Source: Phlegmacium glaucopus (Eukaryota; Basidiomycota; Agaricomycetes; Agaricales; Cortinariaceae). From it: a DNA stretch of 56,153 nucleotides. Both the position numbers and the translations under genes were made by a program. Where the stretch lies: NCBI GenBank assembly GCA_015039465.1, contig MU130003.1, positions 1 to 56,153 on the forward strand. The letters run 5' to 3'. Positions 1 through 56,153 of this stretch are shown here, piece after piece. Position 1 is the first letter of the stretch. Each line of letters opens with the position of its first letter. The notes beneath the pieces are model-generated. The model saw only the letters and a program-made list of their open reading frames with translations. It ran no database searches and had not been told where the DNA came from.

Positions 1-224
1 ACAACAATGACAAAGCCTTGTACATAATGGGAGATGTAGTTGATGCGTCCATAAAGGGGCCGTTCTTGAAATGATGGACCAAGGATACGATCAAACGCGA
101 GCCGATGACCGACGCGAATAGTAGATTGATCGCTTTGCTGGATCACTAGCCAAGGAACGAACGGATGGTATATGCTTAGGAGCATGTCGATAGTGAAAAC
201 AATGGAGAGCATAGTGTGAGACAT
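1..224 (-). CDS. Possible partial coding exon at the left edge (unidentified)
   Basis: On the minus strand one frame is open from a stop at 291-293 to the window edge, with a first ATG at 224. The translation starts hydrophobic and then reads RVGHRLAFDRILGPSF and ERPLYGRINY, which looks more protein-like than chance. I do not recognise a family. A second frame here is also open for about 70 codons, so the call is uncertain. It may be an internal exon of a gene that continues left of the window. Confidence 0.2.
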   Translation of the reverse strand, partial: MSHTMLSIVFTIDMLLSIYHPFVPWLVIQQSDQSTIRVGHRLAFDRILGPSFQERPLYGRINYISHYVQGFVIV

Positions 225-293
225 TGAGAGTATGATGAGCAATGGGGATGTTATCGTTGAACGAATGGTTTTGTTGACCAGGAACGCGATTCA

Positions 294-1009
294 GGGCCGC
301 TTCCAAAATAGGTAATCAAATTCAAAGTCCGCTTATTTTCATGATGGCGACTTTTAAGCTTTCTTCTCACGCTACCAATCAGTATTGGTGCGCGACAACG
401 GCAACCAGGACTTTTCGAGGAATCAGGGCATGTGCACCAGGTGCTTGGGGTTCTGGTTCGGTTTGGCTCATTTTTGATACCCTCCCCTTCTATTACTTTC
501 TGCAGTATGTAGTACAAGTCTACCAATATGACCTATTGCACCTATCCTTTCCAGTGGGCTTTCAAAGTCAGAAACATCTAATTTGCAATTCTTCTAATAC
601 CTGAATACCAGTCTGGATAGTCATTGAGAGGACATATCTGAAGGCATGTGGCTGACATCCCTTTGGACACCTGGCCAACATGTTTTCACACATTTGGCTG
701 ACATCCCTACGAAAATGTGGTTCCCACTAGCCCTGGTTCCAAGGTGTCAAAAGAGGTTTTCTAACTATGGTTTCCAGCCCTCAATGATGGTCATATCCAT
801 GTGGGAAAGTGTCCAAAAACACATGACCACTGCCATGTTTTTCAATGATGACCGCATTTTTGTGGTGTATGATGCTGATGGGGACATAACCAACTCAAGC
901 ACTAAGTGCTAAGGTTCGATCAGATTTAGCATAAAGAGAAAGTAATATTCAACATTGTTATTTGTTTGCCCAGCTAACATTCAATAGGAGGTTTATGCAT
1001 CTAGACTTT
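294..1009. other. Intergenic, no supported gene
   Basis: No convincing exon is visible. The 14-nt string tggctgacatccct occurs twice, at about 648 and 693. A plus-strand frame at 646-912 is open for 88 codons but has no recognisable domain. The stretch lies downstream of NACHT copy 1 and probably includes its 3' untranslated region. Confidence 0.4.
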
Positions 1010-4000
1010 TCAGCAGCTAGCCTGCAACTTCTGGAAATGGTTGTACCACCTGAAATGCTGGAAGCAATCATACAAGTCATTTGGTCGCTCAGATCCAAGC
1101 CCCTAGAGACAAATTGGATATTGTGCATCAGTCATAATAAAACACTAACCTCTAGCCACTGGATAATAATAATTCCTGGTCCGGTGTCATTCGGCAAAAG
1201 GACCATTCGAGGAATTGATCGGAGTAGATAAAAAATCAGTTCAGTTGGAAGAGCATGGGAAATGTGTTCGCTGAAGCTCCTGTCCACAATGGTTTGATAA
1301 TCATAAAGACTAAAGGAAGAAAGTATAGCATACAAATACAATTAATATGTAGTCAAATCAGTGAGGAAAGTCCTCACCAAAAGCTGTACAGGTCCTGAAA
1401 AATTGTCCCCAGAGAGAATTCTGTAATTTGGGTATGGTAAACATCTGGGTTCATGTACAAGGGCCCAGATCTCTCTGGAGTTGTCATAAAGTCAGTAAAG
1501 GAAGAGGAAATTCTACCATTCACCGACTCCAGGACTAGGAGGTCCCAAGAAAGTTGAATGACACTAGGATTCACTGTCCTCCATGGTCGGGTCTCGGGAA
1601 TCATGTCAACTCCACGAAGAGGTGCACATATAGTAATAGTTTTCATGCTTCCATGTGATTCTATGCACAGGATTCCCCGATGGATCCTGTCTGTTATTTG
1701 ACCCAATCGTTCAATTAAATTGATGCTGGAAATGAAGACAGTTTCAGGCTGGGAAGTTGCATTAGAAAAGTCAAACCACAACATATGGAGCACACCTACC
1801 TCTACATCTTGGTCAAACCAATCTGCCCATCTCAAAATAGACCGGATAGTACACGCCGCCAGGGAAGACTTGAAATGTGACTGATGTGCATAACAATATG
1901 TGGTGGTGTCTAAATTATTGAGCAATTGTACAGCAGGGTGGTCACTGGGTATATTCCCAGAGAGTAAATCCTTAGTGGCATCGCACAAGTGCTGATAAAG
2001 ATTAGACCGAGCATATTCAAGGAGTTCATCACTGGAACTTCAAAAATCAGAAGATGTAAACTCAGATTGTATGGAAACCTACGAGTGAACATCAGAGGCA
2101 TTGGATCCATCCAGTAGAGACAAAAACTGACGGCAAATAAGAACGTTATGCAGTAGAGGATCACAGCAATAGAGATGAGAGCGACCTTGACCCCTGAAAA
2201 AAGCAGACAGATCGCCCTGCAACATATAGGACTGTCCTACCCGGACAAAAGGGTCAACGGCAGATTTAGAGAGGCGGTGGAATAGATCCATCTTAACCCT
2301 GTATAAGTCGGCCATCCCTTGCATGGACAGACCCTTCTGCACCACGACACCAGGTAGGAACTTGAGCAGGTCACCGATATCACTGAATTCGGTAAGGAAT
2401 CGATCAAGCATTTTTTGATACCCGTGATATACTCTTGAGAATTCGTCATCAGTGACTTCTGAGTGGATTTTCTGTTGGTTTTTGATCAGCAAAGTCAACC
2501 ACAATCGCAAAATGAGAATAATATCTAAACACACTTTGAAAATCCGCATTAGATAGAGCATTGCAGTGAAAAATACGTCAACTGCTCCACTATTTGAGAT
2601 TTTCCAGAACTCTTGGGTTAATTCATTGATGTCCGCCATAATTGTGTCCCTGACTGGTTTTGGAGACTCGATGAAATACCGTGAAAGATGGAACTTAACA
2701 TAATCCCATGTTTTACTGTGTGGAGGCCTGGTGGAATGGATCCTGTCATAGCTGTGAATCTAAAGGTTGGAGATGAATGAACCTCTTACCTCCAAGACCG
2801 TCCAATCCATTTAGTAATCAAGGCAAAGCTCCGTATAGTAGCCTGGTTGTGATGTTCCCGTTCATTGATATGGAATGGGCCCGAGCGACTAGAATCCACC
2901 AAAAAATCCCGAAATGAAGCATGTACGAAGTAAACAGGACCGACATCTGAGTCGCGCCATTCAGTCGAGTACTTCTCATTCTTATCTCCCACAAATGCAA
3001 TCAAGGACGACAGACCCTGTAGCACATGCTTCACTTCACCTTCCTCCATCTCGAGAATATCTTCAATCACTTCAGGTGTCAAAGTCTCAGCAAATGCCAA
3101 GATGATCCCAAGAACTTGGACAATGGTCGCTGTGCTTGGATAAACAGACAAGATTTGGGTGTACAATTGGTCAAGGTCTGAGAACGCCGTGGGATGAGGC
3201 ATCAATACAAGCTCAAGCCGTTTCGTTGGACTATAGAAATCGGCACCAACAAATTTGAGGACGGTCGCGGCGTAGATGAACTGGCCGGACGACCGTTGGA
3301 CAAGGAGATCGATAATGCCTTTAGCGGGCCATGGTTGTTTCACATGGGATAGAATATCGGCATGCTTGGTACAGATCTTGGCAAAGCCATCTTGCAGAAG
3401 CACCTGAATATCCTGTCCGGGATCGAATGTTTTGTCGAGGACGACTCTCTCGGTGATTGTGCACAGAGCTTCTTGGTCGAAACTGGCGCGGATATGAGAT
3501 TCAGGGCGACTCCCAATGAGAAATCTAAGCGGTAATTTGTGAGTCGTGATCGTTTTGCACAGGAGTTGGAGAATGTCCTGTTGGATCGCCTTGTCCTGGC
3601 ATTCATCCAATCCGTCTATGATCACAAGATAGGATCGTTGTAGAAGAGGTGATAAACATTGGAACGCATCGACAATGAGAGTTTGTAGTTGTACGGCAAT
3701 TGTCTTTGTATAGAGTTTTGGCTTTGCTTCCATGATGCGGTTGATGTGTTGACGTAATCCAGGTACATTCAGTGCGAGTTGATATGCAATTGTTGAGAAT
3801 AGAAAATGGCCTTGATCGCGGCCATCCTTTCCTCTGGAAAAGAAAAAGCTACCTCCAAAATTCTCATTGTCTCCGGATGAACTACACAGAAACTCTGCAA
3901 TTGCCTGGAGGATCGCTGTCTTCCCAGCGCCAGCAGGTCCATACAGCCAAAAGAAGGGAAGCGCCGAACCTTCGTTATGGATCCAGTCCAAAATAATCTC

Positions 4001-4254
4001 TCGAACGGCTATGCGGGTATTTGGGTGACAATTTGGTGCTGGGTAGCGTTCAGCAGAGTCATGAATTGCTCCATGAGAAACTGCTTGGCTCAAGCCTTGA
4101 AGTCCTTGATTTGGTCATTGATTAAGGATGGAACGAGAAGGATTGGAAATCGTGACATACCAGATTCCCGATCGTTAATATGAATATCGCCATTCGCTGA
4201 ATTGAATATACCCCCTTGGATGACAATTTCTTTTGCATTTTTGAATTGAGCCAT
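1010..4254 (-). CDS. NACHT-domain STAND NTPase, copy 1 (NLR-like)
   Basis: Predicted STAND ATPase of the fungal NLR type, a class used for self/non-self recognition. I model seven exons (minus): 4254-4161, 4104-2790, 2742-2083, 2031-1800, 1748-1378, 1309-1150 and 1102-1010, giving 974 aa in an unbroken frame. Order of parts: a 32-residue N-terminal motif (VIQGGIFNSANGDIHI), linker with HDSAERYPAPNCHP, Walker A GPAGAGKT, Walker B YLVIIDGLDEC, an IGSRPE sensor-like motif, then a C-terminal half of about 500 aa with no WD40, ankyrin or TPR repeats. A hydrophobic stretch (FFTAMLYLMRIFKVCL) opens that half. The C-terminal tail after GLGSERPNDLYD differs from the other copies. This copy is inverted relative to copies 2-5 and separated from them by four unrelated genes. 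Family call is firm; ligand and effector are unknown. Confidence 0.88.
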
Positions 4255-6149
4255 CTAAATAAGGTGGTAGGAGGTGGTAGGAGGAAGATGTAACGATCGG
4301 CCTTTCCTTCAATGTTATTCCTTATTCTTCTCACGTACAGTCACTCTTTAGTCATTCATTTCTTTACACAGCTTCCAGACCTTGGTACTGGATCCGGCAC
4401 TGTCCTTTCTCCTTTATTCTATCTCGGTTGCAGTTACTGTTCTATTCTTATCTCAACCTATCCAAGAACCTCGTATAAAAACCCAGTCGCTAGATAGTAT
4501 TACAGTTTAGTGAATTCGAAATACCTTTACCCCGTCTTTTGAGTTCCTCCGTGTGTCGAAACCACTCTCCTGTTATCTAACCATCACAGCAGTCACGATT
4601 TCGTCACAGAAGAACTCAGTACTCAATACTTAGTACTCATGTCATTCTATAGGTTCTATAGGTGTGTTGATTATATCGCTTATGGCAGGCTACAGCCACA
4701 AACCTGTGTCCCAGCCACAGGTCGCAGCCAACGAAACGAGCTTCAAAGATTGTGTAGGGGAAAAAAAGATAGTTTGGAAATTTGACGAGCGTTCCCTGAC
4801 TAACAAAACAAACATGAATCTAACGAGACAGGATTCAGGCTGTACACTTTCAAAACAATGACTCCGCTATTGCGTGTATGTACTCATGTACTCATGTAAT
4901 TGCAAGTTTGCATTTCTCATATACAATCCTCCTGGGCATCATGATTAAAGCAACTCTGTGTAAGGGGGTAATAGTACACAGTACTTTACAAAAAAATGAA
5001 TAACATGAATACAAAGTCATCTATAAGCTTTTGTTTATCATCGAAGAAAAAGAAAGAAGAAAGACAGCTCGTAATCTTTTTACGTTAAGTAAAAAGCAGA
5101 GGAAAAACAGGGGGAAAAAAGGGAGAGATCATTACATTGCTTGCCAATGAACAATAAATAGATGAGTCGAAACACACTGGATGCACAGAAGGAGACGAAA
5201 GAAAGCAGAGGGGACAAGTTAGGTAGTGCTAAAAAAACACAACAGCCAAGGAGAACGGGAACAGATGAGGTCATGAAAAGTGTCCGTAGCGTTCGTTGGA
5301 ATCAGAAATTTAGAAAGAGTATTGTTGTAGTATCTATTGAAAAGTCGAACTGAGGAAGTTTGGATTGGAGTGCCGATACGAGTGAGTGTGGGCCAGAATG
5401 GTTTTGCGTAATTTTTTCTGGAGATTAGCCTATTAGATATTCAACTTTGGAGTTTTTTTTTTTTGGCCCTTTGTCGTTTCTTCTTTTTTTGTTGTTGGAG
5501 ACCCGTTGAGTTCGGTGGTAATAGAACCGGATGGTGATGTTGTTTGGGCAAGACTGAACGTTTGAACGTTGAAACTTTGAAGTCGTGTGCTTGCGGTCCT
5601 GCTGCTGCTATTTGCTGCCTGCTATTTGTTTCCTCCTCCTTTCTCCGTGCCTCCCTGATCCATGCACTTGGTGAGCACCCATCCCTTGACATACCTGACG
5701 CGAAAAAAATCCGCGCATATATTCATGGATATCTGACCCGTTACAACTGGTAGCCCCACCCATGGTCTGGCCAGATCACCATCGATCTGGTTGTCCACTA
5801 GGCCTCCCATCAGGCGTTTAAACCCAACTTGACCACTAGTCGATGGGATTACCATCAGTTTATGGGTTGGTGATTGTCGGTTGTAGATTGCCGGGGGGCA
5901 AGATGTCCAGTAAAGGCATACATTCATAGGGAGGCGGGTTGATAACGATAACGATAACAGCAAGCAGCAAGCAGCATCAGCAGGGTCTTGCATCCATTAA
6001 CAGGCAAAGATCACCAGATTGAACAAAGGAACGGATGGATGAGTGAATGAGTGAACACCACACGCTCATTCTCTGCTCCAACCTCCCTTGCTTCTCTCAA
6101 TTCATTCATCTATCCATCTATTCATCTCTCCCAAATACTCAAACCCAAC
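4255..6149. other. Intergenic: upstream region of NACHT copy 1 and 3' flank of the cyclin gene
   Basis: No gene supported. The part nearest copy 1 contains the upstream module shared by the NACHT family (separate entry). The rest contains homopolymer runs (T-rich near 5452-5490) and minus-strand open frames without recognisable domains that overlap the expected 3' untranslated region of the cyclin gene. Confidence 0.5.
4690..4850 (-). promoter_or_regulatory. Conserved upstream module of NACHT copy 1
   Basis: Read on the minus strand, this block contains TTGTTAGTCAGGGAACGCTC, then CGTCAAATTTCCAAACTATC, and further on GCTCGTTTCGTTGGCTGCGA. The same order of elements lies a few hundred bases upstream of NACHT copies 2, 3 and 5. 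It is part of the duplicated unit, so conservation may reflect common ancestry rather than function, but it is the best candidate for the family's promoter region. Confidence 0.4.
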
Positions 6150-7883
6150 TTAAGGACTTGCCATCCTTTCGTCTCCCTCATCCCCCCATACACTTCCGCC
6201 TCCCACACTTGCTCCACTACCCACCGAACCCGCAACTGTCGGCGGTGCTCTAATCGTAGGTTCCTCATCCGTCTCCGATCCCCCGTCGGTCTCTGTACCC
6301 GCATCTGTACTAGTATCGGCATCTTCCGTATCTGTATCTGGATCTGGTTCGTCCATGTCCTGACATGTAGACGATGATGACGGAGTATGATGAGATTGGC
6401 GGAGCTGGTGTTGACTTTGATGATGATCGTGTTGCTGCTGAGATTGAGAATGCAATTGTGGTTGTGATCGATAATGTAACAATGAGTGAGGATCCAGGTG
6501 AGAAGACGAATGCGAGTTCAAACTTGACGAAGAAGAATGCAGAGGGACGTTCGACCGGAGATGTGAATATACAGGTACATGCATTTGTGTGTGGTAGGCA
6601 GATGAATGATTAGGCAGTACAGGAGCGGGTACGGCGCACAAAGCGTCAGATGGACGTTTTGGGGTTCCATGAGAAGATGACCAATTGCTCGCCGAAGTAG
6701 GTGGATGTGGATGGACAGCCGAAGGCTGCCGCGAGACAGACCCTTCTATTGTTTCCTGAAGTTGTTTGTTAAGACTGGTAGACGATGGATGCGGTTGGCT
6801 AGGCTGCGTTGAACTCGGATTCGATATGAGATTATGGTTGAGATGTCCATTGGAAGGCAATGGCAAATGGAGATTTAGTGGAGCCGTAAAAGAGGAGGAT
6901 TTGGGGAATTGAATGAGTTGTTCGGCGTATTGTTGCATTTCAGTGCTGGAGATGACTAATCGGAAATCGTTCAAAAGGAGAAATTGGAGTTCTAGTTGGT
7001 TGAGTTCTGGTAGTGGCAGACCTCCAACCTATGAAGAAAATGGGAAAAGAAGGGAGTGTCAGCCTGAATCAGAATATTTTTGGTAAAAATACGGGGATAG
7101 TGGAGCGAAAAGGATGACAGGTCATAGGGACATCAGGGAAGCAGTGACGATATGACATACCTTTGCGTATCTCGAATTTGTGTAAAAGACATCGCTGAAG
7201 AATTTACTCGCCACTGTGACACCCGCAATGACCAAGCGATGGATATTGTATGAATCAATAACGAAAGCTCGGCCGACTGCATCTGCGCTGAGTTTCGACA
7301 TGCGGTCAAAGTAAACCAGAAGAGAGAGAAAGACATGGTTGGTAGTCGGACAATATTTGAGTATCCTAAGAAGATAAGCCTCCAAGGATATCGTCGGGAT
7401 GTTCCTGGCGTGAAAAGTAAGCGTTGCAGCGGGGGTTGAGACGGCCCCTCGCGATGCCGTTGTTAGAGTATGCCAAATAGGGGGAGCGTCTATCGGGTCC
7501 GGCAGTGACGAAGCTGGATTTTGGGAAGAGGACTGGTTGGGGGATGATGATGTGGGTGAGAAACGGTCATTGGTGGTTGCGATATGTGTCAGGAGTAAAG
7601 CTAGGAGTTTGAGAAGGTCCGTTGCTGGATAAGAATGGATGTCGAATGGTGAATCTGATCCTGGCAATGATGTAGGGGACGTTGGTGGTTTCAAAGGTGG
7701 AGTTGGGGTCCTTCTAGGAGGCGGGTGAGCTGGGGGAAGTGTTTGGTGCCGCTGAAGCGACGGGGGGTGTATTGATGCCAGATTGGAGGAAGCTGATCTT
7801 GAAGAAGATACTGAAGAGAGGCTGGATCGTGCTCGATGGCCGACATCAGGTGATGCACTGTAAGGCTGCACAACGGCTAACAT
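6150..7883 (-). CDS. Pho80/Pcl-type cyclin (PHO85-family CDK partner)
   Basis: Two exons, 7883-7161 and 7028-6150, with a 132-nt GT-AG intron, encode 533 aa. The cyclin fold runs from about residue 80 to 275: FDIHSYPATDLLKLL, then an inserted Ser/Pro-rich loop (about 106-155), then IPTISLEAYLLRILKYCPTT, NHVFLSLLVYFDRMSKL, VTVASKFFSDVFYTNSRYAK and, across the intron, VGGLPLPELNQLELQFLLLN. This is the Pho80/Pcl6/7 pattern, the regulatory subunit of a Pho85-like kinase linked to nutrient and phosphate signalling in yeast. The long C-terminal tail is rich in Ser, His and Gln and ends with an acidic DTDTEDADTSTD stretch. I start at the ATG at 7883; the frame is open a little further upstream but that part is not cyclin-like. 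The specific yeast orthologue cannot be fixed. Confidence 0.9.
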
Positions 7884-9000
7884 CAAAGGGGAGTAAATCA
7901 GTAGACGCCAAAAATTAAACAAAACAACGCTATGATAATCACGTGTTCCAGCAGCTTTCCATGCACGTGTGTGTACGTACTCACACGCTAGCTCTGGGTA
8001 GAACAGAGTATAGGTTATGATAAGCTACTAGTATGCGAGGATGTTCACCCAATCTGTAAAAATTTCATCGTTCTCACTTTCACGATAGCCCCAGCAGCGA
8101 TACCATTGGAGCCGGGATATGGCGTCCTCGGCTTTCGATAGCAAAAATAAAATAAACATTCGAGTTGCCCGACTTCGGATTCTTGAACGTTTAAAAAATC
8201 GTCATTCTATCGTCATTAGCCTGAGAGTTTTGGCAATATTCATTTAGCTTTTCGGGAACTGACCTTCAACTTCAGGTCGCACGCACTCGTCATCACATCT
8301 ACCACTCATCTACCTTCCTCAGCCCTGGAAATAACTTGAAGGTTAACCCCATTCCGGTTTTGGGAAACTAAAACTGTGGTCATGCCGCAAGCGCTCATCA
8401 TCATACTGTACTTATTTTTTTATCTACCTCAGCCTGGGAACGAGTTAATAATATTCATTCAGGTTTCGGAAATTAACTCAGGCCGTAAGCTCGGGTCAAT
8501 CCTCTCGCAACGAACCCTGAAAACCCCCAGTAAGAATCCCTCACTTTATCTTTTGTTTGACGGCCTTGATCGCTCACCCGTCGTAGCCCTCATTGGGATT
8601 CTGAAAAAAAACTTTTTTCTCCCGATCTGCAAGCCCTTTGATGGCTGGAATGTTTTCACTGCAGCAGTGCGAGAATAAATAGGGTCTGTCAATGTCATGT
8701 CGCAAGAGATTGGTGGTCGGAGATTGATAGGTGCGCAAGAATACCCCTAAAATAGCAAGTGACGGGCCTACTAAGCACTTAAGAGGATTGAATTCTCAAT
8801 AAATATTGATTGTGGTTAACTAGATAGTGGTCAAGATTCCTGTAGGTAAACCAATGCATGCGGATAAAAAACGATTTTTGGCCAAACGCATGCGTAAACT
8901 CCTTGAAGGAGCTTACGACAACGCTGGAGAGCTAGTACTATTACAAAATAGATGTCCCGATAAGTAAGGTATATTGTAGATAACATGTACACCTATGCTG
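7884..9000. other. Intergenic: cyclin promoter region and 3' flank of the MDR gene
   Basis: No gene supported. Two or three degenerate copies of a segment of about 110-130 bp occur between about 8240 and 8490, sharing an element like tctacctcagcctgggaa and a gaaact/gaactg segment. A short plus-strand open frame at 8376-8678 crosses these repeats and has no domain signal. Confidence 0.5.
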
Positions 9001-10683
9001 TTACAATTTCGCTCCTCCCAAAGCTTTTGGTTCGTCCGAGATTTTGACAACCCTAACCAATGCCATTGTCAACGGACAGGACCAAAAAATTTGCGAAACT
9101 TTTCGAAACTACTCACAATTTCCCCGTGTTTCCACCAGTAAATAACATAGGCAGCGCCACTGGTGCCTGCTCGATACCACCCTCCACAATGTGGAACTTT
9201 CTCTTTACAGAACCGTTGAGAAGCTTCTTTGACAGCTCCTTGATTGCAGCTGGGTATTCGGACTCAAAATCCATGCTGATATAACAAATATACAAGGAAA
9301 TAATAAGAGATATTTCCAGGACAAAAATTGCATAGGGATGAAGGACGTACACGATAAATCCCTGTATAGAAGCACGTTGAGATATGAGGTTCAGGTAAGT
9401 CTGGATACCTTTGGGTTTGGGCGCGTCTAATGAGAATAATCAGGGGGGGAAAGAAAGATTTTGTTGTCGTCGGGTGGAAGCTTACTGTAAGCTGAAATAG
9501 CACCTGCAGAAAAAGACTTAGCAAAGTAAACAAAAAAAAAGAAAAGCTTAGAACTGACCGCAAAGAACGATTCTAGCACCCTTTTTCAACCGGGTCAACA
9601 AAAAGTCCAATATCTCCCCTATAATAATGAAAATGTCACGATGAAATTCTGCTCCACCAGAAAGAAAATAGGATCTCACCGCCAACATTATCGAAGTATA
9701 CATCCAAATACCCAATAGTCTTCAAATCCTGATAGAAAGATTTGCTTTTATAATTAAAGGCCTTATCCACACCAAGTTCCTTTTCTAGCCATGCGCATTT
9801 GTCGTCGGATCCTGCGATGGCATATACTTTAGCCCCCAAGGCTTTTCCAAGCTGGCAAGCGACGGAACCGACAGCGCCTGCGGCACCAGAGACAACCAGA
9901 ACTTCCCCTGGTTTGAGTCTGCCAATCTTCTCGAGGCCCTACAGGACTAAGTCAAAAGCAGCCCCGAGAATCACAACTGAAGGTCGTACGAAGTGAGCAG
10001 TCAGACCTATTGAAATCATTTGAGGTTAGATAACTCGTTAGAAAGATCCACTCTCAAAAGAGATACCTGGTAGTCCAAGCGTTGCCATGAAATCAAGAGG
10101 TTCAATGCCTTGCGGCACACTGAGTTAATGAAGACAGGTAAGGCAAGGAAGAGAGACAAGCAAAGAAAGACTTACACAATCTTTTCCAATTTACTGTCTG
10201 GGAGAACAGCATATTCAGTCATACCTGAAGCCATTCAAATTCATTGGTGCATAAATATGATAAACGCAGAACAGGGAACTATGAAAGAACAGGGAACGTA
10301 CCCCATGAACCTGAAACATGATCACCCACCTTAAACGCGCTCCCTGGTCCTACTTCCACAACCACACCAAGGCCTGAAGCACGCATCACCTACAGTTATA
10401 TCAGCCCCCTGAGCCACAAATGCATTCACCTAACCCACTGGCAAGGGAAGAAAGTATAACATACCTCACCAATTTTCACGGGCGGCAAATAACTCCTCAC
10501 ATCCCTGATAAATCCTCTCATAGCAGGATCAAGGGACAACCAAGTGCACTGCACCAAGACTTCGGATTTTCCTGGCTTGAGCTCAGACATAGGACGCATT
10601 TCAGTGCGAAAAGTATCAGGCTCGATGTCTGCCACAGGCCGAGAGTTCAGCACGATGGTCTTGTAATGCATTGGACGGGACAT
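9001..10683 (-). CDS. NAD(P)-dependent MDR oxidoreductase (prostaglandin/alkenal reductase type)
   Basis: Zinc-independent medium-chain reductase of the leukotriene-B4 dehydrogenase / alkenal double-bond reductase family, which reduces activated C=C bonds with NADPH. I model eleven exons (minus): 10683-10465, 10389-10302, 10224-10176, 10119-10067, 10006-9990, 9938-9678, 9618-9559, 9503-9486, 9426-9351, 9275-9117 and 9053-9001. They sum to 1053 nt, 350 aa, the usual family length. Landmarks: SLDPAMRGFIRD near the N-terminus, VGPGSAFKVGDHVSGSWG, GLTAHF, the Rossmann motif VVSGAAGAVGS at about 157-167, DVYFDNVGGE, and RASIQGFIVMDF. Two exons are only 17 and 18 nt long. The apparent stop in DLVL-stop-GLEKIG disappears when the 51-nt intron 9989-9939 is removed. 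Physiological substrate unknown. Confidence 0.92.
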
Positions 10684-11299
10684 TCTGTTTTGTGAGCAAT
10701 ATGTACGGAAGGAAGGGAGTTTATATATCATATCCATGCAGTTCATCAACCGGCTACAATGTATACCCGGCTCCGAGTCTTCCAACCTTCAAACGCGTCT
10801 TGGTTGTCTTGGTCAGTACCTCATCAGCCAGAGAGCTGACAAAACCCAAATATGCGAACAGTAATCATCCATCGGAAAGCATTTCACCGATTTCTTCGTT
10901 GATCCTTCCACTGCCCTCAGCTCGCCCTAAGTTGAACAGATGAACAGAAGTGCTGATGCCGAAATTGAAGGATGGTTACATAGACAATACAAGGTTTGTT
11001 GTAGTGATCTGTGATTTTACTCAAGCAGCATGGTTCGATGGGTCAAGTAACTCAAGTTCAGGGTGAGCCACTAGTAACCCAATATCAATTGTTGGTCGGG
11101 TTGAGCAGGAATCCGAGTCGAGGTACGATCTTCAGCTTCCACTATGTTAACATCTCAAAGCACACTTGAGATAAGGGAATATGTAGCCAAACAAATATAT
11201 AGGTAACACCGGCTATTACGGATAGATCATAAAAAAAGCATCTAACATCGCTTGGACTGTCAGGAAATTGCCCGGCCCATTGTCAGTGTAGGCGCCAGG
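10684..11299. other. Intergenic: MDR promoter region and P450 3' flank
   Basis: No coding exon is supported. Open frames on the plus strand here are short and antisense to the MDR 5' end. The region should contain the MDR promoter and the P450 terminator; no clear TATA box or poly(A) signal stands out. Confidence 0.5.
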
Positions 11300-13313
11300 T
11301 CAAGAAGACCTCGCTTTCAATTTAACAGGCAACTTTCCTTTGAGCATCACAAATCTGTCCAGTAATTCCTCTTCCCAGAGTGATGGATCGTAACCGTCGT
11401 CAAAGGACAGCTCAAAAGTCTTCACAAGTAAGCATGTCACTAATCGAAGTTCCATCATGGCAAGGGGCTTCCCTGGACAATTTGCCGATCCAGTCGAAAA
11501 TGGAATGAATGCGTTACGCTCTAAGATGATGTTAAAGTCCTTTTTCAACCATCTGTCGGGCCAGAATTTGTCTGGATGTGGGAAGAAGTAACGCGGGTCC
11601 CGATGAATGGCGTAAGGAGGGACTAGAATTGCCGTGCCTTCTGTGATAATCCTTCAAGGAAAAATGAGTTCATATAAATTGTTGTAAAGCAAAAGGATTC
11701 GTACATATTAGAACCGAGTACTTTGCCGCTGCTCCCAATTGGGGGCGCACGCTGCAAGCTAGTTGGGACAGGGGGCTGGAGGCGGAGAGCTTCATTTCTA
11801 AGAATATCAATCAGCTTTATTTATGGAATACTATCGGGAGTGTATCTCACATTACGGCATTTAAGAAAGGCAGCGTGGCTAAAAGATTGGATTTGATGGG
11901 TTCGTCAGTTTCCAGTGGCAGGGATTCATCAAATTCATCCCTGAGACGCTGCTGATACTCGGGGTTGCAGATAAGATAGTAGACGATGTTGGAAAGTACA
12001 GACGCAGTGGTATCCGAGCCTGCGATGATGGCAAGAAGGGAATTTGCTGTGATGATGCCGTGTGGAGATGCCGTTGCGTCAGCTTTGGTTGCCTCAAGCT
12101 ACATTCATTAATTTCTAATCACTTCATCTATCTTCGATGTGCAGCAAATGCGACTCACAAGGTAGGAGAAGAGATCCTTGCGGTTAGTCACAGGTTGAGC
12201 CGCTCTCTTTTGAGATTGTTTAATGGCAAACAATCTTAGGCTTCTTGTATCATTCCCAAAGAACGGAATCGTACGTAACAGTGGTGCACACCAGGGAACG
12301 TGTTGAATGATGCTGGGTAGGCTGAGTTTCTGTCAGAACATGCTTGTACCAAGAACAACAAGAACTTTACAAGAGGCCTCTTTTCAAGGTAGGTAGAATA
12401 CCATCCCCATCCCCATCACGCATGAGGGAATATACACCGCCGAATCTAAGGTCAAAATCAATCTTCACGGCCACCATAATCACTAAGAAAATAAGATGAA
12501 TACGCGAAATCACCCATAAAATCAAAACTGGTATAACATAGTGGGCATGAGATCGCATAGACATTATAAGTGAAAGATACACGAACGAGAAGGAGCTAAT
12601 CTGGTTCGCCAAATCAACGCAGATTTCATCGTCGCATAAATTTTGGAGTTGTGTCATCAATTGAGCAGCACGCTTCACCAGCATGTCCTCATAGTCTACG
12701 AGAGCAGCAGACTGGAAGGCATTGTTCCACGGCTTGCGAAGCTGAGCATGCAGACGTAGATCTCTGACTCCGGTTAGACTGTGATTCAACTCGCCGCCCC
12801 GTGTCGATAGTAAGCGTCTTCCGTCCCACACTGGTAGAGGGAACTGAGTGAAGATAGCATTGGGATGTGAATTTATCTTACTGGGTCCCTTTGGCATCCC
12901 TTGTGGACCGAGGATATATGGGATCAATTCTACATTGATGATTGACAATTCATTTGGTCCTGAAGACAAAGCGACTTTAGTGACGGTTCCAAACGAAAAT
13001 ACCAAAATGGAACCTCACCAATGCGGACGATAGGGCCATATTTATCGTGCAACTTTTTATAGTATATGTGAGCTCTGCCTCCGAAACTAATCCATGCCAT
13101 CCAAAATTTTGTCAGTTTGCATCGGGTTGGCCCAGGGTACTTTGCAAGCGGGTGCAATGGAGACAGGCGATACAACGATATAGACCCAAGTAAGGTCGCT
13201 AGATATGTGCACGTGCCAAATGCCAAAGAAAATGCGATGGAGTACGATTCGAGGTGGGGAAGCAGGAAGGCAGTTGAAGCAATACAAAGAATGGTGATCA
13301 AAGCGGCAGGCAA
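11300..13313 (-). CDS. Cytochrome P450 monooxygenase
   Basis: Microsomal haem-thiolate monooxygenase. Eight exons (minus): 13313-13019, 12959-12581, 12527-12504, 12445-12371, 12321-12159, 12098-11851, 11797-11705 and 11651-11300, summing to 1629 nt, 542 aa. Visible features in order: two N-terminal hydrophobic segments (ER anchor), the PGP-like hinge LAKYPGPTR, GPIVRIGPNELSI, the I-helix AGSDTT at about 338-343, K-helix EALR, a PERF-like DKFWPDRW, and the haem-binding FSTGSANCPGKPLA with the axial Cys at about 484. Exon 3 is just 24 nt. All catalytic landmarks are present, so the enzyme is probably functional. Substrate and CYP family cannot be assigned. It sits tail-to-head with the MDR gene, but I see no core biosynthetic enzyme to suggest a cluster. 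Confidence 0.93.
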
Positions 13314-13742
13314 TACAAGAGACCTTGGTTCATTGTTCCTGTACCAGATATGGGTGACCTAATAGATCGTCAGTTAACGTATCAAGAAATTCTGAGAACT
13401 TCCTTACAATTGCCATGAAAATAGTAACAGCGAAAGCATGATGAAATGCAGTGCCCAACATTCAGTCAGATTTGAAGAGCACCCAGCAGCAATTCTCTTC
13501 AGTGGGGAAATTATACAAGTGGTGCCATTATACCGGAGTTTAAGAGCACCCACGAGGGTTCGCAGATGTTACGTAGTACCATAGATTCATCGCCACAACC
13601 AAAAGTTATTCAATAAGCTTCCCGTCGAAAACCACTCAGCAAAGCTGTACGTAGATGTTTGCGTCTATAATAGACTGCTGACTAATGATAATTGTTCCCT
13701 TGCAGACGGTCTGAGTGGGTTCAAGTTGAAAACTTAATCACT
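13314..13742. promoter_or_regulatory. Divergent promoter region between P450 and LIS1
   Basis: 429 bp separate the P450 start codon (minus) from the LIS1 start codon (plus). A pyrimidine-rich ttcccttgcag at about 13695-13705 could be the acceptor of a LIS1 5'-UTR intron. No strong TATA box is visible on either side. Confidence 0.4.
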
Positions 13743-15649
13743 ATGGCTGGCCAATTAACAAATCGACAACAACTTGACCTGTACGCGTTTTGGGAATTAT
13801 AAAGAAAGATACGAGCATCTTTGACATGTTTTGAATCAGACACAAATCGATGCTCGATTACCTCCACAACGCAGGCTATATCAAAACATATAATGAGTTC
13901 CGAGAGGAAGCGCCTGAGCTGGTAAGACTGTACGCCGATTGTGTGCGTTCGGGCAATACTGATCAAGTATCTCTTCAAGCACGATTTTGTTCCCGACTCT
14001 ACATCTCCAACCAGTGGGCTACTAGTCAAGAAATGGACGAGTATCATTAGAATGCAGAGAAGGGTATGCCATAGTTTATATCCTTCGATGTGACGTGCTT
14101 TACTTTCTTTACGTTTACAGATAATGGAACTCGAGAAGCAGTTGAAACAAGCACTGGAGGACGTAGCCAATGCCAATCCCCTTGCCCCAGGAAGTTCGAG
14201 TCGCGCTAATAAAGAATGGATACCGTCAACGACCCCTCGGCATACACTCACTGGCCATCGCGACAAGATAAATGCAGTCAGCTTCCATCCACTCTACTCC
14301 GTGCTCGCGTCGGCATCAGTAGATGCCACGGTCAAGATATGGGATTGGGATACAGGAGAGTGTGAGCGTACATTGAAGAGTCATACTAAAGCAGTATCAG
14401 ACTGTCAATATGACTCAACGGGCAAAGTCCTAGGTGAGTGTCAGTTGACGATATGTTAGCGCAATGACTAATGGCGCGCTTTTCTTGATCAATAGCGACC
14501 TGCTCTGACGATCTGTTCATCAAACTCTGGAATGTCCCCGACGATTACAAGAACTTTGCTACATTGCGAGGTCATGAGCATTCTATCTCGAGCGTCTGTT
14601 TTCTTCCTGGAGACAATCAACTGATATCCTCAAGCCGAGATAACACAGTGAGAGTATGGGACGTTTCAACTAGGTGCATGATTGTCGACCATCCTCCTAT
14701 CAATCCATCCGATCGCTGATCTTGATGTGCCCAGTCATTGTGTCAAAGTTTTGAAACCCCACACAGAATGGATACGTTCTGCACTACCGAGTGCTGATGG
14801 ACGGCTATTGTTGACGTGTTCGGATGATCATGTAGGATTCTCCATTCAATTCTGACCAAAGTACCGTGATTTACCCATCTTGCTACAGACGGCACGTATA
14901 ACGGACATAGAATCTGCCGCACTTAAAACAGAAATGCGAGGACACGATAATCGCATTGAATGTGCCATGTTTGTCCCAATGGTGTCTATTCCAGCGATCA
15001 GAGAGCTGGTTGCTCTGGTAACATCAAATTGTTGCCTTATAGGGCAAATTTGTGCTCATTTTATCTATTTCATGTTCTCATGCAGCCCGCAACTGCACAA
15101 TCAACAAAGGTGGATTCATTGGGTATATCTTTCGTCATGACAGCTTCTCGGGACAAAACGATTAAGCTTTGGGACGCGCTCCGAGGACAATGTCTATGGA
15201 CGTTTGTGAGTCACTCCCCTCCTAGACCTCCTCCCCTCCCCTCTATTGACGATTTGTGTGTTCGACAGGTCGGCCATGATGGTTGGGTTCAGGCCTTGAC
15301 ATTTCACCCTTGTGGAAAATTCCTTCTCTCAGTGGCTGATGATCATACGATGCGAATATGGGATCTGAAAACGGGTCGATGCCTGAGAAAGAGTGCGTTT
15401 CCATTTTAATCTCTGCTGAGAGTAGCCTTTTCTAACTCTTCATCTTTAGTTGAAGCCCACAGCCCCTTCGTGCAATGTGTGGAATGGGCCCCAGCTCCAC
15501 TCACCGAAGGAAGCGAAGATGCAGATAGAATTCTTAATGTCGTTGCCACAGGTGGTACAGACAAGGTAAAGTCTGGATCTTATACGCACCACACTCATCC
15601 TCTCACAACTCTACAACTACGGCAGGTGATCAAAATATGGCGACCTTAA
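13743..15649 (+). CDS. PAC1: LIS1/PAC1 (NudF) dynein regulator
   Basis: Regulator of cytoplasmic dynein needed for nuclear migration and spindle positioning. Eleven exons: 13743-13780, 13840-13921, 13980-14063, 14121-14433, 14496-14673, 14735-14831, 14889-15017, 15086-15205, 15269-15392, 15450-15565 and 15626-15649, summing to 1305 nt, 434 aa, the normal length. The N-terminal LisH motif reads [20 protein letters not shown]. It is followed by the coiled-coil [13 protein letters not shown] and seven WD40 repeats starting at [16 protein letters not shown], with LIS1-specific strings such as [12 protein letters not shown] and GGTDKVIKIWRP at the C-terminus. The last exon codes for seven residues. 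The gene is intact. Fragments of it and its 3' flank recur in the neighbouring NACHT array (see repeats), so its 3' side was an edge of the duplicated unit. Confidence 0.96.
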
Positions 15650-16570
15650 AATAAGTACTTTGTCGGGCTTCACTAGAGTCTAGACTGGTGTTCGGGTCTG
15701 TACATCACTCCTCCCTGACACCTTATAACGACATTACACAGCACATGAAGCGGATTTTTATGATTTCAACCACTGGTGTTTAGACTCTGATTTTTTAAAT
15801 GTCTTTCTCAGAAAGGAATATGCTTAGTTGTTCCTTCCACGTTCTTTCGTTCTTTCAACCCATACCCGTCAAGGCGTTGCTGACCTGTCGTTCATTGTAA
15901 TTGTACCTGTATACGACCTGCGCATGCATAATTCACGTATTTTACGACTGATACACAAGTATTAACGCGAGGAGGGTAATTTTGAAAGTCCGGACTCCTT
16001 TTAGTGTCCAGGTATGTGACTGTCGTTTTGTAAATGTAGGTTAGACTTCTCTTGAAAGTAATGTGCAATGTAGTTAACTTTCAAAGCGTCTCGTTATTTT
16101 GGCTGTAAAAGTAAGTCTGTGTTTGCATAATCCTATCCAATGCTTACTTATGCGCTTATGCTTAATCGTTTATTGAATCATTGGATCAATTACTCCAATG
16201 CCTGGATCTGAAAAGCAAATTTATCTTGGTAGCATGAAATTTATTTCAACTATGTATTGAATATTCGTTCCACTTATACCAGTAACCCAGGGTGCGTATT
16301 GAGAACTTCAGTCTCCCTATCATGATAAGATTGCTCTTTGTTTTGTTAGTCAGGGAACGCTCGTCAAATTTCCAAACTATCTCTTTCTTCAAGTTGCAGC
16401 CTACAGGCCCTACACAATCTTTGAAGCTCGTTTCGTTGACTGCAAATCTGCAATCTGTGAGCGCTGGGACAAGGTTTGTGGCTGTAGCCTGCCATAAACG
16501 ATCATGAGAAAATAATACTATAGAACATGTCGCATGAGTTCGGATCCTACCACCCCACTTGCTACTAGAG
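15650..16570. other. LIS1 3' flank and upstream region of NACHT copy 2
   Basis: Non-coding. From about 15722 to 16230 the sequence is duplicated at about 28626-29130 (cgacattacacagcacatga is identical in both). From about 16060 on, it is also similar to the regions upstream of copies 3 and 5 (elements like gcgtctcgttattttggctg). It ends in the NACHT upstream module. Confidence 0.6.
16335..16500 (+). promoter_or_regulatory. Conserved upstream module of NACHT copy 2
   Basis: Contains ttgttagtcagggaacgctc followed by a cgtcaaatttcc element, a block like caatctttgaagctcgtttc and a ggtttgtggctgtagcctgc element, ending about 70 nt before the start codon. The same ordered elements lie upstream of copies 1 (minus), 3 (about 20812-20950) and 5 (about 30141-30250). 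Copy 4 keeps only the last part (about 25276-25345). The function is inferred from position and recurrence only. Confidence 0.4.
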
Positions 16571-19500
16571 ATGGCCCAGTTCAAAAACGTTGTCTTCCAA
16601 GGGGGTATGTTCAATTCAGCCAAGGGCGACATTTATATCAACGATCGGGAATTTGGTGCGCCACAATTCCCAATCCTTCTCGTTCCATCCTTATCAATGA
16701 CCAAATCAAGGACTTCAAGCCTTGAGCCAAGCAGTTTCTCATGGAGCAATCCATGACTCTGCTGAACGCTACCCAGCACCAAATTGTCACCCAGATACCC
16801 GCAAGGCCGTTCGACAGATTATTTTGGACTGGATCCATAACGAAAGTTCGGCGCTTCCCTTCTCTTGGCTTTATGGACCTGCTGGGGCCGGCAAAACAGC
16901 GATCCTCCAGGCAATCGCAGAGTTTCTGTGTAGTTCATCCGGAGACAATGAGAATTTTGGAGGTAGTTTTTTCTTTTCCAAAGGAAAGAATGGCCGAGAT
17001 CAAGGCAATTTTCTGTTCTCAACAATCGCATATCAACTCGCACTGAATGTACCTGGGCTACGTCAACACACCAACCGTATCATGGAAGCAAAGCCAACAC
17101 TCCACACAAAATCAATTGACGTACAACTACAAACTCTCATTGTTGATGCGCTCCAATGTTTATCACCTCTTCCACAACGATCCTACCTTGTGATAATAGA
17201 CGGATTGGATGAATGCCAGGATAAGGCGACCCAACAGCTCATTCTTCGTCCCCTGTGCGAAACAATTACGGCCCACAAATTACCGCTCAGATTTTTGATT
17301 GGGAGTCGTCCTGAATCTCATATCCGCGCCTGTTTCGATCAGGAAGCTCTGTGCACAATCACTGAGCGAGTCGTCCTCGACGAAACATTCAAGCCTGGAA
17401 AAGATATTCGGAGGCTTCTGCAAGACGGCTTTGCTGAGATCTGTGCCAGGCATGCCAATATCATGTCCCATGTGAAACAACCATGGCCCGCTAAAGGCAT
17501 TATCAATCTCCTTGTCCAACGGTCGTCCGGCCAGTTCATCTACGCAGCGACTGTCCTCAAGTTTGTTGGTGCCGATTTCTGTAATCCAACGAAACAGCTT
17601 CAGCTCGTATTGATGCCTGATCCCACAGCGTTCTCAGACCTTATCCAAGCACAGCGAACATTGTCCAGGTTCTTGGAATCATTTTGGCATTTGGTGAGAC
17701 TTTGACGTCAGAGGTGATTGAAGATATTCTCGAGATGGAGGAAGGTGAAGTGAAGCATGTGCTACGGGGTCTGTCTTCCTTGATTGCATTTGTGGGAGAC
17801 GACAAAGAGGAGTACTCGACTAAACACGACGACTCACATGTTGGTTGTGTTTATTTGATACATGCCTCATTCCGGGATTACTTAGTGGATTCAAGTCGCT
17901 CAGGCCCATTCCATGTCAATGAACAGGAACATAAGGACCAGGCTACTATACGGAGCTTCGCCTTGATTACTAAATGGATTAGAAGGCCTTGGAGGTAAGC
18001 GGTTCGTTCATGACTCTTATTCTCCAATCTTTAGATTCACAAGTATGACAGGATCCACTCCACCACCCAGCTTCCACACAGCGCAACTTGGGGTTATGTT
18101 AAATTTCATCTTCCACGGCGTTTCATCACGTCTCCAAGACGAGTCAAGGACGCAATTATCACAGACATTACTGAATTAATACAAGAGTTCTGGAAAATCT
18201 CAGATAATGAACTAGTTGATGTCTTTTTCACTGCTATGCTCTGTCTAGGGTGGATTTTGGAAGTATGTTTAGATATTATTCTCAATTTGCGGTACCGTCG
18301 ACGTTGCTGATGAAAAACCAACAGGAAATCGGGTCAGTAGTCACTGATGACGCACTCTTAAGAGTATATCGTGCGCATGAAAAGATGTTTGATCGATCCT
18401 TTACCGAATCCGTCGATATCAGTGACCTGCTCAGGCTCCTACCTGGTATCGTAGTGCAGAAGGGTCTGTCCATGCAAGGGGTGGCCGACTTGTACAAGGT
18501 TAAGATGGATCTGTTGGATCGCCTCTCTAAATCTGCCCTTGAACCGTTCGTCCTACCAGAACCAGCCTTCTATGTATTGTGGAACTATCTGTCTTCTTTC
18601 TTCATGGATCCATATCGATCTCATCTGTATCACAGCGATCCTATACTGCATCATGTTCTTATTTGCCGTCAGCTTTTGTCTCTACTGGATGGGTCCAAAT
18701 TTCAGTCGTAGGTTTCCATACAGTTCGAGTTCGCATCTTCTGATCTTTGAAGTTCCAGTAACGACCTCCTTGAATATGTTCGGTCTAACCTCTATCATCA
18801 CTTGTGCGCTGCCACCGAGGATTTTCTCCCTGGAGAAAATATCCCTGATGCCCACCATGCTTTACAATTGTTCGATAATTTAGACAGCATCACATATTAT
18901 GATGCACATCAGTCACGTTTCATGTCTTCTCTGGCGGCATATACTATCCGGTCTATTTTGAGATGGGCAGATACGTTGAACCGTCATCTGAAGGTGGGTG
19001 TGCTCATTATGTTGTGGTTTCACTTTCATGATGCAACTTCCTAGCGCGCGACTGTCTCCATTTCCAGCATCAATTGGATCAAACGACTGGGTCAAGCAAC
19101 AGACAGGATCTATCGTAAGATCCTATGCATAGAAACATATGGAAACATGACAATTCTTACTATGTGTTCACCCCTTCGTGGACTTTACATGCTACCCAGG
19201 ACCCGACCGCTCAGAGCAACGAATCCTGGTGTCGTTCAACTTCCTTGGGACCTCCTAGCCCAGGAGTCGGTGAATGATAGAATTCCCTCTTCCTTGACTG
19301 ACTTTATGACAACTCAAGAGAGATCTGGGCCTTTGTACATAAGCCCAGATGTTTACCATACCCAAATTACAGAATACTCTCTGGAGACAAATTTGCAGCG
19401 CCAGAACTTTTCGTGAGAACTTTTTTCTCTGATTTGACTACGCATTAATTGTATTTGTATGTTTCTCCCTCTAATCTTTTCGATTGCAGGCCCATTGTGG

Positions 19501-19824
19501 ACTGGAGCTTTGAGGAACACATTTCCCGTGCTCTTCCAACTGAAAGGATCTTTTATCTACTCCGATCACTTTATACAACGTTCCTTGGGCATGATGGAAC
19601 CGCAGACTCGGAATCGATGATCAACTTACTAGAGATCATTATAAAGTGGCTAGAGGTCAGTGTTTTACTATGATTGATGAACCCCAACGTAATATCCAAT
19701 TTGTCCCTAGGGACTTGGATCTGAGCGACCGAACGACTTGTACGATGGTTTCCAGGCTGCATTAGCCGCAGGAAAGTCTAAACGCGTAAACCTCCCATCA
19801 ATTGTTAGCCAGAAGCACAAATGA
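16571..19824 (+). pseudogene. NACHT-domain STAND NTPase, copy 2 (frameshifted)
   Basis: Same architecture and exon plan as copies 3-5, starting ATG 16571 (exon 1 16571-16655, exon 2 from 16711) with Walker A GPAGAGKT and Walker B YLVIIDGLDEC intact. Two lesions break the frame. A 31-bp deletion at about 17645 removes the segment that in copy 3 reads from gaccaattgt to attgtctgttt. A 1-bp deletion lies at about 18291, where copy 4 has ttgcgagtacc and copy 2 ttgcggtacc. Downstream coding is otherwise preserved through exon 7, which ends with TGA at 19822-19824. Unless translated as a truncated product of about 350 aa (motif plus NACHT core), the gene is dead. The good preservation of the remainder implies recent inactivation. 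Confidence 0.85.
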
Positions 19825-20981
19825 CAATATACTATTACTACTTTTTCTTCCGATTGAAAGTTGAGTCTCTTAGCCAAGTTGACCCCTGTTCAATTACTGC
19901 GATTTCAATGCGCGCGTTCGGGAAGTACTGATTAAGCTTCTCTTCAAGCATGATTTTACTCCCGACTCTACATTTCCGGTGAGCTATGATTGAAGCTTGA
20001 GTCTCTTAGCTAAGTTGACCCAGGTCCCATCAGGCCATCGGCATACACTGTTTGGCTCAGAACTTCTGGTTTTCGTTACAGGCTGTTGTATAACATGCTG
20101 AAGTATTATGACCAAACCATGATCAGACCGTTGAGCTGTACTCCATTTTTTGCCTTCATAACTTCCCCTAGGTTATAGGACTTGCTGCTTTATTCGGTCC
20201 ATTCTCTTTCAATCTACAGTCCCACAACACTCGCATCATGTTCGAAAGACTCGTTCAGACCCGGCAGTCCTCTGGAATCCTTGATTCCCCAGCGCATTCC
20301 TGTTCAATTGATATGACTCGCTACCGTGGCAGTAGTGTATGTAGATCATCGCTTCAGGTTGGTGTATAACGACTGACGAACTCCGACTAAACATCCAAGC
20401 TGTGCGCTCTGAAGCTGAAGAAGGTCGTTCCAAAGAGTACATCCAGTCCGGTCGACATCCATAGGGGTACGACGGCGTTCGGAATGGAATGTATTCACTG
20501 GGGCCTTTCCTCGGTCACCCAATATCTATCTAAGTTTCAGATCATCCGCCAGCAAGATCTACTTTTCACCGGATTGATTCAAAGGCTTTCCCTAGAAACC
20601 ATATGCATAAATAATGTAGAATGTACTTAACTTTCAAAGCGTTTCCTTATTTTGGCTGTAAAAGTAAGCTCGGTTTGCATCCTCCCCATCAAAGTCCTTG
20701 TGGCATGAAGTTTATTGGAGCTACTTACCGAATATTCATTCCATTTATACCAGTGACCAGCGTGCGTACTGGTCTCCCGTAGTCAGGACTCGGACTATAA
20801 GATTCATCTTTGTTTTGTTAGTCAGAGAACGGCTCGTCAAACTTCCAAAGTATTTTATTTTTTCAAGTTGCAACCTACAGGCCCCACACAATCTTTGACT
20901 TCAAGCTCGTTTCGTTGGCTGCGACTGCGACTGTGGCTGTAGCCTGTGAATATGACGCATGAGTTCTCATACCCCACTTAG
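19825..20981. repeat. Copy 2-3 spacer with LIS1 exon fragment and family relics
   Basis: Contains several recognisable pieces. At about 19895-19978 there is a degenerate copy of the LIS1 intron 2 / exon 3 junction (cttctcttcaagcatgattt against ctcttcaagcacgatttt in LIS1), flanked on both sides by near-identical copies of a segment reading gagtctcttagc.aagttgaccc. From about 20045 follows a tail segment shared with copies 3 and 5. At about 20400-20580 there is a segment (gaagctgaagaaggtcgttc) repeated at 34.3 kb and, more weakly, at 25.0 and 36.2 kb. The last 350 bp are the copy 3 upstream region with the shared module. No gene. Confidence 0.6.
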
Positions 20982-23900
20982 ATGACTCAATTTAAAAATG
21001 CGAAAAATTTAATCATCCAAGGGGGTATATTCAGTTCAGCCAAGGGCGACATTCATATTAACAATGGGGAATCTGGTGCGTCACGATTTTCAATCCTTCT
21101 CGTTCCATCCTTATCAATGACCAAATCAAGGATTTCAAGCCTTGAGCCAAGTAGTTTCTCATGGAGCAATTCATGACTCTGCTGAACGATACCCAGCACC
21201 AAATTGTCACCCAGATACCCGCATGGCCGTTCGAGAGATTATTTTGGACTGGATCCAGAATGATAATTTGGCGCTTCCCTTCTTTTGGCTTTATGGGCCT
21301 GCTGGTGCAGGGAAGACAGCGATCCTTCAGGCAATAGCAGAGTTTCTGTGTAGTTCATCAGAAAATTTTGGAGGGAGCTTTTTCTTTGCCAGGGGAAAGG
21401 ATGGCCGTGATCAAGGCCATTTTCTGTTCTCAACAATCGCATATCAGCTCGCACTGAAGATACCTAGACTACGTCATCGCATCAACCGTATCATGGAAGC
21501 AAATCCAACACTCCATACAAAGTCAATCGACGTACAACTACAAACTCTCATTGTTGATGCGCTCCAATCTCTCATTTTCGATGAGCTCCAATCTTTATCG
21601 CCTCTTCCACAACGATCCTATCTTGTGATCATAGATGGATTAGATGAATGCCAGGACAAGGCGACCCAACAGCACATTCTGCGTCTCCTGTGTGAAACGA
21701 TCACTGCTCACAAATTACCACTCAGATTTTTAATCGGGAGTCGCCCTGAATCTCATATCCGCGCTTGTTTCGACCAAGAAGCTCTGTATACGATCACCGA
21801 GCGAGTCGTCCTCGACGAAACATTCAATCCCGGACAGGATATTCAAGTGCTTCTGCAAAATGGCTTTGCTGAGATATGTGCCAAGCATGCTGATATTCTA
21901 TCCCATCTGAAACAACCATGGCCCGATGAAGGCATTATCGATCTCCTTGTCCAACGGTCATCCGGCCAGTTCATCTACGCAGCGACTGTCCTCAAGTTTG
22001 TTGGTGCCGATTTCTGTAATCCAACGAAACAGCTTCAGCTCGTATTGATGCCTGATCCCACGGCGTTCTCAGACCTTGACCAATTGTACACCCAAATATT
22101 GTCTGTTTATCCAAGCGCAGCGAACATTGTCCAAGTTCTAGGAATCATCTTGGCATTTGCTGCGACTTTGACACCAGAGGTGATTGAAGATATTCTCGAG
22201 ATGGAGGAAGGTGAAGTGAAGCATGTGCTACGGGGTCTGTCGTCCTTGATTGCATTTGTCGGAGATGACAACGAGAATTACTCGACTGAACACGACGACT
22301 CAGATGTCGGTTGTGTTTACTTGATACACGCCTCGTTTCGGGATTACTTGGTGGATTCAAGTCGCTCAGGCCCATTTCATGTCAATGAACAGGAACATAA
22401 GGACCAGGCTACCACACGGAGTTTTGCCTTGATTACTAAATGGATTAGAAGGCCTTGGAGGTAAGCGGTTTGTTCATCAATCTTATTCTCCATTTATTAA
22501 TTAGATTCACAACTATGACAGGATTCATTCCACCACCCGGCTTCCACACAGTAAAACATGGGATTACGTTGAGTTCCATCTTCCACCGCGTTTCATCGAG
22601 TCTCCAAAACCAGTCAGGGATGCAATTATGATAGACATTAATGAATTAACACAAGAGTTCTGGAAAATCTCAAATAATACAGCGGTTGATGTATTTTTCA
22701 CCGCAATGCTCTGTCTAATGTCGATTTTAAATGTGTGTTTACATATTATTCTCAGTTTTCGAGCACCGTCGATTATGCTGATAAAAAACCAACAGAGAAT
22801 CGTGTCACTAGTCACCGATGACGAATTCTTCAGAGTATATGATGGATATCAAAAGATTCTTGATCGATCCTTTACCGAATCCGGCGATATCGATGAGCTC
22901 ATGTTCCTACCTGGTGTTGTAGTGCAGAAGGGTCTGTCCATACGAGGGATGGCCGACTTATACATGGTTAAGACGGATCTATTGGATCGCCTCTGTAAAT
23001 CTACCCTTGAACCTTTCGTCTTAGGATCACCATCCTCGTATGTATTGCAGGGCGAACTGTCTACTTTCTTAAAGGATCGAGATCGATCCCGTCTCTATTA
23101 CTGTGATCCTGTACTTCATCATGTTCTTATCTGCTGTCGGTTTTTGTCTCTACTGGATAGATCCAATGCCTTTGATCTTCAGTCGTAGGTTTCCATACAA
23201 CCTGAGTTGACATCTTCTGATATTTGGAGTTCCAGTGGTGAACTACTTGGTTATGTTCGGTCTAACCTCTATCATCACTTGTGCTCTGCCACTGAGGCCT
23301 TTTTCTCTGGAGAAAATATACCAGGCCACCACCCTGCTGCACGATTGTTCAATAATTTAGACAGCACCACATATTATGATGCACTTCAGTCACGTTCCAT
23401 GTCTTCCCTGGCGGCATATACTATCAAGTCTGTTTTGAGATGGGCAGATACATTGAACGGTGGTTTGAAGGTGGGTGTGCTCCATATGGTGTGGTTTCAC
23501 TTTTCTAATGCGACTTGCTAGCACGCGACTGTCTCCATTTCCAGCATCAATTTAATCAAACGACTGGGTCACTTAACAGACAGGATCTATCGGGACATCC
23601 TATGCATAGAAACACATGGAAGCATGTCCACTATTACTACATGTGCACCCCTTCGTGAAGTTTACAGGATTCCCGACAGTCGACCACGGAGGCCAGCGAA
23701 TCCTGGTGTCGTTCAACTTTCTTGGGGCCTCCTAGCCGAACGGTCGATGGATGATAGAATTTCCTCTTCCTTTACTGACTTTATGATAACTCAAGAGAGA
23801 TCTGGGCCTTTGTACATAAGCCCAGATATTTACCATACCCAAATTACAGAATACTCTCTCGAGACAATTTTCCGGCGCCAGAACAACCGGTGAGTTTTCT

Positions 23901-24308
23901 CTCTCTCTGATTTGACTATGTTTTGATTGTACTTGCATTCTCTGCCAGACCTTCTCCCTTTGGTCTTTACGATTACTACTTCATTGAGGACTGGAGCTTT
24001 GACGAACACATTTCCCGTGCTCTTCCAACTGAAATGATCCTTTATCTACTCCGATCAATTTATACACTGTTCCTTGTGCGCGATGCCGCTGCACAATCGA
24101 TGATCAAATTACTAGAGATCATTATAAAGTGGCTAGAGGTCAGTGTTTTTACTATGACTGATGAATCCCAATTTAATATTTAATTTGTCTCTAGGGACTT
24201 GGATCTGAGCGACCAAACGACTTGTACGATCGCTTTCAGGAAGCATTAGCGGCAGAAAAGTCTCAACGCGTAAACCTCCGATCAATTATTAGCTGGACAC
24301 ACAAATGA
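20982..24308 (+). CDS. NACHT-domain STAND NTPase, copy 3 (intact NLR-like)
   Basis: Best-preserved member. Seven exons: 20982-21075, 21131-22460, 22522-23184, 23236-23470, 23522-23889, 23949-24138 and 24195-24308, summing to 2994 nt, 997 aa. Residues 1-32 form the N-terminal motif (NLIIQGGIFSSAKGDIHI). Then come HDSAERYPAPNCHPDTR, Walker A GPAGAGKT at 87-94, Walker B VIIDGLDEC at 197-205 and IGSRPE at 233-238. At about 530-552 lies a hydrophobic segment long enough for a membrane helix. The remaining 440 aa lack known repeats. A 24-bp tandem duplication adds eight residues (LQSLIFDELQSL) just before the Walker B strand. Expected to be an ATP-driven switch in the cytosol or at a membrane. No effector domain is fused. 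Confidence 0.9.
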
Positions 24309-24887
24309 CAATATACTATTACTTTTTCTCTATACTAGATCTGATCAGCATATGTAGCGCACAGGTGTATTGTTTGACTCGGAACTTGTGGTTGGTTTTT
24401 TAACACGCTGAAGACTGAAAAATATTACGACCAAACCATGGATCAGACCGTTGAGCTGTACTCCAGGACATTTTTTGCCTTCCTAACATCGCCCGGGCTA
24501 TAGGACTCGTCGCTTTATTCAGTCAATTCTCCTTCAATCTGCAGTTCCCACAGCACCCACATTATGTTTGAAAGATTCATTTGGAGCCGGCCGTCAACTC
24601 GAATCTCTTACCGTTGATTCCCCAGCACATTCTTATTCAATTATAATCTATGGCTCGCTACCGTGGCAGTAGTGTAGATCGTCGCTTCAGGTCGGTGTAT
24701 TATGACTGACGAACCTCAATATCCAAGTATTCTAGGGATTTGGATCCAAGGGACCAAGTAATTTTTACAATTGCTTGTAGGCCGAAGTACGTGGGTGTAA
24801 ATTGTAGGATGGATAAATCCGATTTGTCTGGGCAATTTTTCAAAATTTCGGGATATACATAGTAGCCTGAATGACTGACGTATTATT

Positions 24888-24928
<41 letters not shown>

Positions 24929-25393
24929 AAGACAAGAGAAGAGATATAGTAGATGCGAGTCCATATAAATTGAGTGACATGCATAAGAGACGTACTTACT
25001 ATGACAGAGTGAATCAATGCAACATCTGAAATGGGAGAACTTGAGCTGGGGACGGTCGTTTCAAAGAGTACATCAGTCTACGCCGGTACTAGTCCAGTCG
25101 ACATCCCCCTTTTTTTAATATCAATTTAAGTCTAGAGGGCGTGGCCCCATGCAGACGTTACAAACTCGTGTGAACTATAACTACCCGGGTCAGGCGTAAT
25201 GCCAGGTAATGCCCATCTCCCTTGACATCCCCTTACATAATGATAAAGCAGTGATGACAATCGATCACTCATTGAAGTTCGTTTCGTTTCGTTGACTGCA
25301 ACCTGAGGCTACACAGGTTGGTGGCTGTAACCTGCCATAACCGCCATAATACTATAGAACATGAGTTCTCATCCTACCACCTCGCTACCAGAG
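24309..25393. repeat. Copy 3-4 spacer with decayed exon 7 relic
   Basis: About 24700-24785 resembles intron 6 and exon 7 of the family (tctagggatttggatccaag against tctagggacttggatctgag), so it is a decayed last exon. About 24720-25110 as a whole is similar to 33890-34400. A GA microsatellite lies at 24890-24925. The region ends with only the last part of the shared upstream module, right before copy 4. Confidence 0.55.
24890..24925. repeat. (GA)n microsatellite
   Basis: An uninterrupted run of about 17 GA dinucleotides, then gaagaaag. The corresponding position at 34060-34085 has an interrupted gagagacgagagagacgaga version. Confidence 0.95.
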
Positions 25394-28300
25394 ATGGCTC
25401 AATTCAAAAATGTTGTAATCCAAGGGGGTACATTCAATTCAGCCAAGGGCGACATTCAGATTAACAATCGGGAATTTGGTACGTCACAACCCCCCATCGT
25501 TATCGTTCCATCATTATCAAGGACCAAATCAAGGACTTCAAGTCTTGAGCCAAGCAGTTTCTCATGGAGCAATTCATGACTCTGCTGAACGCTACCCACC
25601 ACCAAACTGTCACCCAGATACCCGCATGGCCGTTCGACAGATTATTTTGGACTGGATCCATAACGAAAGTTCAGCGCTTCCCTTCTTGTGGCTTTATGGA
25701 CCTGCTGGAGCCGGCAAAACAGCGATCCTTCAAGCAATCGCAGAGTTTCTGTGTAGTTCATCCAGAAACTATGAGAATTTTGGAGGGAGCTTTTTCTTTT
25801 CCAGGGGAAAGGATGGCCGCGACCAAGGCCATTTTCTGTTCTCAACAATCGCATATCAACTCGCACTGAATGTACCTGGGCTACGTCAACACACCAACCG
25901 TATCATGGACGCAAAGCCAACACTCCATACAAAATCAATTGACGTACAACTACAAACTCTCATTGTCGATGCGCTCCAATGTTTATCACCTCTTCCACAA
26001 CGATGCTATCTTGTGATCATAGACGGATTGGATGAATGCCAGGACAAGGCGACCCAACAGCACATTCTTCGTCTCCTGTGCGAAACAATTACGGCTCACA
26101 AATTACGGCTCAGATTTCTAATTGGGAGTCGCCCTGAGTCTCATATCCGCACCTGTTTCGATCAAGAAGCTCTGTGCACAATCACCGAGCGAGTCGTCCT
26201 CGATGAAACATTCAATCCCGGAAGAGATATTCAGGTGTTTTTGCAAGATGGCTTTGCTGAGATCTGTGCCAAGCATGCTGATATTCTGACCCATGTGAAA
26301 CAACCGTGGCCCACTAAAGGCATTATCGATCTCCTTGTCCAACGGTCATCCGGCCAGTTCATCTACGCAGCGACTGTCCTCAAGTTTGTTGGTGCTGATT
26401 TCTATAGTCCAACGAAACAGCTTGAGCTTGTCTTGATACCTGACCCCACGGCGTTTTCAGACCTTGACCAATTGTACACCCAAATATTGTCTGTTTATCC
26501 AAGCGCAGCGACCATTGTCCAAGTTCTTGGAATCATCTTGGTATTTGATGCTGGGACTTTGACACCAGAAGTGATTGAAGATATTCTCGAGATGGAGGAA
26601 GGTGAAGTGAGGCATGTGCTACGGGGTCTGTCGTCTTTGATTGCATTTGTGGGAGATAAGGATGAGAAGTACCTAACTAAGGAGATTCATGCGTCAACGT
26701 TCGGGAGTGTTTACTTCATACATGCCTCATTTCGGGATTTTTTGGTGGATTCAAGTCGCTCAGGCCCATTCCATGTCAATGAACAGGAACATAAGAACAA
26801 GGCTACTATACGGAGCTTTGACTTGATTACTAAATGGATTAGAAGGCCTTGGAGGTAAGGTTTGTTCATCACTCTTATTCTGCAATCATTAGATTCACAA
26901 GTATGACAGGATCCACTCCACCACCCGGCTTCCACACAGCGCAACTTGGGGTTATGTTAAATTCCATCTTCCATCGCGTTTCATCGCATCTCCAAAACTA
27001 GTCAAGGACGCAATCATGACGGACATTAATGAGTTAACACAAGAGTTCTGGGAAATCTCAAATACCGGAGCAGTTGACGTATTTTTCACTGCAATGCTCT
27101 GTCTAATGTGGATTTTGGAAGTATGTTTACGTATTATTCTTAGTTTGCGAGTACCGTCGGCGTTGCTGATAAAAAACCAACAGAGAACTCTCCCACCAGC
27201 CACCGATTACCAACTTTTCGGAGTATTTCATGGGTTTCAAAAGATGATTGATCAATCCTTTATCGAATCCGTCGATATCAGTGACCTGCTCAGGCTCCTA
27301 CCTGGTGTCGTAGTGCAGAAGGGTCTGTCCATACAAGGGGTAGCCGACTTATACAGGCTTAAGATGGATCTATTGGACCGCTTCTCTAAATCTGCCCTTG
27401 AACCTTTCGTCCTACCAGAACGACCCTTCTATGTATTGTGGAACTATCTGTCTGCTTTCTTCATGGATCCACATCGATCTCATCTCTTTCACTGTGATCC
27501 TATACTGCATCATGTTCTTATTTGCCGTCAGCTTTTCTCTCTACTAGATGGATCCAATTTTCAGTCGTAGGTTTCCATACATTTGAATTCACATCTTCTG
27601 ATCTTTGAAGTTCCAGCGATGAGCTCGTTAACTATGTTCAGTGTAACCTCGATCATCACTTGTGCGTTGTCACTAAGGATTTTCACTCTGGAGAAAGTAT
27701 ACCTGGTGACCACCTTGCTGTACAATTGTTGAATAATTTAGACGGCGCCACATATTATGATGCACATCAGTCACGTCTTATATCTCCCCTTCTCACATCT
27801 CCCCTGGCGGCATATACTATCCGGACTGTTTTGAGATGGGCAGATACATTGAACTGTCATCTGAAAGTGGGTGTGCTCTATATGTTGTGGTTTCACTTTA
27901 TAATGCTACTTGCCAGCACGCGATTGTCTCCATTTCCAGCATCAATTTAATCGAACGACTGGGTCAAATTACAGACAGGATCTATCGGCAAATCCTATGC
28001 ATAGAAACACATGGAGGCATGACGACTATTACTATGTGTGCACCCATTCGTGAAGTTTACATGATTCCCGACACCCGACCGCGCAGGGCTGACATCGTCC
28101 AACTTTCTTGGGGCCTCCTAGTCGAGCGGTCGATAAATGGTAGAATTTCTTCTTTCTTTACTGACTTTATGACAACTCCAGAGAGATCTGGGTCCTTGTA
28201 CATGAGCCCAGATGTTTACCATACCCAAATTACAGAATACTCTCTGGAGACAATTTTTCGGAGCCAGAATATCGTTCGGTGAGTTCTTTTCTCTCCGATT

Positions 28301-28632
28301 TGACTATGTTTTAATTGTACTTGTATTCTCTGCCAGACCTTCTCCCTTTAGTCTTTACGATTACTGCTACTTCATTGTGGACTGGAGCTTTGAGGAACAC
28401 ATTTCCCGTGCTCTTCCAAGTGAAATGATTATTTGTCTACTCCGATCAATTTCTACACGGCTCCTTGTGCGTGATGGCACTGTACTAGAGATTATTGTCA
28501 AGTGGCTAGAGGCCAGTGTTTTACTATGACGGATGAGCCCGAACTTAATATTCAATTTGTCTCTAGGGACTTGGATCTGAGCGACCAAACGACTTGTACG
28601 ATCGCTTCCAGGCTGCATTAGCCGCTTTATAA
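25394..28632 (+). CDS. NACHT-domain STAND NTPase, copy 4 (altered 3' end)
   Basis: Exons: 25394-25478, 25534-26854, 26910-27566, 27617-27866, 27917-28278, 28337-28511 and 28567-28632, giving 971 aa if the last intron is removed. NACHT motifs are complete. Three oddities exist. (1) An in-frame ATG at 25361 would add MSSHPTTSLPE; copies 3 and 5 have a stop just before the equivalent ATG. (2) The last intron starts with GC (GAG|gccagt) where the other copies have GT; if it is retained, the protein stops at 28529 after about 955 aa. (3) After GCATTAGCCGC at about 28624 the family sequence is replaced by a duplicate of the LIS1 3' flank, so the last 16-17 residues are lost and a new stop (TAA 28630-28632) is used. 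Most of the shared upstream module is also missing. The gene may be on the way to inactivation. Confidence 0.8.
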
Positions 28633-29130
28633 CGACATTACACAGCACATGAAGCGGAATGATTTCAACTACTGGTGTTTAGACCCCGATTTTTAAATGC
28701 CTTTCCCAGAATGGAATATGCTTAGTTGTTTCCTTCCACGTTCTTTCGTTGTTTCAATCCATACCCATGAAGGCGTTGCTGACCTGTCGTTCGTTGTATT
28801 TGTACCTGTATACGACCTGCGCATGCATAATTCAAGTACTTTACGACTGTGATGTTTACACAAGTAACGCGAGGAAGGTAATTCTGGGTAATTTCAAAGT
28901 CTGGACGCCTAATACTAGTAGCTAGATGAGTGTCGTTTTGTAAACGGTAGGTTAGAATTGCCTCTAGTGCTCTAAAGGCTTCCCTTGAGAGCATAAGATA
29001 ATGTGGAATGTAATTAACTTTCAGAGCGTCTCGTTGTTTCGGCTGTAAAAGTAAGCCTTTGCATCCTCAGGGAGTTCTATTAATCGTTCATTGGATCAAT
29101 TACTCCAACACTTGGATCTGAAAAGTGAAT
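28626..29130 (+). repeat. Duplicate of the LIS1 3' flank
   Basis: Aligns in the same orientation with 15722-16230, just downstream of LIS1. Shared strings include cgacattacacagcacatga, gaatatgcttagttgt, ttccacgttctttcgtt and acctgtatacgacctgcgca. The left junction falls inside the last exon of NACHT copy 4. This marks the edge of a duplicated unit that carried LIS1 flank plus a NACHT gene. Confidence 0.85.
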
Positions 29131-30325
29131 TTATCGAAATTCATTTGAACTGCTTATTTAATTTGTGGGTGAGGGCCATCGCTCTGCGTGGCATATACGA
29201 GTCTTTTCAAATGAGATTATACTGGTATTTTTATAGCGTCTTCGTGAGCGTTAAAGACGCCAGGGATTGACAGTTTCCCGCGGCAAACAAGGCCATCACC
29301 ACCAACACGTGCAATCACGGAAGTTACCGGCGAGTCTTACTCTCGTCGAGTACCATCATATCAATCTATTATCATATATCTGCGACGATTCACCGAATAG
29401 TTTGACAAGCACCTCGATTCTGCACTCTTCAAAACGTTGCTCAGGTAGCTTCACTGGGCCCTCGTTTTGCTTATGTGCACTTGGCTACTAGCATCGACTT
29501 GGATTTCAGTAATAATAGGATTTAACAAAAAAGAAAAAAAGTCCCCTTCTACGACTTTGAACTCGAGTCACCTTCAAGGTCGTGTTATTTAATGTAATAA
29601 TGATCTTGAGTCCATGATGATTCTACCCATGACTGATGGGTTACTGACATGGAATATCTTGACGATTGAAAGCAGCACCTCGAATGTTGGGGGATATAGT
29701 TGTTGATGCAGAATGATACACATCGTGAATATATCTCGACGTGTTCAATGCCAAAAATATTTGGATTTTTGAGGGCCTAATGTAATTGTCGTTTTGTAAA
29801 CGGTAGGTTAAAATCGCTTCTAGTGCTGTTCTAGTGCTACGAAGGACGGTTGGGTTTAGAAATGGGAAGCATAGTAAGTAATATTGGAATGTAGTTATGT
29901 CACTTTCAAGGCGTCTCGTTCTTTTGGCCGTAAAAGTTAGCCTTTGCACTCTCAGGGAGTCCCATTCAACAGTTATGCATTTATGCTCAATCATTCATTG
30001 GATCAATCACTCAAACGCCTGTGTCAGCGAAAAGCGAATTTATCTGAACTACTTATTTGAATATTCGTTCCACTTTTACCAGACACCAGTGTGCGTATTG
30101 GAATTCTCAGTCTCCCGTAGTCAAACTACACGATTCATCTTGTTTTGTTAGTCAGGGAACGGCTCGTCAAGTTTCCAAATTATCTCTTTTTCGTTTCATT
30201 GACTGCAACCTATGGCTGGGACACAGGTTTGTGGCTGTAGCCTGCCCAGCCCTGCCATAAGCGATATACTTAGACTGCCTATATAACCATGAGTACATGA
30301 GTTCTCATGCTACCACCTCACTTAG
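29131..30325. repeat. Copy 4-5 spacer with a second upstream segment
   Basis: About 29783-30060 repeats about 28925-29150 (tgtcgttttgtaaacggtag in both), so the copy 5 upstream region is duplicated in tandem. About 29334-29660 recurs at about 34968-35520 (acgacgattc, caaaacgttgctcag, cccatgactga). The last 180 bp hold the NACHT upstream module of copy 5. No gene. Confidence 0.55.
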
Positions 30326-33300
30326 ATGGCTCAATTCTCGAATGCTAGAAATGTTGTCATCCAAGGGGGTATATTCGGTTCAGCGAATGGCGACATTCAT
30401 ATCAACGATCGTGAGTTTGGTACGTCACGATTTCCAATCCTTCTCGTTCCATCCTCATCAATGACCAAATCAAGGACTTCAAGCCTTGAGCCAAGCAGTT
30501 TCTCATGCAGCAATTCATGACTCTGCTGAACGCTACCCAGCACCAAATTGTCACCCAGATACCCGCATGGCCGTTCGACAGATTATTTTGGACTGGATCC
30601 ATAACGACAGTTCAGCGCTTCCATTCTTTTGGCTTTATGGACCTGCTGGGGCCGGCAAAACAGCGATCCTCCAATCGATCGCAGAGTTTCTGTGTAGTTC
30701 ATCCGGAGACTACGAGAATTTTGGAGGTAGCTTTTTCTTTTCCAGAGGAAAGAATGGCCGCGATCAAGGCCATTTTCTGTTCTCAACAATCGCATATCAA
30801 CTCGCACTGAAGATACCTGGACTACGTCAACACATCAACCATATCATGGAAGCAAATCCAACACTCCATACAAAGTCAATTGCCGTACAACTACAAACTC
30901 TCATTGTCGATGCGCTCCAATCTTTATCACCTCTTCCACACCAATCCTATCTTGTGATCATAGACGGATTGGATGAATGCCAGGACAAGGCGACCCAACA
31001 ACACATCCTCCGTCTCCTGCGCGAAACAATCACAGCTCACAAATTACCGCTCAAGTTTCTGATTGGGAGCCGCCCTGAATCCTATATCCGCGCCTGCTTC
31101 GACCAAGAAGCTCTGTGTAAGATCACCCAGCGAGTCGTCCTCGACGAAACATTCAATCCCGGACGAGATATTGAGGTGCTTCTGCAAGATGGCTTTGCTG
31201 AGATATGTGCCAAGCATGCCGATATTCTATCCCATATGGAACAACCATGGCCCGCTCAAGGCATTATCGATCTCCTTGTCCAACGGTCGTCCGGCCAGTT
31301 CATCTACGCAGCAACTGTCCTTAAATTTGTTGATGCCGATTTCTGTAATCCAACGAAACAGCTCGAGCTTGTATTGATGCCTGATCCCACGGCGTTTTCA
31401 GACCTTGACCAATTGTACACCCAAATATTGTCTGTTTATCCAAGCACAGCGAACATTGTCCAAGTTCTTGGAATCATCTTGGCATTTTCTGAGACTTTGA
31501 CACCAGAAGTGATTGAAGATATTCTCGAGATGGAGGAAGGTGAAGTGAAGCATGTACTACGGGGTCTGTCGTCCTTGATTGCATTTGTAGGAGATGGGAA
31601 CGAGGAGTACTCGATTAAACACGACCATTTAGACGTCGGTTGTGTTTTCTTGATACATGCCTCATTTCGGGATTACTTGGTTGATTCTAGTCGCTCGGGC
31701 CTATTCCATGTCAATGAACAGGAACATGAGAACCAGGCTATTATACGGAGCTTTGCCTTGATTACTAAATGGATTACAAGGCCTTGGAGGTAAGCGGTTT
31801 GTTTATCACTCTTATCCTCCAGTTATTAGATTCACAACTATGACAGGATTCACCCCACCCCGCGGCTTCCACACAGTAAAACATGGGATTATATTAAGTT
31901 CCATCTTCCATGGCGTTTCGGAGCGTCTCCAAAACTAATCAGGGATGCAATTATGACGGACATTAATGGATTAACCCAAGAGTTCTGGAAAATCTCAAAT
32001 AGTGGAGTGGTTGACGTATTTTTGCCTGCAATGCTCTGTCTAGCGCAGATCTTGAACGTGTGTTTAGATATCATTCTCATTTTGCGAATTTTGTTGACTT
32101 TGTTGACTTTGTTGATAAAAAACATAAAAAACCAACAGTCAAGCCGGTCAGGAGTCATCAATGACAAATTTTCGAGAGTAGTATATGATGAGTGTCGAAA
32201 GATGCTTGGTCAATCCTTTACCGAATCCAACGATATCTGTGGCCTGCTCAGGTTCCTACCTGGTGTCGTAGCGCAGAAGGGTCTGTCCATGCAAGGGATA
32301 AACGACTTATACAGCAATAAGATGGATCTATTGCACCGCCTCCTTAAACATATCGCCCGGCTAGGACTATCCTTCGGTGTGTTGCAGGACTGTCTGTCTG
32401 CTTTCTTCATGGACCGAGATCGATCTCATCTCTATTACTGTCTGCACCATGTTCTTATTTGCTGTCAGGTTTTGTCTCTACTGGATGGATCCAATGCCTC
32501 TGATCTTCGATCGTACGTTTCCATACAATTTGAGTTCATCTTCTGACCTTTGAAGTTCCAGTAATGAACTCCCTAAATATGCTCAGGATAACCTCTATCA
32601 GCACTTGTGCGCTGCCACTGAGGATTTTCTCTCTGGCGAAAATATACCTGGTGACCACCCTGCTGTACAACTGTTCAATACTTTAGACAGCACCACATAT
32701 TATGACGCACATCGGTCATGTTTCATGTCTTCTCTGGCAGAATATGCTTTCCGGTCTGTTTTGAGGTGGGCAGATATGTTGAACCGTCATCTGAAGGTGG
32801 GTGTGCTCTATATATCGTAGTTTCACTTTTCTAATGCAACTTCCTAGCACGCGACTGTCTCCATTTCCAGCATCAACTTAGTTGAACGACTGGGTCAAGT
32901 AACAGACAGGATCTACCGTGATGTCCTATGCGTAGAAACACATGGAAGCATGCCGACTGTTACCCCTCGTAGAGACATGATTCCCGACATCCGACCATGC
33001 AGGACAGCGGATGCTGGTGTCGTTCAACTTTCTTGGGACCTCCTAGTCCAGGAGTCGGTGAATGATAGAATTTCCTCTGCCTTTACCGACTTTATGACAA
33101 CTCCAGGGAGATCTGGGCCCTTGTACATGAGCCCAGATGTTTACCATACCCGAGTTACAGAATACTCTCTGGAAACAATTTTTCAGTATCAGACCAACGT
33201 TCGGTGAGTTTCTTTCTCTGATTTGACTATGTATCAATTATACTTGTACTCTACTGGACTTTCTTACTCAACTGTTGACAGGCACCACGACATGGGGAAC

Positions 33301-33580
33301 AGGTGCTTTGAGGAACACATTTCCCGTGCGCTTCCAACTGTAACGATCCTTCATCGACTCAGAACAATTTATACATGGCTCCTCGTGCGCGATGGCACCG
33401 TACTAGAGATTATTATCGAGTGGCTAGATGTCAGTACTTTACTATGACTGATGAACTCCAACTTGATATCCAATTTCTCTCTACTAGGGACTTGGATCTG
33501 AGCGACCGAACGACTTGTACGATCGCTTCCACACAGAAAAGTCTAACAATCTATGGATTGTTAGCCAAAGACACAAATGA
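30326..33580 (+). CDS. NACHT-domain STAND NTPase, copy 5 (intact NLR-like)
   Basis: Seven exons: 30326-30419, 30475-31789, 31847-32512, 32562-32796, 32848-33203, 33282-33429 and 33488-33580, summing to 2907 nt, 968 aa. N-terminal motif NVVIQGGIFGSANGDIHI, then Walker A GPAGAGKT, Walker B YLVIIDGLDEC and IGSRPE as in copy 3. The hydrophobic segment is longer here because of a Leu-rich insertion (ILLTLLTLLIKNIKNQQ). The exon 5-6 junction differs (HHDMGNRCFEEH instead of the PSPFGLYDYY type). The frame is complete to TGA. Together with copies 1 and 3 this is one of three apparently functional members. Confidence 0.9.
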
Positions 33581-36500
33581 CAATATACTATTAGTTTCTC
33601 TTTATTCTAAATCTTATGGAAGCTTGAGTCTCTTAGCTAAGTTGACCCGTCTCATGGGGCCATCGGCATGTGTAGCGCGTGTTATGCAACAGCCTATAAC
33701 GAAAACCAGAAGTTCTGAGTCAAACAATACACCTGGGCTGAAGTATGACGACCAAACCATGATCAGACCGTTGAGCTGTACTCCGGGACAATATTTTTTT
33801 TAAGCTGTCGGTGACCCCTCGGTTCAGAATTCAGGTCCCTGGGCCCCCTTGTTCAGGTCAGTGTATTATGACTGACGAATTCCGACTAAATCTCCAATTT
33901 ATCTAGGGATTTGGATTCAAGGGACCGAGCAATTTTTACAATCGCTTGGAGGCTCAGGCTGAAGTCAGGCTGAAGTGCGTCGGGGTATACGTTGTAGGAT
34001 GGATAAATCCGATTTGTCTGATGAGAGGTCAATGTTAAGATACATGGCCTGTATCATTCGGAGAGAGACGAGAGAGACGAGAGATGCGTACTTGCATCGA
34101 GTCGATAAAAATTGTAGTTGCCGGTGGTGAGATGGAAATGATGTGGACTGTCATAAGGCATGTACTTATGACGGAGTAAATCAATGCAACATCTGAAATG
34201 GAAGAGAGGAAAAGAAAAGAAACCAGGGGAAGATATATAGAGGGTGAAGGAAATGATGAAGATCTTACTTAGGTGAGTTGATGCATATATGCGTAATGCA
34301 AAGCTATGCACTCTGAAGCTGAAGAAGGTTGTTCCAAAGAGTACATCCAGTCCTGCCAGTCCGGTCGACATCCACGAGGACAGTCAGGCTCAAGCCCAGG
34401 TCCAGTCAACAAAAAAAAACCAGCAACGCTGCAACGTACTCATCCAGAAGTGCGACAATCTCAGGGTCCCCGAGTCGATGTGCTTCTCTTGCTTCTAGAT
34501 CTACTGCTGCGCATTGCTTATCCTTATAACCCATCTATACCCATCCTCACCCATTAGCAACTGAAATTGGATGGAATTGACCTTCACTCCATCTGTTCAA
34601 TCGGGTACTACACCAACTGGAATCAAAGTTCCCGTTCCAGTTCCGGTCTCCCGAAATTTTGGTTCAATGGTAGGCGTTCGGAATGGAATGGAATGTATTA
34701 ACCGGCGCCTTTCTTCCCTCGGTCAATATCTGTCTAAGTTTCAGATCCTCCGCCAACAAGATCTAAGCTTACTTGTCAACCAGATTGATTCCAGCATTTG
34801 AATCGACACGCGGCTCATGACAATCCAGGAGGAGAAAAGCCACTGACGAGGCTCAGACTATCCGAATCTTCCTAATTGGGAAACCACTTGTGCAGATATG
34901 CAAGGCTCCTCTCCTCATGTATGCCTACGCCCAACTAATTTTACGTTTTTTAAGGTTACTCTCGTCGAGTACTTATATCAATCTTATTATCACATCACAT
35001 ATCTACGACGATTCGCCGAATAATTTGACTATCTGACCAAGCACTTCGATTTCTACACTCCTCAAAACGTTGCTCAGGGTAGCCTAGTGCTAGTACACTG
35101 CCCCCACCCCTCATTCTACTTATGAAGTAACTTGGTGCTTGTGACCTTGAACGCATGATTAGTATTCAGGCATCTGACAGTGAGTTTTCCTTGCATTCGG
35201 AATTTCGGATTGATTAATTGATAAGAGATAGGAAATTCGCAATTCGGAGTAGTTTCTCCAGGACTGCGCCACAGCGGGTGGCAGAGTTCATTTCACCTGA
35301 TTGTAAGTGACTTTCATTTCAACCATCATCTAGTTACTGCGGTAATTCACGGTTCCGCACTACAAATTGCAGGTATTCATTCATAGGACCTTAAAAATAG
35401 AATCTAGCGCAAGGGAAAAAACCTTTTCTACGACATTGAACTTTAATGTAAGAATGATATCTTGAGTTCATGATTTTACGAATATGGTTCTGCCCATGAC
35501 TGACCCTGGAATGACATGGGACCTGATCAGGCTGAGGGCCGCCTAATAATGTGAAAAACATTTGAGGACCTAAGGAAATTCGATCGTACTTATATATAAT
35601 AACCTTGGGAATCGTCCAAAGGAGATGATTATTGTCCATTATATCAACGACGTCGACAAGTCAGTAGACTCACGGCCTTTTGTTGCTACGTTTCAGTTGT
35701 CTAAATTCTAATCCGCGAACATCCTGGCAACAATTAAGAGTGGGGGGTGAGCAGCACCAAGTAATAATTACGATAACGATAACGAATACAATTTACATAT
35801 AACAACACATCAAGTACAGTAATTTTTTGTACAAATATACACGGATGGAATGAGAGAAGGAGGAAATTGAGTAAAATTGGGAATGGAAGACACTGCGATA
35901 GGTTTTCTATACGAAGCAGTGGAGGTTGTATCACGTATCATCGAGAGAGAGAGGATAGGAAAAAAGAAAAGAGAGGGGAGAGGGAGGGAGGGGAGAAACA
36001 AGATCCGTATATCAAATATAAGAATTGATTTTGGGTCGGTGAGATAGGGATGGAGTAGGGTGGGGTAGGACCAAATAATGGACTAAGTCATGCGACATCT
36101 GAAATGAAAGAAGTGGGGAGAAACCAGAAGATGGCTCCCGTAGAAAAAAAGAAAGGAAATAATGAAATCGGAATGAGAGAATTCTAAGAGGTATGCATAA
36201 AGTGGAACTATGCGGTCTGAGGCTGAAGGGGGGTCCGTTCTAAAGGGCATCCAGTCCACACCAGTCCAGTCAAACATCCAAGAGGACAGTCAGGCTCAAG
36301 CCCAGGCCCAGGCTAAAAAAAACCCCGACTACATCCGGAAGCATAAAGAAGCAGGACGATCCCCCCAAGTTGCTGTATCCCCGGACCCCTTCTCTGCTTC
36401 TCCTGCTGCGCATTACTATCTGCCCAACTTATCTATATCCATCCGCATCCGTTAGTAACTGCAACTGGACGGAATTTTCCAGCTGCTCAATCGGGACACT

Positions 36501-37994
36501 AAGGTGCCGATTCCCGTCTCCCGAATTATGCGCTATTATGCGATATTGGGTCGGAATGCGTATTGCGGTTATGTACGGTGCTGGACCCTGGTCGAGTTGA
36601 TAATAATCACATGAGATGAGTACAATGGGTCGTTGGGCGGGTGTGCAGATAAGATAGATAAGGAGGACAGGACAGGAGGCAGGGATGTCGGAAATTGACA
36701 GGCAAAAAACTGAGACAGAGATAAGGACCAAAGAATATCGGCGACAAAAGAAGACAAAGGAAGAGCAAGGACGGTGAGGCTGCCAGGCATTTAGGCCCTA
36801 CAGCACATACCAGACCTAACAATCGGATCATGTCGGTTTGGAGCCATCCCCGCTTTCTCCAAGCAGAGTACTGCAGAGTACCGAGAACGCGCCATATCTA
36901 CTATTATCCCTTTGATATTGTGAGCATTTCATCAAATAAACATATAATCAGATACATACTGCGCGGCTTTCGGATGTCGGCACGGCAAGCAGGACACCTT
37001 TGGATACGGATACGTTCGTAACGACACAGGATGGACCAGAAAAGAGCGCAGATACAACAAGAGCCAAAAGATGGATGGGGATGGAGAAATAAAGTTCGCT
37101 TTACTTAGGGAGATGCATTATGACAGTTACATGGATCGAAGAATGGGATCTTGAAGGAACGATTAAATGGTTACTAGCGATGCCGGCGATAGATTGGATG
37201 GACATAAATAGACGACTACGATGACGGAGGCTTGGCAGATATGCATGTACGAGCCGGTTGTGGGTCTTGACTGGACTTGAGCCAAAAAAAATCAACTGCA
37301 ACGGTACGCGAGTACCCTTCGCACCCGCCATCACCGAAGTCCGGGTCTGCATAAGGTCTGCAATAGCTCCTTAGAACATATAGCCAGAATGGGGGTAAGC
37401 CCAACATTACACCATAATCGTCTTGGAAGTTTGGATCCGGTGTAATATGGAGGGGATGCTGGACCGGTGAGATGGGTGTTTGTTTGTCTAATATGGTGAA
37501 TGTGATGTGATGTGATAAATGTAATTTGTTCTGTGACTTCTGTGATTTGGATGAATTTGAAGGATAAAATGGCGAAGCAGGAGTTCAGCAAAAAAAGGTT
37601 GGAGGGGAAGAGAACTTTAGGGTGTAAAATATGTATGTATGTTGACCCTGGCATGAAAGGTACTCGGGAAGGTGACCAGAGACGAATAGACGCTCCCGCA
37701 AAAACCAGCCAGCAAGGGTGGACCTGAACCCTTTCGGGGTACCATCGCGGGAAATTCAATTTCCGAGAAGAGACGCGGTGCAAAGTAAGGATCAGGTAAG
37801 ACGGGAGACAGGTAGAAAAGTTGGGAGATAGAAAGACAGCTCTAGGTGCAAGCTGTCTGTCCCGCGGACGAGGAGGCTGGACAGTTGTATGATGTGAATT
37901 GATAAAAAGGTACTGCGTGTGCAGGATAATTCGTTCCGGTCGTAAACTAAATGCACTCGAAATTGTCCCCAACACACGATACAGTTCTTTTGAC
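33581..37994. other. Long gene-poor region with duplicated segments
   Basis: No gene supported over 4.4 kb. About 33890-33955 is a second decayed exon 7 relic of the NACHT family. About 34190-34700 and 36090-36540 are diverged copies of each other (both contain gaggacagtcaggctcaagc and a ctgctgcgcatt element). About 34968-35520 matches 29334-29660. About 35755-35790 contains acgataacgataacg. Open frames up to 226 codons (37331-38011, minus) lie in the 3' flank of the next gene and have no domain signal. Confidence 0.5.
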
Positions 37995-38706
37995 TTAAAA
38001 TGCAGTGGCACAAGTCATAGCCATAGGCTGATTGTCCCAATTCTGATATTGAGAAGAATGATGGTGATGGAACTGCGTTTGCAATGGAATAGCAAATGGC
38101 GAGTTTGGGGATATATGGCCATTCTGTGAAAACGGGGATTGAGGAGAAGAGTTGTTAAACGACTGCGATGCTTGAAGTTGTGCAATATAGAACGGGTCCG
38201 TTGAAGTAAATACGGAAGATGGCGAACAAAGGTCTGAGTGTGATTGAGATGAAGCGGAAGATGAGGATATATGGGAGGATGACACGGGCGACGTAGAGAA
38301 ATGGGGAGTGCCAGGTTTATGAAACGAGGGGGACATTGGGGAAGAAGGGATGAGGAGTTCTTCTACCATTCTTTCGTCTTCTTCCATGTCATGATCGAGA
38401 TGCAACTCTGCCAGACGCTGTGAGGTTTGTCTGTTCCAGCTTACAAAGCTGGAAGCCCGAGTGCGCGCCATAGGAGTATTACAGGGCTGGGTATTCTGCA
38501 AACCTCTCGATGGGCCACCACGGGAAGTCGAGTTGGAAGCGCTAAAGAGAGACTGTGCGAGCTGTGCCTGTAGTTTTGTTTCAATGTTAGTTTTCCAAGT
38601 CGACATTTCAGGTGATACTTGCCTGTAGGATTGCAAGATCATTTGCTTCCTGGCTTATATGGCTTTTTGAGAGAGACGATACGAGGTCCTCAACTGAGAA
38701 AGACAT
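37995..38706 (-). CDS. Conserved-looking Ser-rich protein of unknown function
   Basis: Two exons, 38706-38623 and 38567-37995, encode 218 aa. The intron has a GC donor (CAG|GCAAGT) and a normal CAG acceptor. The donor matches the consensus of functional GC-AG introns, and splicing joins SQEANDLAILQ to AQLAQSLFSAS in one smooth helix-like segment. The first 45 residues (starting MSFSVEDLVSSL) look folded and conserved. The rest is Ser/Pro/His-rich and probably disordered, with an acidic DHDMEEDERMVEE patch in the middle. No enzyme motif, signal peptide or membrane segment. Reading through the intron instead would hit a stop. I do not recognise a named family. Confidence 0.7.
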
Positions 38707-40834
38707 TTTGTGATGGGGGGGTAAGAGAGAGAAAGGATTGAATGGATTGAAATAGATTCAATTTCAACCAAATAAAGCGATCATGTTTAGATCCAGATTG
38801 GATCGTCCGGAGCTCACAGCCGCGATACAAGAACTCGTCCTTCGCCTTCCTGCCGCCGCCGACGTAGGCGGCCCTTTCCGAGTCTCGCGACCTTCTCATA
38901 CTTCTCGTATCCTCGTGTAAGAAGTGCCCACATGGCTTCCCCGCATTCTCACAAACGCCACACGGGTATGGCTCTCCTTGAGAATCAGGTAGCCGTACAC
39001 CGAGCCTGTCGGTGTCCATGTACAGCCTCCCATAGCCCTTGCATATCTGTCCAATCTCTTCACGCCACCCGTTCAGCGCTTTCGAGCATCAAAATCACCT
39101 CCAGATTCTCCACGTGTGTGCACGATACATTACATAATTCTCGCTACATATCACCCAATCCACGATGCATCATATATATCATGTCGAGTATAACAGACTA
39201 AACGTATGTCACGGTGATCTGTCTATTTGCAATCTTTCAGTATCCTCTGCACTCATTCACAATTACTTTATGATCGATTTTTATTTTTCTCAACATGGAG
39301 GGTACCGCACTGTCGGACGACTCCCAGGAGAAGGTCCACAAAATCGGTTTTGATACGCGTAGCGCAACACGATGTCAAGGAGCCTACTAAGTTCACTGTT
39401 CTAAACACGCCATCGTGGTCACAGTATTTTAAAATCCGCTGGTTCGAAGAACCTCTTTACTAAAACTACCTGAATATTCTAGCTGACCACTGTTAGTCTG
39501 TTATGAAACTTTCTATCTGTGGCGTTTGGTCAAACCCCACCCCCTGGAGGCAATTCCTAACCTTTTGCACAACAATTCGACTCTTGTCGGAGTCACTTCA
39601 AGTTCCCCCCCATGAAAGGCGTACTGTAACTGTATACCAAACCATTTATCAATAGATTTGCTTGTTTGATGACATGACACACATGCCACAATGTACAGCA
39701 ATGCCGTTCTGCGCACCACCGGGAAGCCATTATTATTATGACTTGGCGTTGCAAATCCAAAGGATGGTTAAGTATGTAGGCCATCAAAAGGTCCCAGGCT
39801 GTCGATCTCCCGAAGCCTCCTTCCAAATCAAACCTTACTACCTTACATCATAAACCACGGACCCGGGGCGATTGATGTGGTTATGGGGTTGCTAGCTGAG
39901 CACTGGTGATGCGACCTTTTCGTGAACTCTTCGATGCCAACAATTAATGCATTTTTCGACAACGACCTTGTTGTTATACAACAAGTATAACAAGATTTCA
40001 TGTTTTTAGTATCATTTTACTCACTCACTGAATTCACGCACTTTACACGCCTCCCCAGAGTCCCCACGAGACCGAGCTCGAAGTTTAGAGCTTGAAGATC
40101 CATCGATATAAAATATTTTACCCAATCACCTGTGGCTTCTCACGTAGTCTCTTGCTTGCATTGGCAACAGAATGCTGTCACTGGCCGTCTCACGACCTTG
40201 ACAATATTGGACAAGAAGTCACCCTTACATTTTGTCTCTAAACAGGTACAATTTCCACGTTTGTACAACCTAAATAAGAAACACAGTTTGCATACGTTAT
40301 CCCCTCCCAAAAGTCAAACACATTTCAACAACCAAACGATGCAGAAATCTAGACAAATATCATGATGATGCGGGAGGATAATCACCTAATAATACAACAA
40401 GGGTTGAGAGAGAGAGAGTCGGCATCCAACCGTAGTTGTTATTTCGTTATGGTTCGGCTGGTAAAGTCAATGCTGGTTCGCATTGTCTGGAGGTGGGTAA
40501 TGGTGAGAACAGGGTAGACGTCGGCAAGTGAATGTGTAGGCTATGTTTCTTGTGTACAAAATTTGATTGGGGTGTGACGCTGGACCGGTTGAGACTGAAT
40601 TGCACGACTGCACGATGCAACCCAGGCAGAACGATGAGATGCGACGATACGATAAATTAACCACGGCCGTCCTTCTGCTTCTGGAATGAGGGAATAAAGG
40701 GCGGGATAGGACGGGTGTAAGATTCCATAAGCCTAAGTTGTGAGTAAAAGAGGGAGGTTGATGTTAAGGATAAGAGATAATAGAAGTCGTTGGTTGATCG
40801 GTCGGTTGGGATGCGTAGGCGGCCGTTGCAGCAT
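38707..40834. other. Intergenic, 2.1 kb
   Basis: No supported gene. On the minus strand a frame at about 39080-38690 reads GWREEIGQICKGYGRLY and later EPYPCGVCENAGKPCGHF, which has an unusual Cys/His spacing but matches no family I can name. It may be 5'-UTR of the Ser-rich gene. Short GA-rich tracts occur near 40410. The right end is the 3' flank of calcineurin B. Confidence 0.4.
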
Positions 40835-41882
40835 CTAAAATAAGTCTTCGAGTGTCATTTGTTTGACAATGTCCTGGACAGAGTACGTGAACGGATGAAT
40901 GTCGGTAATAAATAAGAAAATAAGGAAATAGGCAATAATGCCAAATGAAGTACGAAGGACAAGTCGCACCAAAAAAAACAAAAACAAAAAAACAAGGGCC
41001 CAAAATCAAACGTACCGTATTCGCCACCGTCTGCGCAAACTCATCGAAACTCAACTTTCCATCGCCATCTTGATCCGCCTCCATGATCGTTTTATCAACT
41101 ATTTGTTGGAGTTGTTGATCCTGAATAGTAGTATTAGCAATGTTGAATGAAATGTTTAAACAATGCATGTTGAAAATACAAACCTTGAGGTTATTCCCCA
41201 CCATCATCTTGAGCACTAGGAATAGCTCGCCATTCGAAATGTAACCATCTCGATCAACATCATACACTTTAAAAGCGACTACAATGGAAGACCAAAAATT
41301 GAGATGAATCGAGCACGTTGAGCTTTCGAGATTGACGTACATTTTAACTTTTCTTCTCGGCCACCTCGGCTGCTGAACGCACTTAACCCACCAACGAATT
41401 CTTGAAAGTCGACCGTCCCTCCGCCACTGTAACATCGGGTGATCGATTAGTAACCATAGTGAGGATGTCGTCAACAAGACAATGAAAAAACAAGTCGCAA
41501 CGACGCACTCTTCATCAAAGATAGCGATCATGCGCAAAGCTAAGGGGTTTGAAGCAATCTGGGGTATTTGTAGGAATTCATCGCGATCGATAGATCCGGA
41601 GCCGTCACTGTTGCGGGCCTCTTTTTTAGCATTGACAGTGATACACCTTTCCAGACAATTTTACCTATCTAGTTTCATGAACCGCTTCTTGAGTCGCTCC
41701 AATTCAGGCTGTGTGACTTTTAGAGAGATATAGTGTCAGTAGGCGTGGTGGATATTCATCATAAGAGAATTTGACGGACAATTGGAGCGTTTCTCCATGT
41801 CTTCCATGAATTGGGATGCTGTATATTGGTTAGATAGTGCATTTCCTAGATATATGTGTATATGCCTACGTGATTGACCCAT
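40835..41882 (-). CDS. CNB1: Calcineurin regulatory subunit B
   Basis: Ca2+-binding regulatory subunit of the protein phosphatase calcineurin. Eight exons (minus): 41882-41870, 41818-41780, 41716-41665, 41607-41509, 41426-41341, 41278-41184, 41120-41016 and 40873-40835, summing to 528 nt, exactly the 175 aa typical of the family. Begins [16 protein letters not shown] with a Gly2 N-myristoylation site. Four EF-hand loops are visible: [36 protein letters not shown] and [12 protein letters not shown]. The C-terminus is [12 protein letters not shown]. The first exon has only 13 nt. Intact, and under strong constraint judging from its near-perfect motifs. Divergent from MSS1 with 95 bp between start codons. 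Confidence 0.97.
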
Positions 41883-41977
41883 TGTGAAGTATTTGTAGGG
41901 TTTGTATAGGACGTTGAGGGTTGAGGGTGTGGTAGAAGTTGAAGGATAGCGGGAAAACACGTGCAGCACAGAAGAAG
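41883..41977. promoter_or_regulatory. Bidirectional promoter between CNB1 and MSS1
   Basis: Only 95 bp lie between the two divergent start codons, so 5' UTRs and core promoters of both genes must share or overlap this stretch. No TATA box is evident. Confidence 0.6.
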
Positions 41978-44120
41978 ATGCTCCCTTGTATTAGACATAT
42001 ATCTACGCTACTGGCTAGTAATGCCCAAAGACAGACTATCTATGCCTTATCCACGCCTCCAGGTAAGGGCGGCGTCGCTATCGTACGCGTCTCTGGACCA
42101 GACGCTCGGCTCGTATGGGACAACATGGTCCGTTCATATGCGCCCAATAAACCTATAAAAGACCCTATCCCATGGAAATTGCATCGATGCCACATAGTCC
42201 ATCCACAAAATAAGTCGTTAATAGACGATGGTTTGGCCGTGTACTTTCGACGTACGTAAAGTTGCACCTTACCTTTTCTCTAGATATAACACCAGTGCTC
42301 TAATTACAGCTCCATACTCGTATACCACACACCCGACGGTTGAGCTTCATATTCACTCAGGAAGAGCTTTGATATCAGCCCTTCTGTCGTCCTTATCCAC
42401 ATTGCCGACCCTTCGGCCTGCTGAACCAGGGGAATTCACTCGCCAAGCTCTCTTAGGAGGTCGACTTGACCTAACCCAAGTCGAGGGCCTTCATGACTTG
42501 ATCGAAGCGGACACTGAAGTCCAAAGAGTATGGGCCTTGAGCAGCGCAGCGGTTATTATTTTTTCTTTCCATATAAATATTTTCCGCCAGTCTAAATGAT
42601 ATGTATAGGGAGAGACCCGCGCAGAGTATGACTCTCTACGTTCTCAAATCATTCACTGCTTAGCCCAAGTTGAAGCTCTCATCGATTTCGGAGAAGGTGA
42701 GGATATCGAGGAAGGCGTATACGAACAAGGTACCAACAACCAACTGTCCATCCTTGATAACTCAACTTCCATCTCCAGCTAGATCTCAAGCAACAGACCT
42801 ACTCTCCCAAATTCAAAAACACCTCTCCGATAACAGACGTGGTGAAGTTATCCGTTCTGGTATCAAAATGGCCATCTTTGGACCTCCCAATGCGGGGAAA
42901 AGCAGCCTCTTCAATTTTCTAGGTAATCATAAATTATTTATTTTTGCCATATCTTTGTTCAATTGACTACACTTCTCTCCATGTATAGCCAATCGCCCAG
43001 CATCGATTGTAACCCCCATCCCAGGAACAACACGGGACGTTCTTGAATTAACACTCGATATCGGAGGGTTGCCCGTTGTCGTAGCTGATACGGCCGGTCT
43101 AAGAGAGACGAAAGATTTAGTAGAGGGCATCGGCGTACAGCGGGGCGTGGAAGCGTCAGTTTTTTCCTCCTTTCCTTCCGTGCCCTATTTTACCTACCGG
43201 TACTGCCAGTGTCAAAAATGCGGACATAGGGCTTTGCGTGCTCCCCTTTCCTGAAGTCCTCATAACCCAATCGTCCTCACCATCTCACCATCAACTGCAT
43301 CTCCAAATTCCACCTAGTATCCAGCCCTTGATCACACCACGCACTTTCTTCTTACTCAACAAATCCGATTTGGTAACCCATATCCTACCTCCTGCTCTAT
43401 CCACCGCTTCGTCTTTCTCCATATCCCATCCATTTCCCCATCCCAACGCGCAATCACATCAAGCTTATCCTACAACCCACTTACAATTGATCCCTACTCC
43501 AACCAATACTATAGAAGTGCAAAACCTAAACACTTCGGGATCATCTTTCCATAGTCAGGCTTGGTCAACAAGTCTGGTCACAAACCAAGGCACGCATGAA
43601 TTTGTACAAGGGCTAGCTGATGCTCTGAAATCACGGTATGATATCCATTTTCTACTGTCATCATTTTCCCTCTTTTTTCTCCTCGACGCTACCTGCTTGT
43701 TTATTTTTTTATACCATGAATCGCTTGCCTTTCAACCTCACTTTCTTTCTTTGTGTACACAAATTTTGAGGGATTTTTTTTAACTCAGTTCCTTCGTTTA
43801 GTTTCAACATCAACAACCAAACCATCAGCAAAACACACGCTCCACTCATAACGCGTGCAAGACATCGTGTACACCTTGAATCGGCGTGTAGGTTTTTAAA
43901 GGCTTTCCTTGACACACGTCAGTACTCTTTTCTCTTCTTTTTTCTCCTCCTTACTCCTAGTCGATTTTAAACCATCTTCCTTCCTTCAGCATCCTCCGAT
44001 ATTGTCCTAGCGGCAGAAGAACTCCGCTATGCCGCCCAAGCCATTGGACGTGTGACAGGTGAAATTGGGACGGAGGATGTATTGGATGCTTTGTTCAAGG
44101 GCTTTTGTATAGGGAAATGA
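41978..44120 (+). CDS. MSS1: Mitochondrial tRNA-modification GTPase (MnmE/TrmE, GTPBP3 family)
   Basis: With MTO1/GidA, members of this family modify the wobble uridine of mitochondrial tRNAs (5-carboxymethylaminomethyl type). Eight exons: 41978-42251, 42310-42551, 42609-42729, 42779-42922, 42989-43154, 43210-43635, 43802-43917 and 43990-44120, summing to 1620 nt, 539 aa. The N-terminus is presequence-like ([17 protein letters not shown]) and followed by the folate-binding domain start [20 protein letters not shown]. Then come [19 protein letters not shown], a G domain with P-loop [16 protein letters not shown] and DTAGLRET, the NKSD motif, and the family's C-terminal FCIGK. A loop of about 70 residues between the G3 and later motifs is longer than usual. 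The donor after exon 2 (GTTATT) is weak; an earlier GTATGG is the alternative and would drop eight residues. Confidence 0.93.
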
Positions 44121-44319
44121 GTCGGGTGTCGTTGGTGGGTTGGACGAAAGGACCAGAGGAAAAAAGGTGGGACGCGACTGCTAGCTACCATTGAGGATGC
44201 CTACCGAGTTGGAGCACGCTGGTCTGTAGGGATCCTCAGCATTGGCTATTGTATGTCATATGCTTCATGCGACACGGCCATAGGGTTATTCGTACCGCCA
44301 TCCATTGCTCTCTGTGAAT

Positions 44320-44561
44320 GGCATATAGGTGCAGACACAACTTTTAAGCTCTAAAGCCGCACTAACCCAAGGATACTCAAACTTGCCCACTGGGTCAACT
44401 CCTGTTGTCCTCTCTCCTGGTGGTACACACGTTGTGTCTGCATTCAAAATTTGTCTCGAGTATAGATCAGGAGAATTTTTGCTATTAGAGGTATGTATGT
44501 ATGGATATTCCACATTGTTACACTGCACAATTTTGTCTCTCAAAATTAGTTTCAATGTTAG
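44320..44561 (+). pseudogene. Relic of the 3' end of a WD40-repeat gene
   Basis: The translation SPGGTHVVSAFKICLEYRSG then EFLLLE, a GT-AG intron (44491-44549) and FQC-stop matches the end of the WD40 gene at 52.4 kb, which reads KICLGYGTGEILLLE, intron, YQC-stop. The intron sequences are also alike (attccacattgtta, tctctcaaa). Nothing upstream encodes further repeats, so this is an isolated, 5'-truncated last-exon fragment of a paralogue. Confidence 0.7.
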
Positions 44562-44737
44562 CATCTTTTTTAATATATTCAACAGACTCTCTACAATCTA
44601 TCTATAAGATTCCATGTGAATGCAGAGCAATTATGAACAAGGGGATTTGACTGAGCCTACCAAGCTGGTATCATTCAAGATTTCCATCATAAATTATAAA
44701 AATTAAAAGATTACAACAACTATTATTCTATGAAAAT

Positions 44738-46368
44738 CTATTCCTTTTTCGCCTTTTCCTGGTCTTTGACTTCACGCGGTCGAGTTCCTATCGCATATCC
44801 GATGGTGCCAACGAGAACCAAAGCGGCTCCAGTCCACATCAACCTCGTATCCACCTCTTGCGACTGCTTTCCCTCACCAGGTCCTACTAAAGCAACACCC
44901 AGCGAACTGAACATAGCATCTAAGTCCAGTCGAAATATGTTCCACAAGGACCAATCAAACATCGATCCGTCTAAACCGAGCACACCACAAATTTTTTCCG
45001 AAGCTAGAAATGCGAAACCACGAATGACATGTCCCACATGAGTTATACCTACTACGCTAATGATCAAGCTAATAGCTTTACGGACGACGAGGACTAGCGT
45101 GACGGTGAGGGCGCTGACTCGAGTTGTGAGTCTGTGTACTCCCGCTACGCAAACAAGTTGGGTGATTGTGTTTAAGACGAGGGGGAGATAGATGTGTGGT
45201 ATAGACAACGAGACCGAAAGTGGGTAATCGTAAAGGTCTGTTGAGAGATTCGATTTTGGTAGGGATTGAGATATTGAAAGGAGAGAGAGATTTCCTGATT
45301 GTGGGAAAAGATGGATTGGGAGAGGAGGTAGAGACTGCAAGAGGATGATGCTCGGAGGAAATGAAGTTGTGTTCATAGAGGCTGGGATAGATAGAGGAAA
45401 GCTAAAATTGGCCCTTGGTCCTATGGTATTCAGCTGGTCCATCTGAGCGGCCAAATTGGGCAGGAGCGGCACCAGCATAGGGAGCGCAAGGAAATGGAGG
45501 TAAAACATGGATTCTTGCCATGGTAAACTTTCAGGTTCCTTGATCGAGGTTACAACGTCATTCTGTTTCGGAGAAGGTAAAGATGGCCGTATGTATTGGG
45601 AATATGTCCAGTCTTGGACGAGGCCCAAGAAGCCAGAAAGGATAAGAGCTAGAGTGAGGATACCTATGCCAGATGCATACGTGTATGGGTTAATAGGGGA
45701 TGCTGCTGATGACGAGTGTGGCTCGGACGCAGAAAGGGTGGTAATTATGACGCCGATTGTAATCAAGATGACAGACGTGATTTGCGTTAGGGTATATCTG
45801 GCAAACAGGATTAGTATCACGTTTCAATCCAGAAATGACCATTCACGAGGAAACGATGTAAAGGTTATTTGAAAGGAGTACGCTGGAAGGGTACACCTTG
45901 TAAATCGATCCCTCAGCGTTGTGAAGGCCTGTCATTGCAACAAACGTGGACAGGACCCAAATCTCAATCCCCTCCAGAAAAGGGACACACATACCTTTTA
46001 TTTGACACCAACCATCCAATGAACATACTGACGATCAGTCCTCCGCTTCTAAATATTATATGAACGGCCATGGGAATACGATAAGCAAAGGCTGCGTTGT
46101 TGAGCAACGAAACCAGATAAAATAGCACGACCTGGATAAGGTAATGAGTAATTGGGACTCGACGTGGTCGAAAACGAGGGCCATAGGGTGTCCATATGAT
46201 AAATTTGGGAAGACCATGAAGAGAAATGAGTAGAAATTGGAAGAAAGTAAGGACAGATCCAGAGTTTGGGTGTTGTAACGTCAGTTGCTCCAAGGTAATA
46301 GCGTTGCTGCAGCAACCACCAAAGATGAGAAACATGGTTGTGAACCATGTCGATAAAAGAGTTAACAT
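44738..46368 (-). CDS. UAA-family nucleotide-sugar transporter (YEA4/SLC35B4-like)
   Basis: Multi-spanning ER/Golgi transporter, probably for UDP-N-acetylglucosamine or a related nucleotide sugar. Two exons, 46368-45995 and 45797-44738, give 477 aa. The family signature FGGCCSNAITLEQL is near the N-terminus, followed by GSVLTFFQFLLISLHG, NNAAFAYRIPMAVHIIFRSG, IGWLVSNKRYTLTQITSV and GLVQDWTY. The Gly/Ala-rich helix near the C-terminus reads MWTGAALVLVGTIGYAIG. A Ser/Pro/Asn-rich segment of about 90 residues between the middle helices makes it clearly longer than yeast Yea4 and carries several NxS/T sites. The end, KAKKE, fits a KxKxx ER-retrieval signal. I start at the ATG at 46368. Substrate is inferred from the family only. 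Confidence 0.88.
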
Positions 46369-47937
46369 CGTTATTAAACAAGCAGTCAAATTTCAAGTAA
46401 TCATTATATTGCAAAGAGTCAGAACATCGAGGCATAAACACGTTGACATAATCACCTGACTTCCGCGGTCACTCAGTCTTTTGGCAACAACGGCCGTACA
46501 AATATTCTAACGTTGTATATATCTTCGACCACTGAGGTCAGTGAACCAAAATACTGAATGGCCAATCTCGCATCGAAGCTGCTATCGAATCTAACAGCAC
46601 CGGCATCATCATAATCAACTGCCTATGCCCGACTCTACCTCTTGTCCTTGGGATGACTGAGATTTTGTATACGTATACTACAGATTCCCATTGACGATCA
46701 TGTCCAGCACCTGTGTCATATCCAACTGGAGAACCCAGAGAAATGCGAGCGTTACATCTCCTCGTCGATGTTTTCGTTCAAGGTTCCCAAGTAGTTGAAT
46801 CCGGAAGCGATCACGCAAAGCTGAGCTTCATTCTAAGATAGTGTGTTCGCCAACATGACAGTGGTACGGGCTTCGGAAGCGTTGTCTCAAAGGGATTATC
46901 TTCAGTCGCCAACTGGAAGAAACTATTATCTTAGCCTACGGATGTTCTCAAAGCTGAGACTAGCTTGGAATATCCTCTAGCTCTTTCCTTTCACCGAACA
47001 GACCGAACACAAGGACAAAATTATTCGGAGGAGTGGCATTGCATCTATAATCAAGCGCGCTCGTTTCCCGACCCGTCAACACTAATAATAACGACTTTTG
47101 TTCATTCCATGCTCCGGGGCACAGGGCCATTCTCAGTCCTGAATCCGTAGCAGTCTCAGTCCGCCTTCGAAAACAACAGCGCCTGGTATTGATGCACTTC
47201 CGTACATTTTGCTTCCACTTGCAGGATTTTGAGTTAGAGGTGTTTTTTTTTACCCTTTTAAAATCAAACAGTTTCTGACCTATGATATAGGATCAAGAAA
47301 AGCTTCTCGAACCGCTACAGTTCTTGCCTCCAACTAAAGCGCGTGAACCCAATGCTACTATTCGCCTTGCGTATGTGGGGACTCTTTTGTTACTGTGCCA
47401 TATGCGTTAGGGCTTTGACTACCAGCGGCAACATGGAGTATACGAGCGACTCATGAACGTGAAAAAAATGAGCAATGTTTTTTTTTTCGCACTCAGTCTC
47501 GAAATAATTTGCAACACTGTAGATATCCGAGAGCTACAAGGTGAAGAATGGAATCTCTTAAATGCAGACGAAGAAATTGAAGAAAACACAGAAGTGGACA
47601 CATAGATGGACACTAGCGACAATCAGTGCAGGATGCTGCCGACTCAGATGACGAAGACATGAGAATCAAAGAAATTTGGACTTTACCCAAATGATCAAAT
47701 ATATTCTTTGATTGAAAGGTTATAAAGGCTGAGGCCAACTCTACCTTGATCAACGACTAAAACAAGAAGTGGGGTTTCAACCGCCCAAAGAGTCGTGAAG
47801 AAGTATTGGTGACGGTCACAATTGTACCTCTGACCTGTGTGTGCTCAACCTTATCAAAACCTTCACGTTGCCGAAATAGGTGAGAACCTCCTTCGTTTGC
47901 TTCATCGTCGTTCACATCTACAAGAGCCTCCTTCGCA
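46369..47937. other. Intergenic with decayed or unrecognised coding sequence
   Basis: Several plus-strand pieces look coding but are interrupted. About 46690-46960 reads DDHVQHLCHIQLENPEKCER, then stops, then DSVFANMTVVRASEALSQRD in the same frame. About 47120-47235 reads PESVAVSVRLRKQQRLVLMH, which could splice to QEKLLEPLQFLPPTKAREP (from 47292) and then to FDYQRQHGVYERLMNV (from about 47412), ending in an acidic tail. I cannot name the protein. In-frame stops in the first part suggest a degraded gene. Immediately before 47938 lies the promoter of the G-domain gene. Confidence 0.35.
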
Positions 47938-50900
47938 ATGTCTGCTTCATCGAAACCCCAACTCACTACTGAGCAGATTCGGAAACTGCAAGCAAAGTTT
48001 ACTCGATTCCGTATCCTCGTGATCGGACGAGCCAACGCAGGCAAGACAACAATCCTGCGAAGGCTCTGCAATACTACAGGAGAACCTACGATCTTTAGTC
48101 CGAATGGTCAAATGGTGAGGTATATGGTGAAAGTTGATTCCAAATACTGACATCCATCCTCATGATCTCAGATCGAGTCCTCAGGCCTTAATCCGTCGAT
48201 AGGGGTAAGCGGTTCCTGTACTAGTATTGGGTTATGGTTCAGTTAATATCCTCACACTGCAGCGTGGAGGGCATGACATCAAGAATCAAATGGTATTTCG
48301 AAACAACCCTGGTTTTATCTTTCACGATTCCCGTGGTTTTGAAGCTGGCGGCGCTGAGGAGTTGAAGATGGTACAGGAGTTCATTAAGGAGCGTTCGAAA
48401 GCAAAAAAAGTGGAGGAGCAGCTTCATGCAATTTGGTGTGTTGGTACTCGGCTTTAGAGAACAAATTTCTTGACAGAATTGTTTTGGGGGTAGGTACTGT
48501 ATCCCAACGAGTGATGACCGACCAATCACAGCAGCAGAAAAGAAGTTTTTCAATGAATGTGGGACAGGGCTTGGTATGTGTGTTATTTTATCAACATGTT
48601 ACGTTGAAGGGTGAGTCTGTGAAGTACCAGTGATTATTTTGTGGACCAAGACCGACTCCCTTGATGTTGCGAAAATTAAGCAACTTATGAAGGAAGGTAA
48701 CAGCAAATCTGAGGCAATGCAACAAGCTCCGCAAAAAGCTTGGGCCGATTATGAAAGTAATATCTATCCGCTCTTTGATAGGTTTAAATATCCACCAAAG
48801 GCACATGTTGTATTTCGAAGTAAGTGTTATACTTGTTAATGATTATTTGGCTAATTGGTGGTATAGAGATGCATGAGCCTGGAGCTGATTGTAAAGACTT
48901 GATTGAAAAAACAACAGATGCATTGTCTAGTGAAGAATTGCAACAGCTCTTTCTTTCAGCACAGCAAAACAATATTGAAGTGTGTATTAAATATGGGCTT
49001 AAAAGGTTGGGAACTATGATATTTTTAAATTCCCACATTAATTGTAATTCCTAGAGTTTTGAATGAGAATCTGTTGAGACATTTTAAAAACAATGAAGGA
49101 CATTGGGCATATTTCATGGCAATTGTTCTGAGATATTTTCCACAAATTGTAGTATGTCTTTGACCAGTCTAAAGAAGCCATTGACAACTGATTAATTTTT
49201 ATAGTGTTATCTTGAGCATTTAGGGCTTAAGACTTTGGGCTAACATATATTGTGACAGTATGTGTGTAGGAAAAGAGTCACTATTATTGCTTATTACCTG
49301 AAATTTTTTGACAGATTGTAAGTGCAAGCCCATCTTGATCTGCCTTGACTCTAGCCTACTCTTTTGACAGGAAGTAAGTGCAAGGCAATCTTGATCTGCC
49401 TTGAACCTTGCTTACTTTTTTGACAGTCTGTAAGTGCAGGACATCTTGATCTGCCTTGTCTCTAGCTTACTCTTTTGAAAGATTGTAAGCATAACAATCT
49501 TGATCTGCCTTGACTCTAACTTATTCTTTTGAAAGGGGGTAATTGCAAGACAATCTTGATCTACCTTGACTCTAGCTTACTCTTTTGACAGGGGGTGAGT
49601 GGAAGACCATCTTGATCTGCCTGGACTATAGCTTACTCTTTTGACAGGGGGTAAGTGGGGGGAATCTTGATCTGCCTGGAGTCTAGCTTACTCTTTTGAC
49701 GGGAGGTAAGTGGAAGACCATCTTGATCTCCCTTGAATCTAGCTTACTCTTTTAACAGTTGGTAAGTGCAAGATAATTTTGATATACCTTGACTCTAGCT
49801 TATTCTTTTGACAGTCTGTAAGTATGACTGTCTGATCTATCTTGACTTTAGCTTATTCTTTTGACAGTCTGTAAGTGCAAGACCATCTTGATCTGCCTTG
49901 ACTCTAGCTTACTCCCATGACAGTGGGTAAGTGCAAGACCATCTTGATCTCCCTTGACTCTAGCTTACTCTTTTGACAGTGGGTAAGTACAAGGCCATTT
50001 TTATCTGCCTTGACCTTAGCTTACTCTTTTGACAGGAGGTAAGTGCAAGACCATCTTGATCTATCTTGACTCTAGCTTACTCTTTTGACAGGAGGTAAGT
50101 GGAAGACCATCTTGATCCACCTTAACTCTAGCTTACTCTTTTGACAGTGGGCAAGTGCAAGACAATCTTGATCTGCTCTGACTCTAGCTCACCCTTTTGA
50201 CAGGAGGTAAGTAGAAGACCATTTTGATCTATCTAGCTTACTCTTTTGACAGTCTGTGAGTGCAAGACCATCTTGACCTGCCTTGACTCTAGCTTATTCT
50301 TTTGACAGTTGGTAAGTGCAAGACTATCTTGATCCACCTTTCCTCTAGAGTTTACTCTTTAACAGCAGGTAAGTCCAAGGCCATGATCTGCCTTGACTCT
50401 AGCTTACTCTTTTGACAGTCTGTAGGTGCAGGACCATCTTGATCTGCCTTGACTCTGGCTTATTCCTCTGTCAGTCTGTAAGTACAAGACTATCTTGATC
50501 TGCCTTGACTCTAGCTTACCTTTTTTACAGAAGGTAAGTGCAAGACTGTCTTGGTCTGCCTTGACTCTAGCTTACTCTTTGGACAGGAGGTAAGTGCAAA
50601 CACAGAGAAGTCTCTATTATTCTGTCACCCTCTATAATCTGTTTGGACAGTATGTAGGTGCACCAATTATATCTTTGTTTCTACTTACCTAATTGGCATA
50701 TCTTTTGGACAGTATGTAAGTCAAACATGTAATGTTATTTACCAATTACTCCATGACCTACATTTCCCAACAGCAAGTATGTGCAACAATTTCTGATCTG
50801 TCTTTTTCTCTGCTTACCAATGTAATATATTTGCTTACAGATGGTAAGTATGATTACTTGTAACCTTTTGTATGATCTCTATAACGAATATCATTTGGTG

Positions 50901-51627
50901 ATCCTTTTTTTGCCTCATTCCCATCTCTGTATTGACTTTTTTTTATCCAGTTTTACAAATTCAATGTACAGGATTTCATCTCCAAAATTATGTCACCCAT
51001 TGTGAGTGTTTGCTCTTTGGAAATACACTGGCAGAGGAGTGGTTAATTTCATCCTTCCAATTTTTTCAAGCTTTCCAGCCTATCTACCAAATTCAACTTA
51101 AAAGAAACCACATACTGTGCAATTGGTATGCATCTGATTCAACTTTTTTTCCATATTCTCCATGATGATGATATTGACTGTTACTATTAGTTGCAGCTAT
51201 TATTGGCCACTTGTCTTTCTTTCTTCATCAAGAATCACCAAGTACCAAAAACTCTTTAGAAAGAGCTGCTCAAATTTATCAGCAATCAACTCATGATGCC
51301 TCTGTCAAGCAAGCAATTGAAAATCTTTTCAAAGGCTCTCATGTAAAGGGTCATGTCAAACATATATTCTCAAATCCTTTCAAGCATGTTGATGATGTCA
51401 ATTATGAATTACTGGTTGAGGAGGCTGTACAGACTGTGTTGAATAATCTCTTGTGTATGGATTCAATTTTTATTTGTTGATGAGTAGTACTAATTGGGAA
51501 CTATACCAGGGAAATAAGCCAATGCTCTGCTGCATACTTAAAATCCTCACATCCCTCTATGCAGATGACCAAAAACAGAAAAAATAATCTTGTGGGCAGT
51601 GAAGAAGAGCTCAGGAAGGAATGGTAG
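47938..51627 (+). CDS. G-domain (MMR_HSR1/AIG1-like) GTPase with micro-exon array
   Basis: P-loop GTPase of a type common in Agaricomycetes, role unknown. Exons: 47938-48114, 48172-48204, 48263-48435, 48494-48573, 48631-48819, 48867-49005, 49055-49148, [array], 50951-51001, 51071-51125, 51191-51452 and 51510-51627. Without the array it codes for 456 aa; with all 29 single-codon exons, 485 aa. G1 is GRANAGKT at 30-37, G3 is DSRG within FIFHDSRGFEAGGAEEL, and G4 is TKTD within WTKTDSLDV. The region after the G domain (RVLNENLLRHFKNN, RYFPQI, then FYKFNVQDFISKIM) leads to a hydrophobic AIVAAIIGHLSFFL segment and a helical tail ending ELRKEW. The array separates RYFPQI from FYKFNVQ, both in phase 0. 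Codon third positions are A/T-rich compared with the genes at 6-46 kb. Confidence 0.8.
49149..50950 (+). repeat. Tandem array of mini-introns with 3-nt micro-exon candidates
   Basis: 29 units. The triplet between a 3' splice site and the next 5' splice site starts at: 49259 TAT, 49315 ATT, 49371 GAA, 49427 TCT, 49482 ATT, 49536 GGG, 49592 GGG, 49648 GGG, 49703 GAG, 49759 TTG, 49815 TCT, 49868 TCT, 49924 TGG, 49980 TGG, 50036 GAG, 50092 GAG, 50148 TGG, 50204 GAG, 50253 TCT, 50309 TTG, 50366 CAG, 50419 TCT, 50475 TCT, 50531 AAG, 50587 GAG, 50651 TAT, 50713 TAT, 50774 CAA, 50841 ATG. Spacing is 56 bp in most units (range 49-67). A typical unit is GTAAGTGCAAGACCATCTTG, ATCTGCCTTGACTCTAG, CTTACTCTTTTGACAG. 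It thus has a consensus donor, branch-site-like TTGAC/CTTAC and a pyrimidine-rich acceptor. The intron length of 53 nt equals the other introns in the window. Exceptions: 49703 is preceded by CGG instead of CAG; 50148 is followed by a GC donor; 49482 and 49536 use AAAG acceptors. Whether the triplets are really included in mRNA cannot be seen from DNA. Confidence 0.9.
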
Positions 51628-52431
51628 CAAATTGCTGAATATCTTTGCTTGTAATTGTAATTTGTGGAATGAAAGTATATTGCTTGCACCTGTTCAATTC
51701 ATTAGTTGTAAATAGTCCTATGCCAGCAGCATGTACTATTTGATCATTCATGCCACATCACACATCACACTAAGTGATACTTGTTAGGGAATGTCAACTA
51801 TACTGTGACTAAGGAAGATGTTATCGCCTGTAACCAAGTTTATACTAAGGTGCTGTCTAGAGATGGCACCTGCTACCTTATATACATGTAGACTGAGGTA
51901 ACTACACTGTGCTTTGGTATAAAAATTTGGCTATTCTGAATTACTTATTTTCAGATGTGTTTTTTCATGTATTTTTCTATCCTGAGTCAAATCTGTAGTT
52001 AGTTTGTAAAAGAAACATTGGTGCAAGAGAAACCAAATTTGTTGACCCCGGTTAACCATGACTGTAGGCCAAAAAAGTTTCAAAAAAATCCAGTGAATTA
52101 ACCATGGATGCAAGAGATGGAGAGAATTCAACCACTCTGCAAGCTCAGATGATGAGAAAGCCATGCCCTTGCAACAGAAAATTTTCCATATTTGAGACCC
52201 CAATCACAAATACATTGAGTATAGGATTCCTCTCAGATCTACTCATAATGTATGGGGAATGGTAAAGTACTGACAATCACAACACTTTCACACTTTACTT
52301 TGCTAACAACTACATCAACTACATAGATAATTATCCTAAGTCTTTATGTTCCAAATCCACCTCCCTTCAGTCCTTTGCACAATATTGTGTTGTTGTAAAA
52401 AGGAGCCATGCTTTGCCATAAGTTTGAAAAG
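51628..52431. other. Convergent intergenic region between GTPase and WD40 genes
   Basis: A/T-rich, no coding exon supported. It contains the 3' untranslated regions of both genes. Short open frames on the minus strand near 51931-52203 lack domain signal. Confidence 0.5.
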
Positions 52432-55385
52432 CTAGCATTGATACTATATTTGAGAGAAAAATTAAGCAATTAAATAACAATGTGGAATACTGGTATAAGG
52501 GCCATACATACCTCTAGAAGCAAAATTTCTCCTGTTCCATATCCAAGGCATATTTTGGATGAGTGGTAGCTGACACATGTTGGCTTGCGAAAAGGTGATG
52601 GAATCCAAATGTTATGAAGGTTTATGGTATGGAAGATTGTGTCTTGATATATATTAAGAAATGATAACTGCAATGAGGGGTGAATTTTGCCATCAGCATG
52701 ATGGTGGATAAAAACACCATCAGGAATTGATGATAAAACAACTAATTGACTATTATCAGATAAAGATGGAACAAAGGTATGCCCATTTAACTTTGCCTTA
52801 CACTTTCCTGTTGCTGTATCCCAGATCCATGCAATGTTATCCTCAGATACAGACACAATATGCTTATCATTAGGAGAGAAGACAGCAGAGAAGACAGCTT
52901 CTGAATGCCCTTTCAGTTCTGCCTCACACTCTCCTGTGGCTGTATTCCAGATCCGTACAGTTTTGTCATCAGATGCAGACACAACACACATACTATCAGA
53001 AGAGAAGATAGCAGAGCCAACAGAACCTAAATGTCCTTTCAGCTCTGCCTCACATTCTCCTGTGGCTGTATTCCAGATCCTTGCAGTTTTGTCATCAGAT
53101 GCAGACACAATATGCATACCATTAGGAGAGAAGGCAGCAGAGCGGACCCATCCTGAATGTCCTTTCAGCTCTGCCTCACACTCTCCTGTGGCTGTACTCC
53201 AGATCTGTGCAGTTTTGTCATAAGATGCAGACACAATATGCATATGGTCAGGAGAGAATATGGCAGAGGACACCAAGCTTGAATGTCCTCTTAGCTCTGC
53301 CTCACACTCTCCCGTGGCTGTATTCCATATCTGTGCAGTATTATCATGAGATGCAGACACAATATACATACCATCAGGAGAGAACACAGCAGAGTAGACC
53401 CAATCTGAATGTCCTTTTAGCTCTTCCTCACACTCTCCTGTGGCTGCATTCCAGATCCATGCAGTTTTATCACTAGATGCAGACACAATATACATACCAT
53501 CAGGAGAGAATACAGCAGAGTAGACAACTCCTGAATGTCCTTTTAGCTCTGCCTCACACTCACCGGTGGCTGTACTCCAGATCCATGCAGTGTTATCATG
53601 AGATGCAGACACAATATGCATACCATCAGGAGAGAACACAGCAGAGCAGACAGTGTCTGAATGTCCTTTCAGCTCTGCCTTGCATACTCCTGTGGCCACA
53701 TTCCAGATCCGTGCAGTGTTATCATAAGATGCAGATACAATATGCATACTATCAGGAGAGAAGACAGCAGAGGAGACCCAGCTTAAATGTCCTTTTAGCT
53801 CTGTCTCACACTCTCCTGAGGTTGTATTCCAGATCCGTGCAGTGTTATCCCCAGATGCAGACACAATGTGCATACCATCAGGAGAAAACACAGCAGAGAA
53901 AACAGTTTCTGAATGTCCTTTCAGCTCTGCCTCACACTCTCCTGTAGCTGTATTCCAGATACGTGCAGTGTTGTCATCAGATGCAGACACAATATGCATA
54001 CCATCAGGAGAGAAGACAGCAGAGCGGACCCATCCTGAATGTCCTTTCAGCTGTACCTCACATTCCCATGTGGCTGTATTCCATATCCATGCAGTGTTAT
54101 CATTAGATGCAGATGCAATATGCATACCATCTGGAGAGTAGACAGCAGAGAAGACCCATCCTGAATGTCCTTTCAGCTTGGCCTCACACTCTCCTGTGGC
54201 CACATTCCAGATCCTTGCAGTTTGGTCAAAAGATGCAGATACAATATGCATACCATCAGGAGAGAATACAGCAGAGCCAACAATTCCTAAATGTCCTTTC
54301 AACTCTGCTTCACACTCTCCTGTGACTGCATTCCAGATCCGTGCAGTGTTATCACTAGATGCAGACACAATATGCATACCATCAGGAGAAAACACAGCAG
54401 AGTGGATAATTCCTGAATGTCCTTTTAGCTCTGCTTCACACTCTCCTATGGCTGTATTCCAGATCTGTGCAGTGTGATCATAGGATGCAGACACAATATT
54501 CATACCATCAGGAGAGAACACAGCAGAGCAGACAGTTTCTGAATGTCCTTTCAACTCAGCCTCACACACTCCTGTGATTGTATTCCAGATCCGTGCAGTG
54601 TTATCATAAGATGCAGACACAATATGCCTGCCATCTGGAGAGAACACAGCAGAGTGGACCCGTTCTGAGTGTCCTTTTAGTTCTGTCTCACACTCTCCTG
54701 AGGTTGTATTCCATATCTGTACAGTGTTATCCCCAGATGCAGACACAATATGCATACCATCAGGGGAAAACACAGCAGAGAAGACAGTTTCTGAATGTCC
54801 TTTTAACTCTGCCTCACATTCTCCTGTGGCTGTATTCCAGATCCTTGCAGTTGTGTCATCAGATGCAGATACAATATGCATACCATCAGGAGAGAAGACA
54901 GCAGAGCGGACCCATCCTGAATGTCCTTTCAGCTTTGCCTCACACTCTCCTGTAGCTGTATTCCAGATCCTTGCAGTGTTGTCATAAGATGCAGACACAA
55001 TATGTATGCCATCAGGAGAGAAGACAGCAGAGAAGACCCATCCTGAATGTCCTTTCAGCTCTGCCTCACACTCTCCTGTGACTGCATTCCAGATCCGTGC
55101 AGTGCTATCATAAGATGCAGACACAATATGCATGCCATTAGGAGAAAACACAGCAGACCCAACAATTCCTAAATGTCCTTTTAGCTCTGCCTCACATTCT
55201 CCTGTGGCTGCATTCCAGATTCGTGCAGTATTATCACCAGATGCAGACACAATATGCATACCATCTGGAGAGAACATGGCAGAGAAGACAACTCCTGAAT
55301 GTCCTTTCAGCTCTGCCTCACATTCTCCTGTGGCTGTATTCCAGATCCTTGCAGTCTTGTCATAAGATGCAGACACAATGTGCAT
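52432..55385 (-). CDS. WD40-repeat protein (possibly the C-terminal part of an NLR-WD40 gene)
   Basis: Exon 55385-52512 plus a 12-nt last exon 52443-52432 (YQC-stop) encode 961 aa counted from the first in-frame ATG. After 18 residues of a partial repeat come 20 full WD40 repeats of exactly 42 aa (residues 19-858), typically TGECEAELKGHSGWVFSAVF followed by SPDGMHIVSASYDNTARIWN. A divergent repeat and a tail of about 90 aa ending GTGEILLLE follow. Repeats 1-7 are nearly copied as repeats 8-14. Such near-identical WD40 arrays are typical of fungal STAND proteins of the HET-E class, but no NACHT is present. Upstream the same frame stays open to a good splice acceptor at 55436, so the true start may be in an upstream exon. 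The 20 repeats would make almost three seven-bladed propellers. Confidence 0.85.
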
Positions 55386-56153
55386 ACTATCAGGGGAGAA
55401 GACAGCAGAGTTGACACTTCGTGAATGTCTCAGAACTGTGTTAAGTTTAAAGCAAAGGAGAAGTCACGTCGGAGTTACTCCGGAACGGACGGAACGGAAC
55501 CGGAACAGTAACCCGGAAAGGACGTTGGCCTCAGCGTATGTGCTGTGCCGCCCAGCTCCTAAGGTGTCCTGATTTCGGAACGGAAGAAAAAGTAATAAGT
55601 CGGAAGACCTCAGTGACTTAGAGGAAAAACAAGAGGAGGGGAACTAAGTTGATATTCGAACTAAGGGAAAACATACAAGTTCGAGTACTTTAAATATAAA
55701 GAGAATTGCAACCGAAATATAGAATATAAATATAAGTGCTGCGTTCTGCTCCCGGGAAAGGTCCTGCATTCTTGGGTGAATAATCCATGGCTGGTGTGCT
55801 GACTGATAGTGGGAAAGTGATGACAAAGAAATAGTGGTAGTGGCGAAGAAGTGGTAACGGGTTTGGAGTATCGTCGGAAGAGCCGGAATGATACAGAGAA
55901 GTCTCGGAGTCGGACGTAGGAAGAGTAGAGCCGGAAACAAGGGAAAGTACTGGAACGGAGTACGGACTACCGGAAACAACTCCAACGGAGTCGGACCGGA
56001 GTAACGTGTGACGGAATGTAACATACTGTACCCTGTCAAGGCCGAGACCCTCGAGGCCACGTGGTGGTCCGTGCGAGGTTGGCGTGGTATAAAGACCGTC
56101 GGAGACTGGTGGAGATTCTTCACTTCGGATAACTTCCTAACCCACCATCCTCT
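55386..56153. other. Region upstream of the WD40 ORF
   Basis: On the minus strand, homology to the WD40 repeat continues for about 15 codons (LRHSRSVNSAVFSPD) and ends at a strong 3' splice site (tttgctttaaacttaacacag, AG at 55437-55436). Beyond this no exon is recognisable. The sequence is rich in ggaac motifs and contains the possible inverted-repeat element. A TATAAA lies at about 56091 on the plus strand. Confidence 0.45.
55463..56012. mobile_element. Possible small non-autonomous element with inverted ends
   Basis: The left end gtcacgtcggagttactccgg (21 nt; key parts gtcac and gttactccgg) is matched in inverted orientation at 55992-56012 (ggagtaacgtgtgac). The 550 bp between them are rich in short ggaac/ccgga subterminal motifs. 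No transposase and no clear target-site duplication are visible, so this could also be a fragment of a larger repeat such as an LTR. Confidence 0.25.

Follow-up and report, generated by a model that had tools for sequence, protein, structure and literature searches.

The question raised by this locus is whether the triplets enclosed between closely spaced splice sites in a GTPase gene of Phlegmacium glaucopus are read as single-codon exons or belong to one long untranslated intron. The window, meaning the whole stretch of DNA analysed (56,153 nt), covers positions 1-56,153 of contig MU130003.1 (GCA_015039465.1), forward strand. Twenty-nine triplets were located at 49259-50843, the first being TAT and the last ATG (50841-50843), each of them in phase 0 and flanked by an acceptor and a donor separated by exactly 3 nt in 29/29 cases, and not by the zero length of an AG|GT ratchet. 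The acceptor was AG in 28 cases and GG in one (GACGG, upstream of 49703), and the donor was GT in 28 cases and GC in one (after 50150). Exactly 53 nt were measured for 17 of the 30 implied introns, with a range of 46-64 nt for the 28 internal ones and 110 nt for the first. Therefore, the layout described in the earlier note (29 pairs of sites 3 nt apart, mostly 53-nt spacers, phase 0) was confirmed for all the triplets. The tandem repeat detected by TRF had a 56-nt unit, 23.4 copies and 79% matches, and the strict pattern YAG-NNN-GTRNG was found 25 times in 49149-50950, whereas 500 first-order Markov shuffles gave 0.3 on average and never more than 3. An Rfam scan of the window gave no match reaching the gathering score. 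The same window also holds four NACHT ORFs and one WD40 repeat ORF. The coordinates of the gene and its array are collected in Table 1.

Table 1. Exons and introns of the window GTPase gene, including the candidate micro-exons (positions in the window).
Feature	Position	Strand	Basis or remark
Exon 1 (ATG, P-loop GRANAGKT)	47938..48114	+	frame-checked splice; Pfam
Exon 2	48172..48204	+	frame-checked splice
Exon 3	48263..48435	+	frame-checked splice
Exon 4	48494..48573	+	frame-checked splice
Exon 5	48625..48819	+	frame-checked splice
Exon 6	48867..49005	+	frame-checked splice
Exon 7, phase-0 end at RYFPQI	49055..49148	+	
Entry intron	49149..49258	+	110 nt; VVCL then stop if retained
56-nt tandem unit (53-nt intron + codon), 23.4 copies	49306..50599	+	TRF
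Micro-exon 1 TAT (Y)	49259..49261	+	
Micro-exon 2 ATT (I)	49315..49317	+	
Micro-exon 3 GAA (E)	49371..49373	+	
Micro-exon 4 TCT (S)	49427..49429	+	
Micro-exon 5 ATT (I)	49482..49484	+	
Micro-exon 6 GGG (G)	49536..49538	+	
Micro-exon 7 GGG (G)	49592..49594	+	
Micro-exon 8 GGG (G)	49648..49650	+	
Micro-exon 9 GAG (E)	49703..49705	+	degenerate acceptor GACGG
Micro-exon 10 TTG (L)	49759..49761	+	
Micro-exon 11 TCT (S)	49815..49817	+	
Micro-exon 12 TCT (S)	49868..49870	+	
Micro-exon 13 TGG (W)	49924..49926	+	
Micro-exon 14 TGG (W)	49980..49982	+	
Micro-exon 15 GAG (E)	50036..50038	+	
Micro-exon 16 GAG (E)	50092..50094	+	
Micro-exon 17 TGG (W)	50148..50150	+	GC donor
Micro-exon 18 GAG (E)	50204..50206	+	
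Micro-exon 19 TCT (S)	50253..50255	+	
Micro-exon 20 TTG (L)	50309..50311	+	
Micro-exon 21 CAG (Q)	50366..50368	+	
Micro-exon 22 TCT (S)	50419..50421	+	
Micro-exon 23 TCT (S)	50475..50477	+	
Micro-exon 24 AAG (K)	50531..50533	+	
Micro-exon 25 GAG (E)	50587..50589	+	
Micro-exon 26 TAT (Y)	50651..50653	+	
Micro-exon 27 TAT (Y)	50713..50715	+	
Micro-exon 28 CAA (Q)	50774..50776	+	
Micro-exon 29 ATG (M)	50841..50843	+	
Exit intron	50844..50971	+	128 nt with acceptor ATGTACAG
First post-array exon (DFISKIMSPI), probable corrected start	50972..51001	+	ATGTACAG acceptor; junction in P0006
Downstream exon (LSSLSTKFNLKETTYCAI)	51071..51125	+	
C-terminal exon, hydrophobic, possibly membrane segment (VAAIIGHLSFFL)	51191..51454	+	
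Last exon, W K stop at end	51510..51517	+	relative P0121: WKY

When the 444-residue conceptual protein was tested against Pfam, Arf scored above its cut-off (23.0 vs. 22.3) and MMR_HSR1 below it (20.2 vs. 21.9), while NACHT and ANK were not found. As to an affiliation with the immunity-related or dynamin-like GTPases (IRG, DLP), Foldseek with the relative P0026 placed BDLP, GM4951 and Irga6 first by E-value, but with query-normalised TM values of only 0.20-0.36 among the 50 matches listed. Protein searches with the C-terminal part detected few relatives (two in one search, four in another), and its matches P0122 and P0123 do not span the array junction. The frame of the window gene stays open when all the triplets are skipped.

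For the exon downstream of the array, the probable start is 50972 (ATGTACAG|GATTTC), as judged from the sequence of 14 blocks (window included) that have this acceptor, in all of which it is in phase 0. Going upstream, another AG is first met after 14, 21 or 23 nt, and splicing to it would break the frame in 12 of these blocks. The start at 50951 proposed earlier was right in phase but probably not in position. In the window, where the upstream AG is 21 nt before 50972, either start keeps the phase and 50951 may still be used.

The window gene belongs to a GTPase family of P. glaucopus with comparable arrays in other members, so that what had been described as a feature of a single gene is a feature of a gene family. 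Thirty-one places were scanned (the window and 30 of 58 loci, the other loci overlapping those), yielding 30 array blocks with 988 triplets in total and 8-99 units per array (median 27); nine blocks are incomplete, running off the end of the sequence examined. No block was obtained from L026, which ends before any array, or from L042, with 3548 N and four readable units. The GTPase exon upstream of the array was the same in 28/30 blocks, ending in phase 0 in 28/28 blocks where it was located, and other exons of the same gene preceded the remaining two. ATT or GTT was one of the first two called units in 28/30 blocks. Similar introns recur in many loci: at least 1172 DNA matches were detected in the genome, not all of which were placed.

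If the triplets are translated, stop codons should be avoided. Among the 988 triplets a single stop was found, compared to 95 expected and to a minimum of 71 in 5000 column shuffles, and among distinct triplets per array there was one in 399 (29 expected). By codon, observed vs. expected numbers were 1 vs. 58.6 for TAG, 0 vs. 24.4 for TAA and 0 vs. 12.2 for TGA, whereas non-stop triplets gave 8 vs. 8.7 (CAG), 25 vs. 31.1 (AAG), 83 vs. 52.4 (GAG) and 76 vs. 67.6 (TAT). The single TAG sits in L057, whose C-terminal exon likewise reads a stop. When each codon type was counted once over all arrays (stops 1/40 vs. 2.5 expected), the test became powerless. A side effect on splice sites, in which a stop after CAG would create a second donor or acceptor, was rejected as the cause of the missing stops, since TAT (a good donor context) and CAG and AAG (NAGNAG) were not clearly depleted.

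To assay retention of the splice sites, junctions were located through an anchor inside the intron, without reference to the sites themselves; counting exact 56-nt spacings only, there were 545. A GT or GC donor was present in 540 and an AG acceptor in 537, with a splice site lost at about five of the 545 junctions once shifted registers were discounted. Substitution at the AG and GT bases was 0.7-1.7%; in the anchor it reached 10-16% at its five G positions and was 10.8% overall. Mean diversity in the 28 blocks with at least six junctions was 0.645 for the triplets and 0.179 for the intron (anchor; 0.03-0.26 inside individual blocks), the latter being an underestimate because the anchor search tolerates up to 12 mismatches in 36. 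In the distant paralogue L059, 16 introns of 73 nt had a diversity of 0.010 and 12 of them were letter-identical, whereas its 18 triplets, without any stop, reached 0.61; its intron core is unrelated to the 53-nt intron, as 606 of 1000 shuffles aligned as well. In a comparison that used 612 of 958 intervals, the codon was different in 87% of the 38 pairs of identical introns within arrays.

Public proteins of P. glaucopus and of relatives were also inspected, 44 being read of 123 listed (120 of 1657 in one search), in a non-random selection by length and source. The short jgi contigs of relatives, each a single sequence, are probably transcripts, judging from their small size. In P0121 (955-nt contig, 285 aa), KYFPNV is followed by about 49 residues and then DLISLSKIMSPILS, and P0095 has 27 residues, two positions past WFPHI, which are absent from a Suillus hirtellus gene model. 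By our own reading, contigs of three relatives encode inserts of roughly 27-51 residues at the array junction, within the range of array sizes. Within P. glaucopus, 20 residues of the annotated protein P0006 match the L045 array codons in order, also by our own reading. This protein leaves out four of the L045 codons and seems a fusion of two neighbouring genes, so it may be a product of the gene finder. Of eight P. glaucopus models read, five (P0001, P0004, P0008, P0011 and P0060) terminate inside the entry intron.

Stop avoidance, splice-site retention and the extra residues in relatives support the single-codon micro-exons proposed in the earlier note. Thus, as read from sequence, each triplet is very probably an exon of one codon; together they would encode a hypervariable segment of the predicted GTPase, and they are likely spliced stepwise with one residue gained per ~53-nt intron removed. 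A 3-nt exon leaves no room for two working spliceosomes flanking it simultaneously, so intron removal probably proceeds sequentially. With every intron taken out the next donor would be exposed, in a ratchet resembling recursive splicing, where an acceptor is also directly followed by a donor and used serially. The ratchet points of recursive splicing leave 0 nt (AG|GT), whereas here 3 nt are kept and each step would deposit a codon. Skipped units would be frame-neutral and could multiply isoforms, and retention of the entry intron would truncate the protein.

Among the alternatives, the one that survives best, with a chance a little short of even, is that every micro-exon is included constitutively, variation being restricted to the germline in a fixed segment per gene and without combinatorial splicing. 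The uniform retention of splice sites, the length of the inserts in relatives within the range of 8-99 units, and codon strings that already differ strongly between paralogues agree with it, but the few units with weak or lost sites would be skipped, and alternative splicing is reported for comparable micro-exons in truffles, according to the excerpts cited below.

A second alternative, which we consider unlikely, is an invasion by introner-like mobile introns that cut an old coding segment between every codon, the introns being recent and the codons anciently different. The introns are indeed alike across the arrays of paralogues, how alike two introns are has little bearing on whether their codons match, as in the 38 identical pairs above, and an origin of the arrays by recent multi-unit block duplication was rejected, since intron similarity revealed it in only one (L050) of 27 blocks with at least 15 intervals. 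However, insertion would be needed precisely every 3 nt and in phase 0, and codons recur within arrays above chance (399 distinct vs. 485), as duplication predicts; in L040, four codon-run repeats have introns slightly more alike than background (7.3-10.2 vs. 12). An ancestral exon also predicts a common codon order, which was not found beyond chance in the three closest pairs of paralogues (91-93% flank identity). The sharing of codon order was at least two standard deviations above shuffles in 6 of the 25 best-flanked pairs (196 pairs listed), for example L047/L049 (15 vs. 11.1), L041/L056 (16 vs. 12.6) and window/L050 (13 vs. 10.6), an excess that derives partly from a common first ATT and last TAT ATG.

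Finally, the alternative in the earlier note, one 1.8-kb intron holding an intron-derived minisatellite whose triplets are never translated, is very improbable. In its favour, the array is a tandem repeat, the all-skipped frame is open and some public models, P0001 and P0004 among them, end in the entry intron without taking account of the array. But it gives no reason for 1 stop in 988 triplets or for the retained AG and GT, nor for a variability of the triplets that greatly exceeds that of their flanks, even where the adjoining introns are letter-identical, nor for the residues encoded at the junction by the short contigs of relatives, and an intron of that length would be odd in a gene whose other introns measure 47-69 nt.

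The single-codon exons favoured here are not without precedent, contrary to what had been stated earlier. Excerpts of published work describe dozens of 3-bp, alternatively spliced exons in the nank genes of Tuber melanosporum (PMC4986451, PMC10197012, PMC3689799, PMC9815663), the mini-exons of these NACHT-ANK NLRs being credited to Iotti et al. 2012 (PMC4986451, PMC3689799, PMC9815663). As far as these excerpts go, in both systems a fungal gene family has expanded and carries codon-sized exons by the dozen, those of the present family being predicted, with a likely recognition region diversified. The nank genes are ascomycete NACHT-ankyrin genes with reported alternative splicing, whereas here tens of candidate 3-nt phase-0 exons with canonical sites are seen as sequence, in at least 30 array blocks of a basidiomycete GTPase family that by Pfam is not of the NACHT-ankyrin type. 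What is new with respect to nank as described there is the phylum, the gene family, the scale and the uncoupling of codons from introns. Fungal introner-like elements are described as numerous similar introns across one genome (PMC4457414), and similar introns in many loci were also found here, but in tandem, every 3 nt and in phase 0, with the 28 blocks whose upstream exon was located sharing one site of one gene family. The WD40, TPR and ANK repeats of fungal NLRs are described, again in excerpts, as near-identical units with hypervariable positions likely involved in non-self recognition (PMC4986451, PMC9815663); this resembles our arrays, except that there the repeat itself codes, whereas here the repeat is the intron and a lone codon the variable coding part.

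How codons and introns became uncoupled can be outlined tentatively. Introns may be homogenised by recombination among units and codons diversified by selection or by a focused mutation process, and the hypervariable segment may serve in non-self recognition. It is possible, though doubtful, that the arrays form a codon-cassette diversity system, in which similar introns would be a scaffold for recombination and splicing, and hypervariable codon cassettes would undergo reshuffling or hypermutation at the genomic level and a further choice during splicing. An expanded immune-type GTPase family would in this way gain a vast recognition repertoire. The origin or reuse of such a system in Basidiomycota would be independent of the truffle NLRs, and at least two intron units unrelated to each other would serve at one and the same site.

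If the single-codon reading is true, variable protein segments are written in this fungus with a single codon in each exon, and the sample contains nearly a thousand candidate exons. The splicing of long series of 3-nt exons, their combinatorial choice and the way in which codons change nearly to saturation beside nearly letter-identical introns would become testable. The models ending in the entry intron (five of the eight read) would then suggest that annotation overlooks such arrays, and the truffle case would seem no curiosity but a recurring fungal route to diversify recognition proteins.

The 29 triplets of the array in the predicted GTPase gene of Phlegmacium glaucopus, a species of the family Cortinariaceae, Agaricales, were found between acceptors and donors in the window sequence as the earlier note had described, with 25 occurrences of the strict acceptor-NNN-donor pattern vs. 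0.3 in shuffles. The window is the beginning of its contig in the 60.5-Mb genome. The triplets delimit 30 introns, the first of 110 nt, the 28 internal ones of 46-64 nt (53 nt in 17 of them) and the last of 128 nt with a corrected 3′ exon; the remaining introns of the gene measure 47-69 nt. Conceptual splicing with all 29 codons produced a 444-residue protein, and the reading frame was also open when all of them were left out. The start previously assigned to the 3′ exon (50951) is in phase 0 in the window, but the family data favour a start after ATGTACAG, which is in phase 0 in all 14 blocks having this string; the next AG on its 5′ side would put 12 of the 14 out of frame, the window gene not among them.

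Similar arrays recur in this genome, with at least 1172 matches to a two-unit consensus and at least 247 to the GTPase exons, where one match is a piece of exon and not a gene. When 31 places were scored with a matrix leaving the triplet free, 30 blocks were recovered at 29 of them, comprising 988 units (an intron plus one triplet), with 8 to 99 per block and a median of 27. The upstream exon was located for 28 of the 30 blocks and ended in phase 0 in every case, most commonly as CCACAAATT followed by gtRgtatgt. In 28 of the 30 blocks the first two called codons included ATT or GTT, and eight blocks ended in TAT ATG. What seems to be a single array is split into two blocks at L043 (C220:187500-195500) by an oppositely oriented GTPase copy, and at L042 (C220:118000-124500) the array sits behind 3548 N, with only four readable units.

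The triplets are nearly devoid of stops, with one in 988 vs. 95 expected when each codon position was shuffled (SD 7.4, minimum 71 in 5000 shuffles) and 92 expected when shuffling was within arrays (minimum 70 in 2000). Counting distinct triplets per array gave one stop in 399 vs. 29 expected, and a single count per codon type across all blocks gave one in 40 vs. 2.5, a comparison without power. TAG was seen once vs. 58.6 expected, with no clear depletion of CAG, AAG, GAG or TAT, and the codons cover all 20 amino acids. In the 30 blocks, C occupied the third position once in 988 triplets and ACG, GCG and TCG were absent (53 expected), which we read as donor context plus CpG loss. From these sequence patterns, the triplets are very probably translated single-codon exons. 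The sole array with a stop triplet (TAG, with good splice sites) is that of the paralogue L057, whose C-terminal exon likewise reads a stop, so that L057 is perhaps a decaying copy.

Conservation of the splice sites was measured at 545 junctions placed by an anchor inside the intron. The AG and GT bases were changed in 0.7-1.7%, compared to 2-21% (mean 10.8%) for the 36 anchor positions and 10-16% for the five G positions of the anchor. Ten exceptions were listed. One of them is the TAG unit, whose sites are intact, and another four appear, by eye, to be one-base register shifts; with these set aside, about five junctions had lost a splice site.

Proteins of relatives contain comparable segments. 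P0121 (285 residues, 955-nt contig), P0026 (458 residues, 1727-nt contig) and P0095 (543 residues, 1848-nt contig) fill most of their own contigs, yet the window gene is intron-rich over the matching stretch, and we therefore infer that these contigs are transcripts. In P0121, KYFPNV is followed by about 49 residues (W to MY) and then DLISLSKIMSPILS; in P0026, about 51 residues of few kinds follow WFPH; and P0095 has 27 additional residues compared to a Suillus hirtellus gene model, beginning two positions past WFPHI. P0063, P0015, P0009 and P0088 look similar but fill a smaller share of their contigs. In the annotated P. glaucopus protein P0006, 20 residues match the codons of the L045 array in order; four codons are omitted (donors GTAGTA, GTAACT, GCAAGT and GTAGGT) and another with a GTAGGT donor is retained. 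P0006 seems to be a fusion of these codons with exons of L046, the gene next to it. If the entry intron were retained, the reading over 49149-49166 would be VVC and a stop, a form similar to that of the related proteins P0001 and P0002, the latter ending in VVCV as though by such retention; this would be a possible short isoform that lacks both the variable and the C-terminal part.

AlphaFold2 modelled the GTPase domain of P0026 mostly with confidence (86-98 in most blocks), the variable stretch 301-349 as a low-confidence helix (46-56) and the C-terminal part as helical (64-81). The leading Foldseek matches, in order of E-value, were a bacterial dynamin-like protein, GM4951 and Irga6; query-normalised TM was 0.20-0.36 among the matches listed, so that the likeness is no more than a hint. 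A sequence search against solved structures gave five sequences belonging to general types of GTPase (Der, EngA, HflX, Arl3).

Codons were far more diverse than introns (means of 0.645 vs. 0.179 in 28 blocks). Where two units of one array had identical introns (38 pairs), the codon still differed in 87%, at 53% of bases, compared to about 65% at most larger intron distances. Codon order was somewhat shared in 6 of the 25 paralogue pairs listed, and within each of the three pairs with 91-93% identical flanks it was shared no more than by chance. The paralogue L059 (53-55% identity in two exon matches) has a 76-nt unit with a 73-nt intron that, apart from its splice sites, bears no relation to the 53-nt one; 12 of its 16 introns are letter-identical, and its codons include GGA, AGA, TAT, TTT, TGT and GCT. 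Neutral drift acting alike on codons and introns does not easily account for this pattern; diversifying selection with intron homogenisation, or codon-focused mutation, could. Separately, L060 (C249, about 690-3001) is a plain reversal, not a reverse complement, of an L059-type array, matching at 88-95% over about 1350 nt of array and 94% over 103 nt of 3′ flank, with 25 codons and no stop when read backwards. We know of no biology that makes a plain reversal of DNA, and it is an assembly or data artefact.

The assertion that no described system has this layout is contradicted by Tuber melanosporum genes reported to have codon-sized exons (PMC4986451, PMC10197012, PMC3689799, PMC9815663; Iotti et al. 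2012 is named in all but PMC10197012). Micro-exons in basidiomycete P450 genes are the topic of PMC1184071. A literature search, made largely outside subscription papers, turned up no paper describing arrays of codon-sized exons in any GTPase or any basidiomycete.

Pfam was run on six ORFs of the window, with the assignments tabulated here.

Domain assignments in the window
Feature	Position	Strand	Evidence
ORF with NPHP3_N/NACHT	2789-4093	-	Pfam
ORF with NPHP3_N/NACHT	21142-22461	+	Pfam
ORF with NPHP3_N/NACHT	25476-26855	+	Pfam
ORF with NPHP3_N/NACHT	30486-31790	+	Pfam
WD40 ORF, 971 residues, 20 WD40 stretches, adjoining the GTPase gene	52470-55385	-	Pfam

The WD40 stretches of this ORF are encoded by a tandem array with a 126-bp unit (83% matches) and resemble the high-identity WD40 repeats described for fungal NLRs; with its four NACHT ORFs, the window has the look of an NLR cluster. 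Such immune-type surroundings fit a recognition role, without proving it.
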